Part shown: one piece after another, positions 1 through 52,132 of the stretch
Layout of the letters: every line of letters starts with the position of its first letter
How positions within the stretch are numbered: the stretch's first letter is position 1
DNA from: Clostridia bacterium
Lineage (GTDB): Bacteria > Bacillota > TC1 > UBA5767
NCBI GenBank assembly: GCA_030625965.1
Contig: DAOUPV010000008.1
Coordinates: 1-52,132 of the forward strand
Reading direction: 5' to 3'
DNA: 52,132 nucleotides
Position numbers and translations under genes: made by a program
The notes under the pieces: model-generated
The model's input: only the letters and a program-made list of their open reading frames with translations
Database searches by the model: none
What the model was told of the DNA's origin: nothing

Positions 1-25
1 AATACAAAAACATGGAGGTATTATT

Positions 26-1201
26 ATGAGAATTAACCACAACATGATGGCGATGAACGCACACCGTTACCTGAGTTCGACTGGTACCAAGCAGTCCAAG
101 TCTCTGGAGAAATTGAGTTCCGGTCTACGGATCAACAGTGCTAGCGATGATGCTGCCGGAATGGCTATTTCTGAGAAGATGAGATCACAGATTCGTGGTT
201 TGGACCAAGCGGGCAGCAATGCTCAAGACGGCATCTCATTGATTCAGACGGCAGAAGGTGCACTTCAGGAAGTAGACTCTATTCTTCAGAGAATGAGAGA
301 ACTGTCAGTACAGGCTGGTAATGACACCCTGGAGACTTCAGACAGAAACTCAATCGGTGATGAGCTGGTGGCTCTTCGTGAAGAAGTAAACCGCATTGCA
401 TCCGATACTGAGTTCAATGGCAAGACCCTGCTGGATGGGTCATTGCAGACTAATTTGGCAAGTACTGGTGTTCAAGTAGATGACACCGTTACACCGGCCG
501 GAGGTAGTGCAATCACTTTTGATGTAATAGATGTGAGTGGAGCTGAAGCAGATTCTACCTATGTCATTTCCAACACTGGCACTGCTCTCACATTGACATT
601 GGGTACGGAATCACAGACCATTACTGTTGGAGACATGACAGCAATTGGTGAGCAAACACTGGACTTCAGCGAGTTAGGAATCAGTGTTACATTGTCCGCA
701 GCTGATGCTAATGCTTTGAACACAGGTGCACTTCTTGCTGACGCTTTAACTGCTGGCGCTGACATCACTACGAGTGCAGATACTGGCAAGGCTTCATTCA
801 TGATTGGTGCAAATGAAGGTCAGAACATGTCTGTTGCTATTTCGGATATGAGTGCCGCAAGTTTAGGTACTGCTAATCTGGACACTTCTATTGCCAGTAA
901 TGCTGCAGTAGATACAGCTGACAAGGCAGAAGCGTTGGTAACCACTTTGGATACCGCAATCTCCTATGTCAACGAGCAGCGTGGTAAACTGGGTGCTTCC
1001 CAGAACAGACTGGAGCATACCATCAACAATCTGTCCACCACAGCTGAGAACCTGACTGCTTCCGAGTCAAGGATCCGTGACGTAGACATGGCCAAAGAGA
1101 TGATGAATTACACCAAGCTGAACATCCTGCAGCAGGCTGCACAGTCCATGCTGGCACAAGCAAATCAGGCACCTCAGGGCGTACTGAAGCTTCTTGGATA
1201 A
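26..1201 (+). CDS. hag: flagellin
   Basis: Structural subunit of the flagellar filament, exported by the flagellar type III system. The protein (391 aa) has the conserved N-terminal D0/D1 segment (starts MRINHN, with the [11 protein letters not shown] and DDAAGMAIS motifs in residues 1-140) and the conserved C-terminal D1/D0 segment ending [12 protein letters not shown]. The middle, about residues 145-285, is Thr/Ala/Asp-rich and variable, as expected for the surface-exposed D2/D3 part. A GGAGG site lies 8 nt before the ATG. The promoter lies left of the window. The gene stands alone, followed by its own terminator. The family assignment is secure; the symbol follows Gram-positive usage. Confidence 0.97.
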
Positions 1202-1218
1202 GACAAAAGAGTAATGAG

Positions 1219-1252
1219 AGCGCTGTCCTCCTGGGATGGCGTTTCTTTTTAT
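1219..1252 (+). terminator. intrinsic terminator after flagellin
   Basis: A GC-rich hairpin (CGCTGTCC / GGGATGGCG, with two wobble pairs) is followed directly by TTTCTTTTT. It sits 20 nt after the flagellin stop codon. Confidence 0.8.
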
Positions 1253-1339
1253 TGAAGGGATTTGTTGGTTAAATAACTGCTGTCCAGCGTCTTCGTCGGC
1301 CCAAAGTCAATATATTTGATGCCTGATAGGACATAGGAT

Positions 1340-1368
1340 TTGACACGAGCCACTCGGATGCATATGAT
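1340..1368 (+). promoter_or_regulatory. sigma-A-type promoter of the T-box leader
   Basis: A perfect TTGACA -35 box is followed after 17 nt by TATGAT. Transcription would start near 1375, just ahead of the T-box stem I. Confidence 0.75.
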
Positions 1369-1374
1369 AAGGGA

Positions 1375-1634
1375 AAGTGCAAAATGATGATAAAAACGAT
1401 GACTGGAAACTAGTAATGATTTAGAAGCCAGACAGAGAGCTTTTGGTGCTGTGAAAAAGCAGGTGGAAAATCGTGAATTCACTCCATGAGTTGCACGCTG
1501 AAAGACGTAAGTCTCGAGGCTATGCCGGACCACCCGTTAACATGGAGAGCGACGAGCTCACAGAGGTCCTAAAGATGAAGACACGGTGGTACCGCGAATG
1601 AGAATTTGCCCATGTCATGTACAGGGCTTTTTTT
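1375..1634 (+). ncRNA. T-box riboswitch leader, probable Phe specifier
   Basis: The leader carries the T-box core ACGGTGGTACCGCG around 1584-1596, with an antiterminator bulge UGGU at 1587-1590, and ends in a terminator hairpin (GCCC-TGT / ACA-GGGC, one bulged A) plus T7 at 1608-1634. Stem I features are visible: AGAGAGC near 1435, then GTGAATTCACTCC near 1473, where the codon in the specifier position reads TTC (1478-1480), i.e. Phe. The bulge UGGU would pair with ACCA, an A discriminator, which suits tRNA-Phe; bacterial tRNA-Trp usually has G there. The leader should raise expression of the downstream ABC importer when tRNA charging falls. Confidence 0.85.
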
Positions 1635-1675
1635 ATATTTAGATTTTGCCAACTAGGCGTAAAACAGGAGGAAAT

Positions 1676-2650
1676 ATGAAGAATTTCACAAAAATGATGA
1701 GCACCCTTTTGGTGTTGATGATGCTTTTGATGGCAGGTTGTGCATCAGAGGAACCTTCAGAGCTTATTGAAATCGGTGTTATACAGTACGTGGAACACGT
1801 AGCGCTTGACGCATCCAGAGATGGTTTCATCGATGCGCTGGCTGATAGTGGCTATGTGGACGGTGATAACGTAAACATTGATGTGCAGAACGCACAGGCT
1901 GACCAGAGCAACTTGTCTACCATCAGCGACCGTTTTATTAGCAACAACGTAGACCTGGTTTTGGCTATTGCGACACCAGCGGCTCAGGCCATTGCTGGTA
2001 AGACTACCGAGATTCCTATTCTGGGAACGGCCATCACCGATTATGAAGTAGCAAGATTGGTTGATACCAACGAGATGCCAGGTGGCAACGTATCCGGCAC
2101 GACTGATATGAACCCCATCAAGGACCAGATCGATCTGTTGGTTGAATTGGCACCTGATGCCAAGACAGTAGGCGTTCTTTATACCTCCAGTGAAGATAAT
2201 TCCATTCTGCAGGCAGCTATAGCCAAAGAGGCCATAGAGGCTCTGGGCATGGAATATGTAGAAGTGACTGTGACTAACTCCAATGATGTGCAACAAGCTA
2301 CTCAGTCTATTGTTTCACAGTGTGATGCTATCTACATTCCTACGGACAATGTTTTCGCATCAGCTATGCCGATCGTTAGCGGTGTGACTATGGATTCCAA
2401 GACTCCGGTAATCTGCGGTGAGTCCGGAATGGTTATGGGCGGTGGCTTAGCAACATTGGGCATTAACTACTATGACTTAGGATACCAGACTGGTCTTATG
2501 GCGGCTCGCGTGCTTGCAGGCGAAGCAGTGCCAGCTGAAATGGCTATTGAATCGGCAACCGGTTTTGACTTTGCCATCAACGGAGAAGTGGCTGAGGCTA
2601 TTGGCCTTACCATTCCCGAGAATCTGGTCGAATATATAATCGAGCAGTAA
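1676..2650 (+). CDS. ABC importer substrate-binding lipoprotein, TrpX-like
   Basis: Extracytoplasmic solute receptor of an ABC importer of the family usually annotated as TrpX (ABC_sub_bind, PF04392). The 324-aa protein begins with a lipoprotein signal and lipobox LMAGC, then a periplasmic-binding fold with the family-like segment VDLVLAIATPAAQA. The ATG at 1676 is chosen over an upstream in-frame ATG at 1646 because it follows CAGGAGGAAAT at ideal spacing and opens the signal peptide. It is first in a three-gene operon controlled by the upstream T-box. The family is often assigned tryptophan, but the Phe specifier in the leader suggests phenylalanine or a related aromatic compound here; that is inference. 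Confidence 0.9.
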   Translation: MKNFTKMMSTLLVLMMLLMAGCASEEPSELIEIGVIQYVEHVALDASRDGFIDALADSGYVDGDNVNIDVQNAQADQSNLSTISDRFISNNVDLVLAIATPAAQAIAGKTTEIPILGTAITDYEVARLVDTNEMPGGNVSGTTDMNPIKDQIDLLVELAPDAKTVGVLYTSSEDNSILQAAIAKEAIEALGMEYVEVTVTNSNDVQQATQSIVSQCDAIYIPTDNVFASAMPIVSGVTMDSKTPVICGESGMVMGGGLATLGINYYDLGYQTGLMAARVLAGEAVPAEMAIESATGFDFAINGEVAEAIGLTIPENLVEYIIEQ

Positions 2651-2676
2651 ACTTGAGATAGAAACGAGGATGATTA

Positions 2677-3570
2677 ATGTTACAGATTTTACTAGGTGCA
2701 GTTTCACTGGGCCTCTTGTGGGCCGTGATGACTATCGGTGTCTATATCACTTACCGCATACTGAATATTGCCGATCTGAGCGTAGAGGGCAGCATCGCTA
2801 TGGGTGCGGCCATCGCGGCCCAAGGCATCATGAAGGGCATGAATCCCTTTGCGGCCACTGCGATGGCTTTTATCGGCGGTATGTCGGCTGGGCTTATCAC
2901 CGGGGCGCTGCATACTAGGCTCAAGATTCCGGCGCTTTTGTCAGGGATTCTCACCATGATTGCCCTCTATTCGGTCAATCTGAGAATTTTGGGCAAGGCT
3001 AACCTGTCGCTGTTGCGTTTGGAAACTGTTTATACAGGATTGCAGAGCATGGGTGTTGGCAGAAACGATTCAGTAATCGTTCTGGGAATGCTCAGCGTTT
3101 CGGCGCTGATCGTTGTGCTCTACTGGTTCTTCGGAACGGAAATTGGCTGTGCGATACGTGCGACAGGTAACAATCCCCAAATGGCCCGTGCCCAAGGAAT
3201 CAATACCGACAACATGATCATTTTGGGACTGGTCATCAGTAACGGCCTAGTGGCTCTTAGTGGGGCTTTAATTGCCCAGAGCCAGAGCTTTGCCGACGTG
3301 CAGATGGGCATCGGATCCATCGTCATCGGTCTAGCTTCGGTCATCATCGGGGAGGTACTGTTCGGCAAGAAGAGCTTCTTCAGCCGTTTGGTATCCCTAG
3401 TTTTGGGTGCCATCAGCTACAGGGTAATCATCGCCTTGGTACTGCGTTTGGGTATGCCGGCCAACGACCTGAAGCTGTTTACAGCTCTGACCGTGGCTAT
3501 CGCCCTGTCTCTACCGGTACTCCGTGGCTATCTGGAACCTCTCAAGAAGTCTATGAAGGGGGGGCGTTAG
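2677..3570 (+). CDS. ABC importer permease, TrpY-like
   Basis: Membrane permease of the importer whose receptor is encoded just upstream. The 297-aa protein is almost wholly hydrophobic, with about eight to nine predicted membrane segments, and contains the segment YRILNIADLSVEGSIAMGAA typical of the BPD_transp_2 permeases that partner PF04392 receptors. A GAGGATGATTA ribosome site precedes the ATG. It lies 26 nt after the receptor gene, and 1 nt separates its stop from the ATPase start, so it is clearly in the same operon. Confidence 0.9.
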   Translation: MLQILLGAVSLGLLWAVMTIGVYITYRILNIADLSVEGSIAMGAAIAAQGIMKGMNPFAATAMAFIGGMSAGLITGALHTRLKIPALLSGILTMIALYSVNLRILGKANLSLLRLETVYTGLQSMGVGRNDSVIVLGMLSVSALIVVLYWFFGTEIGCAIRATGNNPQMARAQGINTDNMIILGLVISNGLVALSGALIAQSQSFADVQMGIGSIVIGLASVIIGEVLFGKKSFFSRLVSLVLGAISYRVIIALVLRLGMPANDLKLFTALTVAIALSLPVLRGYLEPLKKSMKGGR

Positions 3571-3571
3571 G

Positions 3572-4369
3572 ATGCTTAACATAAAGAATGTGAGCAAGAC
3601 GTTTAACCTGGGGACTGTCAATGAGAAAGCGGCTCTGAAGAATATCAACCTGATGCTCGAGGAAGGTGACTTCGTCACCTTGATCGGCGGGAATGGTGCC
3701 GGAAAATCTACCATGCTTAACTGCGTGGCCGGGGTGTACGGCGTGGAAGCCGGTAATATCTTCATCGACGGCAAAGAGGTAACCAAATTGCCAGAGCATC
3801 GGCGTGCTGCCCTGATCGGCCGGGTATTCCAGGATCCGATGATGGGTACCGCTGCCAGTATGGGTATCGAAGAGAACCTGGCCTTGGCATATCGCCGTGG
3901 ACAGCTTAGAACCTTGCGTTGGGGTATTAGTCATCAGGAGAAAGAACTCTTTAAGGAACTGCTGAGTTCCTTGGGATTGGGACTGGAAAACCGCATGACA
4001 GACAAGGTGGGACTCTTATCGGGAGGACAGCGCCAGGCGCTGACCCTGGTGATGGCGACCTTGATCCGTCCCCGCATCCTACTCTTGGATGAGCATACCG
4101 CGGCCTTGGATCCCAAGACAGCGGACAAGGTGCTGGAACTGAGTGATCATTTCATCGAGGAAAGCGGTCTGACTACCTTGATGGTCACTCACAACATGCG
4201 CCATGCCATCAAGCACGGAAATCGCTTGGTGATGATGCATGAAGGTCACATCATCCTGGATATCAAGGGTGAGGAGAAAATGAATCTGACGGTGGAAGAC
4301 CTTATGCAGAGATTCGGTAAGGCCAGTGGTGAGGAATTCGCCAACGACCGGGCTTTGCTGTCGGAATAA
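3572..4369 (+). CDS. ABC importer ATPase, TrpZ-like
   Basis: Cytoplasmic ATPase powering the upstream importer (265 aa). Visible motifs are Walker A GGNGAGKST (about residue 39), ABC signature LLSGGQRQA (about 147) and Walker B LLLDEHTAALDP (about 169), followed by the switch His in MVTHNM. The His-Thr after the Walker B Glu in place of Pro-Thr is common in this subfamily. It closes the T-box-controlled operon and is followed by a hairpin. Confidence 0.93.
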   Translation: MLNIKNVSKTFNLGTVNEKAALKNINLMLEEGDFVTLIGGNGAGKSTMLNCVAGVYGVEAGNIFIDGKEVTKLPEHRRAALIGRVFQDPMMGTAASMGIEENLALAYRRGQLRTLRWGISHQEKELFKELLSSLGLGLENRMTDKVGLLSGGQRQALTLVMATLIRPRILLLDEHTAALDPKTADKVLELSDHFIEESGLTTLMVTHNMRHAIKHGNRLVMMHEGHIILDIKGEEKMNLTVEDLMQRFGKASGEEFANDRALLSE

Positions 4370-4388
4370 GTATAAGAAATAATATCTA

Positions 4389-4415
4389 GAGCGCTATCTC
4401 TAACGGGTAGCGCTC
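4389..4415 (+). terminator. terminator of the T-box ABC operon
   Basis: An 8-bp perfect stem (GAGCGCTA / TAGCGCTC) with an 11-nt loop lies 20 nt after the ATPase stop. The T tract is weak, so efficiency is uncertain. Confidence 0.6.
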
Positions 4416-4544
4416 TTAGTATGTTTGAAGGCAGATAGAATTCCAAGGGAACGGGAAAGTAACACTAGGCCCTCGAATCCCGGTGTCAATTGTGGTATCG
4501 TATGAAGAGATAACGGCTTTGGCTGTATGAAAGGAATGAACGTC

Positions 4545-4793
4545 ATGGAGGGCCAAATCACCCTGAATAACTTTCTGCCCATGGATCATCTGATTGAATT
4601 GGGCAAAGTACCAAATCTTAGCTTTTACCAGATGGATGAAGATAACCCGAAGGACGGTTCGTTTTTCAAGAGCCTCAGGGAGACCGGAATAGAATACGGA
4701 GCCACGATGATTTTTCAACGTGGTGAGCTAAAAGTCAAGTTGCGATGTATCAGGATTGAGGGACAGGCCTGTTACTGGCGGAAAATAAGGTAG
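4545..4793 (+). CDS. small protein of unknown function
   Basis: An 82-aa soluble protein beginning MEGQITLNNFLPM. I do not recognise the family. It has no signal peptide, no membrane segment and a basic C-terminus (YWRKIR). Two earlier in-frame ATGs exist (4527 and 4536), but the only Shine-Dalgarno-like run (AAAGGA) is best placed for 4545. It is a single-gene unit between two terminators. It could be a relic of a mobile element, but nothing around it proves that. Confidence 0.45.
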   Translation: MEGQITLNNFLPMDHLIELGKVPNLSFYQMDEDNPKDGSFFKSLRETGIEYGATMIFQRGELKVKLRCIRIEGQACYWRKIR

Positions 4794-4910
4794 TAATTAG
4801 CTACTGTATAAGTAGTCTAAGCAGGGTGAAGTCATCTTGATATTAGATTACACATATATTAAGAGATAATGAAAGTTTGTAGAAGTAGCGATAATCAATA
4901 GATAAATGAA

Positions 4911-4932
4911 GCGCCCTCGTATGAGGGCGCTT
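4911..4932 (-). terminator. bidirectional terminator
   Basis: A perfect 8-bp stem GCGCCCTC / GAGGGCGC with a 4-nt loop sits 14 nt past the stop of the glycerol-channel gene. On the minus strand it is followed by TTCATTTATC, and on the plus strand by TTTCTGTT, so it can stop transcription from both sides. Confidence 0.8.
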
Positions 4933-4945
4933 TCTGTTGGAATAG

Positions 4946-5782
4946 TTACTGCTGCTCTGCGGTACGTTGCATCTCGCAGGCACAGGTTTCTTTCTCTTTT
5001 TTCATCAAGGGTTCCAAGACCCTGGTAAAGAGGATTCCGGCCACTTGGCCACCCAGGATGGGGGCCAGGATATAGATCCAGAAGAAGCCTCCGGACTGGT
5101 CCGGGAAAGCAGCGCTACCCCAGCCGAAAATCCAAGCAACCAGGCGGGGGCCCAGGTCACGTGCCGGATTGAGACCCGCTTGGGTCAAGGGGGCGATGAA
5201 ACCGATGATGGCTGTCACTGTTATACCGATGAAGACCGGGGCCAGATTGTTGTCCGGACGTCCCAGGTTACAGCCTTCGGTCAGAGAAAAGATCATCAGG
5301 ACTAATAGGAAAGTGCCAATTCCTTCAGCGGCCATGGCCAACGGCAGGGAAACTACTGAAGTGCTACCTGGTTGCATATAGTATTCTCCGAACATTTTGG
5401 CTGTTTGAATAGAGGCAATTGAACCTCGGGTGATCTGGTTCAGCGTTTCGTAGGCCACGATGGAAGGGTTAAACAGCAGATACAAAATGAGTCCAGCCAA
5501 AAAGGCGCCTAGGAATTGTGCGGCCAGATAGACAGGCAGTTTCCGTAGAAGCATCCTTTTGTTTACAACCATGGCGATGGAGACGGCAGGGTTGAGGTGG
5601 GAACAGGAGAGATGCCTGGTGGCGTAGATAGCCAGGCTGACTCCGATGCCCCATAATAGAGCAATTTGCATCAATCCCTGGTGGGCATCAAAAAGTATGG
5701 ATACGGCGACTGCGCCACAACCGAACAGGACCAGTAAAAATGTTCCTAAAAATTCTCCTATGAATTCACGCGTATATTTCAT
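4946..5782 (-). CDS. glpF: glycerol facilitator (MIP/aquaglyceroporin family)
   Basis: Membrane channel for glycerol and small neutral solutes. The 278-aa protein has six hydrophobic segments and both half-helix NPA motifs, HLNPAVSIAM and GLNPARDLGPR. The Asp after NPAR is the usual mark of glycerol facilitators rather than water-only aquaporins. The start is the ATG at 5782 (MKYTREF), preceded by CTGGAGGTTTTGAT; an upstream in-frame ATG would add a 43-residue tail that does not fit the family. The gene is alone, with no glycerol kinase or dehydrogenase beside it. The C-terminus carries two Cys (CACEM), which is unremarkable. Confidence 0.93.
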   Translation of the reverse strand: MKYTREFIGEFLGTFLLVLFGCGAVAVSILFDAHQGLMQIALLWGIGVSLAIYATRHLSCSHLNPAVSIAMVVNKRMLLRKLPVYLAAQFLGAFLAGLILYLLFNPSIVAYETLNQITRGSIASIQTAKMFGEYYMQPGSTSVVSLPLAMAAEGIGTFLLVLMIFSLTEGCNLGRPDNNLAPVFIGITVTAIIGFIAPLTQAGLNPARDLGPRLVAWIFGWGSAAFPDQSGGFFWIYILAPILGGQVAGILFTRVLEPLMKKEKETCACEMQRTAEQQ

Positions 5783-6217
5783 ATCAAAACCTCCAGTATG
5801 ATTTCGAATAGTCAAAACACTGTTGGGAGCTCCTGGCAGAACCCCTTCTTCTACTAGAATTATATCCTGCCACCTGATAGGCGTGATATATAGAAGTGTC
5901 CAAAATATCAAGAGTCAATGTGCTATTAGGTAGCATAAATCATAATGATGATTGATATATACGTGATTTGCACAAGGAATCTCTAAATCGAGAAGGGGTA
6001 TGTTACCACACCATGCATTTCTTCCTTCTAAGAAGTAGAAGAGATTGTATAGTTAGGTTGAAATTACTGAAGAAGCGCAGGTATGATTCCAGAATCGTTA
6101 ATCCGCGTGTACCAGATTGGCCCCTTAATCTTTTGGATGATAAGATATTATTATCTAGGAATACGATTGGATGCCCTAGCTATATATTAGGGCGGCATGC
6201 GACCGGAGGAAACTGGA
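5783..6217. other. intergenic region between two divergent genes
   Basis: This 435-nt AT-rich stretch must hold the promoters of glpF (minus) and the toroid-protein gene (plus). I see no confident -35/-10 pair, riboswitch or repeat. An open frame at 5968-6282 lacks a ribosome site and family resemblance and is not called. Confidence 0.5.
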
Positions 6218-7141
6218 ATGGAAATGAAAATAGTGGAATGGTTGCTCGAGGGTCCTCCGTGGTTGCAGTATGCCGTACATAAGCAGTTGTTGGGTAGCCA
6301 ACCTGACGCACAAACCATCAAAGATCAGCAAATTCAAGGTTTGATTGATGTGCTTTTGGGTGAGTATGGGCTGGACAGCATCATGGATGGAACGGCCGCC
6401 TATAAGAAGGAAGCGTTTTGGTACCTATATTTTTTAGCGGATATAGGATTTACTGCTGCTGATTTGTCCCTAGAGAGTGAACTGCAAAGAATACTTGAGC
6501 TAGAAGACGAGAATCACAAGTTTCTGTTGTCTCAGGAGATGAAACCGGATTATTTTTGCATCTCATCTATTCTGCTATCTTCCCTGGCCCAGATGTCGGA
6601 GGTCTGCAAGACGAAGCTCTTGCCCCATGTGGATACAATCTTGGAAGCACAGCGTTTTGATGGCGGTTGGCACTGTGCTAAGAGCCGGGCGGTAGGAGGG
6701 CGGTTGGAGCATTCTGATTCATGTCCCATGGATAACCTGAATATCTTGATGCTTCTCAGTAGGTATGAAGCTTTCAGGGAGGACCCACGACTGGATGGTG
6801 CCATAGATCTACTTCTGAGGCATTGGGAAAGCCGTGATGATAAATGGAGACCGTATGGTTTCGGCGTGGGCACTCAGTACATGAAACTCAGATACCCCGA
6901 AGAGAAATACGGGATATTGCGTGTTCTGGATGTGCTGTCCTGTTATCCTCATGCTCTTCAGAGTGAGGCCTGCGGTAGTATGTTCGAAGCAGTGAAACGA
7001 AAATCACCTGAGGGACGGTATATGGCAGAATCAGCTAGGCAATCTTTCAATGAATTTGACTTTGGCCAGAAAAGAGAGCCTAGCCGTTGGATAACTTTCC
7101 TGGTAACTAGAATAGAGAAGAGGATGGAAAACGGAAACTAG
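6218..7141 (+). CDS. alpha/alpha-toroid protein, terpenoid-cyclase/prenyltransferase-like fold
   Basis: A 307-aa soluble protein with repeated helical pairs. It resembles the terpenoid-cyclase/prenyltransferase toroid family, best seen in the QRFDGGWHC segment (about residues 145-153), which looks like a QW-type motif. No DxDD or similar cyclase motif is visible, so enzymatic activity is doubtful. The ATG at 6218 is chosen because it follows CGGAGGAAACTGG; the ATG at 6197 has no such site. It is a single gene followed by a strong hairpin. Function unknown. Confidence 0.7.
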   Translation: MEMKIVEWLLEGPPWLQYAVHKQLLGSQPDAQTIKDQQIQGLIDVLLGEYGLDSIMDGTAAYKKEAFWYLYFLADIGFTAADLSLESELQRILELEDENHKFLLSQEMKPDYFCISSILLSSLAQMSEVCKTKLLPHVDTILEAQRFDGGWHCAKSRAVGGRLEHSDSCPMDNLNILMLLSRYEAFREDPRLDGAIDLLLRHWESRDDKWRPYGFGVGTQYMKLRYPEEKYGILRVLDVLSCYPHALQSEACGSMFEAVKRKSPEGRYMAESARQSFNEFDFGQKREPSRWITFLVTRIEKRMENGN

Positions 7142-7200
7142 GGAATCGGTCCCGGTGGCCATCCTTCTTTCTGAATCAGAGAGTGTGAGAAAATCAGAAA

Positions 7201-7237
7201 AGGAGTATCTGCCCAAATGAGCAGATACTCCTTTCTT
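7201..7237. terminator. bidirectional terminator between the toroid gene and pdxT
   Basis: A perfect 12-bp stem AGGAGTATCTGC / GCAGATACTCCT with an 8-nt loop has TTTCTT on the plus side and TTTTCTGATTTTC on the minus side, serving both convergent genes. Confidence 0.88.
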
Positions 7238-7274
7238 AAGGTTATTGGGAGGAATTTCCATCGAATCAGGTTAT

Positions 7275-7859
7275 CTAATGCGATTGTTTAGACTCTCTGA
7301 CCATCTGGATGAAATACCTGTGTACGTCAGTATGCTCGGTGAGCTCGGGATGGAAGGAGGTGACCAGCATGTTGTCCTGCTTAGCGGCCACGATCTTATG
7401 TTCTATCATAGTCAGCACCTGTACAGAATCGCCATGACTGACGATATAAGGTGCACGGATGAACACCAGGGGCAAAGCCCGGTCGCATATGGGAGGCAGC
7501 GGTAGTTCGGCTATGAAGCTGTCCATCTGGCTACCGTAGGCGTTCCTCTTGACCCGGATGTCCATGACACCCAGATGGCCGGACTCACCTTCAATAGAGT
7601 CAGCCAAGAGGATCATCCCTGCGCAGGTCCCATAGACTGGCATGCCATCTTGTATCCGCTCTTTCAGTAGGTCTACCAGCTTGAAGGCATGGAGCATCTT
7701 AGCGATGGCCGTACTCTCCCCGCCGGGGATTATCAGACCGTCGAGGGACGAGAGGTCCGCAGGTGTCTTGGCCCGGACGGCCTCCACGTCGGGAATCTGC
7801 TGCAGATGATGTATGTGTTCCTCGACCGAGCCCTGGATATCCAGCACCCCGATTCTCAT
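7275..7859 (-). CDS. pdxT: pyridoxal 5'-phosphate synthase glutaminase subunit
   Basis: Class I glutaminase that hydrolyses glutamine and passes ammonia to PdxS for PLP synthesis. The 194-aa protein shows the N-terminal MRIGVLDIQGSVEEH, the nucleophile elbow YGTCAGM (catalytic Cys) and the His-x-Glu pair in SFHPEL. The ATG at 7859 fits the family N-terminus; an in-frame ATG three codons earlier overlaps the pdxS stop. It lies 2 nt after pdxS, so the two are co-transcribed. Confidence 0.96.
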   Translation of the reverse strand: MRIGVLDIQGSVEEHIHHLQQIPDVEAVRAKTPADLSSLDGLIIPGGESTAIAKMLHAFKLVDLLKERIQDGMPVYGTCAGMILLADSIEGESGHLGVMDIRVKRNAYGSQMDSFIAELPLPPICDRALPLVFIRAPYIVSHGDSVQVLTMIEHKIVAAKQDNMLVTSFHPELTEHTDVHRYFIQMVRESKQSH

Positions 7860-7861
7860 GG

Positions 7862-8734
7862 TTACCATCCTCTGGCTGCGTAAACCTGGTTGATCTCGTC
7901 CATATTGATGCCGACCATGGGCTCTCCCAGGTCTTCGGATACTTCGGCCACGATCAAGGGATCGTTGAAATAGGTGACGGCCTTGACGATGGCTTCTGCC
8001 CGCTTCTTGGGATTGGCGGATTTGAAGATGCCGGATCCCACGAATACACCGTCGCATCCCAACTGCATCATCAGTGCGGCGTCCGCTGGTGTGGCGATAC
8101 CGCCGGCAGCGAAATTGACTACTGGGAGGTGTCCTTCCTTAGCCACTTGTTCCACCAGATGGAAGGGGGCGCCCATCTCCTTGGCTGCGCTCATTAGCTC
8201 TTCGGAGTCCATGGTGCGGATGGATCTTATGTCTTTGTTGATCTGGCGCATATGACGCACGGCTTCCACAACGTTACCAGTGCCGGCCTCACCCTTGGTT
8301 CGGATCATCGAGGCTCCTTCGCCGATTCTTCTCAGGGCTTCACCCAGATTTCTGGCGCCGCAGACGAAGGGGATGGCGAACGCTCTCTTGTCGATGTGAT
8401 ACTCTTCGTCGGCCGGTGTCAGCACTTCGCTCTCATCGATGTAGTCGGCCTTAATGGCTTCCAGGACTTTTGCTTCCATGATGTGTCCAATGCGCACCTT
8501 GGCCATGACAGGGATGCTTACGGCTTCTTGGATGCTCTTGATCATCTTGGGATCGCTCATCCTGGCCACACCGCCGTCTTTTCTGATGTCAGCAGGCACT
8601 CGTTCCAGAGCCATTACTGCAACAGCACCAGCTTCTTCGGCGATTCTCGCTTGTTCCGCAGTAACCACATCCATGATTACGCCACCTTTAAGCATCTGTG
8701 CCAGGTTCTTGTTCAGTTCGTATCTTTGATTCAT
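7862..8734 (-). CDS. pdxS: pyridoxal 5'-phosphate synthase lyase subunit
   Basis: Makes PLP from ribose 5-phosphate, glyceraldehyde 3-phosphate and ammonia, working in a 12+12 complex with PdxT. The 290-aa TIM-barrel protein shows GVIMDV (substrate-binding Asp), MAKVRIGH (Schiff-base Lys) and [15 protein letters not shown] (second Lys and phosphate loop). The ATG at 8734 follows GGAGGTCAAC. It is first in the pdxST operon, with a near-consensus promoter and palindromic operators upstream. Confidence 0.98.
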
Positions 8735-8747
8735 GTTGACCTCCAAA

Positions 8748-8761
8748 TTGTAGTAATACAA
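8748..8761. promoter_or_regulatory. palindromic operator TTGTA-N4-TACAA, promoter-proximal
   Basis: TTGTAGTAATACAA has perfect TTGTA/TACAA half-sites around a 4-nt centre and lies directly downstream of the pdxS -10 box, over or just after the start of transcription. A repressor bound here would block initiation. The cognate regulator is not in the window; a MocR-type PdxR is a reasonable guess. Confidence 0.6.
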
Positions 8762-8764
8762 TCG

Positions 8765-8792
8765 ATTCTAGCGTCACAGCGGAAATTGTCAA
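8765..8792 (-). promoter_or_regulatory. pdxST promoter
   Basis: On the minus strand, TTGACA (8792-8787) and TAGAAT (8770-8765) are separated by 16 nt. It sits between two TTGTA-N4-TACAA palindromes. Confidence 0.75.
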
Positions 8793-8815
8793 TGAAGATA
8801 TGGATTAACCAATGA

Positions 8816-8829
8816 TTGTATCGATACAA
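8816..8829. promoter_or_regulatory. palindromic operator TTGTA-N4-TACAA, upstream copy
   Basis: TTGTATCGATACAA is a perfect 14-bp palindrome with the same half-sites and spacing as the copy at 8748-8761, and lies about 25 bp upstream of the pdxS -35 box. A looser third copy (TTGTACCGATACGA) is at 9020-9033. Confidence 0.6.
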
Positions 8830-9164
8830 AATGAAGTTACGTGAAGGAATTAGATTCCCCAGACTGCGGACAAAGGGAGAGGGGAAGGGCGAAATTGTTG
8901 ATGGAATAGTTGCCGAGAATGCGATAAGATAAGGCGTTTGCAAAGATGCTTATAAGGGAAACGAGATATTCACAAACAGCTTAGAAACTGACCATTCAGA
9001 GTATGGCTATATCTGGAAATTGTACCGATACGATTTATCGAAATGCTTAGCATCCAGATCGTTGTGGTTTTTGCCAAGTATGAATTGGGCCGGATAAATG
9101 GGAGTCCAAGAATTTATCGTGGGAAGCCTAGGTCAGTAGCAAAGGTACGAGAGTTACATATGAA
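8830..9164. other. gene-free stretch upstream of pdxS
   Basis: No supported gene. The only thing I see is the operator-like TTGTACCGATACGA at 9020-9033, one mismatch from a perfect TTGTA-N4-TACAA palindrome. It could mark where a divergent regulator or transporter gene once stood. Confidence 0.4.
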
Positions 9165-9209
9165 AAAGAAGAGCTGCACCCAACATAAATACGGGATGCG
9201 GCTCTTCTT
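9165..9209 (-). terminator. terminator of the cblT-cblS operon
   Basis: A long hairpin (AAGAAGAGC / GCTCTTCTT, extended by an imperfect GCA/TGC region) followed on the minus strand by CTTCTTTTTC, shortly after the stop of the kinase gene. Confidence 0.75.
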
Positions 9210-9218
9210 TACTTGTTA

Positions 9219-9914
9219 TCAGCCGACCAGGTCGAGGAAGGATATACGATTGCTGAACCGTTCATGGAGCCGGTCTTTGGCCTCCGGTAGGTAGCCAACG
9301 ATGAGGCAACTGCTGGGACCGGCGGATTTGTCCAAGTCAAGGGTAGCGTCACCGGTGGCAATGCTTTTTTGGAAATGGGTCTCGAATTCCTGGCGAATGC
9401 CCCGGGAGCCGACGGGAAGCATCTCGCCGATAGCTGGATCTTGGCGCAAGGCCAGACATTCCTCCAAGCTGACGCTCTGATACTCATTTCCCAGCAGTTC
9501 TTGGCCGACCAGTGGTATGCCGACTACGGCGAACTCCTGGCATGTAGGTTTTTCAGTAGCATTCCCAATTTCACCGAGTATGGTGATTCCGACGGATGTC
9601 TGTTCTGCAGGGTAATTCTTTTCGCTGCTACCGATATGTGGTGGATCTACGAGTCCGATCTGGCTGAAAGCCTCCTCGATTCCAGCCTGCAGTTCGCTCC
9701 AGTGGTCGGGGAAGCTACTGTTCAGGGTGTAGGCCAACGGTGTAGCTCCGACTGAAATCAGCTCCATCAGGACCACGCGGGCCAGGTAGAAGGATGTGAT
9801 CGCATAAGACGCTTCAACGAGGTCCTTCTCCTGCATACCGATGCAGCTGCTACAGTCCGTAGCCAGGACCAGCGAACCGATCTCCTGAGGCAGATAAAGT
9901 AGGTCCCTAGGCAT
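9219..9914 (-). CDS. cblS: probable alpha-ribazole kinase (CblS-type, AIR-synthase-like)
   Basis: Predicted to phosphorylate imported alpha-ribazole, so that the lower ligand of cobalamin can be salvaged. The 231-aa protein shows an AIR-synthase/ThiL-like pattern: an early DCSSCIG segment, a central GITILGEIGN segment and a C-terminal GDATLDLDKSAGPSSCLIVGYLPEAKDRL stretch (split here: GDATLDLDKSAG then PSSCLIVGYLP). No strong sequence signature proves the substrate. The call rests on position: it overlaps the preceding ECF S-component gene by 8 nt, and both sit behind a cobalamin riboswitch, which is the CblT-CblS arrangement known from Firmicutes. Confidence 0.78.
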   Translation of the reverse strand: MPRDLLYLPQEIGSLVLATDCSSCIGMQEKDLVEASYAITSFYLARVVLMELISVGATPLAYTLNSSFPDHWSELQAGIEEAFSQIGLVDPPHIGSSEKNYPAEQTSVGITILGEIGNATEKPTCQEFAVVGIPLVGQELLGNEYQSVSLEECLALRQDPAIGEMLPVGSRGIRQEFETHFQKSIATGDATLDLDKSAGPSSCLIVGYLPEAKDRLHERFSNRISFLDLVG

Positions 9915-10377
9915 GCTTCACATACCGTAGCACTAATGTGGCCAGCAGTAGGTTGACTAAAGCGCCGATGGTCAGGGGCACGATCATGGCGTAAAAGAAG
10001 CCCCAACCATATAGCGGGCTCAGCAGAGCCAATGACAGCGGTGCGTTAATGATGGCTGCGATCAAGATGGCGATGATCTTATTGCGTTTGAAGAAGTATC
10101 CGAAGCCGACCATAGACAAGCCCATGAGCAGGGCAATCAGCAGGTGGACCGGGATGGTCAGGGGGAAGCCGCCGCTTAAAGCGGTAGTCAGATGGCCCAA
10201 TGCACCGATGATGGCTCCTGGCCAGAGACCCAACAGTACTGCGCCAACGAAGCCAGGCAGGGAGTCTAAGGCGACTGTACCAACGGGGGAAGGAATCTTG
10301 ATGAGAGAGCCTACGACGCTGAGTGCGATGAGTAATGCGATTTTGATCATAGTGTATAAGTTGCTTTTGTTATTCAT
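9907..10377 (-). CDS. cblT: probable alpha-ribazole ECF transporter S component (CblT-type)
   Basis: Substrate-capture membrane protein (156 aa, about five to six membrane segments). It has the look of ECF S components: a short basic start, then hydrophobic helices with SLPGFVGAVLLGLWPGAIIG and the ALSGGFPL loop. It would use shared ECF ATPases and T protein encoded elsewhere. A GAGGAGAAAACC site precedes the ATG. Control by an upstream cobalamin riboswitch and overlap with the cblS-like gene support alpha-ribazole as substrate. The pair is expected to be shut off when cobalamin is plentiful. Confidence 0.8.
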   Translation of the reverse strand: MNNKSNLYTMIKIALLIALSVVGSLIKIPSPVGTVALDSLPGFVGAVLLGLWPGAIIGALGHLTTALSGGFPLTIPVHLLIALLMGLSMVGFGYFFKRNKIIAILIAAIINAPLSLALLSPLYGWGFFYAMIVPLTIGALVNLLLATLVLRYVKHA

Positions 10378-10458
10378 GGTTTTCTCCTCTTAATAAATAG
10401 ATTTTGAATGAATGATTGGTCCTCGAGCGGTCGATTCTCACCTCCGAAACACAAAAAA

Positions 10459-10486
10459 AGTCCACGCCAAATAATGGCGTGAACTT
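10459..10486 (-). terminator. riboswitch-controlled terminator of cblT-cblS
   Basis: On the minus strand, AAGTTCACGCC / GGCGTGGACTT forms an 11-bp stem (one wobble pair) followed by TTTTTTTG. It lies at the 3' end of the cobalamin riboswitch and about 80 nt before cblT. Confidence 0.85.
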
Positions 10487-10489
10487 TCC

Positions 10490-10690
10490 ATCGCTCACGT
10501 AGACGAACTATGCAACGAAATTCGTTTGCAACCTAGGCAGGTCTCCTGACTCAGATTTAACACTCTTGCCCCCTTCCCTCAAGATGAAGTGGTTGTGGCA
10601 AGAAATCCTCTGTTACAGTGGCGGGCCCGTCCGGGATTTTCACCCGGTTCCCTATTCTCCCCCTGCGGGGCACCTAGGCTGTTATGTTTT
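10490..10690 (-). ncRNA. cobalamin riboswitch
   Basis: The minus strand carries the B12 box GCCACTGTAACAG (complement of 10610-10622), the preceding GGGAACCGGGTGAAAATCCC block, and the peripheral GAGTCAGGAGACCTGCC near 10540. The aptamer is followed by an intrinsic terminator, so cobalamin binding should stop transcription of cblT-cblS. Confidence 0.95.
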
Positions 10691-10693
10691 TTC

Positions 10694-10722
10694 ATTCTAA
10701 CCTAAAAATTGGGATGGTTCAA
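10694..10722 (-). promoter_or_regulatory. promoter of the cobalamin riboswitch operon
   Basis: On the minus strand, TTGAAC (10722-10717) and TAGAAT (10699-10694) are 17 nt apart, just upstream of the aptamer. Confidence 0.65.
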
Positions 10723-10847
10723 TTTAAACATAAAAACTGTAGCAATAGGTGACTGGTTGATTAAGAGGTATTTGTAGAATTGAGGATTTTGAGAGGAATT
10801 CTACCGGTCGGAGTATAATATGTAATATCATAGACAAGGAGGTTGTC

Positions 10848-11330
10848 ATGAAAGACAGCTTTAAAGGGAACATCCATAAGATCCGGTTGGAAGACAGTTT
10901 GCTGCTTCATGACGTTTTGGACTTTGTAAGGAAAACTTTTATGCAATCCACAGCCCAAGATTATGAGGAACGAGGTATAGAGACATTTCTGGATTTCATC
11001 CGTGTGGAGAATAGCAGTAAGCAGATGCGAAGCGGAAGATTTAGTATGTGGTACTTCCGCATGGCGGGTGAGATTCGTGGCATGATCGGTGTCCGGGAAC
11101 GCAAGCACGTATCCTTGCTCTTTGTGGATGAAGATTTTCGTGGACGGGGTATTGCGCGCAGTCTGTTCACCAGGGCTATGCTAGAGGAGGTACCTGGTGA
11201 GGAAATCACTGTCCATTCCAGTCCTTACGCCGTACTTGTCTATCAGGCGTTGGGATTTGAAGTGTTGGAGGAAGAGAAGGTCGAGGATGGTATACGATAC
11301 ATTCCGATGTGTTACAAGGGAAAGAGGTAG
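10848..11330 (+). CDS. GNAT-family N-acetyltransferase
   Basis: Acetyl-CoA-dependent acyltransferase of unknown substrate (160 aa). The acetyl-CoA-binding motif A is clear: LLFVDEDFRGRGIARSLF (about residues 86-103) with the RGRGIA loop, followed by the C-terminal YAVLVYQALGFEV segment typical of GNATs. AAGGAGGTTGTC precedes the ATG. It is 9 nt upstream of a TraX-family gene and probably co-transcribed. A TATAAT at 10814-10819 may be its -10 box, but the -35 spacing is poor. Confidence 0.88.
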   Translation: MKDSFKGNIHKIRLEDSLLLHDVLDFVRKTFMQSTAQDYEERGIETFLDFIRVENSSKQMRSGRFSMWYFRMAGEIRGMIGVRERKHVSLLFVDEDFRGRGIARSLFTRAMLEEVPGEEITVHSSPYAVLVYQALGFEVLEEEKVEDGIRYIPMCYKGKR

Positions 11331-11339
11331 AAAACACTT

Positions 11340-12038
11340 ATGAAAACGATGAGATGGAACGCCACCCAGCTTAAATTGCTGATGGCTTTTCTGATGGTAT
11401 TGGACCATATATATGAATTCATTCCTGGAGCACCCATCTGGTTGACCTATTTGGGACGATTGGTAGCACCTGTATTTTATTTCCTACTGGTTGAGAGTTA
11501 CCACTATACACGCAACCGGGTCAAACTGATTGGACGGCTTTACCTGTTCGGCCTGTTGATGCTGGCCGGCAATCTGTTGCTGACCAGGTTGATGCCCAGC
11601 ACGATAGGTATTCCCAACAACATCCTGCTCAACATGGCACTGGGCCTGACGTTTTTGGAATGTCTGGAACGCTTACGGGCGGCGACGGAACGCCGTAGGA
11701 TGGTTGTGCTGGCCATAAGCCTGCTATTCGCCTTGGGGCTGATATCCTTTACAGAGGGCAACTATTTCACATTGGCTCTCATATTAATCTTCCACTATCT
11801 GAGGGAGAGACCCATCAAGAGGGATCTGCTCTACGGACTGATATCCGTATCCATGCTCGGACTGGATTTTTCCTATGCCTCTCTGTTCCTCTACCGCTAT
11901 CAGTGGATGATGATTTTTTCCGTCGTCTTCTTCCGCATCTACAATGGTGAGCGGGGCCGGGGCCTAAAATACGGATTCTATCTGTTTTACCCTGGACACA
12001 TTTGGCTGCTGTATGTAATCGGTTATTTGATGCGGTAA
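11340..12038 (+). CDS. TraX-family membrane protein
   Basis: Integral membrane protein of 232 aa with about seven to eight hydrophobic segments. The N-terminus (WNATQLKLLMAFLMVLDHI) and the ending FYLFYPGHIWLLYVIGYL match the TraX family (PF05857), named for an acetyltransferase acting on F-pilin but widespread in Firmicutes chromosomes with unproven roles. Being right behind a GNAT gene hints at a shared acylation role; that is only a suggestion. Confidence 0.85.
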   Translation: MKTMRWNATQLKLLMAFLMVLDHIYEFIPGAPIWLTYLGRLVAPVFYFLLVESYHYTRNRVKLIGRLYLFGLLMLAGNLLLTRLMPSTIGIPNNILLNMALGLTFLECLERLRAATERRRMVVLAISLLFALGLISFTEGNYFTLALILIFHYLRERPIKRDLLYGLISVSMLGLDFSYASLFLYRYQWMMIFSVVFFRIYNGERGRGLKYGFYLFYPGHIWLLYVIGYLMR

Positions 12039-12051
12039 GGTGAGCCTAGTA

Positions 12052-12414
12052 TTAACGGTTCCGCATCAGGAAAAACAGGAACAGATCGGCAAAACCGATG
12101 AGTAGAAGCGTGGCGGCGATAAGCCAGGAGGAGAGTTCGGCATAGTAGCCGGTCGCATTGATTGTGGAGTAGACGAGCATGCCGCATGTGAAGGCGTAGC
12201 AGAGGAGCGCACGTTTGTTTTCTCGCAACCACAGGATGCCGCTTGCGATGAGTAGCAAAGCCAGTATGAACTCGGAACCCATGTGCATGGAGATGCGAAG
12301 AGGTTCTGATCTCAGTTCGCTGACTTGCCCGGCAGCGAGCAGCATCACCCAGAGCAGCGCGATCGAACATCCGGTGAATAGACAAAATATAGCGGTGATT
12401 CTACTGGTTTTCAT
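12052..12414 (-). CDS. small four-helix membrane protein of unknown function
   Basis: A 120-aa protein with four hydrophobic segments (about residues 7-28, 45-62, 70-88 and 96-116). I do not recognise a family. The ATG at 12414 follows CCGGAGGTAAT, a strong site, so it is very probably translated. It is convergent with the TraX gene and divergent from the c-di-GMP riboswitch locus. Confidence 0.75.
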   Translation of the reverse strand: MKTSRITAIFCLFTGCSIALLWVMLLAAGQVSELRSEPLRISMHMGSEFILALLLIASGILWLRENKRALLCYAFTCGMLVYSTINATGYYAELSSWLIAATLLLIGFADLFLFFLMRNR

Positions 12415-12497
12415 ATTACCTCCGGGAAACAGATTTATGTAAGTTGTAATTCTATTTTACGAGGAAGATGCTGAATCATAATTCTTAGATAGAATAT

Positions 12498-12526
12498 TTG
12501 ACAGAAAGTTATAACTGCTATATAAT
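12498..12526 (+). promoter_or_regulatory. consensus promoter of the c-di-GMP riboswitch locus
   Basis: TTGACA and TATAAT are both perfect and 17 nt apart, predicting very strong transcription into the first riboswitch. Confidence 0.9.
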
Positions 12527-12552
12527 TTCTATACTAAGTATAAAAGACAAAT

Positions 12553-12629
12553 GAAAAGGCAAACCTGATGAAAGTCGGGGACGCAAAACCACGGGCCTAC
12601 GGGAAACTACGGTAGCCGGGTTACCGAAA
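12553..12629 (+). ncRNA. c-di-GMP-I (GEMM) riboswitch, first copy
   Basis: The core AAAGGCAAACCTG, GAAAGTCGGGGACGCAAAACC, ACGGGCCTAC and GGTAGCCGGGTTACCGA matches the GEMM-I aptamer, including the GACGCAAA junction and the GNRA-type GAAA loop. The next hairpin with a T run (12646-12677) is the likely output. Confidence 0.96.
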
Positions 12630-12645
12630 TGAGTATGCACTACCA

Positions 12646-12677
12646 CTCTATTGGTAATCCAATAGGGTTATTTTTTT
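12646..12677 (+). terminator. terminator of first c-di-GMP riboswitch
   Basis: CTCTATTGG / CCAATAGGG with a TAAT loop and a tail GTTATTTTTTT. It is placed to be the riboswitch expression platform. Confidence 0.85.
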
Positions 12678-12688
12678 GAGGAGGCATC

Positions 12689-12748
12689 ATGGTAGCGTTA
12701 AAGCAGACAGTAATGATTCTGGTGTGGAAGATCTGCACCGGGAGCTAA
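12689..12748 (+). pseudogene. tiny ORF 1, probable decayed N-terminus of a secreted protein
   Basis: A 19-codon ORF (MVALKQTVMILVWKICTGS) behind GAGGAGG at good spacing, directly after the first riboswitch terminator. Its start resembles the signal peptide of the large downstream protein (MRALMQAVMILMMLAGI). Either a decayed duplicate truncated early or a real short hydrophobic peptide. No family known. Confidence 0.5.
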
Positions 12749-12796
12749 AGGGCATAAGCAATCGCATTCTGACAAGAAAAATTGAGAAACTACAAT

Positions 12797-12873
12797 CGAA
12801 AAAGGCAAACCCGATGAAAGTCGGGGACGCAAAGCCACGGGCCTACGGGAAAGCTAAGGTAGCCGGGTTACCG
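12797..12873 (+). ncRNA. c-di-GMP-I (GEMM) riboswitch, second copy
   Basis: A second aptamer nearly identical to the first (AAAGGCAAACCCG, GAAAGTCGGGGACGCAAAGCC, ACGGGCCTAC, GGTAGCCGGGTTACCGA). It lies about 245 nt downstream of copy one, with an ORF between them, so this is duplication of a whole unit rather than a tandem aptamer in one leader. Confidence 0.96.
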
Positions 12874-12892
12874 AAATGAGTGAGAATCCTTG

Positions 12893-12923
12893 ACTCTATT
12901 GGTAATCCAATGGAGTTATTTTT
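12893..12923 (+). terminator. terminator of second c-di-GMP riboswitch
   Basis: A perfect-length hairpin ACTCTATTGG / CCAATGGAGT (one wobble) with a TAAT loop, followed by TATTTTTA. Confidence 0.85.
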
Positions 12924-12936
12924 ATGGGAGGATACT

Positions 12937-13005
12937 ATGAAAACATTTAAACAGAGAGTTTTGATCCTAGTTTGGAAGCTCAGTACAAGAACAAACAGAG
13001 CATAA
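12937..13005 (+). pseudogene. tiny ORF 2, probable decayed N-terminus
   Basis: A 22-codon ORF (MKTFKQRVLILVWKLSTRTNRA, read as two parts MKTFKQRVLILVWK and LSTRTNRA) after GGGAGGATACT. It aligns with tiny ORF 1 (xKQxVxILVWK) and sits at the same distance from its riboswitch, confirming unit duplication. Probably a degenerate copy; a leader-peptide role is possible. Confidence 0.5.
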
Positions 13006-13049
13006 GCATAATGCCTAGACGTTTGGTGTAGAAACGAAGGAGGCAAAAC

Positions 13050-13169
13050 ATGTTTATCTTGATGAGGGGCATAATGATTCTGATGATCTTTGCAGGTATG
13101 CTGTATATGCCATTGGCCGTCTTTGCGATGGAAAAAGAAGATGATGAAGCTGCTACACCAACAGTGTAG
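13050..13169 (+). pseudogene. tiny ORF 3, truncated copy of the secreted protein
   Basis: A 39-codon ORF behind GAAGGAGGCAAAAC. It encodes a full signal peptide ending MPLAVFA, followed by an acidic stretch (MEKEDDEAATPTV) and a stop. The same signal peptide, LxMPLAVFA then acidic residues, opens the intact gene that starts at 13245, so this is very likely a truncated paralogue. No riboswitch precedes this copy. Confidence 0.6.
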
Positions 13170-13244
13170 CGTGATAGCTTAGCATAATAGATAACAATGA
13201 AGATTTCAGTGTTGAATGATTTAGTCAATGAACTAGGGGGAATT

Positions 13245-14297
13245 ATGAGAGCTTTGATGCAAGCAGTGATGATTTTGATGATGTTAGCAGGTATACTGAC
13301 TATGCCGTTGGCCGTCTTTGCAGTGGAAGACAGCGGAGATGATCCAGTAGTGCAAACAGAAGATGAAAGCCCGAAAGCAACAAAAACCAAAAGCAACAAT
13401 GGCAAAGCTGTTGGTAAGATGAAGACAAAAAAAGTAGTGCCATATAAAGAGGAGATTCAGGCTTTGGAGAAAGAGATTGAATCCCTGCAGGAACAGCGTG
13501 AAGCAGCCATTGCTGCAGGTGATGAAGTATTGCTTGCGGAACTTGAGGAACAGATATCCGGTAAACAGAGCGATCTGGAAGCCATGAGGATTTTGAAAGA
13601 GGCGGAAAAGCTCGTCTGGAAGGGCGAGAAAGATGTCCTTGAAGCGGAAAAAGATGTACTCGAAGCCTTGAAGGAAGGCGTGGAAGCGGAGCTGGAAGCA
13701 TTAGAGGCGGACCTGATCGCAGCGGAAGAATCCGGTGATGAAGCCGCGATAGAAGCTCTGAAACTACAGATTCAGGACAAGAAGGCCGAGAAAGATGCCT
13801 ATAAGTTGCAAATTAAGGATAAGATTTTAGGTATGAAGGCTGTCATGAAAGGCCTGTATTCTTTAGAAGAAATTCAGGCGATAGAAGCCTTGGGAGAAAC
13901 ATTGGGCGAGCAAGAGGGAATCGATGTTCTGCCGTTCAACAATGTTTTTGTAAAGAACGGTTCCGTCAAATTTGACACCCCCCCTGTGATAAAGGACGGG
14001 AGATTGTTGATTCCCCTGCGTGCCCTCTCCACGGCCACAGGTGCTGATGTAAGCTGGAACGAAGCTACTGGAGAAATCACTATCGTCAAGGATGGCAACG
14101 TCATCGTGCTATCTTTGGGTGCGACAACCATGACCGTGAATGATGAGGTTCGCACGTTGGATGTACCTGCAGAACTGATGAACGGAAGAACTGTGGTTCC
14201 TGTCCGTTTCATCGTGGAAAACCTGGATCTTGAAGTGAATTGGGATGCGGATACTCAGACTGTAGAAGTGGATGCTGGTATGCCGGAAGCTGTCTAA
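13245..14297 (+). CDS. secreted coiled-coil protein with copper-amine-oxidase-like N-domain
   Basis: A 350-aa exported protein. It has a signal peptide (residues 1-26, ending PLAVFA), a Lys/Thr-rich linker, a long Glu/Lys/Ala heptad-rich coiled coil (about 60-200) and a C-terminal Cu_amine_oxidN1-type domain (about 235-345) with the repeated pattern DGRLLIPLRAL and NGRTVVPVRFI. In Firmicutes such domains occur in cell-surface proteins and do not imply amine oxidase activity. The ATG at 13245 follows AGGGGGAATT; an upstream in-frame ATG at 13197 would spoil the signal peptide. It is downstream of two c-di-GMP riboswitches, so expression probably follows c-di-GMP, consistent with a surface or biofilm role. 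Confidence 0.88.
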   Translation: MRALMQAVMILMMLAGILTMPLAVFAVEDSGDDPVVQTEDESPKATKTKSNNGKAVGKMKTKKVVPYKEEIQALEKEIESLQEQREAAIAAGDEVLLAELEEQISGKQSDLEAMRILKEAEKLVWKGEKDVLEAEKDVLEALKEGVEAELEALEADLIAAEESGDEAAIEALKLQIQDKKAEKDAYKLQIKDKILGMKAVMKGLYSLEEIQAIEALGETLGEQEGIDVLPFNNVFVKNGSVKFDTPPVIKDGRLLIPLRALSTATGADVSWNEATGEITIVKDGNVIVLSLGATTMTVNDEVRTLDVPAELMNGRTVVPVRFIVENLDLEVNWDADTQTVEVDAGMPEAV

Positions 14298-14325
14298 GAT
14301 GAGTACTGATTAATTGGATACAGAT

Positions 14326-14356
14326 AAACCGCAGGTTGCCCTGCGGTTTATTTTTA
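14326..14356. terminator. bidirectional terminator
   Basis: A perfect 10-bp stem AAACCGCAGG / CCTGCGGTTT with a 4-nt loop followed by ATTTTTAG. It separates the secreted protein gene from the convergent PLP-enzyme gene, overlapping the latter's stop. Confidence 0.85.
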
Positions 14357-15355
14357 GCTTTTAGCGAGATGGTTCTCGAGCGCGGTACGATTTTGATCTG
14401 CGAACAGAGCGGGACTGCCACCGGTATGTAGGAACAGTACTCGTGAGCCGGCGGGGATAGCGCCTTCCTCAATCTGGCGTAGCATGCTGTCAAAGGCTTT
14501 GCCGGTATAGCAGTAGTCAAGCAGGACACCTTCGCTTCTGGCCACCCGGACAACGGTCTCGATGGTCCTTTTATCAGGCTGGTTGTAGCCTGGACCAACG
14601 CTATTCATTGTGATATTAAGGTCTTCTCTGCGGATGTCCAAGCCAAGCGAAAACTGATTTATGGTTTCGTTGAGTAGTGACATTAGCGAATTCTGCAACA
14701 CATCCTTTTCGTTGGGAGCTGCCAATACGTTCATACCCAACACTTCGAAAGGATTTCCATGAAGCTTTGATCCGAGCAGAAGTCCGCCATAGGTGCCGCC
14801 GGTTCCGTAGGCGGTTACCAGGTAGTCGATTGTGCGATGCTGCTCTGTAAGCTGATTCTGGATTTCCTCCACTGCGTCCATATACCCTAGTAGCCCTAAA
14901 GGGGAGCTGCCTCCCAGGGGGATGGTGTAGACTGAATCCCCGCTTTGTTCCAGGTGTTGTCTGGTTTCTTCAATGGTTTCGTCCCAGCGTTCGGGAGTAG
15001 TGAAGACCAGATCAGCCCCGAATAGTTCATCAAGTATCAGATTGCCGGAATAACGCTCCGGTTCCTGGCCGACCAATACAAGCGTACAATCCATACCGTA
15101 CATCGCCGCGACGGTTGCCGTCAGCCTACCATGGTTGGTCTGTACACCACCGGTCGTCAACAATCTGGTGGCCCCTTGATCCTTGGCATCCTGAACCAGA
15201 TATGCTAGCTTACGGATCTTGTTGCCCCCCAGACCGATCCCGTTCAGGTCATCGCGCTTAATGCAGATGTCAACACCACATTGGTGAGAAATGGCTGGCA
15301 GGTCATGTATAGGGGTTTCCAATAATGGAAAATTGAAGTTTTTCATTTTTATCAT
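14354..15355 (-). CDS. D-cysteine desulfhydrase / ACC deaminase family PLP enzyme
   Basis: A 333-aa fold-type II PLP enzyme. The PLP Lys lies in GLGGNKIRKLAYL (about residues 40-52), with IKRDDLNGIGLGGNK before it and TTGGVQTNHGRLTA after it; ACTGGTYGGLLLG is the phosphate loop. Family members deaminate ACC or desulfurate D-cysteine; sequence alone does not decide, though D-cysteine desulfhydrase (DcyD) is the usual bacterial role. The ATG at 15355 is chosen because it follows GGAAGGAGAACATC. It is a lone gene divergent from the S-layer protein gene. Confidence 0.87.
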   Translation of the reverse strand: MIKMKNFNFPLLETPIHDLPAISHQCGVDICIKRDDLNGIGLGGNKIRKLAYLVQDAKDQGATRLLTTGGVQTNHGRLTATVAAMYGMDCTLVLVGQEPERYSGNLILDELFGADLVFTTPERWDETIEETRQHLEQSGDSVYTIPLGGSSPLGLLGYMDAVEEIQNQLTEQHRTIDYLVTAYGTGGTYGGLLLGSKLHGNPFEVLGMNVLAAPNEKDVLQNSLMSLLNETINQFSLGLDIRREDLNITMNSVGPGYNQPDKRTIETVVRVARSEGVLLDYCYTGKAFDSMLRQIEEGAIPAGSRVLFLHTGGSPALFADQNRTALENHLAKS

Positions 15356-15757
15356 GATGTTCTCCTTCCAGGGGCATTGTATCATTAATCATGCCAATTG
15401 AGGTCTGGAAATCTGCAGTAAAGAAGAAAATATGGTTATAAAAACGTAAACGATGCGGATATTGACAATACATACATTTTGACGGCAAAAACTTGCAATA
15501 ATCCCTTGTGTTTCAAGGCGCAAAAGAGTAGTATATAAAAGGAGTTTCATATAGAAATTATATGATTGATGCAGGGTTAAGTACAAGGGTTGAGAGCGAT
15601 GAGCTTTCTGATGCAGGAGATGTGGATTTTATTCAGGTCTCATTTTGTGCTTGACACCTTTTTTTTGTGGGCACGTATTCGATCTCCGGATCAAAGAAAA
15701 GGTATTAATTGAAGCAACGTCGAGTTGACAAATAACATAACTTAGAAGGAGTCACCA
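15356..15757. other. intergenic region upstream of the S-layer/EPS operon
   Basis: About 400 nt holding both divergent promoters. TTGACA boxes occur at 15462 and 15651 but lack a convincing -10 at 17 nt. I see no aptamer or inverted repeat here. Confidence 0.4.
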
Positions 15758-17836
15758 ATGAAAAAGATCTTGAGTATGCTTATGACACTATGTTTACTGA
15801 GCGGGGTATTCGCAGCGCCGGCGATGGCGGTTAATCCTACAGCATATAGCGATGAGTTTGCGAACGCTGTAGAAGAGTTCTCTCAAGGACAGTATGAGGA
15901 ATTCACAGAACTAGTTGAGCTGTTATGCTCCTTAGATAGCACAAGCAATCTAAAGGATGCCTTCAACAGCGCCTTTGCCGAGATGAGCGCAGAAGGACAG
16001 CAGCGTATTGTGGATGAAGGCTTCTTTGGAAATGATACAGAAATTGTTATTTCGGCATTGGCGGATTATGCAACGCTTGTTGATTTGAGCGGACAAAATT
16101 TGAACGATTATTATCCTTTAGGTGAGGGAACGAATCGGAGAGATTTCTTATTGGCACTAAATACTGGGGCCAGCCTAGAGCTCAAGCTGGAAGCAGCCTT
16201 CGATAATTACGAAGACGTTTATAATGCTGTACTAGGATTGAAGAAGATGCTTTTCATAACAATGGTCAGTGAGGTTGTTGAATTGAAGATTTTCAGTCCG
16301 ACTACTTCAGCAGGAACTCTGGCACTGGATCCTGATAAGATGGGGCAGATGCTCGATATATTCAATGAAACATTGGATGATGACATCGAGAGTGATGATG
16401 ATATCAATGTAGCAATAAATATATTTGTTGATTATTACAACAATGATGCGACGGATGCAGACCGTGATCTGATATTCAATTATCTAGATACTAACGGATG
16501 GGTGTCCATCGAAACCACCACAGGCGGCGGCGGTGGTGGTGGTGGTTTCCTACCTCCGGTTGAAGAACCAGTAGTGGAGCCGGAGCCGGAAGAGAATGAA
16601 GACCCCCAGGACGAGCTGGAAGACGAATCGGCTGTCGAAGTGACCGCCGAGGTAACCACTGACGGTGATACTGCCGTGGCTGATGTCCAGGTAGACGGGG
16701 ACACTGTGGAAGACGCTTTGGAGAAGGCGCTGGAGACAGCAGCTGCTCTGGAAGAAGAGTCTGACGGACGCGATCTGCAGCCGGTACTGGTGCTGGAAGC
16801 AGTCTGTGAGGTTGAAGAAGGGGTCAATGTTGAAGAAGTAAACATGTCCTTGCCGTTGGGAGATCTACAGGCAGCCGAGGAAGAGGGTGTCCAAGTAGCC
16901 CTGAAGACTGACCTGGGAACGGTAGTCTTCAATACTGAAGATATTCTGAACGGAACGGATGTGGGCGATCCGGGATCGGCCCAGCTGGAACTTTGCATGA
17001 GCACTGTGGACGCTGAAGAGTTTGAGGATCTGGATATTCCCTCGGACGCCCTGATTGTGGATATGACGTTCGAAGTGAACGGTGTGACCCTGGACCACTT
17101 CAAAACAGCCATCAAGGTTAAGATTCCCTATACGCTCAAGGAAGGCGAAAATGCTGAAGATGTAACCGTATTCTGGATTGATGAGACCGGAACCCCCGTA
17201 CCAATGGGTGGAACCTACAATCCGGCCACAGGCATGGTCACTTTCCTGACAGACCATTTCAGCAAGTATTTCGCCCAGACGGCGACCAGAGAATTTTCAG
17301 ACGTGGCAACGGGCCATTGGGGCTATGAGTTTATCGCCAACATGGCTGGAAAGGGATACGTCAACGGCTACGCAGACGGTACGTTCCGCCCGAATGGTGA
17401 AATCACCAGAGCCGAGTTCGTAACCATTCTGGTTCAGATGTACGCATTGGGAGGCAGCGTGGACGAAATGTCTTTCGATGACATTTCAGCAGACGACTGG
17501 TATGCACCGTATGTGGCTGCAGGATATGCCAATGGAGTAGTTTCAGGTAAGACGGCAAACAGCTTCGATCCCAACGGCAAGATCAGCCGCCAGGAAGCGG
17601 CTGCCATGCTGAGCAATGTACTGGGATTTGACGGTTTTGAGCCGGTTACGGATGATACCCAGCTCAACCAGTTCACGGACCAGGCGGATATCTCCAGCTG
17701 GGCCCGCACTACTGTATGTAACAGCTACGCGCACGGCCTGTTCAGCGGTCGGGCGGACGGTCGTTTCGCGCCGAGAGACAATCTCAGCCGGGCGGAAGCA
17801 GCGACCATGCTCTACAATTTGCTGAATCTGAAGTAG
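15758..17836 (+). CDS. S-layer homology (SLH) domain cell-surface protein
   Basis: A 692-aa exported protein with signal peptide (cleavage after APAMA, about residue 24), a helical N-terminal region (25-250), a Gly8 hinge (about 256-263) leading into a Pro/Glu linker, a central acidic beta-rich domain (about 290-505) and three SLH domains (about 511-565, 571-625 and 636-692). The SLH repeats carry FSDV-GHW, NGYADGTFRPNGEITRAEF and equivalent blocks. SLH domains bind secondary cell-wall polymer, anchoring the protein to the wall. It is first of a five-gene run ending with cpsBCD homologues, so it may be co-regulated with exopolysaccharide. Confidence 0.94.
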   Translation: MKKILSMLMTLCLLSGVFAAPAMAVNPTAYSDEFANAVEEFSQGQYEEFTELVELLCSLDSTSNLKDAFNSAFAEMSAEGQQRIVDEGFFGNDTEIVISALADYATLVDLSGQNLNDYYPLGEGTNRRDFLLALNTGASLELKLEAAFDNYEDVYNAVLGLKKMLFITMVSEVVELKIFSPTTSAGTLALDPDKMGQMLDIFNETLDDDIESDDDINVAINIFVDYYNNDATDADRDLIFNYLDTNGWVSIETTTGGGGGGGGFLPPVEEPVVEPEPEENEDPQDELEDESAVEVTAEVTTDGDTAVADVQVDGDTVEDALEKALETAAALEEESDGRDLQPVLVLEAVCEVEEGVNVEEVNMSLPLGDLQAAEEEGVQVALKTDLGTVVFNTEDILNGTDVGDPGSAQLELCMSTVDAEEFEDLDIPSDALIVDMTFEVNGVTLDHFKTAIKVKIPYTLKEGENAEDVTVFWIDETGTPVPMGGTYNPATGMVTFLTDHFSKYFAQTATREFSDVATGHWGYEFIANMAGKGYVNGYADGTFRPNGEITRAEFVTILVQMYALGGSVDEMSFDDISADDWYAPYVAAGYANGVVSGKTANSFDPNGKISRQEAAAMLSNVLGFDGFEPVTDDTQLNQFTDQADISSWARTTVCNSYAHGLFSGRADGRFAPRDNLSRAEAATMLYNLLNLK

Positions 17837-17842
17837 GTATAT

Positions 17843-18418
17843 ATGAATCGAAAAAAGCAAGTGTTAGCCGTAATGACCAGCCTTTGTCTGCTGGTCATTA
17901 TCGGCATTAAGGTCCCGTTATGGCTGGCAGTGCCTACCATGCAGCATGAAGAACCTTCAGAAGAAACTCTGACACCCGAGGTGGTCCAAACTGCGGATGT
18001 GGCGGATGTGTTAGAAGTAATAGAAAATGAATCGGCACAGGAATCGGTACAACCCTTAGAAACTGCAGAAACGGGAATCATACCGCAACCGGTGGAAATA
18101 CCAGAAGCGGTCATACAGAAGGATCACGTTGAGACCTCGGAAGTGACTCAGTTGCTTGATGGTGTCAGTGATGTTGACGAGCAATGGGTGATGCGTGAAC
18201 TTGAAGAGCACCAGGACGAGATTGAGCAGGAGGATTTGGAAGATGGCTTAGCCATCTTGGACAAGATCGATGCCAATTACCTATATGATATGTCTGAAGG
18301 CGGTTTCACGGAGGAAGAAAAGGCGGAGGCCAAGGCTTTCCTGCGCGCTGAGCTTCCTGAAGAAGACGTACGCATCGTCTGGGGATTGATAAACAAGTAT
18401 ATGGAGTTGGTTAACTGA
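17843..18418 (+). CDS. membrane-anchored acidic protein of unknown function
   Basis: A 191-aa protein with one N-terminal hydrophobic anchor (about residues 8-30), then a Glu/Val/Pro-rich acidic stalk (to about 110) and a helical C-terminal domain (about 115-190). I do not recognise the family. It starts 6 nt after the S-layer gene and overlaps the CpsB gene by 1 nt (TGATG), so it is translationally coupled. By position it may be a surface accessory of the S-layer protein or of the EPS machinery. Confidence 0.72.
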   Translation: MNRKKQVLAVMTSLCLLVIIGIKVPLWLAVPTMQHEEPSEETLTPEVVQTADVADVLEVIENESAQESVQPLETAETGIIPQPVEIPEAVIQKDHVETSEVTQLLDGVSDVDEQWVMRELEEHQDEIEQEDLEDGLAILDKIDANYLYDMSEGGFTEEEKAEAKAFLRAELPEEDVRIVWGLINKYMELVN

Positions 18419-19176
18419 TGTTCGTAGATATTCATAGCCACGCCTTGGCAGGTGTGGATGACGGACCCAAACAGTGGGAAATGACATTGGACATGTTCAA
18501 GCAGGCCGTGGAGCAAGGAATCAGTCATCTGGTCCTGACACCGCATTTCGTTGAAGGGGATGAACGGTATAGCCAGGACACGGTGTTGTCCGCATTTGAG
18601 CGGGCAAAGCAGCTGATTCGAGAACATGGAATCGATCTCAGGCTTTTCCTAGGCAACGAGATTTTTATCGACGAGAAGAATGTGGAACGCCTGCGCAAGA
18701 GGGAATGTATGTCTCTGAACGATACCGGGTATGTGCTGCTGGAATTGCCGGAATACATACTACCGGGCGTACTGGAGGATCTTGTTTACGACATACAGCT
18801 CGAAGGGTACCAGGTGGTTTTTGCCCATATCGAGCGCTATGGTTGGTTGCTCAAGAGAAGGGCACTGTTTCAACGTTTCATGGAGCAGGGTGTCCTGATG
18901 CAGGTCAATGCCACGTCTCTTTTAAGCAAAGACTGGCATATGCGTCGAAGAGTAAAAAGACTGATTCGCGACGGCATGGTACACGTGGTGGCTAGTGACG
19001 CTCATGACGATGTCAGACGCAGGTTCAGACTCAAAGAAGCGTATGACCTGGTAGGAAAAAAATTTGGCATGCAAGTTGCCAACCGTTTGTTTGTAGAAAA
19101 TCCGCTACGCATTATCCGCGACAAGCAAGTGGATATGCCTAGAATAGCAAGTCTTGGGTTCTGGCGGCGGAAGTAG
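18418..19176 (+). CDS. tyrosine-protein phosphatase, CpsB/YwqE type
   Basis: A 252-aa PHP-family manganese-dependent phosphatase that dephosphorylates the BY-kinase partner. The metal motif DIHSHALAGVDDGP (residues 4-17), LTPHF (about 40), EIF in the middle, AHIERY and the terminal SDAHDD supply the usual His/Asp/Glu ligands. It is followed 17 nt later by the CpsC- and CpsD-like genes. Confidence 0.93.
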   Translation: MFVDIHSHALAGVDDGPKQWEMTLDMFKQAVEQGISHLVLTPHFVEGDERYSQDTVLSAFERAKQLIREHGIDLRLFLGNEIFIDEKNVERLRKRECMSLNDTGYVLLELPEYILPGVLEDLVYDIQLEGYQVVFAHIERYGWLLKRRALFQRFMEQGVLMQVNATSLLSKDWHMRRRVKRLIRDGMVHVVASDAHDDVRRRFRLKEAYDLVGKKFGMQVANRLFVENPLRIIRDKQVDMPRIASLGFWRRK

Positions 19177-19193
19177 GAAAGGGAGTTGCAGTA

Positions 19194-19886
19194 ATGGAAG
19201 AATACGAAGAGATAGATATACGGGAACTGGTACATATCATTTTGGGGAAATGGTGGGTCATCGCACTGTTTACTGTGATTGCCATGTTGGTTTCCGGTTA
19301 CGTGACATCGGAGATGATTGATCCTGTCTATGAAGCGAAGTCCACATTGTTCATCGGGAATGAGAGTGACTCCATCGCGGGCATCAGTTTTAGTGATCTG
19401 CAGGTCGACGACCAGTTGGTGGTCGACTACCAAGAGCTGATCAAGACCAGGCTGGTCACTGAGACCGTCATACATGACCTCAATCTGCCGACAACAGTCG
19501 ATAATTTTGTGGAACACCTCAGTGTCTCGGGAATTAAGGATTCACGTTTTATTCATATCGTCTTCCAGGACACAGATCCGCAACTTGCCGCCCTGGTCGC
19601 TAACGAGCTGTCGGATTCATTGGTAGCCAATGCAGAGCGTATCGTGGGTGTGGAAAACGTGGTCGTGGTCGATTCGGCTGTGACCCCGGACCATCCGGTC
19701 AGTCCCAACCTGCTGATGAACGTGGCAATCGCCGCAGTGCTGGGCGCCATGTTGGGAATGTTCCTGATCATGGTGCTGCATATGTTGGATAATACATTCA
19801 AACGGGAAGATGACATTGAGAGGCAGTTGGGCATCTCGGTGCTCGGCATCGTACCTAAGTTTGAAGGAGAAAGGAGGGCATCATGA
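19194..19886 (+). CDS. Wzz-family chain-length regulator, CpsC/YwqC type
   Basis: A 230-aa polysaccharide co-polymerase with two membrane helices (about residues 20-42 and 178-198) around an extracytoplasmic domain. The start EIDIRELVHIILGKWW is typical of Wzz/CpsC, and the C-terminal cytoplasmic tail activates the BY-kinase. Its last codons overlap the kinase gene by 4 nt (ATGA), indicating translational coupling. Confidence 0.92.
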   Translation: MEEYEEIDIRELVHIILGKWWVIALFTVIAMLVSGYVTSEMIDPVYEAKSTLFIGNESDSIAGISFSDLQVDDQLVVDYQELIKTRLVTETVIHDLNLPTTVDNFVEHLSVSGIKDSRFIHIVFQDTDPQLAALVANELSDSLVANAERIVGVENVVVVDSAVTPDHPVSPNLLMNVAIAAVLGAMLGMFLIMVLHMLDNTFKREDDIERQLGISVLGIVPKFEGERRAS

Positions 19887-20623
19887 TCAGTAACTCGCTA
19901 ATCGCACACAAAGAACCAAAGTCTCCGGCTTCGGAAGCCTACCGCATGATTCGTACCAACTTGGAATACACCAGTGTAGATACCGAGAAGAAGACCATAT
20001 TGTTCACCTCCTCCCTGGAAATGGAAGGCAAGACGACGACATTGGCCAATGTGGCCATTACTCTGGCCCATAGCGGTTCCCGGGTCATCATAATTGATGC
20101 AGACCTGCGAAAGCCCAGATTGTTTAAACTGTTTCAGGTGAAGAAGTATCCCGGACTGACCAACTACTTGGTTAAGGACCTGCCTTTGTCCGAGGTGATC
20201 CAACAGGAAACGGGCATTAAGGACTTGAACATCATCAGTGCCGGCCCCATCCCACCATTGGCTTCAGAGTTGGTGGCTTCCCAGAAGATGAGGTTACTCC
20301 TTGAGGAACTGAAGAAGAGTTATGATTACATCTTGATTGATTCTCCGCCAATACTCAGCGTGACTGACGCGGGTATTATGGCGGGACGTGTAGACGGGAC
20401 TATTTTGTGCGTAGCCCAGGGGGAAACCCATGTGGATGCCGCCAAGACTGCGGTCAAGAGCTTGCAGAAGGTCAACGCCAACCTGCTTGGCGCGGTGATG
20501 ACCAAGGCTGAACGTAGTAGCAAAGGGTACTATGCCTACCACTACTATGAGTACGAATATGAGCAGAACAGCGGCCCCAAGGGCTGGTTGCAGAAGTTGC
20601 GCTTTCTGAAGCATCGAGTCTAA
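19883..20623 (+). CDS. tyrosine-protein kinase, CpsD/YwqD type
   Basis: A 246-aa bacterial tyrosine kinase. Walker A is SSLEMEGKTTTLANV (the usual Pro-Gly before EGK replaced by Glu-Met), Walker A' is IIIDADLRKPR, and Walker B is YILIDSPPI. A C-terminal Tyr cluster (GYYAYHYYEYEYE) is the autophosphorylation tail. It regulates exopolysaccharide polymerisation with CpsB and CpsC. The operon ends here at a strong terminator, with no glycosyltransferase, flippase or polymerase genes. Confidence 0.94.
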   Translation: MISNSLIAHKEPKSPASEAYRMIRTNLEYTSVDTEKKTILFTSSLEMEGKTTTLANVAITLAHSGSRVIIIDADLRKPRLFKLFQVKKYPGLTNYLVKDLPLSEVIQQETGIKDLNIISAGPIPPLASELVASQKMRLLLEELKKSYDYILIDSPPILSVTDAGIMAGRVDGTILCVAQGETHVDAAKTAVKSLQKVNANLLGAVMTKAERSSKGYYAYHYYEYEYEQNSGPKGWLQKLRFLKHRV

Positions 20624-20699
20624 CTTGTACTTGCCCGGAAGGGCTCATGCTGCAGTATATATTGATAAGAAATGGATAATTGCTAGTCTGTCTGTATCG

Positions 20700-20737
20700 A
20701 ACTTTGCTCCGGTGGAATCCGGAGCAAAGTTTTTTAA
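20700..20737 (+). terminator. strong intrinsic terminator after cpsD-like gene
   Basis: A perfect 12-bp stem ACTTTGCTCCGG / CCGGAGCAAAGT with a 6-nt loop followed by TTTTTTAAA. Confidence 0.93.
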
Positions 20738-20973
20738 AATTTGAGTATGATTTACGTTTTGCTGTACTGAAAGTTAGGAGCATGTCCTGAAGCTTGAAGA
20801 CCTATTACTTCTTGTATCTGTATGTTATATAAGACGGAATACGGTGATGCGACAGTAATTAATTGATATATTATGGTGGCTATGAATCGTTGTCTGAGCG
20901 ACAATTTCGGGTCTTAATATGTAAAATAAAAGAGCTTTAAAGCATGCTTCATGAAAAAATATAGCATTAATTG
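20738..20973. other. AT-rich gene-free stretch
   Basis: No supported gene. A small hairpin TTGTC-TGAGC-GACAA lies near 20890. Nothing else recognisable before the promoter at 20974. Confidence 0.4.
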
Positions 20974-21002
20974 TTGATTATTTTTTTGAAACCTGATATT
21001 AT
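20974..21002 (+). promoter_or_regulatory. predicted promoter of the adenine-deaminase operon
   Basis: TTGATT (20974-20979), 17-nt spacer, TATTAT (20997-21002). A start near 21009 would put all four leader repeats inside a 5' untranslated region of about 515 nt. Confidence 0.6.
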
Positions 21003-21032
21003 CTATTCAAACAAACAGTAAATTATATAAAC

Positions 21033-21474
21033 AAATTCGACGAGGATATAATCCACAGGACGGGAAACCTGACCATGTGTGTTGTATCTTTCTTTAATTT
21101 AATATCAAATTCGACGAGGATATGATTCGCAGGACGGGAAACCTGACATGGCTTATTGTATTCTTTTTAATTTAATATCAAATTCTACGAGGATGTAATC
21201 CACAGGACGGGAAACCTGATTTTGTGTGTTAGATCCTTTTTGTTTTTGAATTTTATAAAATCAATTCCTATTTTTGTAAACCCGACATCAACTGTTTAAC
21301 ATATCTACAGAACAGCAAATATCACCAAACCTCATTTCAAACAGACAGATAGCAACGAAACTACTAGAGCTGATTCACCACATCATGGGTATAACCGTAC
21401 CTTTCCATATCGGAATTGGGACGATTCTATATTAAAAATTCGTCTAAGTGCAAGCCGCAGGACGGGAAACCTGG
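21033..21474 (+). repeat. four copies of an unrecognised about 40-nt leader motif
   Basis: Copies at 21033-21073, 21107-21147, 21180-21220 and 21436-21474. Each starts AAATTC and ends with the invariant block CAGGACGGGAAACCTG, which folds as CAGG / CCTG around ACGGGAAA. In copies 1-3 a second small stem GGAT / ATYC precedes it, with a compensating GT/AC-type change in copy 2. Copies 1-3 have a 73-74-nt period and also share their T-rich flanks; copy 4 is more divergent and lies 50 nt before the adenine-deaminase start. Sequence conservation of the loop and position in the leader suggest an RNA element sensing a purine-related signal, or a repeated protein site. I do not recognise it as a known riboswitch. 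Confidence 0.75.
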
Positions 21475-21523
21475 TTCGCCATAAGCGTCGGGGCACTAAA
21501 ACTATTTTTAATGGAGGTTCAAA

Positions 21524-23305
21524 ATGAACAAGTCAGTAAGCAGTCTGAAGAGACTAGTGCAGGCTGGCGGGGCTAAGATTCCTGCGAGCAAGGTGATCGC
21601 CAACGCCACCCTGGTCAATGTGATGACCAGCGAGTATTATCCGGCGGATGTAGCCATTTATGAGGATACCATTGTAGCCGTTGGGGATGTGAGCGACTAC
21701 AAAGGACCCGATACCGAAATCATCGATGCCAGCGGAAAATACCTGGCCCCGGGTCTGATCGATGGCCATATCCACAGCGAATGCAGCAAGATGAGCATCA
21801 CCAGTTTCGCCAAAGCCGTTGTGCCTTGCGGAACGACGAGTATGGTTTCTGGTTTGGACGAGTACATTTCCGTATCCGGGTTGGAGGGATTGGAAGAAGT
21901 TTTCGCTGAGATCGATGGCACGCCGCTGAAAGTATTCTGGGGTGCACCCTTCAAGACGCCCTACACCATTCCTAAATCCACGATTGCCTTTAACTTTGAT
22001 CCATCGGTCCATGCCAAGGTTCAGCAGTGGGATCGCTGCTACGGTGTATGGGAAGTCGTCCGTGAGTTCATCCAGGAGGAAGATGACGATACCCTGGGTG
22101 CGATTGCGGAGGCGGGCAAGAACCGCTTGCCGATCTTCGGTTGTGCGCCCATGGCCAGAGGCAAGGATCTGAACGCCTATCTCTGCAGTGGCGTCAGATT
22201 GGATCATGAGAGCTACGACCATGAAGAAGTCATCGAAAAGATGCGAAATGGCATGCACATGCTCATCCGTGAATCGTCCGTCACCCATTTCCTGGCAGAA
22301 AACATCAGGGCGGTCACCGAGGTGAATCCAGCGCTGGCCAGACGAGTGAGTTTTTGTACCGACGATGTGACCGCTTCTGATGTAATCAGCAAAGGGCATG
22401 TAGACAATTTGGTCAGATTGGCCATCCAGGCGGGTGTTGAACCTATGACGGCCATCCAGATGGGCAGCATCAACAGCGCTGAGGCCTACAGGGTAGACCA
22501 CTTGGTCGGTTCTATTTCACCGGGCAGGCTTGCCGATATCTTGATAATCGACAGCCCAGAGGATTTCAATGTAGAGGCCGTGATCAGCGAAGGTGAATTG
22601 GTTGCACGTGGTAAGAAACTTACTTACAAACTGGAGGCTCCGACCCGCAGTGAGGTCCTGAGCAGTGAGTTGAAATGTAAGAAAACCAGCAAAGAGGATT
22701 TCAAGTACTGGGTGGAACTGGAACAGGGAGAAGCGAAAGTGCTATCCATGGATCTCAAAGGACCATTCGTAAGAAAGAGACGGGATGTCAGACTGAAAGT
22801 GGAGAATTCTGTAGTCTTGCCGGATCCTGAACAGGACGTCGCCATGGTTTCCGTATTGGAGCGCTTCGGACAGAACGGGAACAGGTCCCTGGCATTTTGC
22901 TCTGGTTGGAAATTGGAGAGTGGAGCTATGGCTTCCTCTGCGGCCCCGGATGACAACAATTTGATCGTGATGGGTGTCGACGCTCAGGACATGTCAACCG
23001 CCGTCAATCATCTGATCGCCAGTGGCGGGGGCCAAGTTGTGGTAGACGGAGGAGAAATTATCGAATTTCTGCCCTTGCCAGTTGGGGGAATCGCCAGCGA
23101 CATGGAGCCGGAGGAGATCGCTAGGCGGGAGATACTCCTCAATGAAGCTGCTGCGACACTCGGTTGTCCGTTGGATGAACCCCTTATGTACATGTTCTTC
23201 CTGCCCATAACGGCCATTCAGGACTATGCCATCACTGATGTGGGGCCGATCGATTGTGTCGCTCTTACGACCTTTGATCCCATCCTGAAGCTGATCGGTG
23301 AGTAG
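21524..23305 (+). CDS. adenine deaminase paralogue with altered metal-site motifs
   Basis: A 593-aa amidohydrolase-superfamily protein of the AdeC family, with the same domain order as the next gene: an amidohydrolase barrel followed by the AdeC C-terminal domain (about residues 385-593). The first metal motif is kept (GHIHSEC, His82/His84), as are LDHES (227-230) and FCTDD. However, the DPHEI motif of true AdeC is GLDEY here (110-114), and DGHSPG is FGCAPM (205-210), so two expected His are missing. It may have changed substrate or metal content, or act as a partner of the canonical enzyme. ATGGAGGTTCAAA precedes the ATG at 21524. First gene of the purine operon. Confidence 0.8.
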   Translation: MNKSVSSLKRLVQAGGAKIPASKVIANATLVNVMTSEYYPADVAIYEDTIVAVGDVSDYKGPDTEIIDASGKYLAPGLIDGHIHSECSKMSITSFAKAVVPCGTTSMVSGLDEYISVSGLEGLEEVFAEIDGTPLKVFWGAPFKTPYTIPKSTIAFNFDPSVHAKVQQWDRCYGVWEVVREFIQEEDDDTLGAIAEAGKNRLPIFGCAPMARGKDLNAYLCSGVRLDHESYDHEEVIEKMRNGMHMLIRESSVTHFLAENIRAVTEVNPALARRVSFCTDDVTASDVISKGHVDNLVRLAIQAGVEPMTAIQMGSINSAEAYRVDHLVGSISPGRLADILIIDSPEDFNVEAVISEGELVARGKKLTYKLEAPTRSEVLSSELKCKKTSKEDFKYWVELEQGEAKVLSMDLKGPFVRKRRDVRLKVENSVVLPDPEQDVAMVSVLERFGQNGNRSLAFCSGWKLESGAMASSAAPDDNNLIVMGVDAQDMSTAVNHLIASGGGQVVVDGGEIIEFLPLPVGGIASDMEPEEIARREILLNEAAATLGCPLDEPLMYMFFLPITAIQDYAITDVGPIDCVALTTFDPILKLIGE

Positions 23306-23343
23306 TGGGCAATCGGACACTGCTCAAGTAAGGAGGTAATCAA

Positions 23344-25074
23344 ATGAGTACGAAACAATTGAAAAAACTGATAGATGTGGCTGCCGGCAGACGTAATGCC
23401 GATCTGGTCATCAAGAACTGTCGTGTCATCGATGTTTTTAACGCTAGCGTCATAGAAGGGGATATCGCCATCAGTGACGGAAAGATCGCCGGTGTTGGAG
23501 ACTATACAGGGGCAAGAGAAATCGACGCCCAGGGCCGATATGCATCACCAGGATTCATTGACAGTCATATCCATATCGAGTCCTCTTATGTGTCACCGGA
23601 AGAAATCGGCAGACTGCTGGTACCCCACGGGGCCACGGCCATCATCGCTGACCCCCATGAGATCGTCAATGTATGCGGGATACCGGGCTTGGAGTACATG
23701 ATGAACGCTGCCGAAAGAACGGCCTTGGACATCAAGTTCATGCTACCATCCTGTGTTCCCGCAACCCCCTTTGAACACTCGGGGGCCAACATTGATGCGG
23801 CGACCATGGAAGAGCCGATCCGGGATGAGCGCATCCTGGGGCTTGGTGAATTCATGGATTTCCCTGGCGTGATCCAAGGTCAGGAAACAGTCCTCGATAA
23901 GCTCATGGTCGCGAAGGATCAGGGGAAAATGATAGATGGGCACAGCCCAGGTATTGAAGGGAACGATTTGAATGCCTATGTGGCGCCTGGTATTCGTACC
24001 GACCATGAATGTGCAACCGTGCAGGAAATGACGGATAGAATTGCCAGAGGGATGTATGTGCTGCTAAGACAGGGTTCCGCCTGCCATGATTTGGTCAACC
24101 TGCTTCAGGGGGTAACGCCGGAAAATAGCCGCAGGTGCTTGCTCTGCTCTGATGACAGGCAGCCAAAGACCATTCTGGAACTGGGACATTTGGATGATCA
24201 TCTGCGTATCTGTGTCCGTGAAGGCATCGCACCCATAACCGCCATCCGGATGGCCAGTCTAAACGCGGCTGAATGTTTCGGATTGAGAGATCGGGGCGCG
24301 ATCGCGCCCGGTCTTCGGGCGGACATCGTCCTGCTGGACAACCTCACGGACTTCAATGTGAGCAAGGTGTTTATTGAAGGGGACGAGGTGGCCTCAGAGG
24401 GAAAATACCTGCTACCGGTTGAGAAACTGGGCATTGAACCGGTTCAGGGAAGCTTCCATGTCAAGGACTTCAGCAAGGAAAAATTGAGACTGAAACTGAA
24501 ATCCAATCGGGTGCGGACCATAGATGTGCTGCCAGGTGGTGTGGTTACCGGCCACGGAGCCGCGGAAGTGAAAACGGAGAATGGAGAATTCCTCTATGAT
24601 GCGGATCTCCCGATCGCCAAAGTCGCGGTGGTAGAGCGGCATCAAGGTACCGGCAATGTAGCGGTAGCCCTACTAAGAAATTACGGTATCAAGAGCGGAG
24701 CCGTAGCCTTGTCCGTGGCCCATGATTCGCACAATATTATCGTAGTGGGGGTTGACGATGAAGACATGGAAATGGCGGTGCATCAGCTGATTGCCCAGGG
24801 CGGTGGGATTGTGCTGGTAAAAGACCAGAACATTCTGGAGACCATGCCTATGCCCATCGGGGGCCTGATGAGCGATCAGAGTGGTGAGTGGGTGAAAGAG
24901 CGGCTCGGCCGGATCCATGAGGCGGCCTATAGGGAACTGGGCATTAGCAGCGAGGTGGAACCGGTCATGACCCTGTGTTTCATGTCTCTGGCGGTAATTC
25001 CTGAGCTGAAGCTCACTGACATGGGCCTGTTTGATGTTTCGAAATTTGATTTTGTAGATATAGAAGTAGATTAG
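23344..25074 (+). CDS. adeC: adenine deaminase
   Basis: Converts adenine to hypoxanthine and ammonia. The 576-aa protein has every expected motif: DSHIHIESS (His75/His77), DPHEI (103-107), GLGEF (bridging Glu, about 169), DGHSPG (198-203), RTDHEC (219-223) and CSDD. The AdeC C-terminal domain fills residues 380-576. AAGGAGGTAATCAA precedes the ATG. It lies 38 nt after its divergent paralogue and upstream of a purine permease; hypoxanthine could then be salvaged by the Hpt encoded at 40.6 kb. Confidence 0.96.
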   Translation: MSTKQLKKLIDVAAGRRNADLVIKNCRVIDVFNASVIEGDIAISDGKIAGVGDYTGAREIDAQGRYASPGFIDSHIHIESSYVSPEEIGRLLVPHGATAIIADPHEIVNVCGIPGLEYMMNAAERTALDIKFMLPSCVPATPFEHSGANIDAATMEEPIRDERILGLGEFMDFPGVIQGQETVLDKLMVAKDQGKMIDGHSPGIEGNDLNAYVAPGIRTDHECATVQEMTDRIARGMYVLLRQGSACHDLVNLLQGVTPENSRRCLLCSDDRQPKTILELGHLDDHLRICVREGIAPITAIRMASLNAAECFGLRDRGAIAPGLRADIVLLDNLTDFNVSKVFIEGDEVASEGKYLLPVEKLGIEPVQGSFHVKDFSKEKLRLKLKSNRVRTIDVLPGGVVTGHGAAEVKTENGEFLYDADLPIAKVAVVERHQGTGNVAVALLRNYGIKSGAVALSVAHDSHNIIVVGVDDEDMEMAVHQLIAQGGGIVLVKDQNILETMPMPIGGLMSDQSGEWVKERLGRIHEAAYRELGISSEVEPVMTLCFMSLAVIPELKLTDMGLFDVSKFDFVDIEVD

Positions 25075-25203
25075 TTTCTGACTCAGTTATGCGACACAAC
25101 GTATGTGACGGAAAGGGATGACAGAACTCTGGGTGCATAAGAACTTGTGCTGTGTACGAATATGATTTAATTTTATGAAAAAAATATTTAGGAGGAATTA
25201 TCT

Positions 25204-26748
25204 ATGAACAGTATCAAACAAGCTATGTCACATGTACCGTTTTTGAAACGGGAAGACACCAATGGCATCGTGTACGTCTTTGCCGGCAATATCGGTGGAT
25301 TCGTATTGGTCGCTTCCATGTTGCTGAGTTTCGGTTGGCCGGAGGACCTAATTTTCAAAAGAGTCATTCCCGGAATCTGTGTAGGTTTGCTGGTTCAAGG
25401 TGTGTACTACGCCTGGATGGCCTACCGGTTGGCCAGAAAAGAAGGAAGATCAGATGTCACAGCTCTTCCTTCCGGTTTATCAACACCGGTCGTCTTCGTG
25501 TATCTGTTCGGTGTGATCGTCCCCCTGCAATTCGGATTGGGACTGGCACCGGAACAGGTTTGGATGGCCGCCACCGCTGCCTGTTTCCTCGGTGGACTGA
25601 TTGAAGCTTTTGGTGGCATCATAGGCCCATTCATTCGGAAGCTATTACCCAGAGCTGCCATGTTGGCAACAGTAGCAGGAATCGCCTTGGTCTGGATGGC
25701 CACCAAAGGGCTGTTCGATGTATACGCTGAGCCGGTATTGGGCATGCCGATTCTCATCATCGCCATGATCGGTCTGATTGGCGGGTACGTTCTACCAAAG
25801 AAAGTACCACCTTTGCTGGTCGCTATCGTAGCAGGGATCATATATGCCCTCGTTCTCGGTAAAGCTCAGATTGTAACCACTGGGTTGGGTCAGTTGACGC
25901 TGCCGTCCATTGGCATCGCACCGATCATCCAAGGATTCAAGTATGTCCTGCCATTCCTAAGTATTATAATTCCGGTTGAGATCTATAACTTTATCGAAAC
26001 CATGGATAACGTGGAAGCGGCACATGCGGCCGGAGACAGATACAATGTGGGCGAAGCCCAGATGGTTGATGGCGTCGCCACCATGATTTCAGCAGTATGC
26101 GGAGGAATCATGCCCAATACCGTATGGCTTGGTCATGCGGGTCTCAAAAAGAGCGGCTGCGGAATCGGCTATTCCTGGGTTTCCGGTGTACTGTTTGCCA
26201 TTGCCGGGTTCTTCGGTTTCTTCCAGTTCCTTTATCATCTGGTACCGGAAGTGGTCATCGCGATTACCTATCTTTGGTGTGCGATGGTCATGATATCCCA
26301 GGCGTTCGTAGACACACCGAGAAGGCACAGTGCGGCAATCGCCATCGCCTTCGTACCCCATATCGCCAACTATGCCTACACGGAAATTACTGGAGCGCTG
26401 TATGCAGTAGGTGTTGAAGCGGTAACCCCTGAAATTGCCAGTAGCATGATGGCCAACGGAGTCATGTGGGGTGGTGTGGAAGCCCTGTATTACGGTAGTA
26501 TCATCATTGGTATGATGTGGGCGGCCATCACCGTCTTTATCATAGACCGGAAACTGGTCTATGCAGGTCATATCGCCATGATCTCTGCCGGATTCACCTT
26601 CATCGGGCTGATCCACTCGTCGATTATGGGAATCAATGCCGGACCGACTGCCCTGACCATAGGATACCTGAGTGTAGCGGGTATTTGTTATCTCACTCAT
26701 GCGTTAAGAGACAAGCTTCATTTTCCTGTTAGATTCGATTACGTGTAA
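25204..26748 (+). CDS. NCS2-family purine permease
   Basis: A 514-aa transporter with about 12-14 membrane segments. The N-terminus (LKREDTNGIVYVFAGNIGGFVLV, split as LKREDTNGIVYVF and AGNIGGFVLV), the SDVTALPSGLSTP segment and the central IPVEIYNFIETMDNVEAA motif place it in the nucleobase:cation symporter-2/xanthine-uracil permease superfamily. By context it most likely imports adenine or another purine. AGGAGGAATTATCT precedes the ATG. The 129-nt gap from adeC has no visible terminator. Confidence 0.88.
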   Translation: MNSIKQAMSHVPFLKREDTNGIVYVFAGNIGGFVLVASMLLSFGWPEDLIFKRVIPGICVGLLVQGVYYAWMAYRLARKEGRSDVTALPSGLSTPVVFVYLFGVIVPLQFGLGLAPEQVWMAATAACFLGGLIEAFGGIIGPFIRKLLPRAAMLATVAGIALVWMATKGLFDVYAEPVLGMPILIIAMIGLIGGYVLPKKVPPLLVAIVAGIIYALVLGKAQIVTTGLGQLTLPSIGIAPIIQGFKYVLPFLSIIIPVEIYNFIETMDNVEAAHAAGDRYNVGEAQMVDGVATMISAVCGGIMPNTVWLGHAGLKKSGCGIGYSWVSGVLFAIAGFFGFFQFLYHLVPEVVIAITYLWCAMVMISQAFVDTPRRHSAAIAIAFVPHIANYAYTEITGALYAVGVEAVTPEIASSMMANGVMWGGVEALYYGSIIIGMMWAAITVFIIDRKLVYAGHIAMISAGFTFIGLIHSSIMGINAGPTALTIGYLSVAGICYLTHALRDKLHFPVRFDYV

Positions 26749-26762
26749 AGGAGTTGGACCAG

Positions 26763-27032
26763 ATGGATGTTAAGAATATGAGATTGATGGATGTATATAG
26801 TGATGCAGATGATGCCTTGGACGTGTTGTACATAGACGATGAAGCCAGAAAGGCTGTGGACAGGGACTGGGGAGAAGAAGTAGAGGTGATCGGCCGCAGG
26901 AACGTGTCGGCCGTCATCCGTCAGCTGCAGGATTTCGACCTGGGTGCCTGTGTGGCGCGTGCCGGAAGTGGCCTGAGGGAAAAGCTGATGATTGAAGTCG
27001 GTGAGGAAGTGCTAATCAATTCTGAAGATTAG
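26763..27032 (+). CDS. small protein of unknown function in the purine operon
   Basis: An 89-aa acidic soluble protein (MDVKNMRLMDVYSDADDALD at the start, EVGEEVLINSED at the end). I do not recognise a family. The ATG at 26763 is 9 nt after AAAGGAG; a TTG at 26754 is possible but too close to that site. It begins 14 nt after the permease gene and ends just before the operon terminator, so it is part of the purine operon. Confidence 0.65.
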   Translation: MDVKNMRLMDVYSDADDALDVLYIDDEARKAVDRDWGEEVEVIGRRNVSAVIRQLQDFDLGACVARAGSGLREKLMIEVGEEVLINSED

Positions 27033-27062
27033 TATCAAATTCACGCCTATATCTTAGTTGAA

Positions 27063-27106
27063 GAAAACCTGATGAATCCGTCGATTCATCGGGTTTTCTC
27101 TAATTT
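27063..27106 (+). terminator. terminator of the purine operon
   Basis: A long stem GAAAACCTGATGAAT / ATTCATCGGGTTTTC with a short loop, followed by TCTAATTT. Confidence 0.88.
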
Positions 27107-27199
27107 ATGACAAATTTCATTTTTGCAGGGAGGTACAAGGATAACTATTGACGTAAGAACAAAAATGTTGCACACTATAGCTAGAATAATTCTCTGAAA

Positions 27200-27342
27200 T
27201 CTTCATTCCTACGGCTTGCTAGGGAATGAAGATCGCTAGGTCATTTTAGAAATGAGATGGTCCCCCATTGTGGAAAGGAGACTAATACGGCTTTGGGCCG
27301 TTATTGTCGCGCTTTAGACTCTGGGGAACCCCGGAGCTTTTT
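27200..27342 (+). ncRNA. probable molybdenum-cofactor (Moco-like) riboswitch with terminator
   Basis: A structured leader precedes the molybdopterin-related operon. Features seen are the hairpin CTTCATTCC / GGGAATGAAG near 27200-27230, the block GGTCCCCCATTGTGGAAAGGAGAC, and a hairpin AATACGGC-TTTG-GGCCGTTATT. It finishes with CTCTGGGG-AA-CCCCGGAG followed by T7, an obvious terminator (27318-27345). The GGAAAGGA block followed by a GGC/GCC hairpin resembles the Moco RNA motif as I remember it, and the downstream genes fit, but I could not align it to the family model. Confidence 0.5.
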
Positions 27343-27358
27343 TTATGGAAAAAGTAGG

Positions 27359-27862
27359 ATGAAGAAGATGAAAATGAGGTTGGTCCCGGTTCTGATACTG
27401 TGCCTGTTGCTTGTCGCCTGCATGGAAGGTCAGACAATGCCTTGGGAACGGGAGCTGGCCCAGATGGCAGACTTGGAGAAGTACCAGTTGTTATCCGTGG
27501 AAGAACCGATCCTGGTAGCCTATCGGAGCCAGGACGGTAGCGAGACCCTATGTGTCAGCCGGGCGGCTGGTTACAAAGAGGACGTCGTGGTGCTGACGTG
27601 GTTTCAGGATGGCACCGTAGAGCAAGTGAGAATTCTGCAAGAAGAGGAGACCGAGGACTACGGGGGATACATTCAGGAGGAATGGTTTCTTTCGCGGTTC
27701 CAAGGCATTAGTGCGGACATGGAACTCAGAATGGTGAAGATGGCCAAGAAGGTGGAGAACGAGGTAGTGGCGGTTACCGGTGCTACGGTGTCCAGTCAAG
27801 CAGTAATGCAGGCAGTTCAAGAGGCGCTGGATTATATGGATGGTTATAAGGAAGGGAGCTAG
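27359..27862 (+). CDS. FMN-binding-domain lipoprotein
   Basis: A 167-aa exported lipoprotein (lipobox LLLVAC, Cys21). The C-terminal two thirds look like an FMN-binding domain (PF04205, as in RnfG/NqrC), ending in VAVTGATVSSQAV (about residues 135-147), whose TGAT is the usual site for covalent FMN attachment by ApbE. It therefore probably carries flavin on the outer face of the membrane, giving possible one-electron redox chemistry. No apbE gene is in the window. Start choice is uncertain: ATGs at 27359, 27368 and 27374 are all possible. It is first of a tight gene run reaching 37478. Confidence 0.75.
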   Translation: MKKMKMRLVPVLILCLLLVACMEGQTMPWERELAQMADLEKYQLLSVEEPILVAYRSQDGSETLCVSRAAGYKEDVVVLTWFQDGTVEQVRILQEEETEDYGGYIQEEWFLSRFQGISADMELRMVKMAKKVENEVVAVTGATVSSQAVMQAVQEALDYMDGYKEGS

Positions 27863-27865
27863 GTT

Positions 27866-28951
27866 ATGTTTCAAGTGAGAAAGAATTGGTTGGTGCTGAT
27901 CATGCTTGTGGCTATGGTGCTGTTGGTGGCCGGATGCGCGCAAGCTTCAGCCGAGGAAGAGAAAGTAATGGGCTCGTTCAGCATAACGGGTGTAGGAGAA
28001 GAACACGTGATAGACGTTGCTGAGATGGTGGAACAATATGAGGCGGTGGAACTGTATGTTACCAGCGTGGATTCAGCCGGAGAGACCAATGAATATCATA
28101 TCAAAGGAGTGAAACTGGACGATGTTCTCGCTGGAGAGAATATCGATACTGCTACTTTCAGTAGCTTGAGGGCGGTAGCCAGTGACGGTTATGCCATTGA
28201 GGTACCGAAGGAAATCGTAGAGGCTCGGGAAATCGTGTTGGCCTATGAGATCAATGGGGAGGCCCTTGCGGATGACAGCAAGCCGGTCCGTCTGATTGTG
28301 CCGGAGGAACGCTCCATGTACTGGGTGCGCAATATGGTCAACCTGGATCTGATACAGGAGACAGCGAGCGCTGAAGTTCGCAAAGTAATCTTCTTAGACA
28401 CGGCGGTAGCCGACCTACCCAGTGAGCCCTATGTCTATTACGATGCGGAGGACACGGCGGTATCCATGACGGACCTGCTGTCCACCTATGGGGAAGAAGG
28501 GACGGAAGACCTGTACTTTGCCTCTGCAGACGGACTGGAAAAAGACGAGACCAGGGAGAATGTGGAGCTTGGGTATCTGAAGATCACAGGCGAAGAACGA
28601 CCGCTGTTCCTCTCCCCGGAGTTGCCCAAAGGTATGCACATAAAGCAAGTGCTCTGTTTCAGCCAGCAAAGTGTCAGCTTCTACAGCCTGGAGAGTGGCT
28701 TTAATGCCCTGGAACATATGGCGTTGGACAAGTTTGAGGGTATAGCGCTGAAGGAGATCTTGGATAGCACCAGCCTGGTTCAGACGGACAGCTACTTGCT
28801 GACAGCCAGAGACGGTTACAGCGTTTCGGTGGACAGTGAATATCTGCTGACCGGCATGATTTATTTCAAGGACGGGACCTACCGGTCGGTTTTCCCGGAT
28901 CTGGCGAAAACGACCCAGATCAAGGAGATTCTCAGCATCGAAGCCGAATAG
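27866..28951 (+). CDS. lipoprotein with tandem molybdopterin-oxidoreductase-fold domains
   Basis: A 361-aa exported lipoprotein (lipobox LVAGC, Cys24). Residues about 33-170 resemble the second half of the sulfite-oxidase fold (PF00174): IKGVKLDDVL, then the hallmark ASDGYAIEVP, then INGEAL and a VRLIVPE strand. A second copy is at about 285-361 (FEGIALKEIL, ARDGYSVSV), with a degenerate one possibly between them. The Cys that binds Mo in sulfite oxidases lies in the N-terminal half, which is absent, so these domains are more likely to bind a pterin or cofactor than to be redox enzymes. The gene starts 3 nt after the FMN lipoprotein. Confidence 0.75.
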   Translation: MFQVRKNWLVLIMLVAMVLLVAGCAQASAEEEKVMGSFSITGVGEEHVIDVAEMVEQYEAVELYVTSVDSAGETNEYHIKGVKLDDVLAGENIDTATFSSLRAVASDGYAIEVPKEIVEAREIVLAYEINGEALADDSKPVRLIVPEERSMYWVRNMVNLDLIQETASAEVRKVIFLDTAVADLPSEPYVYYDAEDTAVSMTDLLSTYGEEGTEDLYFASADGLEKDETRENVELGYLKITGEERPLFLSPELPKGMHIKQVLCFSQQSVSFYSLESGFNALEHMALDKFEGIALKEILDSTSLVQTDSYLLTARDGYSVSVDSEYLLTGMIYFKDGTYRSVFPDLAKTTQIKEILSIEAE

Positions 28952-28993
28952 GCCGGTGTTCGGATATATTACCTAAGAAGGAAGGACAAGAAC

Positions 28994-29518
28994 ATGAAAA
29001 AATTTGGAGTATTGTTTCTAATCGTATTGATGTCTGTCAGCCTGTTGGCAGGCTGCACCCCTGAGGAAGAACCTGCCGCGGAACCTGTAGAAGAGCCGGT
29101 TGCGGAAGCGCCTGTTGTTGAAGAACCTGCTGCTGAAGTGGAATCGATGTGGACCATCGACATCGCTGGTACCCCGTTCACCCAGGCTGACTATGATGCA
29201 GTAGGCGAAGTGGAAATCTCGGCGACCAAGAAGAGCAAGGACGGCACCGAAGTGGCTCAGACCTGGAAAGGCGTACCATTGAAAGCGGTATTGGATTATG
29301 TTGGGGTTGAGGGATACAGTGTTGTGACCTGCGAAGCCGCGGATGGATACGCCAAGGATGTCGACGATATGACTTTGGTGGATAGCGAAGGCACCATCCT
29401 GGGCATGGTTGTAGACGGGGAAGCGGTCAGCGCGGAAGACGGCTACATCCAACTGGTGATGGACGGCAAGGGATCCAACTGGTGGATTAAGAACCTGGTG
29501 AAAATTAGCACCAAGTAG
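28994..29518 (+). CDS. small lipoprotein with one molybdopterin-oxidoreductase-fold domain
   Basis: A 174-aa lipoprotein (lipobox LLAGC, Cys21) with a Pro/Glu stalk (about 23-48) and one sulfite-oxidase-fold domain (about 50-174): TWKGVPLKAVLDYVGV, then CEAADGYAKDV, VDGEAV, and the ending NWWIKNLVKIS. It resembles a free-standing solute-binding module. The Cys just before ADGY is not in the position of the Mo-ligand Cys of sulfite oxidase. AGAAGGAAGGACAAGAAC precedes the ATG. Followed 8 nt later by an ECF S component, the natural partner for a capture protein. Confidence 0.78.
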   Translation: MKKFGVLFLIVLMSVSLLAGCTPEEEPAAEPVEEPVAEAPVVEEPAAEVESMWTIDIAGTPFTQADYDAVGEVEISATKKSKDGTEVAQTWKGVPLKAVLDYVGVEGYSVVTCEAADGYAKDVDDMTLVDSEGTILGMVVDGEAVSAEDGYIQLVMDGKGSNWWIKNLVKISTK

Positions 29519-29526
29519 AGGCAGGC

Positions 29527-30093
29527 ATGAGTTATCTGGACAAGAGATTAAAAGATTTTTCCATAATGGAACTGGTACTGATCGGTTTGGTCGCCGCCCT
29601 GGGGGTGGCGACTAAACCGATTGTTGTGCCTTTGGTTCATATTATCACCGGGCCTTTGTTCATTCCGGGCGGTGCCGTGGCCGGCGGATTCTATATGCTG
29701 TGGATCGTGCTGGGCGCAGGAATCATCAAACGAAGAGGCGCCGGCACCCTGATCGCCCTGACCCAGGCTTTGCTGGTTGTGGTTATGGGCATATACGGGA
29801 CACATGGCATTGTGAGCATCCTCACCTACACCTTGCCCGGCATGGCTGTGGACCTGGTCTTTCTGTTTTCACGCAACAAGGTTTACACACCACTGCACTA
29901 TTTCTTAGCAGGCGGACTGGCCAATTTGACAGGGACTCTCAGCGTCAACTGGGTTTTCTTCCAATTGCCGTGGATACCCCTATTGCTCAGCCTGAGCGTG
30001 TCACTATTATCCGGGGGCTTGGGCGGTTTGATCGCCTACCAGTTGGCGAAGCGTTTTGAATCATTACATCTGTTGAAAAAAAGACGACAGTGA
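29527..30093 (+). CDS. ECF transporter S component (substrate unknown)
   Basis: A 188-aa membrane protein with about five to six hydrophobic segments, resembling vitamin-type ECF S components (ThiW/YkoE-like): FSIMELVLIGLVAALGVATKP, then GPLFIPGGAVAGGFYMLW and GTHGIVSILTYTLPGMAVDL. It should work with the two ATPases and T protein encoded at 32.1-34.2 kb. Lying between molybdopterin-fold lipoproteins, with MobB downstream, it is inferred to carry molybdenum cofactor or a pterin precursor. Confidence 0.82.
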   Translation: MSYLDKRLKDFSIMELVLIGLVAALGVATKPIVVPLVHIITGPLFIPGGAVAGGFYMLWIVLGAGIIKRRGAGTLIALTQALLVVVMGIYGTHGIVSILTYTLPGMAVDLVFLFSRNKVYTPLHYFLAGGLANLTGTLSVNWVFFQLPWIPLLLSLSVSLLSGGLGGLIAYQLAKRFESLHLLKKRRQ

Positions 30094-30121
30094 ATGATGG
30101 GATTAGAGGGAGTGTTTAGAT

Positions 30122-31564
30122 TTGAAGATGAATAGATGGATGTTTCTTAGTATGGCGCTAACGGCGGTCCTAGTAAGTCTGCTGGTTTTTTTGCCGCGCG
30201 TTGAAGGGTATCAGCCACGGGTGGAACTGCTGGGAGACGTGGAACAGACCTTGTCGTTCTGCGACCTGAAAGAGATCGATGAAAACCTAGATGGAGAAGC
30301 AAAGGTTTCTTTAGAGGCATTGATGCACATCTGCCGGCCGTGGGAAACATCCTACAGTGTATTGCTGGTGGGGTCCGACGGGTTGGTCGCTAGGATCGAC
30401 AACAGGTTGGCTGAAACCTGGCTCAGTTTTTCGACGGAAAACGGTTGGGAGATTCGGGACGCATTGCATCCGGTGAGCGCCCAGATCAAGCACCTGGCGG
30501 AAATCGTAGTGGTGTCTGAAGAGGATGAAAGCCTGCTGTCTATCGGGGTGGGGAACAAATCCGGAGATTTGTTAAGAACCACGCCGGGCAACCTTTATCT
30601 GGATGGAAGGACACGGACCCTCCATCTGGAAGGCTCTTCCAGCATCGAACGGGAAGAAGGAAACTTCGGTGTCGATGTCTTCAACAGTTATAGGAGTAGG
30701 TCCCTGGGGGACCTACTGGATGGCGATGCCAAGCTGTGGATCAGCGGGCGTGATGGCGAGGTCTATCTACACAAAGGTGTAGGTGAACTCTTTTTAGATG
30801 GAAATCGTATCGGTTACCGCGATGTAGATTTCGAGGTGGTTGATATCGCGGGCATATTGGTGGATGCGCCTGTCGCTTCCATTGCGGATGCCTACGATGA
30901 GGCGCTGTATTACACTGGGAAGGATATTCCGGTGCTGCTCTTGTTCCTGGACGGGTTTTCCTATGAGCAGTATAGCTATGCCATGGCGAACGGTCATGCG
31001 CCTTATCTGGCGGGTGTGACCGGTGCCGAACCGGCGCTCAGTTTCTACAAACCGGTGACCAATGTGGGTTTTGCGGCCATGATTACAGGTCAGGGACCGG
31101 AACAGAACAATATACATTCCCGCGGTGACCGGATTCTGGATGAAAGTATCTTCAGTGTATTGGACGACCAAGGCAAAACCAGCCTGTTGCTGGAGGCGGA
31201 CATCCGCATACTTGATGCCAAGACCCAGGAAGTTTTGCACGTGGATACCAACCAGGACGGCAGTATCGATGACGAAATATACAGATCAGCGCTTATAGCT
31301 CTTGATCAGGGTTACGATTATCTGCTGGTGCATTTTCATAAGATCGATGATGCGGGTCATTCCTACGGCCCTTTCGGTGATGAGACGTTAGAGCAGATCC
31401 GTTTGCATGACGGTTATGTTGAATCTTTGGTACAGGGTTTTGAAGGCAAAGTCATCATCGTGGCGGACCACGGCATGCATGAAACGCTTGATGGAGGAAC
31501 CCATGGGCAGGTGCGTTGGGAAGATCTAGTGGTACCCTATCTGGTACTGAATGGAGGAGAATAG
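30122..31564 (+). CDS. membrane-anchored phosphodiesterase, alkaline phosphatase superfamily
   Basis: A 480-aa protein with an N-terminal signal anchor and an extra N-terminal region (about 30-265) of beta-rich character. The C-terminal catalytic domain has all expected nucleotide pyrophosphatase/phosphodiesterase ligands: FLDGFS (metal Asp, about 278), PVTNVGFAAMITG (Thr nucleophile region, about 312), KIDDAGHSYGP (about 408), VADHGMH (about 448) and GTHG (about 459). It faces outward and could cut pyrophosphate bonds such as those of MGD/MCD dinucleotides. The TTG at 30122 is spaced well from GAGGGAG; ATG 30128 is the alternative. Confidence 0.85.
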   Translation: MKMNRWMFLSMALTAVLVSLLVFLPRVEGYQPRVELLGDVEQTLSFCDLKEIDENLDGEAKVSLEALMHICRPWETSYSVLLVGSDGLVARIDNRLAETWLSFSTENGWEIRDALHPVSAQIKHLAEIVVVSEEDESLLSIGVGNKSGDLLRTTPGNLYLDGRTRTLHLEGSSSIEREEGNFGVDVFNSYRSRSLGDLLDGDAKLWISGRDGEVYLHKGVGELFLDGNRIGYRDVDFEVVDIAGILVDAPVASIADAYDEALYYTGKDIPVLLLFLDGFSYEQYSYAMANGHAPYLAGVTGAEPALSFYKPVTNVGFAAMITGQGPEQNNIHSRGDRILDESIFSVLDDQGKTSLLLEADIRILDAKTQEVLHVDTNQDGSIDDEIYRSALIALDQGYDYLLVHFHKIDDAGHSYGPFGDETLEQIRLHDGYVESLVQGFEGKVIIVADHGMHETLDGGTHGQVRWEDLVVPYLVLNGGE

Positions 31565-31565
31565 A

Positions 31566-32078
31566 ATGAAAAAATGGTTGATTACCCTGGTGGCTGTGCT
31601 GGTACTGGTGGTGGCTGTGTTGGCTTTTCTCAACCAGGACAGCGTGGCAGAGAAAAGAATATTGGAAGAAAGTGCAGCTTTTGTCGTCAAGGCGGAGACT
31701 GAAACTTTAGCTACCTATTATCTTGCGGATTTGCAGGAGATGGAATCGGATACCTTTGAGGCGGTTCTGAAAACCAACGGCAAAGACCCTGAATATTACG
31801 ACTACGAGGGTGTGGAATTGAGGACGCTCTTCCATGAAGCGGGTGTAGACTTAAAAGAGTATGACAGTGTAATCCTCACCGCCATTGACGGTTATTCGGT
31901 GGCCTATACTGTAGTGGAAGTGCTGAAAGAAGACAACGTCTATCTGGTTTATGGCAAGGAAGGCGCTTTGCTGGAGACCAGGGAAGAAGGGGGACGCGGT
32001 CCCTACCAGAGCATCGTGGTAACAGATCAGTTCAGCAACCGCCGATGCAAATTTGCTGTGGAAATGGATGTGCGCTAA
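31566..32078 (+). CDS. membrane-anchored protein with molybdopterin-oxidoreductase-fold domain
   Basis: A 170-aa protein with an N-terminal membrane anchor (about 4-22, no lipobox) and one sulfite-oxidase-fold domain: YYDYEGVELRTLFHEAGV then the hallmark ILTAIDGYSVAYTV and a C-terminal IVVTDQFSNRRCKF strand. It has no Mo-ligand Cys in the classical position. The ATG at 31566 is preceded by GGAGGAGAATAGA, which includes the phosphodiesterase stop. Third exported protein of this fold in the locus; its stop abuts the ATPase start. Confidence 0.75.
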   Translation: MKKWLITLVAVLVLVVAVLAFLNQDSVAEKRILEESAAFVVKAETETLATYYLADLQEMESDTFEAVLKTNGKDPEYYDYEGVELRTLFHEAGVDLKEYDSVILTAIDGYSVAYTVVEVLKEDNVYLVYGKEGALLETREEGGRGPYQSIVVTDQFSNRRCKFAVEMDVR

Positions 32079-32765
32079 GTGGATGTGCTGCGCTTCGAAT
32101 CGGTGAGCTTCTCTTATGAATCTGAAGCATCACTGATCGAGGATATCAGCTTTTCCCTGGATAAGGGGACTACCACCGCATTGGTAGGCCTGAGCGGCAG
32201 CGGTAAGACAACTATCTGCTATCTCGCCTGCGGTATCATCCCCCGGGTCTATGACGGAACCGTAAAGGGTAAAGTCATGTTGTTTGGAGAGGAGCTGCCA
32301 TCTATGCATCCGGAGCGCATTGCCGGTAAAGTGGGCATCGTTTTTCAGAATCCTGAAACCCAGCTCTTCTTGCCGTATGTCGAAGATGAATTGGCATTCG
32401 GCCCGGAAAATCTCTGTCTTGAACCGCGCGAAATTGAACACAGGATCCTAAGTGCTATGGAAGACGTTGGAATCGAAAGCTTGCGAGGGGAGCGTACCAA
32501 TACGCTCTCAGGTGGACAGAAACAGATGGTGGCCATCGCTTCCGTCCTGACCCTGCAGCCGGACATCCTCATCTTCGACGAGATCATGTCACAGTTGGAC
32601 CAAAAATCCAAAACCAAGATCCGGGTGTTGATTCGCCGCTTGCAGCAGCAGGGCAAGACTATCCTGATGGTGGAACATGATTTTGAGAATCTGAAGCTGG
32701 CGGACCGGGTGCTCCTTCTTGATGGAAAAGGTCTGCGGGTAACCGACGGGGAGGTGGTCCTATGA
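32079..32765 (+). CDS. ECF transporter ATPase (first)
   Basis: A 228-aa ABC ATPase: Walker A GLSGSGKTT (about residue 37), Q-loop FQNPETQLF (typical of cobalt/ECF ATPases), signature LSGGQKQM and Walker B ILIFDEIMSQLD. The start is a GTG immediately after the previous stop codon. It overlaps the second ATPase gene by 4 nt (ATGA). With the T protein this forms the energising module of the ECF importer. Confidence 0.92.
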   Translation: MDVLRFESVSFSYESEASLIEDISFSLDKGTTTALVGLSGSGKTTICYLACGIIPRVYDGTVKGKVMLFGEELPSMHPERIAGKVGIVFQNPETQLFLPYVEDELAFGPENLCLEPREIEHRILSAMEDVGIESLRGERTNTLSGGQKQMVAIASVLTLQPDILIFDEIMSQLDQKSKTKIRVLIRRLQQQGKTILMVEHDFENLKLADRVLLLDGKGLRVTDGEVVL

Positions 32766-33469
32766 ACGATGCCGTAAAAGACACGGTCTACAGCATCGAG
32801 AACCTCAGTTTCTCCTATCCTCACAAAGGTGGGCGCTATCGGGATACCTTAGACGAGCCATTGTTGCAGGACTTGAACTTTTCTTTGTACCGAGAGGATT
32901 TCACGATGCTCTGCGGGGATAACGGTTGCGGTAAGACTACGTTGGGGAAACTGTTGCTGGGTATCTTGCGACCGGACCAGGGCCGGGTCTTGCTTGAGGG
33001 AAATGACATGCAGACAGGCTCGTTGGCCGGGACGGCCAGACGGGTTGGTTACCTCTTCCAAGACCCCGGCAAGCAGCTGTTCGGCACTACGGTCTATCAA
33101 GATCTGGCCTTTCCCCTGCGCCTCAGGAATCTTGCAGAAGAAACCATAGAAGAAAAGATTGAGAATATTTTATATGAACTGGATCTTGTGCCGCTGCGTG
33201 ACAGGGGGCCCTATGTGCTCAGTCAAGGGGAGAAGCAACGGGTGGCGTTGGCGGCCATCCTGCTCAATGGCGCAGAATATCTGGTGCTCGATGAGCCCAC
33301 CACATCTCTAGACGTTAGAAGAAAAGAGAAATTGGCAGACCTGCTCGCACGGCTGCGAAAGCGTGGGGTAGGCATCCTGATGATCGGCCATGACCAGGAC
33401 TTCATCAAAGCGCATGCCAGTCGAGTATTGAGAATGGAACGGGGAGGAATTTTCGATGAAAGTCTATGA
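32762..33469 (+). CDS. ECF transporter ATPase (second)
   Basis: A 235-aa ABC ATPase: Walker A GDNGCGKTTLGK, Q-loop FQDPGKQLF, signature LSQGEKQRVA and Walker B YLVLDEPTTSLD. The C in Walker A and Gln for Gly in the signature are mild departures from consensus. It overlaps the T-component gene by 14 nt. Confidence 0.92.
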   Translation: MNDAVKDTVYSIENLSFSYPHKGGRYRDTLDEPLLQDLNFSLYREDFTMLCGDNGCGKTTLGKLLLGILRPDQGRVLLEGNDMQTGSLAGTARRVGYLFQDPGKQLFGTTVYQDLAFPLRLRNLAEETIEEKIENILYELDLVPLRDRGPYVLSQGEKQRVALAAILLNGAEYLVLDEPTTSLDVRRKEKLADLLARLRKRGVGILMIGHDQDFIKAHASRVLRMERGGIFDESL

Positions 33470-34184
33470 CCCCCGTACCAAACTGGTAGTGGTCATCGCA
33501 CTCAGTAGCTTGGGCGTGGTGATCAAGGATGCAAGCCTGCTCGCACTGGTCTTGGTGGTGGGTATCATCGTCAGCCACCATTTCGGGGCTTCCATGTTGC
33601 GGGCCTATCACCGGCTTAAGAAGCTCTTGGTCATGCTTTTTCTGATTGCAGTGCTTCAAAGTTTGTTCAATGGTCAGGGAGAAGCGTTGTTGGTTTGGGG
33701 CAACTTTACTTTCCTGACTACGGGCGGCCTGATGCGTGGATTGGAGTTCCTGTTGCGCATGGCCATCGTATTGCTTTCTGCCACCATTGTGGCAACGGCG
33801 GACGAGCGGGAGATGGTGCAGGGTCTGGTCCAGAGCAAAGTACCCTATGAGCTGGCTTTCATGGTTTCGCTGGGTGTGCGTTTTCTGCCCATGCTGGCCC
33901 AGGAACTGCAGGACACCATGGTGGCTTTGCAACTAAGAGGCATCGAGCTAAAAAAGATTCCCTGGCGCAGCCGACTGGATACTTATGTATATCTGCTGCT
34001 GCCTGTTTTGGTGGGAACCATCAAGAAAGCGGAAGCGATCTCCTTGTCCATGGAGACCAAGGGATTTCGTGCCAGGCATAGGCGTAGTAGTTATCGCAGG
34101 CTGAGGTTTGCGACGCGAGATGTCTTCTGGATGGTTGGCAGTACCATGTCCGCCTGTATGTTGCTGGTTTTATACTGGCAGTAG
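33456..34184 (+). CDS. ECF transporter T component
   Basis: A 242-aa membrane scaffold with about five to six helices. The two coupling motifs are visible as ALQLRGIELKK (about residues 150-160) and METKGFRARHR (about 196-206), corresponding to the Ala-Arg-Gly-type motifs that dock into the ATPases. With a dedicated S component, ATPase pair and T protein in one operon, this is a Group I (self-contained) ECF importer. Confidence 0.92.
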   Translation: MKVYDPRTKLVVVIALSSLGVVIKDASLLALVLVVGIIVSHHFGASMLRAYHRLKKLLVMLFLIAVLQSLFNGQGEALLVWGNFTFLTTGGLMRGLEFLLRMAIVLLSATIVATADEREMVQGLVQSKVPYELAFMVSLGVRFLPMLAQELQDTMVALQLRGIELKKIPWRSRLDTYVYLLLPVLVGTIKKAEAISLSMETKGFRARHRRSSYRRLRFATRDVFWMVGSTMSACMLLVLYWQ

Positions 34185-34197
34185 AGAGAGGGGAAAT

Positions 34198-34959
34198 ATG
34201 AAAATAATATCCGTGTTCGGCGTAACTCAGTCTGGCAAGACTACGACGGTGGAACGAATCATCGCTGAACTTAAAAAAAGAAGATACCGAGTCGACTCCG
34301 TTAAGGAAATTCACTTTGAAGAGTTCAAGATCGACATGGAGGGCAGCAACACTGACCGCCATCATAAGGCTGGGGCCGGTATCGTGACGGCTAGAGGATT
34401 TTTTGAGACGGATGTCCTGTTCAAGGAGAAACTGCCCATGGAAACCATCTTTCGCTTTTACGATAGCGACTATCTGATCTGCGAAGGGGTGACGGATGCC
34501 AACGTGCAGAAAATCATCTGCGCCCATACGACGGAGGAAGTCGATGAGCGGCTGGACGGTTCGGTCATCGCCATAGCCGGCAGACTGGGAAATGAGATGC
34601 AAGAATACCGGGGTCTACCCGTACTGAATGCCGAAGAGGATATAGCGCAGTTGGTAGACTTCATTGAGGAAAAGGTTGTAGAAAAACTGCCGGACTTTCC
34701 CGCGGAGTGCTGTGATGCCTGCGGGCATGGCGGTTGCCGGGGTCTATTGGCGGCCATCAACAAAGAGGAAGCGACCCGGGAGGAATGCATTCTGGATCAA
34801 AAAAAAGTGCGTCTCTACGTGGACGGCAAGGAAATCGAGATGGTGCCCTTCGTGCAGCGCATCGTGCGCAATTCGGTCTTGTCTTCGGTGAGCGAACTGG
34901 ATGGCTATCGCAAGCAGGGAAAGATCGAAGTGGTCATCGGTGAGGAGTCTCCCAGATGA
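34198..34959 (+). CDS. MobB-like GTPase with C-terminal cysteine cluster
   Basis: A 253-aa cytoplasmic protein. Residues 1-165 resemble MobB, which helps turn molybdopterin into its guanine dinucleotide: P-loop FGVTQSGKTTTVERI (7-21), then KIHxE-like VKEIHFEEFKIDMEGSNTD and RHHKAGA, then YLICEG. The C-terminal 90 residues are extra: Cys171, 172, 175, 180 and 197 in an ECCDACGHGGCRG context suggest a metal or Fe-S site, followed by a helix and strand region. The ATG at 34198 follows AGAGGGGAAAT. It is the clearest cytoplasmic link of this locus to molybdenum cofactor. Confidence 0.85.
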   Translation: MKIISVFGVTQSGKTTTVERIIAELKKRRYRVDSVKEIHFEEFKIDMEGSNTDRHHKAGAGIVTARGFFETDVLFKEKLPMETIFRFYDSDYLICEGVTDANVQKIICAHTTEEVDERLDGSVIAIAGRLGNEMQEYRGLPVLNAEEDIAQLVDFIEEKVVEKLPDFPAECCDACGHGGCRGLLAAINKEEATREECILDQKKVRLYVDGKEIEMVPFVQRIVRNSVLSSVSELDGYRKQGKIEVVIGEESPR

Positions 34960-35642
34960 ACCGTGATGCGCCAGGGGAAGTGACTGTGCAGGGAAGAAGA
35001 CTTATGGTGCGCCATAGGTTTTTTTCGCTTAAGAACATGGTCCTGCTGGTGGCGGACCAAACGGGGAAAGAGATGGTCTACAAGTGTTTCGTCAAAGGAC
35101 GGCCGTCGCTGGTCAGGGAAAAGGCAAACCTGTTGCGATTCGCTCCGGAGAGTCCGGCGCTGTTTGGGGAATCGGAGGATGCGCTGCTCCTGGAATACAT
35201 CGAGGGGGAAAACCTGTTGGATGTCTATGTCCGTCTGGAAGAAGAGGGCCTGGCGGGGACGGAAGTGCTGGACAACCTAGTGGGATCCTTGGGGCGCCTA
35301 TATAGGAAAAGTCCCGGCTACCGGTTAGGGGATATGAATCTGAGGAATTTCATCTTGGAGAAGGACAATGGTCGGATACGCTTTGTGGACTATGAGGAAA
35401 CGTCCGTGGGAAAAAGAGAAGAGGACGCGGGACGCCTGATGGCTTTTCTGCTGACCTACCGACCGGTGGATACGGTCTGGAAGAGAACTTTCGTCTCCCA
35501 TCTTACCGAACGTCTGGTTTTATCGGGGCTGGATGGGACGCTGATCCGGCATTACGCGGAGGATGAGCTTACGGCCATCTCCCACCGACGACGGATGGAG
35601 AAAATCATGCTGCCTGAGGGATTCCCAGACTCAATTTGTTGA
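34956..35642 (+). CDS. small kinase-like protein (protein-kinase/RIO/Kdo-kinase fold)
   Basis: A 228-aa protein with a compact kinase pattern: a possible ATP-Lys in MVYKCFVKG (about 50), the hinge LLLEYIEGENLLDVY (about 80), catalytic-loop-like RLGDMNLRNFIL (about 124-133; the usual His-Gly-Asp reads Leu-Gly-Asp) and the metal-Asp segment FVDYEETSVGKREEDAGRL. Substrate unknown; a small molecule is as likely as a protein. It overlaps the MobB-like gene by 4 nt, so it may act on the imported compound. Confidence 0.72.
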   Translation: MNRDAPGEVTVQGRRLMVRHRFFSLKNMVLLVADQTGKEMVYKCFVKGRPSLVREKANLLRFAPESPALFGESEDALLLEYIEGENLLDVYVRLEEEGLAGTEVLDNLVGSLGRLYRKSPGYRLGDMNLRNFILEKDNGRIRFVDYEETSVGKREEDAGRLMAFLLTYRPVDTVWKRTFVSHLTERLVLSGLDGTLIRHYAEDELTAISHRRRMEKIMLPEGFPDSIC

Positions 35643-35687
35643 GCTTTTGAATAACATAACGTACAATGTGCCTAGGAGGTCGAAATC

Positions 35688-37478
35688 ATGAAAATCAAAG
35701 AGTTTTTTAGCAGAAGAAATTTCGAGAGGCTGGGTGATCTTTTCGTCGCCACCTGGCAGCGTTACCCCTTGACCCTAACACAGAGTTACCTGATGGCCGC
35801 GTTGGTCATCTACCGCATCGAGGCCGATCTGGGATATAACAGTGCAGCTGCCGAGGTGATCGACAAGCTGCTGTTCACCCTGGTCCTGGGCATAGCCATC
35901 AGTTTGGTGGTGGAAGCAGGGTTGGAGCGCTTTGCTACCGTCCTATGGAAAAGACTGGTCTCCTATGGTGTGCAAATAGGACTTCTGGTTCTCTATTACC
36001 AGTATGTCATGGCCGATTATCAGACCGATGCTGTATTGATCCGCCATTTCATGCTCATCAGTGCGTTGCTGTTTGCCTTCACCGCTATACCCTATCTGCT
36101 GAAACGGGAGTGGTATGAATTCTATGTTATCCGTCTGATTGCCCGTTTCTTCGAGACACTTGCCTACACCATCGTGTTGGGCCTGGGTGTTACGGCCATC
36201 CTGTTCGCCATCGAGAACCTGTTGTACGAGGGTATGAGCGGGGATCTGTATGCCTATACCTGGATTCTTTCCTTTTGTGTTTTTGCCAGCACCTTTCTTC
36301 TGGGTGGGGTGCCGAGGTTGTCAGATATGGTGGGACGCGATGAGCTAGGCAAGTTACTGCAGGGTATTTTCACTTATGTGATCCTGCCGCTCTTATCCGT
36401 ATATTCGCTGGTATTATATATTTATTTCTTCAAAATCATTTTCACCATGAACTGGCCTACCGGCATGGTTTCCTATCTGGTAATCTTTTCTTCGGCCATC
36501 GGAACGTTGGCCATATTCCTGCTGTCACCGGTGCTGGAGGAGAATAACTGGATCAAGGGATTCAACACCTGGTACCCGAGAGCGGTACTGCCGCTCTTGG
36601 CCATGATGTTCGTGGCCATCTTCATGCGCATTGGGCAGTATGGCATCACCGAGAACCGCTATTTCATCCTGCTATTCGGTATCTGGGTGGCCTTTGCCTA
36701 TCTCTACTTCAATCTGAGGAAAGGCCGGAGGAATATCATGCTAGTCATCGTTTTGGTGGCCCTGATGCTCATATCCGTAGTGGGGCCTGTAAGTGCATTC
36801 TCCATATCCAGACGTAGCCAGAATTCCCGTTTCAACAGGATTCTCGCAGACAACCAGATGCTCGCGGTAGACGGAACCATCCAAGCGTCGGATACGATCT
36901 CTGATGAGGATCTGAGCCAGCTTTACGAGGTCGTGGACTATTTCCGTCGCAATCAGGAACTGAGTGACCTGGAAGCGATGCCGGATGGCATCGGCGAAGG
37001 CAAGGATGATGATCTGGAAGCCTTGTTTGGTGCACCCAGGCCTGAAGGCAGTAAGGTGGAGTGGGGGAACTATTACAGTTTCCATGAAAATGGGAATAAT
37101 AGGGAACCGCTCGATATATCCGGCTATGATGCTTATTTCCATGCTAGCGCCTTCAATTATGAGGGTGAGAAGGTGAATCTATACCAGGATGAGATCGTCA
37201 CAGGACAAGGAGTGGTCGAGCTTTCCATCGACGAGAACTCCTTGCTACTGGTTTCTCTGGACGGACAGGAGCGTTATCGCTTAGATCTGTCGGACTACGG
37301 AGACAAGCTTTATCAATTGGAACAGGACGAGGGTTATCAAAGCATGCAGGAAGCTCTGGTGGTGCGGGAGGAAACTGACGGCGCTCAGGTCATCATCTAC
37401 CTGCGGCGTTTGCGGGGAGACCTACTTACCGAAGGCATTGAGGACGTGGAACTTGAGTGCTTCATAGATTTGAGATAA
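35688..37478 (+). CDS. DUF4153-family membrane protein
   Basis: A 596-aa protein: about ten to eleven membrane segments in residues 20-385, then a large soluble C-terminal domain (about 385-596, acidic). The N-terminus and membrane region look like DUF4153 (PF13687). Function unknown. GCCTAGGAGGTCGAAATC precedes the ATG. It is last in the run beginning at 27359, followed by a clean terminator, and so probably ends the transcript. Confidence 0.75.
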   Translation: MKIKEFFSRRNFERLGDLFVATWQRYPLTLTQSYLMAALVIYRIEADLGYNSAAAEVIDKLLFTLVLGIAISLVVEAGLERFATVLWKRLVSYGVQIGLLVLYYQYVMADYQTDAVLIRHFMLISALLFAFTAIPYLLKREWYEFYVIRLIARFFETLAYTIVLGLGVTAILFAIENLLYEGMSGDLYAYTWILSFCVFASTFLLGGVPRLSDMVGRDELGKLLQGIFTYVILPLLSVYSLVLYIYFFKIIFTMNWPTGMVSYLVIFSSAIGTLAIFLLSPVLEENNWIKGFNTWYPRAVLPLLAMMFVAIFMRIGQYGITENRYFILLFGIWVAFAYLYFNLRKGRRNIMLVIVLVALMLISVVGPVSAFSISRRSQNSRFNRILADNQMLAVDGTIQASDTISDEDLSQLYEVVDYFRRNQELSDLEAMPDGIGEGKDDDLEALFGAPRPEGSKVEWGNYYSFHENGNNREPLDISGYDAYFHASAFNYEGEKVNLYQDEIVTGQGVVELSIDENSLLLVSLDGQERYRLDLSDYGDKLYQLEQDEGYQSMQEALVVREETDGAQVIIYLRRLRGDLLTEGIEDVELECFIDLR

Positions 37479-37528
37479 AGCGGTCCAGATAAGATCAAAT
37501 GAGTATTGAAAGAAGAACAAGATAAGGA

Positions 37529-37556
37529 AAAAGGCGGCGTTGCCGCCTTTTTCGTT
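37529..37556 (+). terminator. terminator before modA
   Basis: A perfect 9-bp stem AAAGGCGGC / GCCGCCTTT with a 3-nt loop and trailing TTCGTTATTT. It separates the ECF locus from modABC. Confidence 0.88.
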
Positions 37557-37623
37557 ATTTACAGAGAAGTATAACGCATGCTATCATAGAACATGGAATA
37601 TATGACAAACGAGAGGATATGAC

Positions 37624-38394
37624 ATGAAAAAAAGCAGTTGGATAGCAGTTATAGTATTGGTTATGGCCTTGGTGGCGGTTTTTTATACACAGACCGGAAG
37701 CAGTGACGAGGAAATATTTGTGATGGCTGCCGCCAGCCTACAGGATGTACTGGGCGAAGTGGCTGAGGTATATCAAGCGGAAACCGGTACGGAAGTTGTG
37801 CTGAATTTTGCTTCATCGGGTACCTTACGCAAAGGAATCGAGGAGGGTGCCGATCCGGACATCTTCCTATCGGCATCCACCAAACAGATGAATATGCTCT
37901 TGGAGCAGGGGTTGGTGGAGGAAGAGCATAGCAAGACGTTGGTGATGAATCAGGTAGTGCTTATTGCCTACGACTCGGACAGCGTATATCAAAAACTGGG
38001 GGATATCGTGGATGCGGATTTGCTATTGGCCATCGGTGACCCGGATTTCGTGCCGGCCGGCCGTTACGCGCTGCAGGTGATGCAGGCCAGAGGCCTGGAT
38101 GAAGCCTTGGCGGAGCGTTTCCTGATCTGCAAGGATGTACGCCAGGTGCTGGCCTATGTAGCCAGTGGCGAGGTGGAACTGGGCATGCTCTATCGGACGG
38201 ATGCCATGAGCAGCGAAGCTGTACATATCATCGAGGCCTACAACGAAGACGAGTCAGGGGTGATCCAATATCCGGCAGCACTCTTGGGAAAAGGTCTTGA
38301 AAACGAATCTGCCCAAGATTTCTACGTGTACCTGTTCAGCGAAGAGGCACGAGATATTTTTAAGGCGCATGGATTTTTGACAATGGAGGACTAG
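37624..38394 (+). CDS. modA: molybdate ABC transporter substrate-binding protein
   Basis: A 256-aa molybdate/tungstate receptor. The N-terminus is a hydrophobic anchor without a lipobox Cys, unusual for a Gram-positive binding protein, so it may stay as an uncleaved anchor. The ModA pattern is clear: VMAAASLQDVLGEVAEVY, NFASSGTLRKGIEEGADPDIFLSAS (split as NFASSGTLRKGIEEG and ADPDIFLSAS), and GDPDFVPAGRYALQ. AGAGGATATGAC precedes the ATG. First of modABC. Confidence 0.93.
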   Translation: MKKSSWIAVIVLVMALVAVFYTQTGSSDEEIFVMAAASLQDVLGEVAEVYQAETGTEVVLNFASSGTLRKGIEEGADPDIFLSASTKQMNMLLEQGLVEEEHSKTLVMNQVVLIAYDSDSVYQKLGDIVDADLLLAIGDPDFVPAGRYALQVMQARGLDEALAERFLICKDVRQVLAYVASGEVELGMLYRTDAMSSEAVHIIEAYNEDESGVIQYPAALLGKGLENESAQDFYVYLFSEEARDIFKAHGFLTMED

Positions 38395-38396
38395 TT

Positions 38397-39056
38397 ATGA
38401 TTCAACCCATCTTGGTGTCGCTCAAGGTAGCTTCCTTGGCGTTAATACTCATAATAGCAGCTAGCCTGTTATTGGTCAGGTTGTTTACCGAGAAAGAGTT
38501 TCGGGGAAAGGATACCTTGGAGACGCTTATCATGCTGCCCATGGTACTACCACCCACCATTTTGGGTTACGGTCTGCTGCTCTTGTTCGGGCGCCACGGT
38601 TTTTTGGGGAAACCGTTATTCGCCTTGTTCGATGCTTCCCTCATTTTCACCTGGGGGGCGGCGGTATTGGCGGCCTTCATTGTGGGTCTGCCCCTGATGT
38701 ACCAAAGCCTCAAGGGAGGGATTACAGCCATTGATGAGCAATATATCCAGGCTGCCAGAACGCTGGGCCTGGAGGAGGAGCGGATTTTCTGGCGCATCAA
38801 GCTGCCGCTGGCCAGACAGGGCTTTATAAGTGGATTGGCTTTGGCCCTGGCCAGAGCCCTCGGCGAGTTCGGAGCCACCCTGATGGTCGCCGGCAACATA
38901 CCTGGCAAGACTCAGACGGTGCCCATTGCCATCTATTTCGCTGTGGAAGCCGGGCGCTACCAGGAAGCCAACATCTTACTGGGCTTCATGCTGCTGTCCA
39001 GTCTGGGACTGATCTATTTCATTACATCCAAACGGAGAGGGAGGCGGACATGCTAG
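38397..39056 (+). CDS. modB: molybdate ABC transporter permease
   Basis: A 219-aa permease with about five membrane segments. The EAA-type coupling loop ARTLGLEEERIFWRIKLPLA and the ModB segment MLPMVLPPTILGYGLLLLFG are clear. It begins 2 nt after modA and overlaps modC by 7 nt. Confidence 0.95.
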   Translation: MIQPILVSLKVASLALILIIAASLLLVRLFTEKEFRGKDTLETLIMLPMVLPPTILGYGLLLLFGRHGFLGKPLFALFDASLIFTWGAAVLAAFIVGLPLMYQSLKGGITAIDEQYIQAARTLGLEEERIFWRIKLPLARQGFISGLALALARALGEFGATLMVAGNIPGKTQTVPIAIYFAVEAGRYQEANILLGFMLLSSLGLIYFITSKRRGRRTC

Positions 39057-40081
39057 AAGTATCTGTTCAGAAGAAACTCCACCTTTTCCATTTGGACTGT
39101 ACGTTCAAAGTGGGCCGCGAGGTCCTGGCGGTTACCGGGGAATCCGGGGCGGGTAAGACATCGCTATTAAAGATGATTGCCGGTCTGATGCAACCTGACG
39201 CGGGACGGATCTCGCTGCACGGAAGGGAACTCTACAACCAGGACAACCTGGATGTGCGTACCCAGGACCGTAAGCTTGGCTATGTGTTTCAAGATTACGC
39301 CTTGTTTCCTCATATGAGTGTGGAGGACAACCTGTTCCTGGCCCAGAAGGTAAAAGATGAGGCTCAAGTGCGGGAACTGCTAGGGACATTCGGGGTAGAC
39401 CCCTTGGCCAAGCGCTATCCACATGAGATATCCGGTGGTCAGAGGCAGAGGGTGGCCTTTGCCAGAGCGCTAGTGACCAAACCGGACTTCCTCCTCTTGG
39501 ACGAGCCATTCTCCTCGTTGGATCCCCAGACCAAGGAGCGTCTCTACAAGGAGTTCCACAACTTTCGCAAGGAATGGAATATCGGGGCGCTCTTGGTAAC
39601 CCATAATGCGGTTGAGGCCCAGATCCTATCGGACAAGGTGCTTGAAATCCGTGACGGACGAGTGGTTAGGGAGAAATTCAATCATCTGAAAGGCAGGATT
39701 TTGGAAATCGTTGATGAAGAGTATTACAAGGAACTTGTCATCGAGGCGTTGGGGACCCGTTTGAGCGTGGTCAAACCGGAATATTTTTCCTTTGCCAATT
39801 ATAGGGAGAACATGCAGGTTGCCATCAGTATCAAACCGGAGAACCTGATTCTGACCAAGGACGCCCGAATCGGCACCTGCGGCGGCAATCGCTTTGGCGG
39901 CGTGGTGAAGCATGTCCATCGCACCAGACGCTCGACCAAGGTTGAGCTTCAGGTAGGGGAGGAAACCCTGCTCTGTGCGCTCGGGCTCCGGGCAGCCGAT
40001 CGGTTGGATCTGAAGAAAGAGGACCATGTGGTCTGCCTGTTGGCCGAACAGGACGTAGAGATTCTCAATACATTGGATTGA
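39050..40081 (+). CDS. modC: molybdate ABC transporter ATPase
   Basis: A 343-aa ATPase: Walker A GESGAGKTS, Q-loop FQDYALFPHM, signature ISGGQRQRVAFARAL and Walker B LLLDEPFSSLDP, followed by a C-terminal TOBE-type domain (about 265-343) that can bind molybdate. It completes modABC, which would supply Mo (or W) next to the inferred cofactor-import locus. Confidence 0.95.
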   Translation: MLEVSVQKKLHLFHLDCTFKVGREVLAVTGESGAGKTSLLKMIAGLMQPDAGRISLHGRELYNQDNLDVRTQDRKLGYVFQDYALFPHMSVEDNLFLAQKVKDEAQVRELLGTFGVDPLAKRYPHEISGGQRQRVAFARALVTKPDFLLLDEPFSSLDPQTKERLYKEFHNFRKEWNIGALLVTHNAVEAQILSDKVLEIRDGRVVREKFNHLKGRILEIVDEEYYKELVIEALGTRLSVVKPEYFSFANYRENMQVAISIKPENLILTKDARIGTCGGNRFGGVVKHVHRTRRSTKVELQVGEETLLCALGLRAADRLDLKKEDHVVCLLAEQDVEILNTLD

Positions 40082-40092
40082 AGGAGGAAGTT

Positions 40093-40557
40093 ATGTTGCA
40101 AGAAGGGATGATTGCGCCACATTTTACTGCTGTTGACGGACAGGGACGGAACTGGACAGATGAGGATTTCCAGGGCAGGAAATTGATCCTCTATTTCTAC
40201 CCCAAGGACAATACCCCTGGCTGAACCAAAGAAGCGGACGGGTTCCGCGACCATTATCAGGAAATCAAGGAACTGGGTGCCGAGGTCGTCGGTGTGAGCA
40301 AGGATTCAATCAAGTCCCACAAGAAGTTCTCGGACAAGCTGGGCCTGCCATTCGTGCTATTGGCGGACACTGAACTCAAGATGATGCAGGATTTCGGTGT
40401 ATGGAAAGAAAAGAAACTCTATGGTAAAACCTACATGGGTACTACTAGGAGCACGTTTCTCATTGACGAGGAGGGTAAGATTCTCAGTATCTGGCCCAAG
40501 GTCAATATCAAAGGTCATGTGGAAGAAGTGCTGGAGGCCTTGGCAAGCGCAAAGTAG
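40093..40557 (+). CDS. bcp: selenocysteine-containing peroxiredoxin, Bcp/PrxQ type
   Basis: A 154-aa thiol-type peroxidase. The active-site motif FYPKDNTPGxTKEADGFRD carries an in-frame TGA (40222-40224, residue 44) where the peroxidatic Cys is expected, so it encodes Sec. A bacterial SECIS-like hairpin GCGGA-CGGGT-TCCGC follows 9 nt later. No other Cys exists, so it would be a 1-Sec peroxidase reduced by an outside thiol. Both halves are in the same frame and intact. The ATG at 40093 follows AAGGAGGAAGTT. Cytoplasmic; removes peroxides. Confidence 0.93.
40234..40250 (+). promoter_or_regulatory. SECIS-like hairpin of the selenoprotein
   Basis: GCGGA-CGGGT-TCCGC lies just after the TGA at 40222-40224, at the spacing used by bacterial SECIS elements. 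The G-rich apical loop resembles SelB-binding loops. Confidence 0.65.
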
Positions 40558-40581
40558 TTTGAATTGGATATTTGCAAATAA

Positions 40582-40609
40582 CAAGCCGGACCATTGATGG
40601 TCCGGCTTG
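40582..40609. terminator. bidirectional terminator between bcp and hpt
   Basis: A perfect 11-bp stem AAGCCGGACCA / TGGTCCGGCTT with a 4-nt loop lies between two convergent genes; weak T tracts flank it. Confidence 0.8.
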
Positions 40610-40630
40610 AAGTTTGATTGGATGATAATC

Positions 40631-41137
40631 TTAGGGCTCGTAGATATGGATATCCGAGAGGTTGCGGTAGTATTCGTTGACATCCAGGCCGTAACCGACT
40701 ACATAGACATCCGGGATGGTAAAGCCGATGTAACTGATGGGCAGATTGACCAGACGCCGGACTGGATTATCCAGCAGGGTGCAGACCGTAACGGATTTGG
40801 CACCTTGTTTTTTTACGTAGTCTACAATGTAATGCAGCGTCAGACCTGAGTCGACGATGTCTTCAATCAGGAGTACGTGCCGGCCCTTTAGATTGCTTGT
40901 AGGAGGGTAGCGCACCTTCAGCATACCGGTACTGTCATGAGCTACGGTGAGAAAATCGATGCTGTGAGTGGCTTGCATCTGCTTGCTCAGGTCTGCGGCG
41001 AAGTAGAAGCTGCCTTTCAGGAGCGTCAGCAATACGGGATTTTTGTCTTTGTAATCCTGGTCTATTTGACGCGCCAAGGCGTCGATTCGTTCCTCAATGA
41101 CTTGCTTCTCCAGCAGTATGTCTTTGGGCTCATTCAT
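40631..41137 (-). CDS. hpt: hypoxanthine phosphoribosyltransferase
   Basis: Salvages hypoxanthine and guanine to IMP and GMP using PRPP. The 168-aa protein has the PRPP loop HVLLIEDIVDSGLTL (about 89-103), the LLKGSFYFAADL segment and the C-terminal IPDVYVVGYGLDVNE stretch. It overlaps the preceding kinase-like gene by 4 nt (minus strand). Functionally linked to adenine and guanine deaminases in this window. Confidence 0.96.
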   Translation of the reverse strand: MNEPKDILLEKQVIEERIDALARQIDQDYKDKNPVLLTLLKGSFYFAADLSKQMQATHSIDFLTVAHDSTGMLKVRYPPTSNLKGRHVLLIEDIVDSGLTLHYIVDYVKKQGAKSVTVCTLLDNPVRRLVNLPISYIGFTIPDVYVVGYGLDVNEYYRNLSDIHIYEP

Positions 41138-42078
41138 TGTATTTCCTCCGTATGGGTTTTCAATTTATGCCGTTCTATGAAGGCCTGAAGGCCTTTCTTA
41201 TCCATCAGGATGACTCTGATTTCAGGATAGAGCTCTCGCAACTTTTCTATCTTTCGGCGTTTTTCCGCCATGTATTTTGGATTCATGACGGTCAGCTCGA
41301 TGTAGGTGTCTTCACGTTTTAGATAAAAATCTGGGGAGATGGCCTGACTGATGTTTCCTTCCTCGTCAAATGCCAAGGGGAAGGTAGTCGGCTCGTAGGC
41401 CCAATCCATACCGTAACTATCCAATATGGTAGCGAATTCCCGCTCTACTTCATGGCGGAACTCATACCGCGAGGGTTCACTTTGGAAAAGTGATATCTGG
41501 TTGGCGTTGTAGGGGCAGAGTCGATCCCTCTTGGTCACCAGTGTGCAGATCATGTCACAAGCTTCGTCCACATCAATTTGCGCGGTATTGATTTTTAGGT
41601 CATAGAGGAATTCATCCTCCCAGTCCTGTCCGTGCACCTTGCGGATGAATTTCTTGCGTCTGGTGTCGGATTCCTCCAGGTTGAGCATGGCTTGGGCTGT
41701 GCCCAGATGCCATTCTTGCTGCAAGCGTTCCAGGCGGACGGAGAAAGGTGCGTTGATGCGGATGTGTACCGTACTCGGATACTCTCTGAAAATCACTTGG
41801 GAACCCATACCCAGGAAAATTTTGGGTCCGCTTGTAAGCGTCCCTTTCAGTTTCTCAGCGACATAGTCTTTGTAAGTGCGGTCCCGGTCATAGGTATGGT
41901 GGTAGAAGGCATAACTTGAACGGAGCATATGCACGCCATGCTCGTCAGCGATTTCCGGCAACCATTCGGCATATGTCGTTTCTTTGTCGATGATGGGAAT
42001 GGACAGGAGCTGCGAGAGCTTTTTAGCGATCTCGTCTCCATGACTTCCCAATGTGCGTGATATAGTTAAGATATACAA
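41134..42078 (-). CDS. cytidylate-kinase-like protein fused to a nuclease-like domain
   Basis: A 314-aa two-part protein. Residues 1-190 match the cytidylate kinase-like family (PF13189): YILTISRTLGSHGDEIAKKL at the start, then IIDKE and RINAPFSVRLERL. The C-terminal part (about 200-314) has SPDFYL and YIELTVMNPK with following Lys-rich helix, resembling a PD-(D/E)xK nuclease core. I choose the TTG at 42078 because it follows AGAGGTGAACACA and gives the family N-terminus; an ATG at 42099 lacks a ribosome site. It leads the operon with hpt. True function unknown. Confidence 0.72.
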   Translation of the reverse strand: MYILTISRTLGSHGDEIAKKLSQLLSIPIIDKETTYAEWLPEIADEHGVHMLRSSYAFYHHTYDRDRTYKDYVAEKLKGTLTSGPKIFLGMGSQVIFREYPSTVHIRINAPFSVRLERLQQEWHLGTAQAMLNLEESDTRRKKFIRKVHGQDWEDEFLYDLKINTAQIDVDEACDMICTLVTKRDRLCPYNANQISLFQSEPSRYEFRHEVEREFATILDSYGMDWAYEPTTFPLAFDEEGNISQAISPDFYLKREDTYIELTVMNPKYMAEKRRKIEKLRELYPEIRVILMDKKGLQAFIERHKLKTHTEEIQ

Positions 42079-42142
42079 TGTGTTCACCTCTGTTCTCATT
42101 ATAAGTTTTTTTAGCCAAAAAGAAAAATCCTTTTCTAATTTT

Positions 42143-42171
42143 TTGACAGCATCTCAGTCTGGGGATATAAT
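42143..42171 (+). promoter_or_regulatory. consensus promoter of the 42.2-kb structured RNA
   Basis: Perfect TTGACA and TATAAT boxes 17 nt apart. Start predicted near 42178. Confidence 0.88.
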
Positions 42172-42177
42172 ATCACT

Positions 42178-42377
42178 ACATTCCAAGGATAGCCCAATCC
42201 CTTGAGGTCAATTCTAGAATCTGGTTTCCATTCCCGTCCACGGACGTTGGTGTGAAACATATAAAGATTGTTAGTACAACCTACCACCCTTTGTTTGCCA
42301 CTAGAACGTCGGGTTATTCGAACAGGGGAGATAAAGATTCGTTGGAATGGGCGGACAGCTTAGCTGTCCGCTTTTTT
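42178..42377 (+). ncRNA. structured small RNA, 6S-like rod
   Basis: A 200-nt untranslated unit with its own consensus promoter and terminator. The ends pair perfectly (CATTCCAA 42179-42186 with TTGGAATG 42342-42349), and inner helices follow: CCCTTG with CAGGGG and TTCTAG (42212-42217) with CTAGAA (42301-42306), enclosing small hairpins. This long rod with internal loops is the 6S RNA architecture, and the length fits, but no diagnostic sequence proves it. It ends at GCGGACAGC-TTA-GCTGTCCGC plus T7. Confidence 0.5.
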
Positions 42378-42378
42378 T
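42351..42378 (+). terminator. terminator of the structured RNA
   Basis: A perfect 9-bp GC-rich stem GCGGACAGC / GCTGTCCGC, loop TTA, then TTTTTTTG. Confidence 0.92.
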
Positions 42379-42429
42379 GTTTGTTTTTATGTTAAAATAG
42401 AGGCAAATAAGCAGGGTAAGGAGATACCT

Positions 42430-42957
42430 ATGAAGAACATAATAAGTAACAGGCGTAGCATTCGCAAATATACCGAAGATCACGTGTCATTCGAGGCGGC
42501 CAAGGAGATAATTGAGATCGCCAGCAAAGCACCCTCCTGGAAAAACCAACAATGCTGGCACTTCGTGCTGGTGGACGATCCCCAGATCAGGGAACAGCTG
42601 GCTGATGCCGTACCGCCGGGAAATCCCGGACGCAACGGAATCCTGCAAGCCCCGTACGTAATCGTGGTTCTGGCTGAGCCGGAAAGTTCAGGTGATTTGG
42701 ATGGAAAGCCTTATTATCTGGTAGACGGCGGCATCGTCTTTTCAACGTTGATGCTGGCGGCTGCCGAGCGTGGTTTGGGAACCTGCTTCATCGGTTGGTT
42801 TGAAGAGCAAGACGTGAAGAGAGCGTGCAACGTTCCTCAGAATTACAAGGTAATCGGTTTGACGCCACTGGGCGTACCCTTGTATTTACCTGAAGAGAAG
42901 CCCAGAAAAACCTTTGAGGAATTGACGACCATTAATGCTTTCGGAAAGGAAGACTAA
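42430..42957 (+). CDS. nitroreductase-family FMN oxidoreductase
   Basis: A 175-aa NAD(P)H-dependent flavoenzyme. The start MKNIISNRRSIRKYTEDHV, the APSWKNQQCWHFVLV segment and GLGTCFIGWF near the end are typical of the nitroreductase family. Substrate not deducible. AGGAGATACCT precedes the ATG. Its stop overlaps the next start by 1 nt (TAATG), so the two are coupled. Confidence 0.92.
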   Translation: MKNIISNRRSIRKYTEDHVSFEAAKEIIEIASKAPSWKNQQCWHFVLVDDPQIREQLADAVPPGNPGRNGILQAPYVIVVLAEPESSGDLDGKPYYLVDGGIVFSTLMLAAAERGLGTCFIGWFEEQDVKRACNVPQNYKVIGLTPLGVPLYLPEEKPRKTFEELTTINAFGKED

Positions 42958-44072
42958 TGAGTTTTTTTCTGGAACTTGATAATCAGATGGAAACATTCAG
43001 CCCGTTGTCCGGCGTCTTTCACGACAGGACCACCGAGAATCTGTTGCGGGTTCTGAAAGAAACGGGAAAAGAGAGGCCCTTGGTGGTGCTCGACGCGCAG
43101 GTCTTTGATGATGAACCCAGTCAGGATATTATCAATGCGCTGAAGGATTTGGAATACGCCACTTATACGGGATATCCTTTGCCTGTATCTTTGGACGAAG
43201 TAAAAGCCGGTACGGCCCAGTTTATGCAAAATGATTGTGACTCGCTGATTGCCATCGGAGGCGGTTCGACCATCGACCTGGCCAAGCTAATAGGGCTTCT
43301 AGCCTACAATAACTACCCCTGGTCCGAGTTTTTCTACAATCCCCAGGCCGGAAGGCGCATCCCGCTGCTTTTCGCTGTTCCTTCATCTTTCGGAGGCAGT
43401 GAATCCAGTACCGAAGCGTTCGTTGTCGATTTTTCCGGACCCTTGGTCCGGGACATCTCCCGGGATTATTTCGTTCCTGCATTCGTGGCCTACGATTGGC
43501 GCTATATCACTACGCTTCCTAAGAAGGTCGTGGTAGCCAACTTGTTGGCCATGTTGTTGTCTTTGGTGGAACTCTACCTGAGAGGAAACGACGTGGAGGA
43601 AATGATGCTCAGGCTAGGCGTTATGTCTAAAGCTGTGCTGGATGAGAACCAGGATTATTATCCTGAACTGCAACGCTTTTCGTTGGATTTGGGGAAAATA
43701 TACCGAACAAGTGGCTACGGATTCCTATCTGGCCTTTCCCAGTCCATAACGGCATTTACGGAAATACCCTGCAACCAGGTGAAGGCCATGTTTCTGAGCG
43801 CCTACTTACGCTATGAACTAGGTCACTCGGAACTGTCCGATGTGGCGACACTGCTTAACTGGCCCAGCGACAAGGACCTTTTGCATGACATCGACCGGGC
43901 AGTTCGCGGAAGCGGGATCCGGGAGGATTTCGACCGGGTCAAGACCATCATCCAGGAGAAAGAACTGGAGATCGCAGGGCAGGGTTCCCTGTCCGCGGAA
44001 GGAGATGAAGACTTCAAAGGAATAAGTCCTAATGCACTAAGACAGCTTATGAAGGAAGTTTTGGATTACTAG
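42957..44072 (+). CDS. iron-ADH-fold protein lacking the metal ligands
   Basis: A 371-aa member of the iron-containing alcohol dehydrogenase superfamily. The NAD-binding motif IAIGGGSTIDLAKLIG (98-113) is intact, and VPSSFGGSESSTEAFV (141-156) matches the usual PTTxGTGSE block. The expected metal ligands are gone: the Asp/His segment reads ANLLAMLLSLVELYL (194-208), and the His-containing HxxG-PHG region reads GFLSGLSQSITAFTEIPCNQ (255-274). It is therefore unlikely to be an ordinary iron alcohol dehydrogenase; it may be a pseudoenzyme or use another mechanism. Coupled to the nitroreductase gene. Confidence 0.8.
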   Translation: MSFFLELDNQMETFSPLSGVFHDRTTENLLRVLKETGKERPLVVLDAQVFDDEPSQDIINALKDLEYATYTGYPLPVSLDEVKAGTAQFMQNDCDSLIAIGGGSTIDLAKLIGLLAYNNYPWSEFFYNPQAGRRIPLLFAVPSSFGGSESSTEAFVVDFSGPLVRDISRDYFVPAFVAYDWRYITTLPKKVVVANLLAMLLSLVELYLRGNDVEEMMLRLGVMSKAVLDENQDYYPELQRFSLDLGKIYRTSGYGFLSGLSQSITAFTEIPCNQVKAMFLSAYLRYELGHSELSDVATLLNWPSDKDLLHDIDRAVRGSGIREDFDRVKTIIQEKELEIAGQGSLSAEGDEDFKGISPNALRQLMKEVLDY

Positions 44073-44082
44073 GGAGGCATCT

Positions 44083-45402
44083 ATGAAGAAAATTTTCGTG
44101 CTGGACACCAATGTTTTGCTCAATGACCCCAATGCGTTTTTCGGTTTTGCTGACAATGAGGTTGTCATATCCTCGGTAGTCATCGAAGAAATAGATAGCA
44201 AGAAGCGGTTGATGGACGATGTGGGCAGAAACGCCAGAGCGTTTTCCCGGGAACTGGACCGGTTAAGAAAACTGGCGCCATTGAACCAGGGCGTGGAAAC
44301 TCCGGGAGGTGGACTTCTGAGGGTGGAAATGAATCATCAGCGCAACGAGCGCATGGCCCGTTTTTTTCCTGAAGCCAATAATGACAACCGCATCATATCG
44401 GTTGCCTATACACTTTTAGAACAGAATAAAGCCGCCGGTGTTCCGGTGATCATCGTAAGCAATGACGCCATTGTCCGTATCAAAGCGGATTCGCTGGGAC
44501 TGAGAGCGGAGAGCTATCGCAATGACCAAGTGGTGGATTCCAGAGACCAGCTATATGCCGGATTCAGGGAGCTTATCGTGCCGGGCGAGGATATCGACCG
44601 TTTCTATAAGCATCGTCATCTGGATGCGACCGAACTGGAACTAACACCCCGCCCCCACGAGTTCTTCATCCTGAAGGACCAGGAAGGTAGGAACAAGTCA
44701 GCCATCGCCCGTTGCCGCGATGGAAAGTCGCTGGAGCCCTTCTATTTCCTTGAAGACCAGGTCTGGGGTATCCATCCCCGCAACGTACAACAGAAGATGG
44801 CCTTGGAACTGCTTCTTGATGATACCGTTCCCTTGGTTACCGTTTCCGGCCGAGCTGGAACGGGCAAGACTCTGTTAGCTCTGGCAACGGCTCTAAGCAA
44901 GGTGCTTGACGAAAAACGCTATCTGAAGCTGCTTGTGGCTCGTCCCGTGATTCCCATGGGTCGGGACATCGGTTTCCTACCCGGGGAGAAAGACGACAAG
45001 TTAAGGCCCTGGATGCAGCCCATTTACGATAATCTGGAATTCCTGTTCTCGGCGGATGAAAAGAATCCCCTGGAGAACATAATGGCTGGTACCAATAGCA
45101 TTGAGATTGAAGCGTTGACTTATATCCGGGGACGTTCCATCCCCAAACAGTTCATCATCATTGATGAGGCCCAAAACCTGACCCGGCATGAAGCCAAGAC
45201 CATCATCTCTCGTGTGGGTGAGCAGTCCAAGATCGTCTTGGTGGGCGACCCGGAACAGATCGACCATCCCTATATCGACAGCACCAGCAATGGGCTGAGT
45301 TATACGGTCGAGCAGTTTAAAGGAGAGCATATCGCGGGTCATGTGACGCTGATTAAGGGCGAAAGATCCGAACTTGCGGAACTTGCGACTACACTTTTGT
45401 AA
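44083..45402 (+). CDS. PIN domain-PhoH ATPase fusion (YlaK type)
   Basis: A 439-aa protein. A PIN nuclease-like domain occupies about residues 1-140 (FVLDTNVLLNDP, then EEIDSKKR and acidic residues), and a PhoH-type ATPase about 240-439: Walker A GRAGTGKTLLAL (about 255), RPVIPMGRDIGFLPGE and Walker B FIIIDEAQNLTRHE. PhoH-PIN proteins are linked to RNA metabolism and stress. GGGAGGCATCT precedes the ATG. Confidence 0.93.
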   Translation: MKKIFVLDTNVLLNDPNAFFGFADNEVVISSVVIEEIDSKKRLMDDVGRNARAFSRELDRLRKLAPLNQGVETPGGGLLRVEMNHQRNERMARFFPEANNDNRIISVAYTLLEQNKAAGVPVIIVSNDAIVRIKADSLGLRAESYRNDQVVDSRDQLYAGFRELIVPGEDIDRFYKHRHLDATELELTPRPHEFFILKDQEGRNKSAIARCRDGKSLEPFYFLEDQVWGIHPRNVQQKMALELLLDDTVPLVTVSGRAGTGKTLLALATALSKVLDEKRYLKLLVARPVIPMGRDIGFLPGEKDDKLRPWMQPIYDNLEFLFSADEKNPLENIMAGTNSIEIEALTYIRGRSIPKQFIIIDEAQNLTRHEAKTIISRVGEQSKIVLVGDPEQIDHPYIDSTSNGLSYTVEQFKGEHIAGHVTLIKGERSELAELATTLL

Positions 45403-45411
45403 GGAGCAATT

Positions 45412-46848
45412 ATGGCTCAGATATTTTCTGTCTCTTTCCTAGTCTATATCGGTATGATCGTTCTGGTGCTGATCCTCGAACGGAGGAAGCCTACCAGCAC
45501 ATTGGCTTGGATTCTGGTGCTGACACTGGTACCATACCTGGGATTCGTGGTCTATCTGCTCTTTGGACGGGACTTGAGCAAGAGAAAAATATTTAGGATC
45601 GAAGCGGACGAGAGAAAGCAGTTACTGGAATTGGTGAGGGCCCAAGGGGCCTTCATCAAAGATGGCGAGCTGGACTATAAGGATGATTCCGTCAGGAATC
45701 ATCTTTCTCTTATTCAGATGAATCTCAAGGCGGCTCATGCCATCTATTCCCAGGACAATGACGTGCAGATTCTGACCGATGGCCAGGATAAATTCACGCG
45801 CCTATTTTCCAGCATCCGTCAGGCCCAAAAACAGATCCATCTGGAGTATTTCATATTCAAGAACGATGCGGTGGCCAACCACCTGATCGATTTGCTGATC
45901 CAGAAGGCCGAGGAGGGCGTCGAAGTACGTTTTCTGGTGGACTTCCTGGGGAGTCGGGTGAAGCGTTCCCGGATGCGCGAGATGCGCCAAGCTGGTGTCC
46001 AGGTGGCCAAGTTCTTCCCTTCCCGATTCTTCCCCTATATCGAGATTATGGTCAACAACCGCAACCACCGCAAGATCGTGGTGATCGACGGCAAGGAAGC
46101 CTTTCTGGGCGGATACAATGTGGGCAATGAGTATCTGGGATTGGATGATTCCAAAGGGGCTTGGCGGGATACGCATATCATTGTCCGAGGGAGCGCGGTG
46201 TTGGAAATCCAGAATCGCTTCATCATGGACTGGCGGGCCAGCGGAGGAAGATCCGAGGGTACCGAGAAGCTGAGCTTCCCTTGGACCGAGGGGGGCGGCG
46301 AAGTGGGCATGCAGATCGTCAGCAGCGGCCCCGAGTCCCAGATGGAACAGATCAAGTATTCCTATATCGCCATGATCAATGCGGCCAAGAGTAAAATCCT
46401 AATCCAGAGTCCCTACTTCATCCCTGACGAAGCCATGATCGATGCACTGAAGATGGCCCTTCTTCGGGGTGTGGAGGTCCTGATCACCATCCCTGACAAA
46501 CCTGATCACATCTTCGTCTACTGGGCGACCTATTCCTATATTGGGGACCTGCTGCCCTTCGGGCTCAAAGCCTATATCTATGAGAAGGGATTCATGCACG
46601 CCAAGACCATGGTGGTGGATGAGGAGATCTTCACCTGTGGTACAGCCAATTTCGACATTCGCAGCTTTCGCCTCAATTTCGAAATCAACGCCTTCATTTA
46701 CGATGAGGATGTGGCCAGGGAATATGCGGCGATTTACTACCGAGACCTAGTGCATGCATATCAGCTGACACAGTATGATTATGATAACCGCTCCTGGAAA
46801 ATCAAGCTGAAGGAACCCATATCCCGCCTGGTTTCACCTGTACTTTGA
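45412..46848 (+). CDS. cls: cardiolipin synthase
   Basis: Condenses two phosphatidylglycerols to cardiolipin at the membrane. The 478-aa protein has two N-terminal membrane helices and two HxKx4D phospholipase-D motifs: NHRKIVVIDGKEAFLGGYN (about 218) and MHAKTMVVDEEIFTCGTANFD (about 395, split). All catalytic residues are kept. Ten nt after the PhoH gene, AGGAGCAATT before the ATG; likely same transcript. Confidence 0.95.
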   Translation: MAQIFSVSFLVYIGMIVLVLILERRKPTSTLAWILVLTLVPYLGFVVYLLFGRDLSKRKIFRIEADERKQLLELVRAQGAFIKDGELDYKDDSVRNHLSLIQMNLKAAHAIYSQDNDVQILTDGQDKFTRLFSSIRQAQKQIHLEYFIFKNDAVANHLIDLLIQKAEEGVEVRFLVDFLGSRVKRSRMREMRQAGVQVAKFFPSRFFPYIEIMVNNRNHRKIVVIDGKEAFLGGYNVGNEYLGLDDSKGAWRDTHIIVRGSAVLEIQNRFIMDWRASGGRSEGTEKLSFPWTEGGGEVGMQIVSSGPESQMEQIKYSYIAMINAAKSKILIQSPYFIPDEAMIDALKMALLRGVEVLITIPDKPDHIFVYWATYSYIGDLLPFGLKAYIYEKGFMHAKTMVVDEEIFTCGTANFDIRSFRLNFEINAFIYDEDVAREYAAIYYRDLVHAYQLTQYDYDNRSWKIKLKEPISRLVSPVL

Positions 46849-46958
46849 TTCTCAAAATAATCGTGGAATCAGGGGAAAAATGATTGCTAATTTGGCACTT
46901 ATAGTTTATATTGGATAAACGGCGCAAAAACGCTGAAGTAAGATTTAGGAAGGTTATT

Positions 46959-48812
46959 ATGATTAACAGAATGAATAGAATCATCATGGGAAGGCAGAAG
47001 AAATTCTATTTCTACATCATAGATATGTTCTTTTTCATGTTGGCGCATGGCGCTGCTTTGGTCCTGTGCTATATTAGCGGCATTCCTCGTGAACTACTGA
47101 CGAATTTTTGGTTGAATTCCCTAGTCATCGCCGTGGTGATGGCCGCTTTTTTCCAGCTTTTCGGTTTATATGACAGTCTGTGGCAGTTCGCATCGGTGGA
47201 AGAACTGATTTCCACAGTGATTGCCGCCATCGCCGGCATCGTGGTTCTTTTCTTTCTGAGCCTGCTGATGCATGTCGGATATCCCCACAGCTGGTATTTC
47301 ATCTTCGCCCTGTTAATCATGCTATTCAACGGTGGGATACGGATTTTCTACCGCATCATCCGCCGGTCACTGACATTGGTGCCCACAAGCAAACGCGATG
47401 CCAAACGGATTCTGGTGGTGGGTGCCGGTGAGGCGGGTGCCATGGTCATCCGGGAAATGAACCGCAATCCCCAACTGGGCAAGCTTCCGGTGGTCATCGC
47501 CGATGACGATCCAGGCAAACTAGGTCTGAAAATCTATGGAGTTCCCATCAAGGGAAATCGTTACGACATCAAGAGATTGGTCAAAGAAGAGAATATTAAT
47601 GAGATCATCATCGCCATCCCGACCGCATCACAGAAAGACGTGCGGGATGTGGTGGAGCTGTGCAAGGAGACCTATACCAAGCTGCAGATCCTGCCGGCAT
47701 TGCATCAGTTGATCGATGGTAGGGTGAGCTTGAAGAAGCTTAGAGATGTGGATGTGGTGGATTTACTGGGCCGTGAGCCCGTCAGTTTGAGCTACGAGCA
47801 CATCCGACAGTATTTACGGGGCAAGACGGTTCTCGTCACAGGAGGTGGTGGCTCCATTGGACAGGAGCTGTGCCGTCAGGTGGCTACCTTCGAACCCAAG
47901 GAACTGATCATTTTTGATATCTACGAGAACAGCGCCTATGACATACAGAATGAACTAAAGAAGAGATTTCCCAATCTGTCACTCAGCGTGCAGATCGGCT
48001 CGGTGCGTGACAAGCGCCGCTTAGAGAACTTGTTCGACGCACATGCAGTGGAAGTGATCTTCCATGCGGCAGCCCACAAGCATGTGCCCTTGATGGAAGA
48101 TAATCCGCGTGAGGCCATTCTCAACAATGTCATGGGTACCTACAATCTGGCCCTGACCGCAAAAGAGCGGGGCGTGGAGCGCTTCTTGATGATCTCCACG
48201 GACAAGGCGGTCAACCCCACCAACATCATGGGGGCCAGTAAACGGATCGCTGAGATGATCGTACAGACCTTCAATGGCCAGAGCAAGACCGAGTTTGTGG
48301 CGGTGCGCTTCGGCAACGTGCTGGGATCCAACGGCAGTGTCATCCCTCTGTTCCGCCGGCAGATCGCCGAGGGTGGACCAGTGACGGTGACCGATCCGGA
48401 AATCATCCGCTATTTCATGACCATCCCGGAAGCGGTGCAGTTGGTGCTGGAAACCGGAACCATCGCCAAGGGTGGAGAAGTGTTCGTGTTGGATATGGGA
48501 GAACCGGTGAAAATCCTGAAACTGGCGGAAGACCTGATCAAGTTGTCGGGATATGAACCATATGAAGAGATTGATATCGTCTTTACCGGTCTCAGGCCCG
48601 GAGAGAAGCTCTACGAAGAGCTGCTGCTGGCCGATGAGGGAATAGACAAGACGGATAATGATAAGATTTTTATAGGGCATCCTATCGTCAAGAGCCCGGC
48701 CGAGTTGGCTGAGGATCTGGAACGATTGGAGCAAGTAGTTAACGAGGATGCGGCAAGCATTAGGGAAACGGTCAAGAGCGTGGTGCCGACCTACCGGCCG
48801 AATGAATCCTAG
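46959..48812 (+). CDS. membrane-bound nucleotide-sugar 4,6-dehydratase, CapD/EpsC/PglF type
   Basis: A 617-aa protein with four N-terminal membrane helices (to about 140), a first Rossmann-like segment (RILVVGAGEAGAMVI) and a C-terminal extended SDR domain: VTGGGGSIGQELCRQVA (about 290) and LMISTDKAVNPTNIMGASK, where Met replaces the usual Tyr of YxxxK as in the PglF branch. It makes a UDP-4-keto-6-deoxy sugar for surface glycans, possibly the EPS regulated by the CpsBCD genes 26 kb away. ATG 46959 follows TAGGAAGGTTATT. Confidence 0.9.
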   Translation: MINRMNRIIMGRQKKFYFYIIDMFFFMLAHGAALVLCYISGIPRELLTNFWLNSLVIAVVMAAFFQLFGLYDSLWQFASVEELISTVIAAIAGIVVLFFLSLLMHVGYPHSWYFIFALLIMLFNGGIRIFYRIIRRSLTLVPTSKRDAKRILVVGAGEAGAMVIREMNRNPQLGKLPVVIADDDPGKLGLKIYGVPIKGNRYDIKRLVKEENINEIIIAIPTASQKDVRDVVELCKETYTKLQILPALHQLIDGRVSLKKLRDVDVVDLLGREPVSLSYEHIRQYLRGKTVLVTGGGGSIGQELCRQVATFEPKELIIFDIYENSAYDIQNELKKRFPNLSLSVQIGSVRDKRRLENLFDAHAVEVIFHAAAHKHVPLMEDNPREAILNNVMGTYNLALTAKERGVERFLMISTDKAVNPTNIMGASKRIAEMIVQTFNGQSKTEFVAVRFGNVLGSNGSVIPLFRRQIAEGGPVTVTDPEIIRYFMTIPEAVQLVLETGTIAKGGEVFVLDMGEPVKILKLAEDLIKLSGYEPYEEIDIVFTGLRPGEKLYEELLLADEGIDKTDNDKIFIGHPIVKSPAELAEDLERLEQVVNEDAASIRETVKSVVPTYRPNES

Positions 48813-48835
48813 CTGGTTAATGGAGAGGAGTAACA

Positions 48836-50497
48836 ATGGACTATCTGAAAAGATATGAAGCCTGGCTCGGGGGATCATTCCTGAGCGATCGGGAAAAAGA
48901 AGAACTGAAAAACCTGAGCGAAGATGAGAAGCAAGACCGGTTCTACCGGGATATAGAGTTCGGTACAGCGGGCCTGAGAGGCATTCGCGGCCTGGGCACC
49001 AACCGTATGAACGTGCATATCGTAAGAAAGGTGACCCAAGGTTACGCTACATTCCTGAAGAAGGCCTATGCGGACCGCATCGAAAACGGTGTATATCTGG
49101 CCTATGACTGCCGCCATTTTTCCAGAGAGTTCGCCTGGGAGGCAGCCCGCGTATTTAGCGGCAACGGAATTCCGGCCAAAGTGTTTGCCGATTACCGCTC
49201 CACCCCCCAGCTGTCCTATGTCATCATGGAGAAGAAGGCCATGGGCGGACTGATGCTCACGGCCAGCCACAATCCTCCGGAATATAACGGCTATAAGGCA
49301 TACAATGGTCTGGGATGCCAGCTATCCCCTACAGAGGCGGATGGGGTATTCGAGGAAATTGACCGAATTACTGATTTCGATCAGATCAAATATGATGCTG
49401 AGGAGCGTCTGGTTTCCGTAGCTGATCCGGCTTTGGACGAAGAATTCATCCAGGCGGTGAAAAACCTGCATCAGGGACCGGCCAACAAGAACCTCAAGGT
49501 GCTGTTTACCCCGTTGCACGGTGTTGGCGGAGAGTTCACCAGAGATATTCTTGCGGAATTAGGGTATTCCGTGGATGTAGTAGCTGAACAGTTCGCCCCA
49601 GATGGGGACTTTCCAACCACCAACAAACCGAATCCGGAAGAACCGGAAGCGCTGAAAATGCTGTTGGCCCAAGGACGTGAAACTGGGGCCGACCTGTTGA
49701 TGGCCACCGACCCAGATGCCGACCGCTTGGGCGTGGCGGTCCGTTCCCAAGACGGTTACCAAGTGCTCACCGGAAACCAGATGGGGGCACTTCTGGTAGA
49801 TTACCTGATCGGGCATCGCAAGATCAAGAAACCGGCCGCCATCATCAAGAGTGTGGTGACCAGCGATTTCCCGTCAGACATTGCCAAGAATCACGGGCTA
49901 AGCGTCGAAAATACCCTTACGGGCTTCAAGTTCATCGGAGATAGGGCACAGCAACTGGTGGATGAGGGTGTACAGGTGCTATTTGCTTTCGAGGAAAGCA
50001 TAGGCTACATGCCAGGCTCCTACCTGAGGGACAAAGACGGTATCGGAGCGGCTGTACTGGTGGCGGAAATGACCGGTCACTATCTAGGCCGCGGTCTGAC
50101 CTTGCTGGACCGGTTGGAGGAGCTCTACCTTGAGTACGGCTACTACATGGAAGACACCATGAATATCTACCTGGAGGGCCAGGAGGGTAAGGCCCAGATG
50201 GATGAGCTTATGCAGCAGATCCGCACCAATCCGCTGGCATATACAGATGAGTTGGAGGTTGTGGAAACCACTGACTTCATGAGTGATGTGGAGGGTTATG
50301 ACAAGTCCAACGTGCTACTCTACCGTTTGAAAAACGGTAGCTGGTTCGCCGTAAGGCCCAGTGGCACTGAGCCCAAGCTGAAAGCATACATCAGCTCATG
50401 GAACCGGGATCGTGACCAGGCCCAAGAGAATCTGGAACTCATTAAGGCAGGCATTGAAAGCAGGATAAATTCTTTCCTGACGAATTGGAAAAAATAG
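48836..50497 (+). CDS. alpha-phosphohexomutase (phosphoglucomutase/phosphomannomutase)
   Basis: Interconverts hexose 1- and 6-phosphates. The 553-aa protein has the phosphoserine loop LTASHNPPEYNGYK (about 140), metal-binding DPDADRLGVAV (about 291), GFKFIG, EESIGY (sugar-binding) and the phosphate loop RPSGTEPKLKAY (about 507). Length and order match PgcA-type enzymes. GAGAGGAGTAACA precedes the ATG. Located behind the CapD-type gene, it probably feeds sugar-nucleotide synthesis. Confidence 0.93.
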   Translation: MDYLKRYEAWLGGSFLSDREKEELKNLSEDEKQDRFYRDIEFGTAGLRGIRGLGTNRMNVHIVRKVTQGYATFLKKAYADRIENGVYLAYDCRHFSREFAWEAARVFSGNGIPAKVFADYRSTPQLSYVIMEKKAMGGLMLTASHNPPEYNGYKAYNGLGCQLSPTEADGVFEEIDRITDFDQIKYDAEERLVSVADPALDEEFIQAVKNLHQGPANKNLKVLFTPLHGVGGEFTRDILAELGYSVDVVAEQFAPDGDFPTTNKPNPEEPEALKMLLAQGRETGADLLMATDPDADRLGVAVRSQDGYQVLTGNQMGALLVDYLIGHRKIKKPAAIIKSVVTSDFPSDIAKNHGLSVENTLTGFKFIGDRAQQLVDEGVQVLFAFEESIGYMPGSYLRDKDGIGAAVLVAEMTGHYLGRGLTLLDRLEELYLEYGYYMEDTMNIYLEGQEGKAQMDELMQQIRTNPLAYTDELEVVETTDFMSDVEGYDKSNVLLYRLKNGSWFAVRPSGTEPKLKAYISSWNRDRDQAQENLELIKAGIESRINSFLTNWKK

Positions 50498-50500
50498 ACA

Positions 50501-50526
50501 GGGGGAGCGAAAGCTCCCTCTTTTTG
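50501..50526 (+). terminator. terminator after phosphohexomutase gene
   Basis: GGGGGAGC / GCTCCCTC with a GAAA loop and a TTTTTG tail. Confidence 0.88.
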
Positions 50527-50632
50527 TTCGGGATTCGTTCAAGATGTTAGACATATAAACAAATTTATCTGAGGAGGCAGGATTTTGCCCATTTCCCTCG
50601 AATAGCATAAGTGGGAAGGATGGAGGAGTTTT

Positions 50633-51907
50633 ATGAGAACGATAGTACATGGCGATTTCGCCTACAGTGAGAAGATTACAGAGATTAGCACCCTGAAGGG
50701 GGGCTACATGGTTGTTGAGGACGGACGGATCCAGGGGCTTGTGGCTGAAAAGCCAGAGCTAGAGGATTCTGACCGCTACCTGGACTTCGAAGGCCGACTG
50801 ATCATGCCAGGTTTGGCCGATATGCATCTGCATGCACCTCAGTTTCCCAATGTGGGACTGGGTACCGATATGGAGCTGCTACAGTGGCTTGAGACCTATA
50901 CCTTTCCTGAGGAGACCAAATACCAAGAAGTGGATTATGCCCAGCTAGTATATAAGAAGCTGATCAACAAGCTTTGGTCGGTGGGCACGCTATACAGCGG
51001 TGTCTACGGCACCATCCATGAGGAGGCCAGTACCAAGCTGTATGACCTGTTCGTAGAGTCCGGACTGCATTCACGGGTGGGCAAGGTGAACATGGACCGT
51101 AACGCGCCGGATTTCTATGTGGAGACCACTGAGGATTCCATCCGGGATACTGAGCGCTTCATCAAGGCGAACTTGGATAAGTCCGAGAGGGTTAAACCCA
51201 TCATCACACCCCGTTTCGTACCGACCTGTACGGCCGAGCTGATGCAGGCGCTGGGCGAGCTGGCTGCGAAATACGACCTGGCGGTGCAAAGCCATCTGGA
51301 TGAAAACAAATCTGAAATCGACTGGGTATGCTCGCTGCACCCTGAAAGTGACAGCTATTCCCATGTATATGAGCAGTTCAAACTGTTCGGAGCGCAGCCC
51401 ACTTTGATGGGACACTGCATCTACTGCAACGAGGACGAACTGAAGCTGATGGCCAACACCGATGTTATGGCCGTACATTGTCCTTTCTCCAATGCCAACC
51501 TGATCAGCGGTATCATGCCAGTCAAACGTTATCTGGAACTGGGCATTAAGGTGGGACTTGGTTCAGATATCAGCGGCGGCAACGAAGTAAATATGGCCAA
51601 AGTTATTGTGCTCAGTATGCAGTTATCCAAAATGTTGGCAGTGCATAATGCCAACCCGGAGGACTTCCTGTCAACGGCGGAAGCTTTCTACCTGGGAACC
51701 AAGGCCGGCGGTGAGTTTTTCGGCAAACACGGAAGCTTTGAAGAGGGTTATGAGGCGGATTTCCTGGTGGTTGACGATGCGGATTATCTGATAAACGATC
51801 TGACTGTTCAGGAGAGACTGGAGAAATTCCTCTATGTGGGCAGCGAGCAGAACATCGTTCACCGCTATCTATCAGGTGAGGTAGTGGAAAAACCGTTCGA
51901 TATCTAG
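50633..51907 (+). CDS. guaD: guanine deaminase
   Basis: Converts guanine to xanthine and ammonia. The 424-aa amidohydrolase has DMHLHAPQF (metal His pair, about 63), VQSHLDEN (about 218), MGHCIYC (about 260) and GLGSDISGG (metal Asp, about 313), the usual guanine deaminase set. GGATGGAGGAGTTTT precedes the ATG. It is a single-gene unit flanked by terminators. Confidence 0.95.
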   Translation: MRTIVHGDFAYSEKITEISTLKGGYMVVEDGRIQGLVAEKPELEDSDRYLDFEGRLIMPGLADMHLHAPQFPNVGLGTDMELLQWLETYTFPEETKYQEVDYAQLVYKKLINKLWSVGTLYSGVYGTIHEEASTKLYDLFVESGLHSRVGKVNMDRNAPDFYVETTEDSIRDTERFIKANLDKSERVKPIITPRFVPTCTAELMQALGELAAKYDLAVQSHLDENKSEIDWVCSLHPESDSYSHVYEQFKLFGAQPTLMGHCIYCNEDELKLMANTDVMAVHCPFSNANLISGIMPVKRYLELGIKVGLGSDISGGNEVNMAKVIVLSMQLSKMLAVHNANPEDFLSTAEAFYLGTKAGGEFFGKHGSFEEGYEADFLVVDDADYLINDLTVQERLEKFLYVGSEQNIVHRYLSGEVVEKPFDI

Positions 51908-51948
51908 AGATGCAGGGAATGAATGGAATGTAGAGTTATAGAAATGAA

Positions 51949-51980
51949 AAACACGGTCCCGAGGGGGACCGTGTTTCTTA
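51949..51980 (+). terminator. terminator after guanine deaminase
   Basis: A stem AACACGGTCCC / GGGGACCGTGTT with a GAG loop and TTCTTATTCG after it. Confidence 0.88.
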
Positions 51981-52021
51981 TTCGTAGCTTCAGCTAGTTG
52001 AGCTGCGAAGCAAGCGAAACA

Positions 52022-52132
52022 TAAAACCACCCGCTATGCGGGTGCGGAAATGGTTGTTAAACAACAAAATCACCTTTCCGTTATACTAGAGTTGTTCAGG
52101 CTACTAATATAACAAAAGGAAAGGTGATTTTA
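52022..52132 (+). mobile_element. probable left end of an IS200/IS605-type element (partial)
   Basis: The region begins with a hairpin ACCACCCGC-TA-TGCGGGTG, the shape seen at IS200-family left ends. It is followed by a perfect 14-nt inverted repeat AAAATCACCTTTCC (52066-52079) / GGAAAGGTGATTTT (52118-52131). The second arm contains the GGAAAGG ribosome site for an ORF that would start at 52133, outside the window. Sequestering that site would limit transposase translation, as known for IS200. The transposase itself is not visible here. Confidence 0.55.

Follow-up and report, generated by a model that had tools for sequence, protein, structure and literature searches.

What does a clostridial bacterium do with exported proteins of the sulfite-oxidase fold encoded beside an ECF transporter? 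The question is raised by a run of genes in the window, by which we mean the whole stretch of 52,132 nucleotides analysed here, and the original prediction had answered it with a capture-and-import system for molybdenum cofactor (Moco). Rfam and Pfam searches recovered every element named in that gene run (Table 1), and all named parts except the kinase and a short Fe-S motif passed their curated cut-offs. Judging from the sequence evidence set out below, the operon is probably a dedicated salvage importer for a molybdopterin-type cofactor, either tungsten cofactor (Tuco) or Moco, or molybdopterin after loss of the metal; the form of the substrate and the direction of transport are what we infer.

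Table 1 Features of the operon and its surroundings, in window coordinates.
Feature	Position	Strand	Evidence
Moco/Tuco riboswitch aptamer RF01055, P3-less (tungsten-cofactor) type	27180..27296	+	cmscan 49.6 bits vs gathering 36, E 5e-11
Intrinsic terminator directly 3' of the aptamer (expression platform)	27319..27336	+	stem of 7 pairs + T-run
FMN-binding lipoprotein (RnfG-like), TGATxSS flavinylation-type motif	27359..27862	+	PF04205 E 6e-14
MPTB1, lipoprotein, PF00174 (sulfite-oxidase-fold) domain without Mo-ligand Cys, plus C-terminal half	27866..28951	+	PF00174 E 1e-10
MPTB2, small lipoprotein, PF00174 fold	28994..29518	+	PF00174 E 1e-7
EcfS, substrate-binding S component, PF09819/YkoE fold	29527..30093	+	PF09819 E 7e-14
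Exported, membrane-anchored type I phosphodiesterase, degenerate PF00174-like N-terminal domain	30122..31564	+	PF01663 E 5e-14
MPTB3, membrane-anchored PF00174-fold protein	31551..32078	+	PF00174 E 2e-5
EcfA ATPase	32079..32765	+	PF00005; conserved operon position
EcfA' ATPase	32762..33469	+	PF00005; conserved operon position
EcfT, transmembrane coupling protein (CbiQ family)	33456..34184	+	PF02361 E 2e-29
MobB-like GTPase with C-terminal Fe-S motif	34198..34959	+	PF03205 E 4e-17; MobB/FeS NCBIfam models E 1e-35
APH/Bud32-like small-molecule kinase	34956..35642	+	weak PF01636, below cut-off
DUF4153 membrane protein	35688..37478	+	PF13687 E 5e-23
Strong bidirectional terminator	37527..37553	.	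12-pair stem; ends unit before modABC
modABC	37624-40081		adjoins operon 3' side

The operon, its leader and its limits

Behind the riboswitch a single transcription unit encodes the FMN-binding lipoprotein, the three PF00174 proteins, the phosphodiesterase, the group I ECF transporter, the MobB-FeS protein and the kinase; the FMN and MobB genes in fact start further downstream than their longest ORFs. The leader, which had been described as probably Moco-like, is a true RF01055 aptamer. The positions of stem P3 are deleted in its RF01055 alignment, and the stem is missing too from an alignment of 26 riboswitch sequences; this P3-less class has been linked to Tuco (PMC2408646). The segment that follows the aptamer (27297-27346) has a local fold of -14.3 kcal/mol, and because the intrinsic terminator stands directly after the aptamer the control exerted on the operon would be of the OFF type. 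That a Moco/Tuco riboswitch controls the operon is strongly supported.

Of the 28 related loci, 20 are headed by this riboswitch class, which lies on their own strand with no opposed gene between; of the other eight, three are truncated by the end of their contig and five have none ahead. In the genome survey presented below, 11 of 19 S-component loci were without a riboswitch ahead, as far as the search model detects them. In the host of the window, this class also lies 5' of TupA, of two AFORs (tungsten aldehyde oxidoreductases) and of a CysQ-like gene on the moa contig. Both the type of riboswitch and the genomic surroundings favour tungsten at least as strongly as molybdenum.

Two neighbours named along with the system fared differently. 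The modABC genes do lie behind the operon, but they form their own unit, since the strong terminator separates them from it and they have a promoter-like site of their own. The DUF4153 gene does belong to the operon's transcription unit, yet it is conserved in the genus only, being found in 0 of 28 other loci and present in the congener L077. As modABC, beyond that terminator, likewise recurs in that congener only, both were ruled out as parts of the conserved system. The operon core, in contrast, is kept together in 28 further loci across many clostridial families, which is the co-occurrence that the prediction had proposed to look for. In some relatives, PF00174 domains also occur in additional proteins that are SLH-anchored or of the Shr-HID/Fn3 type, and in one locus (L036), whose genome is without moaA and moaC, MoeA is inserted into the operon.

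The exported proteins and the transporter

The TGAT motif of the FMN-binding lipoprotein is invariant in 8 relatives. The profile of the MPTB1 family (A4) matches the sulfite dehydrogenase SorA (E 3e-8) and the pterin-binding protein 7kos (E 4e-4). MPTB3, the most widespread partner among the relatives, gave an AF2 model (pLDDT 92) whose best PDB matches are the PruR pterin-binding proteins 7kom, 7kou and 7kos, with sulfite oxidases next. No conserved Cys was present in the core domain of MPTB1-3, and the only conserved cysteines in the two family alignments were the lipobox Cys (A4) and a C-terminal Cys (A3). The MPTB proteins therefore do not have the Cys ligand to Mo of sulfite-oxidase-family molybdoenzymes and are instead built like PruR, as an exported domain of that fold without this residue. 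In the phosphodiesterase, the catalytic residues D277, T313, D409, H413, D449-H450 and H461 are invariant or nearly so, and the N-terminal domain matches the MPTB profile (E 3e-8); a PDB sequence search with this protein returned no solved relative. There is strong support for placing the three Cys-less PF00174-fold proteins outside the membrane, and for an exported phosphodiesterase with its active site intact, in line with the outward position predicted for both.

The window and most relatives have the genes for PF09819, PF02361 and the two PF00005 proteins side by side, as expected of a group I ECF transporter, so that a complete set of dedicated S, T, A and A' components, part of the original prediction, is strongly supported; its direction would be inward. 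Sequence searches of the PDB with EcfS, single or profile, gave no match, and only a fold search reached YkoE. Specifically, the best PDB matches of the AF2 model (pLDDT 90) are S components, with YkoE (5edl) at the top (TM 0.71, 20% identity). EcfS and YkoE, whose role as an S component for thiamine is proven, are distantly related.

The remaining two proteins also correspond to what had been described, the MobB-like GTPase with PF03205 above cut-off plus an Fe-S tail, and the kinase-like protein with a PF01636 match below cut-off but with K43, D126, N131 and D145 invariant in 17 relatives. The roles that we propose for the kinase, MobB, the flavoprotein and the phosphodiesterase, and the exact substrate, are drawn from family membership only.

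Cofactor synthesis genes in the host genomes

The original prediction had asked whether hosts lack moaA or moeA. The host of the window makes Moco, encoding moaA, moaC and two moeA, which rules it out as an auxotroph, and import there would therefore be supplementary. Among the 28 other host genomes, moaA is absent from 15, moaC from 11 and moeA from 10, counts that have to be read with the fact that many of the host genomes are metagenome-assembled. AFOR tungstoenzymes are encoded in 25 of the 29 host genomes, the window host included, and seven genomes have the operon and AFOR but none of moaA, moaC and moeA, amongst them the complete M8S5 chromosome CP118523.1. Moreover, a one-contig genome (G112) has the operon with its riboswitch, AFOR, a bis-MGD-type oxidoreductase and a MobA-like protein; moaA was not found in the whole of this genome, nor were moaC, moaE, moeA and mog in the 85% of it examined, with a positive control.

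To see the pattern beyond these hosts, we surveyed 399 near-complete genomes of the phylum, the class itself, with 6 genomes, being too small. The S component was present in 10 of 19 genomes with AFOR and without moaA, as against 21 of 196 with both (OR 9.3, p 3.6e-5), and these ten genomes come from 8 families; the other nine do not have it. A strong S component was accompanied by moaA in 24 of 36 genomes, so import does not replace synthesis there, and when all genomes were taken regardless of AFOR there was no association between the S component and the absence of moaA (12/115 vs 24/284). That the operon serves Mo/W-enzyme hosts unable to make the cofactor was borne out as an enrichment, not as a strict rule.

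What the operon would carry

The kinship with YkoE touches a point that the original prediction had itself named as contrary to it, the clustering of the S component with a proven thiamine transporter. The operon has in common with YkoEDC, the group I ECF system for thiamine/HMP of Bacillus subtilis (5EDL, PMC5037267), the ECF plan, the PF09819 fold and the Tyr46/Trp49 pair, kept in EcfS as Y56/W59. Of the five thiamine contacts of YkoE compared (Tyr46, Trp49, Glu77, Gln95 and Asp131), however, two are absent, as Val84 and the invariant Pro104 stand opposite Glu77 and Gln95, which contact the pyrimidine, and Asp131 falls outside the aligned part of an alignment of moderate probability (51%) that is backed by the fold match. 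No TPP riboswitch was detected by Rfam in the window or in the related loci scanned, the riboswitch found being the Moco/Tuco one instead, and the operon adds pterin-fold capture proteins, a phosphodiesterase, MobB and a kinase, of which PF00174 and MobB are unlinked to thiamine. A thiamine/HMP-type importer that came under this riboswitch by chance is thus very unlikely. Import of the metal itself, as tungstate, molybdate or a metal chelate, would fit the CbiQ-like EcfT, the riboswitch ahead of the host's TupA and the adjoining modABC, but we regard it as highly improbable: EcfS matches PF09819 only in Pfam, with no match to CbiM/NikM-type S components, and has the YkoE-like fold, the host already has tungstate/molybdate transporters, and hosts without moaA, moaC and moeA would be left unexplained, as would the pterin-fold lipoproteins.

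Unlikely as well is the import of some other pterin or of an early intermediate (e.g. cPMP or an oxidised pterin), even though the pterins bound by PruR, whose fold comes closest to that of MPTB3, are non-molybdenum ones (PMC13259868) and two hosts (G002 and G025) retain moeA without moaA and moaC. Seven AFOR-encoding hosts are also without moeA, so that there the known route would not insert metal into an intermediate alone; moaE was among the genes missing from the examined part of G112, and the controlling riboswitch is reported to sense the mature cofactor and to discriminate against close analogues (PMC2408646). As for the opposite direction, ECF parts tied to extracytosolic flavoproteins export FAD in the EetB-FmnA-EcfAA' system of Listeria (PMC9973259), and an operon encoding a flavoprotein and PF00174 proteins could by analogy export Moco/Tuco to fill extracytoplasmic redox enzymes. 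This is very unlikely, however, since the PF00174 proteins have no Mo-ligand Cys, the operon is retained by genomes that make no cofactor, and the terminator-type riboswitch would turn the operon off when the cofactor is plentiful, the opposite of what an exporter needs.

Salvage import of a molybdopterin-type cofactor could proceed as follows. Capture of the pterin by the PF00174 proteins would be reversible, like that of other pterins by PruR, while the phosphodiesterase would trim dinucleotide forms (MGD/MCD) or phosphate and the flavoprotein would hold the dithiolene/pterin in the reduced state. EcfS may stack the pterin on its conserved Tyr/Trp pair for the ECF motor to take it in, whereupon the kinase would restore the phosphate and MobB-FeS hand the product on; high cellular Tuco/Moco would cause the riboswitch to terminate transcription. 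For hosts without moaA, moaC and moeA import would be the only source of cofactor, and for hosts like that of the window a supplement to synthesis. The original interpretation is in part supported. Its central idea, that a molybdopterin-type cofactor is captured and imported, withstood each test applied and is favoured by the riboswitch, the gene linkage, the tungstoenzyme hosts without synthesis genes and the PruR/SUOX-type folds, whereas the host, modABC and DUF4153, and the YkoE kinship depart from it.

Gram-positive bacteria capture and import heme and cobalamin by systems of the Isd/Shr type, in which surface-anchored and lipoprotein binding domains relay to a membrane importer. The operon shares this relay plan and differs in its binding domain, its presumed ligand and its ECF motor in place of an ordinary ABC importer. 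PruR (7KOM, 7KOS, 7KOU; PMC13259868) is likewise an exported domain of the sulfite-oxidase fold, ~170 aa long and lacking the Mo-ligand Cys, but in Proteobacteria its signal goes to DcpA, a c-di-GMP regulator, whereas the operon couples several copies to a transporter under Moco/Tuco control. TupABC and ModABC, under the same riboswitch class and within the same nutrient economy (PMC2408646), move the oxyanion, while the cargo of the operon's transporter would be the cofactor, finished or metal-free.

Our search of open-access papers found no described Moco, molybdopterin or ECF importer of this kind, in agreement with the original prediction, which knew of none, and two surveys of flavinylation gene clusters do not mention molybdenum in their main text. 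To our knowledge, cells have been thought obliged to make the Mo/W cofactor themselves, with no importer known. C. elegans was the only organism in which exogenous Moco had been observed to be taken up, by unknown carriers (PMC9793310), and a 2026 review lists how pterins cross bacterial membranes as unknown (PMC13259868). A genetically defined uptake system would make Moco uptake testable, and the operon provides a concrete setting for MobB-FeS, the APH/Bud32-like kinase and the Cys-less PF00174 lipoproteins; it might also yield binding proteins that stabilise the oxygen-sensitive cofactor outside cells. If the reading as a cofactor importer is true, a genome without moaA need not lack active Mo/W enzymes, and cofactor cross-feeding in anaerobic communities is suggested. 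We lean towards the view that the Mo/W cofactor is an exchangeable vitamin among anaerobes, some species of which would have lost molybdopterin synthesis and metal insertion and depend on their neighbours' cofactor, captured through PF00174-ECF, which would be the first dedicated Moco/Tuco importer.

The operon and its riboswitch

In the window the operon forms one transcription unit that runs from approximately 27100 to 37553. Its genes, named by Pfam and NCBIfam, encode in order an FMN-binding lipoprotein, MPTB1, MPTB2, the S component EcfS (PF09819), an exported type I phosphodiesterase (PDE), MPTB3, EcfA, EcfA', EcfT, MobB with an Fe-S tail, an APH/Bud32-like kinase and DUF4153; MPTB is a label coined here for the PF00174 proteins, with MPTB1 and MPTB2 being lipoproteins and MPTB3 membrane-anchored. 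The Moco-like leader of the original prediction was recovered as a Moco/Tuco riboswitch. Since an intrinsic terminator lies directly 3' of the aptamer, the most natural reading of the sequence would be an OFF switch, and ligand binding to this motif is expected to repress (PMC2408646). Stem P3 is absent from this aptamer and from every riboswitch of a 26-sequence alignment; P3-less members track tungsten-cofactor users, according to the motif-defining paper (PMC2408646).

The window's host carries moaA, moaC, two moeA and six AFOR-type tungstoenzymes, and has five RF01055 matches, four of them above the gathering score. Those outside the window (contigs C22, C47, C76 and C96) precede a CysQ-like gene, the tungstate importer gene TupA and two AFOR genes. 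This host therefore synthesises the cofactor itself and has a regulon oriented towards tungsten.

Coordinates of features in the window and in related loci (L-handles)
Feature	Location	Strand	Details
Upstream boundary terminator	27062-27099		
Moco/Tuco riboswitch RF01055	27180-27296		49.6 bits (gathering score 36); leads the unit
Intrinsic terminator after aptamer	27319-27336		7 pairs
Downstream boundary terminator	37527-37553		12-pair stem
Cobalamin riboswitch	10519-10692	-	111 bits
c-di-GMP-I class riboswitches	12548-12628, 12795-12876	+	~170 bases apart; possibly tandem
moeA	L036:11903-13138		inserted in operon
FecCD-type permease, ATPase, Peripla_BP_2 protein	L017:3448-7620, L012:13364-16527, L030:7670-10577		adjoin operon
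Riboswitch-led extension	L022:776-9422, L018, L026		
Large surface proteins	L025:6455-12220		

Conservation in related loci

Among 28 loci retrieved by EcfS similarity, the order FMN, MPTB1, (MPTB2), EcfS, PDE, MPTB3, EcfA, EcfA', EcfT, MobB, kinase is kept in nearly all, confirming that the core genes travel together, with the PDE, MobB or FMN gene missing from some. Neither DUF4153, which the original prediction placed in the gene run, nor modABC, which it noted behind the run, turned up in these loci; they reappear in the congener L077 alone. In 20 of the 28 the riboswitch precedes the operon in the same orientation and is separated from it by no opposed gene; of the remaining eight, three are contigs beginning inside or close before the operon and five have none in front, four of which carry one downstream.

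Some relatives bear extras: an adjacent FecCD-type importer, possibly a second importer, for cofactor or a metal chelate (in L017 behind two tandem Moco/Tuco riboswitches); an extension with an SLH-anchored PF00174 protein, a propeller protein and a Fer4_5/FMN_bind membrane protein; or surface proteins in which PF00174 is joined to Fn3-associated domains, with a Shr-like hemoglobin-interacting domain in one of them as well.

Protein parts and competing explanations

The MPTB3 model (pLDDT 92) best matches PruR pterin-binding proteins, followed by sulfite oxidases and YedY, and profile comparison matches MPTB1 and MPTB2 to SorA and a PruR-type protein. No conserved Mo-ligand cysteine was found in any of the three, as in PruR (PMC13259868), which suits reversible binding. 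PDE keeps its metal ligands and nucleophile and has an MPTB-like N-terminal domain, and the kinase keeps its catalytic residues.

A thiamine importer, which had been named as one outcome that would speak against cofactor import, draws on the YkoE-like fold of EcfS (model pLDDT 90; TM 0.71, 20% identity) and the retained aromatic pair Tyr46/Trp49. However, Glu77 and Gln95, which hold the thiamine pyrimidine in YkoE, are replaced, the pocket seems to differ, given the invariant Q80, H93, Y101, D109 and N133, and regulation is by RF01055, with no TPP riboswitch in any locus scanned; the thiamine reading is thus weakened. Import of a metal fits poorly with the type of S component and the pterin-fold partner proteins, and export of the cofactor is disfavoured by the OFF-type riboswitch and by the occurrence of the operon in hosts that make no cofactor.

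Beyond the gene content, linkage, riboswitch, folds and host distribution established directly here, we infer substrate, direction and every biochemical step, and consider a cofactor capture-and-import system likely. PF00174 proteins would capture the cofactor, PDE would trim it, the flavoprotein would provide a reduction step and the ECF complex would import the product, which the kinase would re-phosphorylate and MobB-FeS would hand over, under Tuco/Moco feedback on the operon.

Cofactor users that lack cofactor-synthesis genes

The question whether hosts lack moaA or moeA has a mixed answer: among 28 other hosts, most of them with AFOR, moaA is absent in 15, moaC in 11 and moeA in 10, but the window's own host has both moaA and moeA. 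Seven genomes (G004, G005, G009, G013, G017, G027 and G028) combine the operon and AFOR with none of the three genes, G009 being a complete chromosome (CP118523.1, Clostridiaceae bacterium M8S5) with a full-length AFOR-family protein. Since these seven also lack moeA, the form they import is probably metallated, while molybdopterin without the metal could serve where moeA is present. G002 and G025 have moeA without moaA and moaC, and in G025 (locus L036) moeA sits between mobB and the kinase gene.

Genome G112, a single contig 99% complete, carries the complete operon together with its riboswitch and also encodes AFOR, a bis-MGD-type oxidoreductase and a MobA-like protein. Its whole genome lacks moaA, and queries taken from E. 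coli and from the window's host for moaB, moaC, moaD, moaE, mog and moeA found nothing in 85% of the chromosome; the same E. coli queries readily find moaA, moaB, moaC, mog and moeA relatives in the window's host. MobA without the pathway makes sense if molybdopterin is supplied from outside.

The EcfS profile, moaA and AFOR were then searched in 399 genomes of the phylum (completeness at least 95%). EcfS was strong (at least 150 bits) in 36 and intermediate in seven; weak hits (<56 bits) fell mainly on proteins of greater length. Of the AFOR-positive genomes, a strong EcfS is carried by 10/19 without moaA, from eight families, versus 21/196 with it (odds ratio 9.3, Fisher p 3.6e-5, uncorrected for phylogeny), and AFOR is present in 31/36 strong-EcfS genomes versus 184/363 others (p 3e-5). 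Across all 399, leaving AFOR out of account, moaA absence showed no association with EcfS, consistent with salvage being confined to cofactor users. Both moaA and this S component are missing from nine of the AFOR-positive genomes (G050, G095, G175, G195, G224, G303, G384, G386 and G421), perhaps because of another uptake route or assembly gaps.

No account of such an importer turned up in the open-access papers searched; in published statements Moco users have to make their own Moco, and exogenous uptake was, as of 2022, neither examined nor observed outside C. elegans (PMC9793310). The transporter class is known already; what is new is the operon, with the proposed capture relay and substrate.
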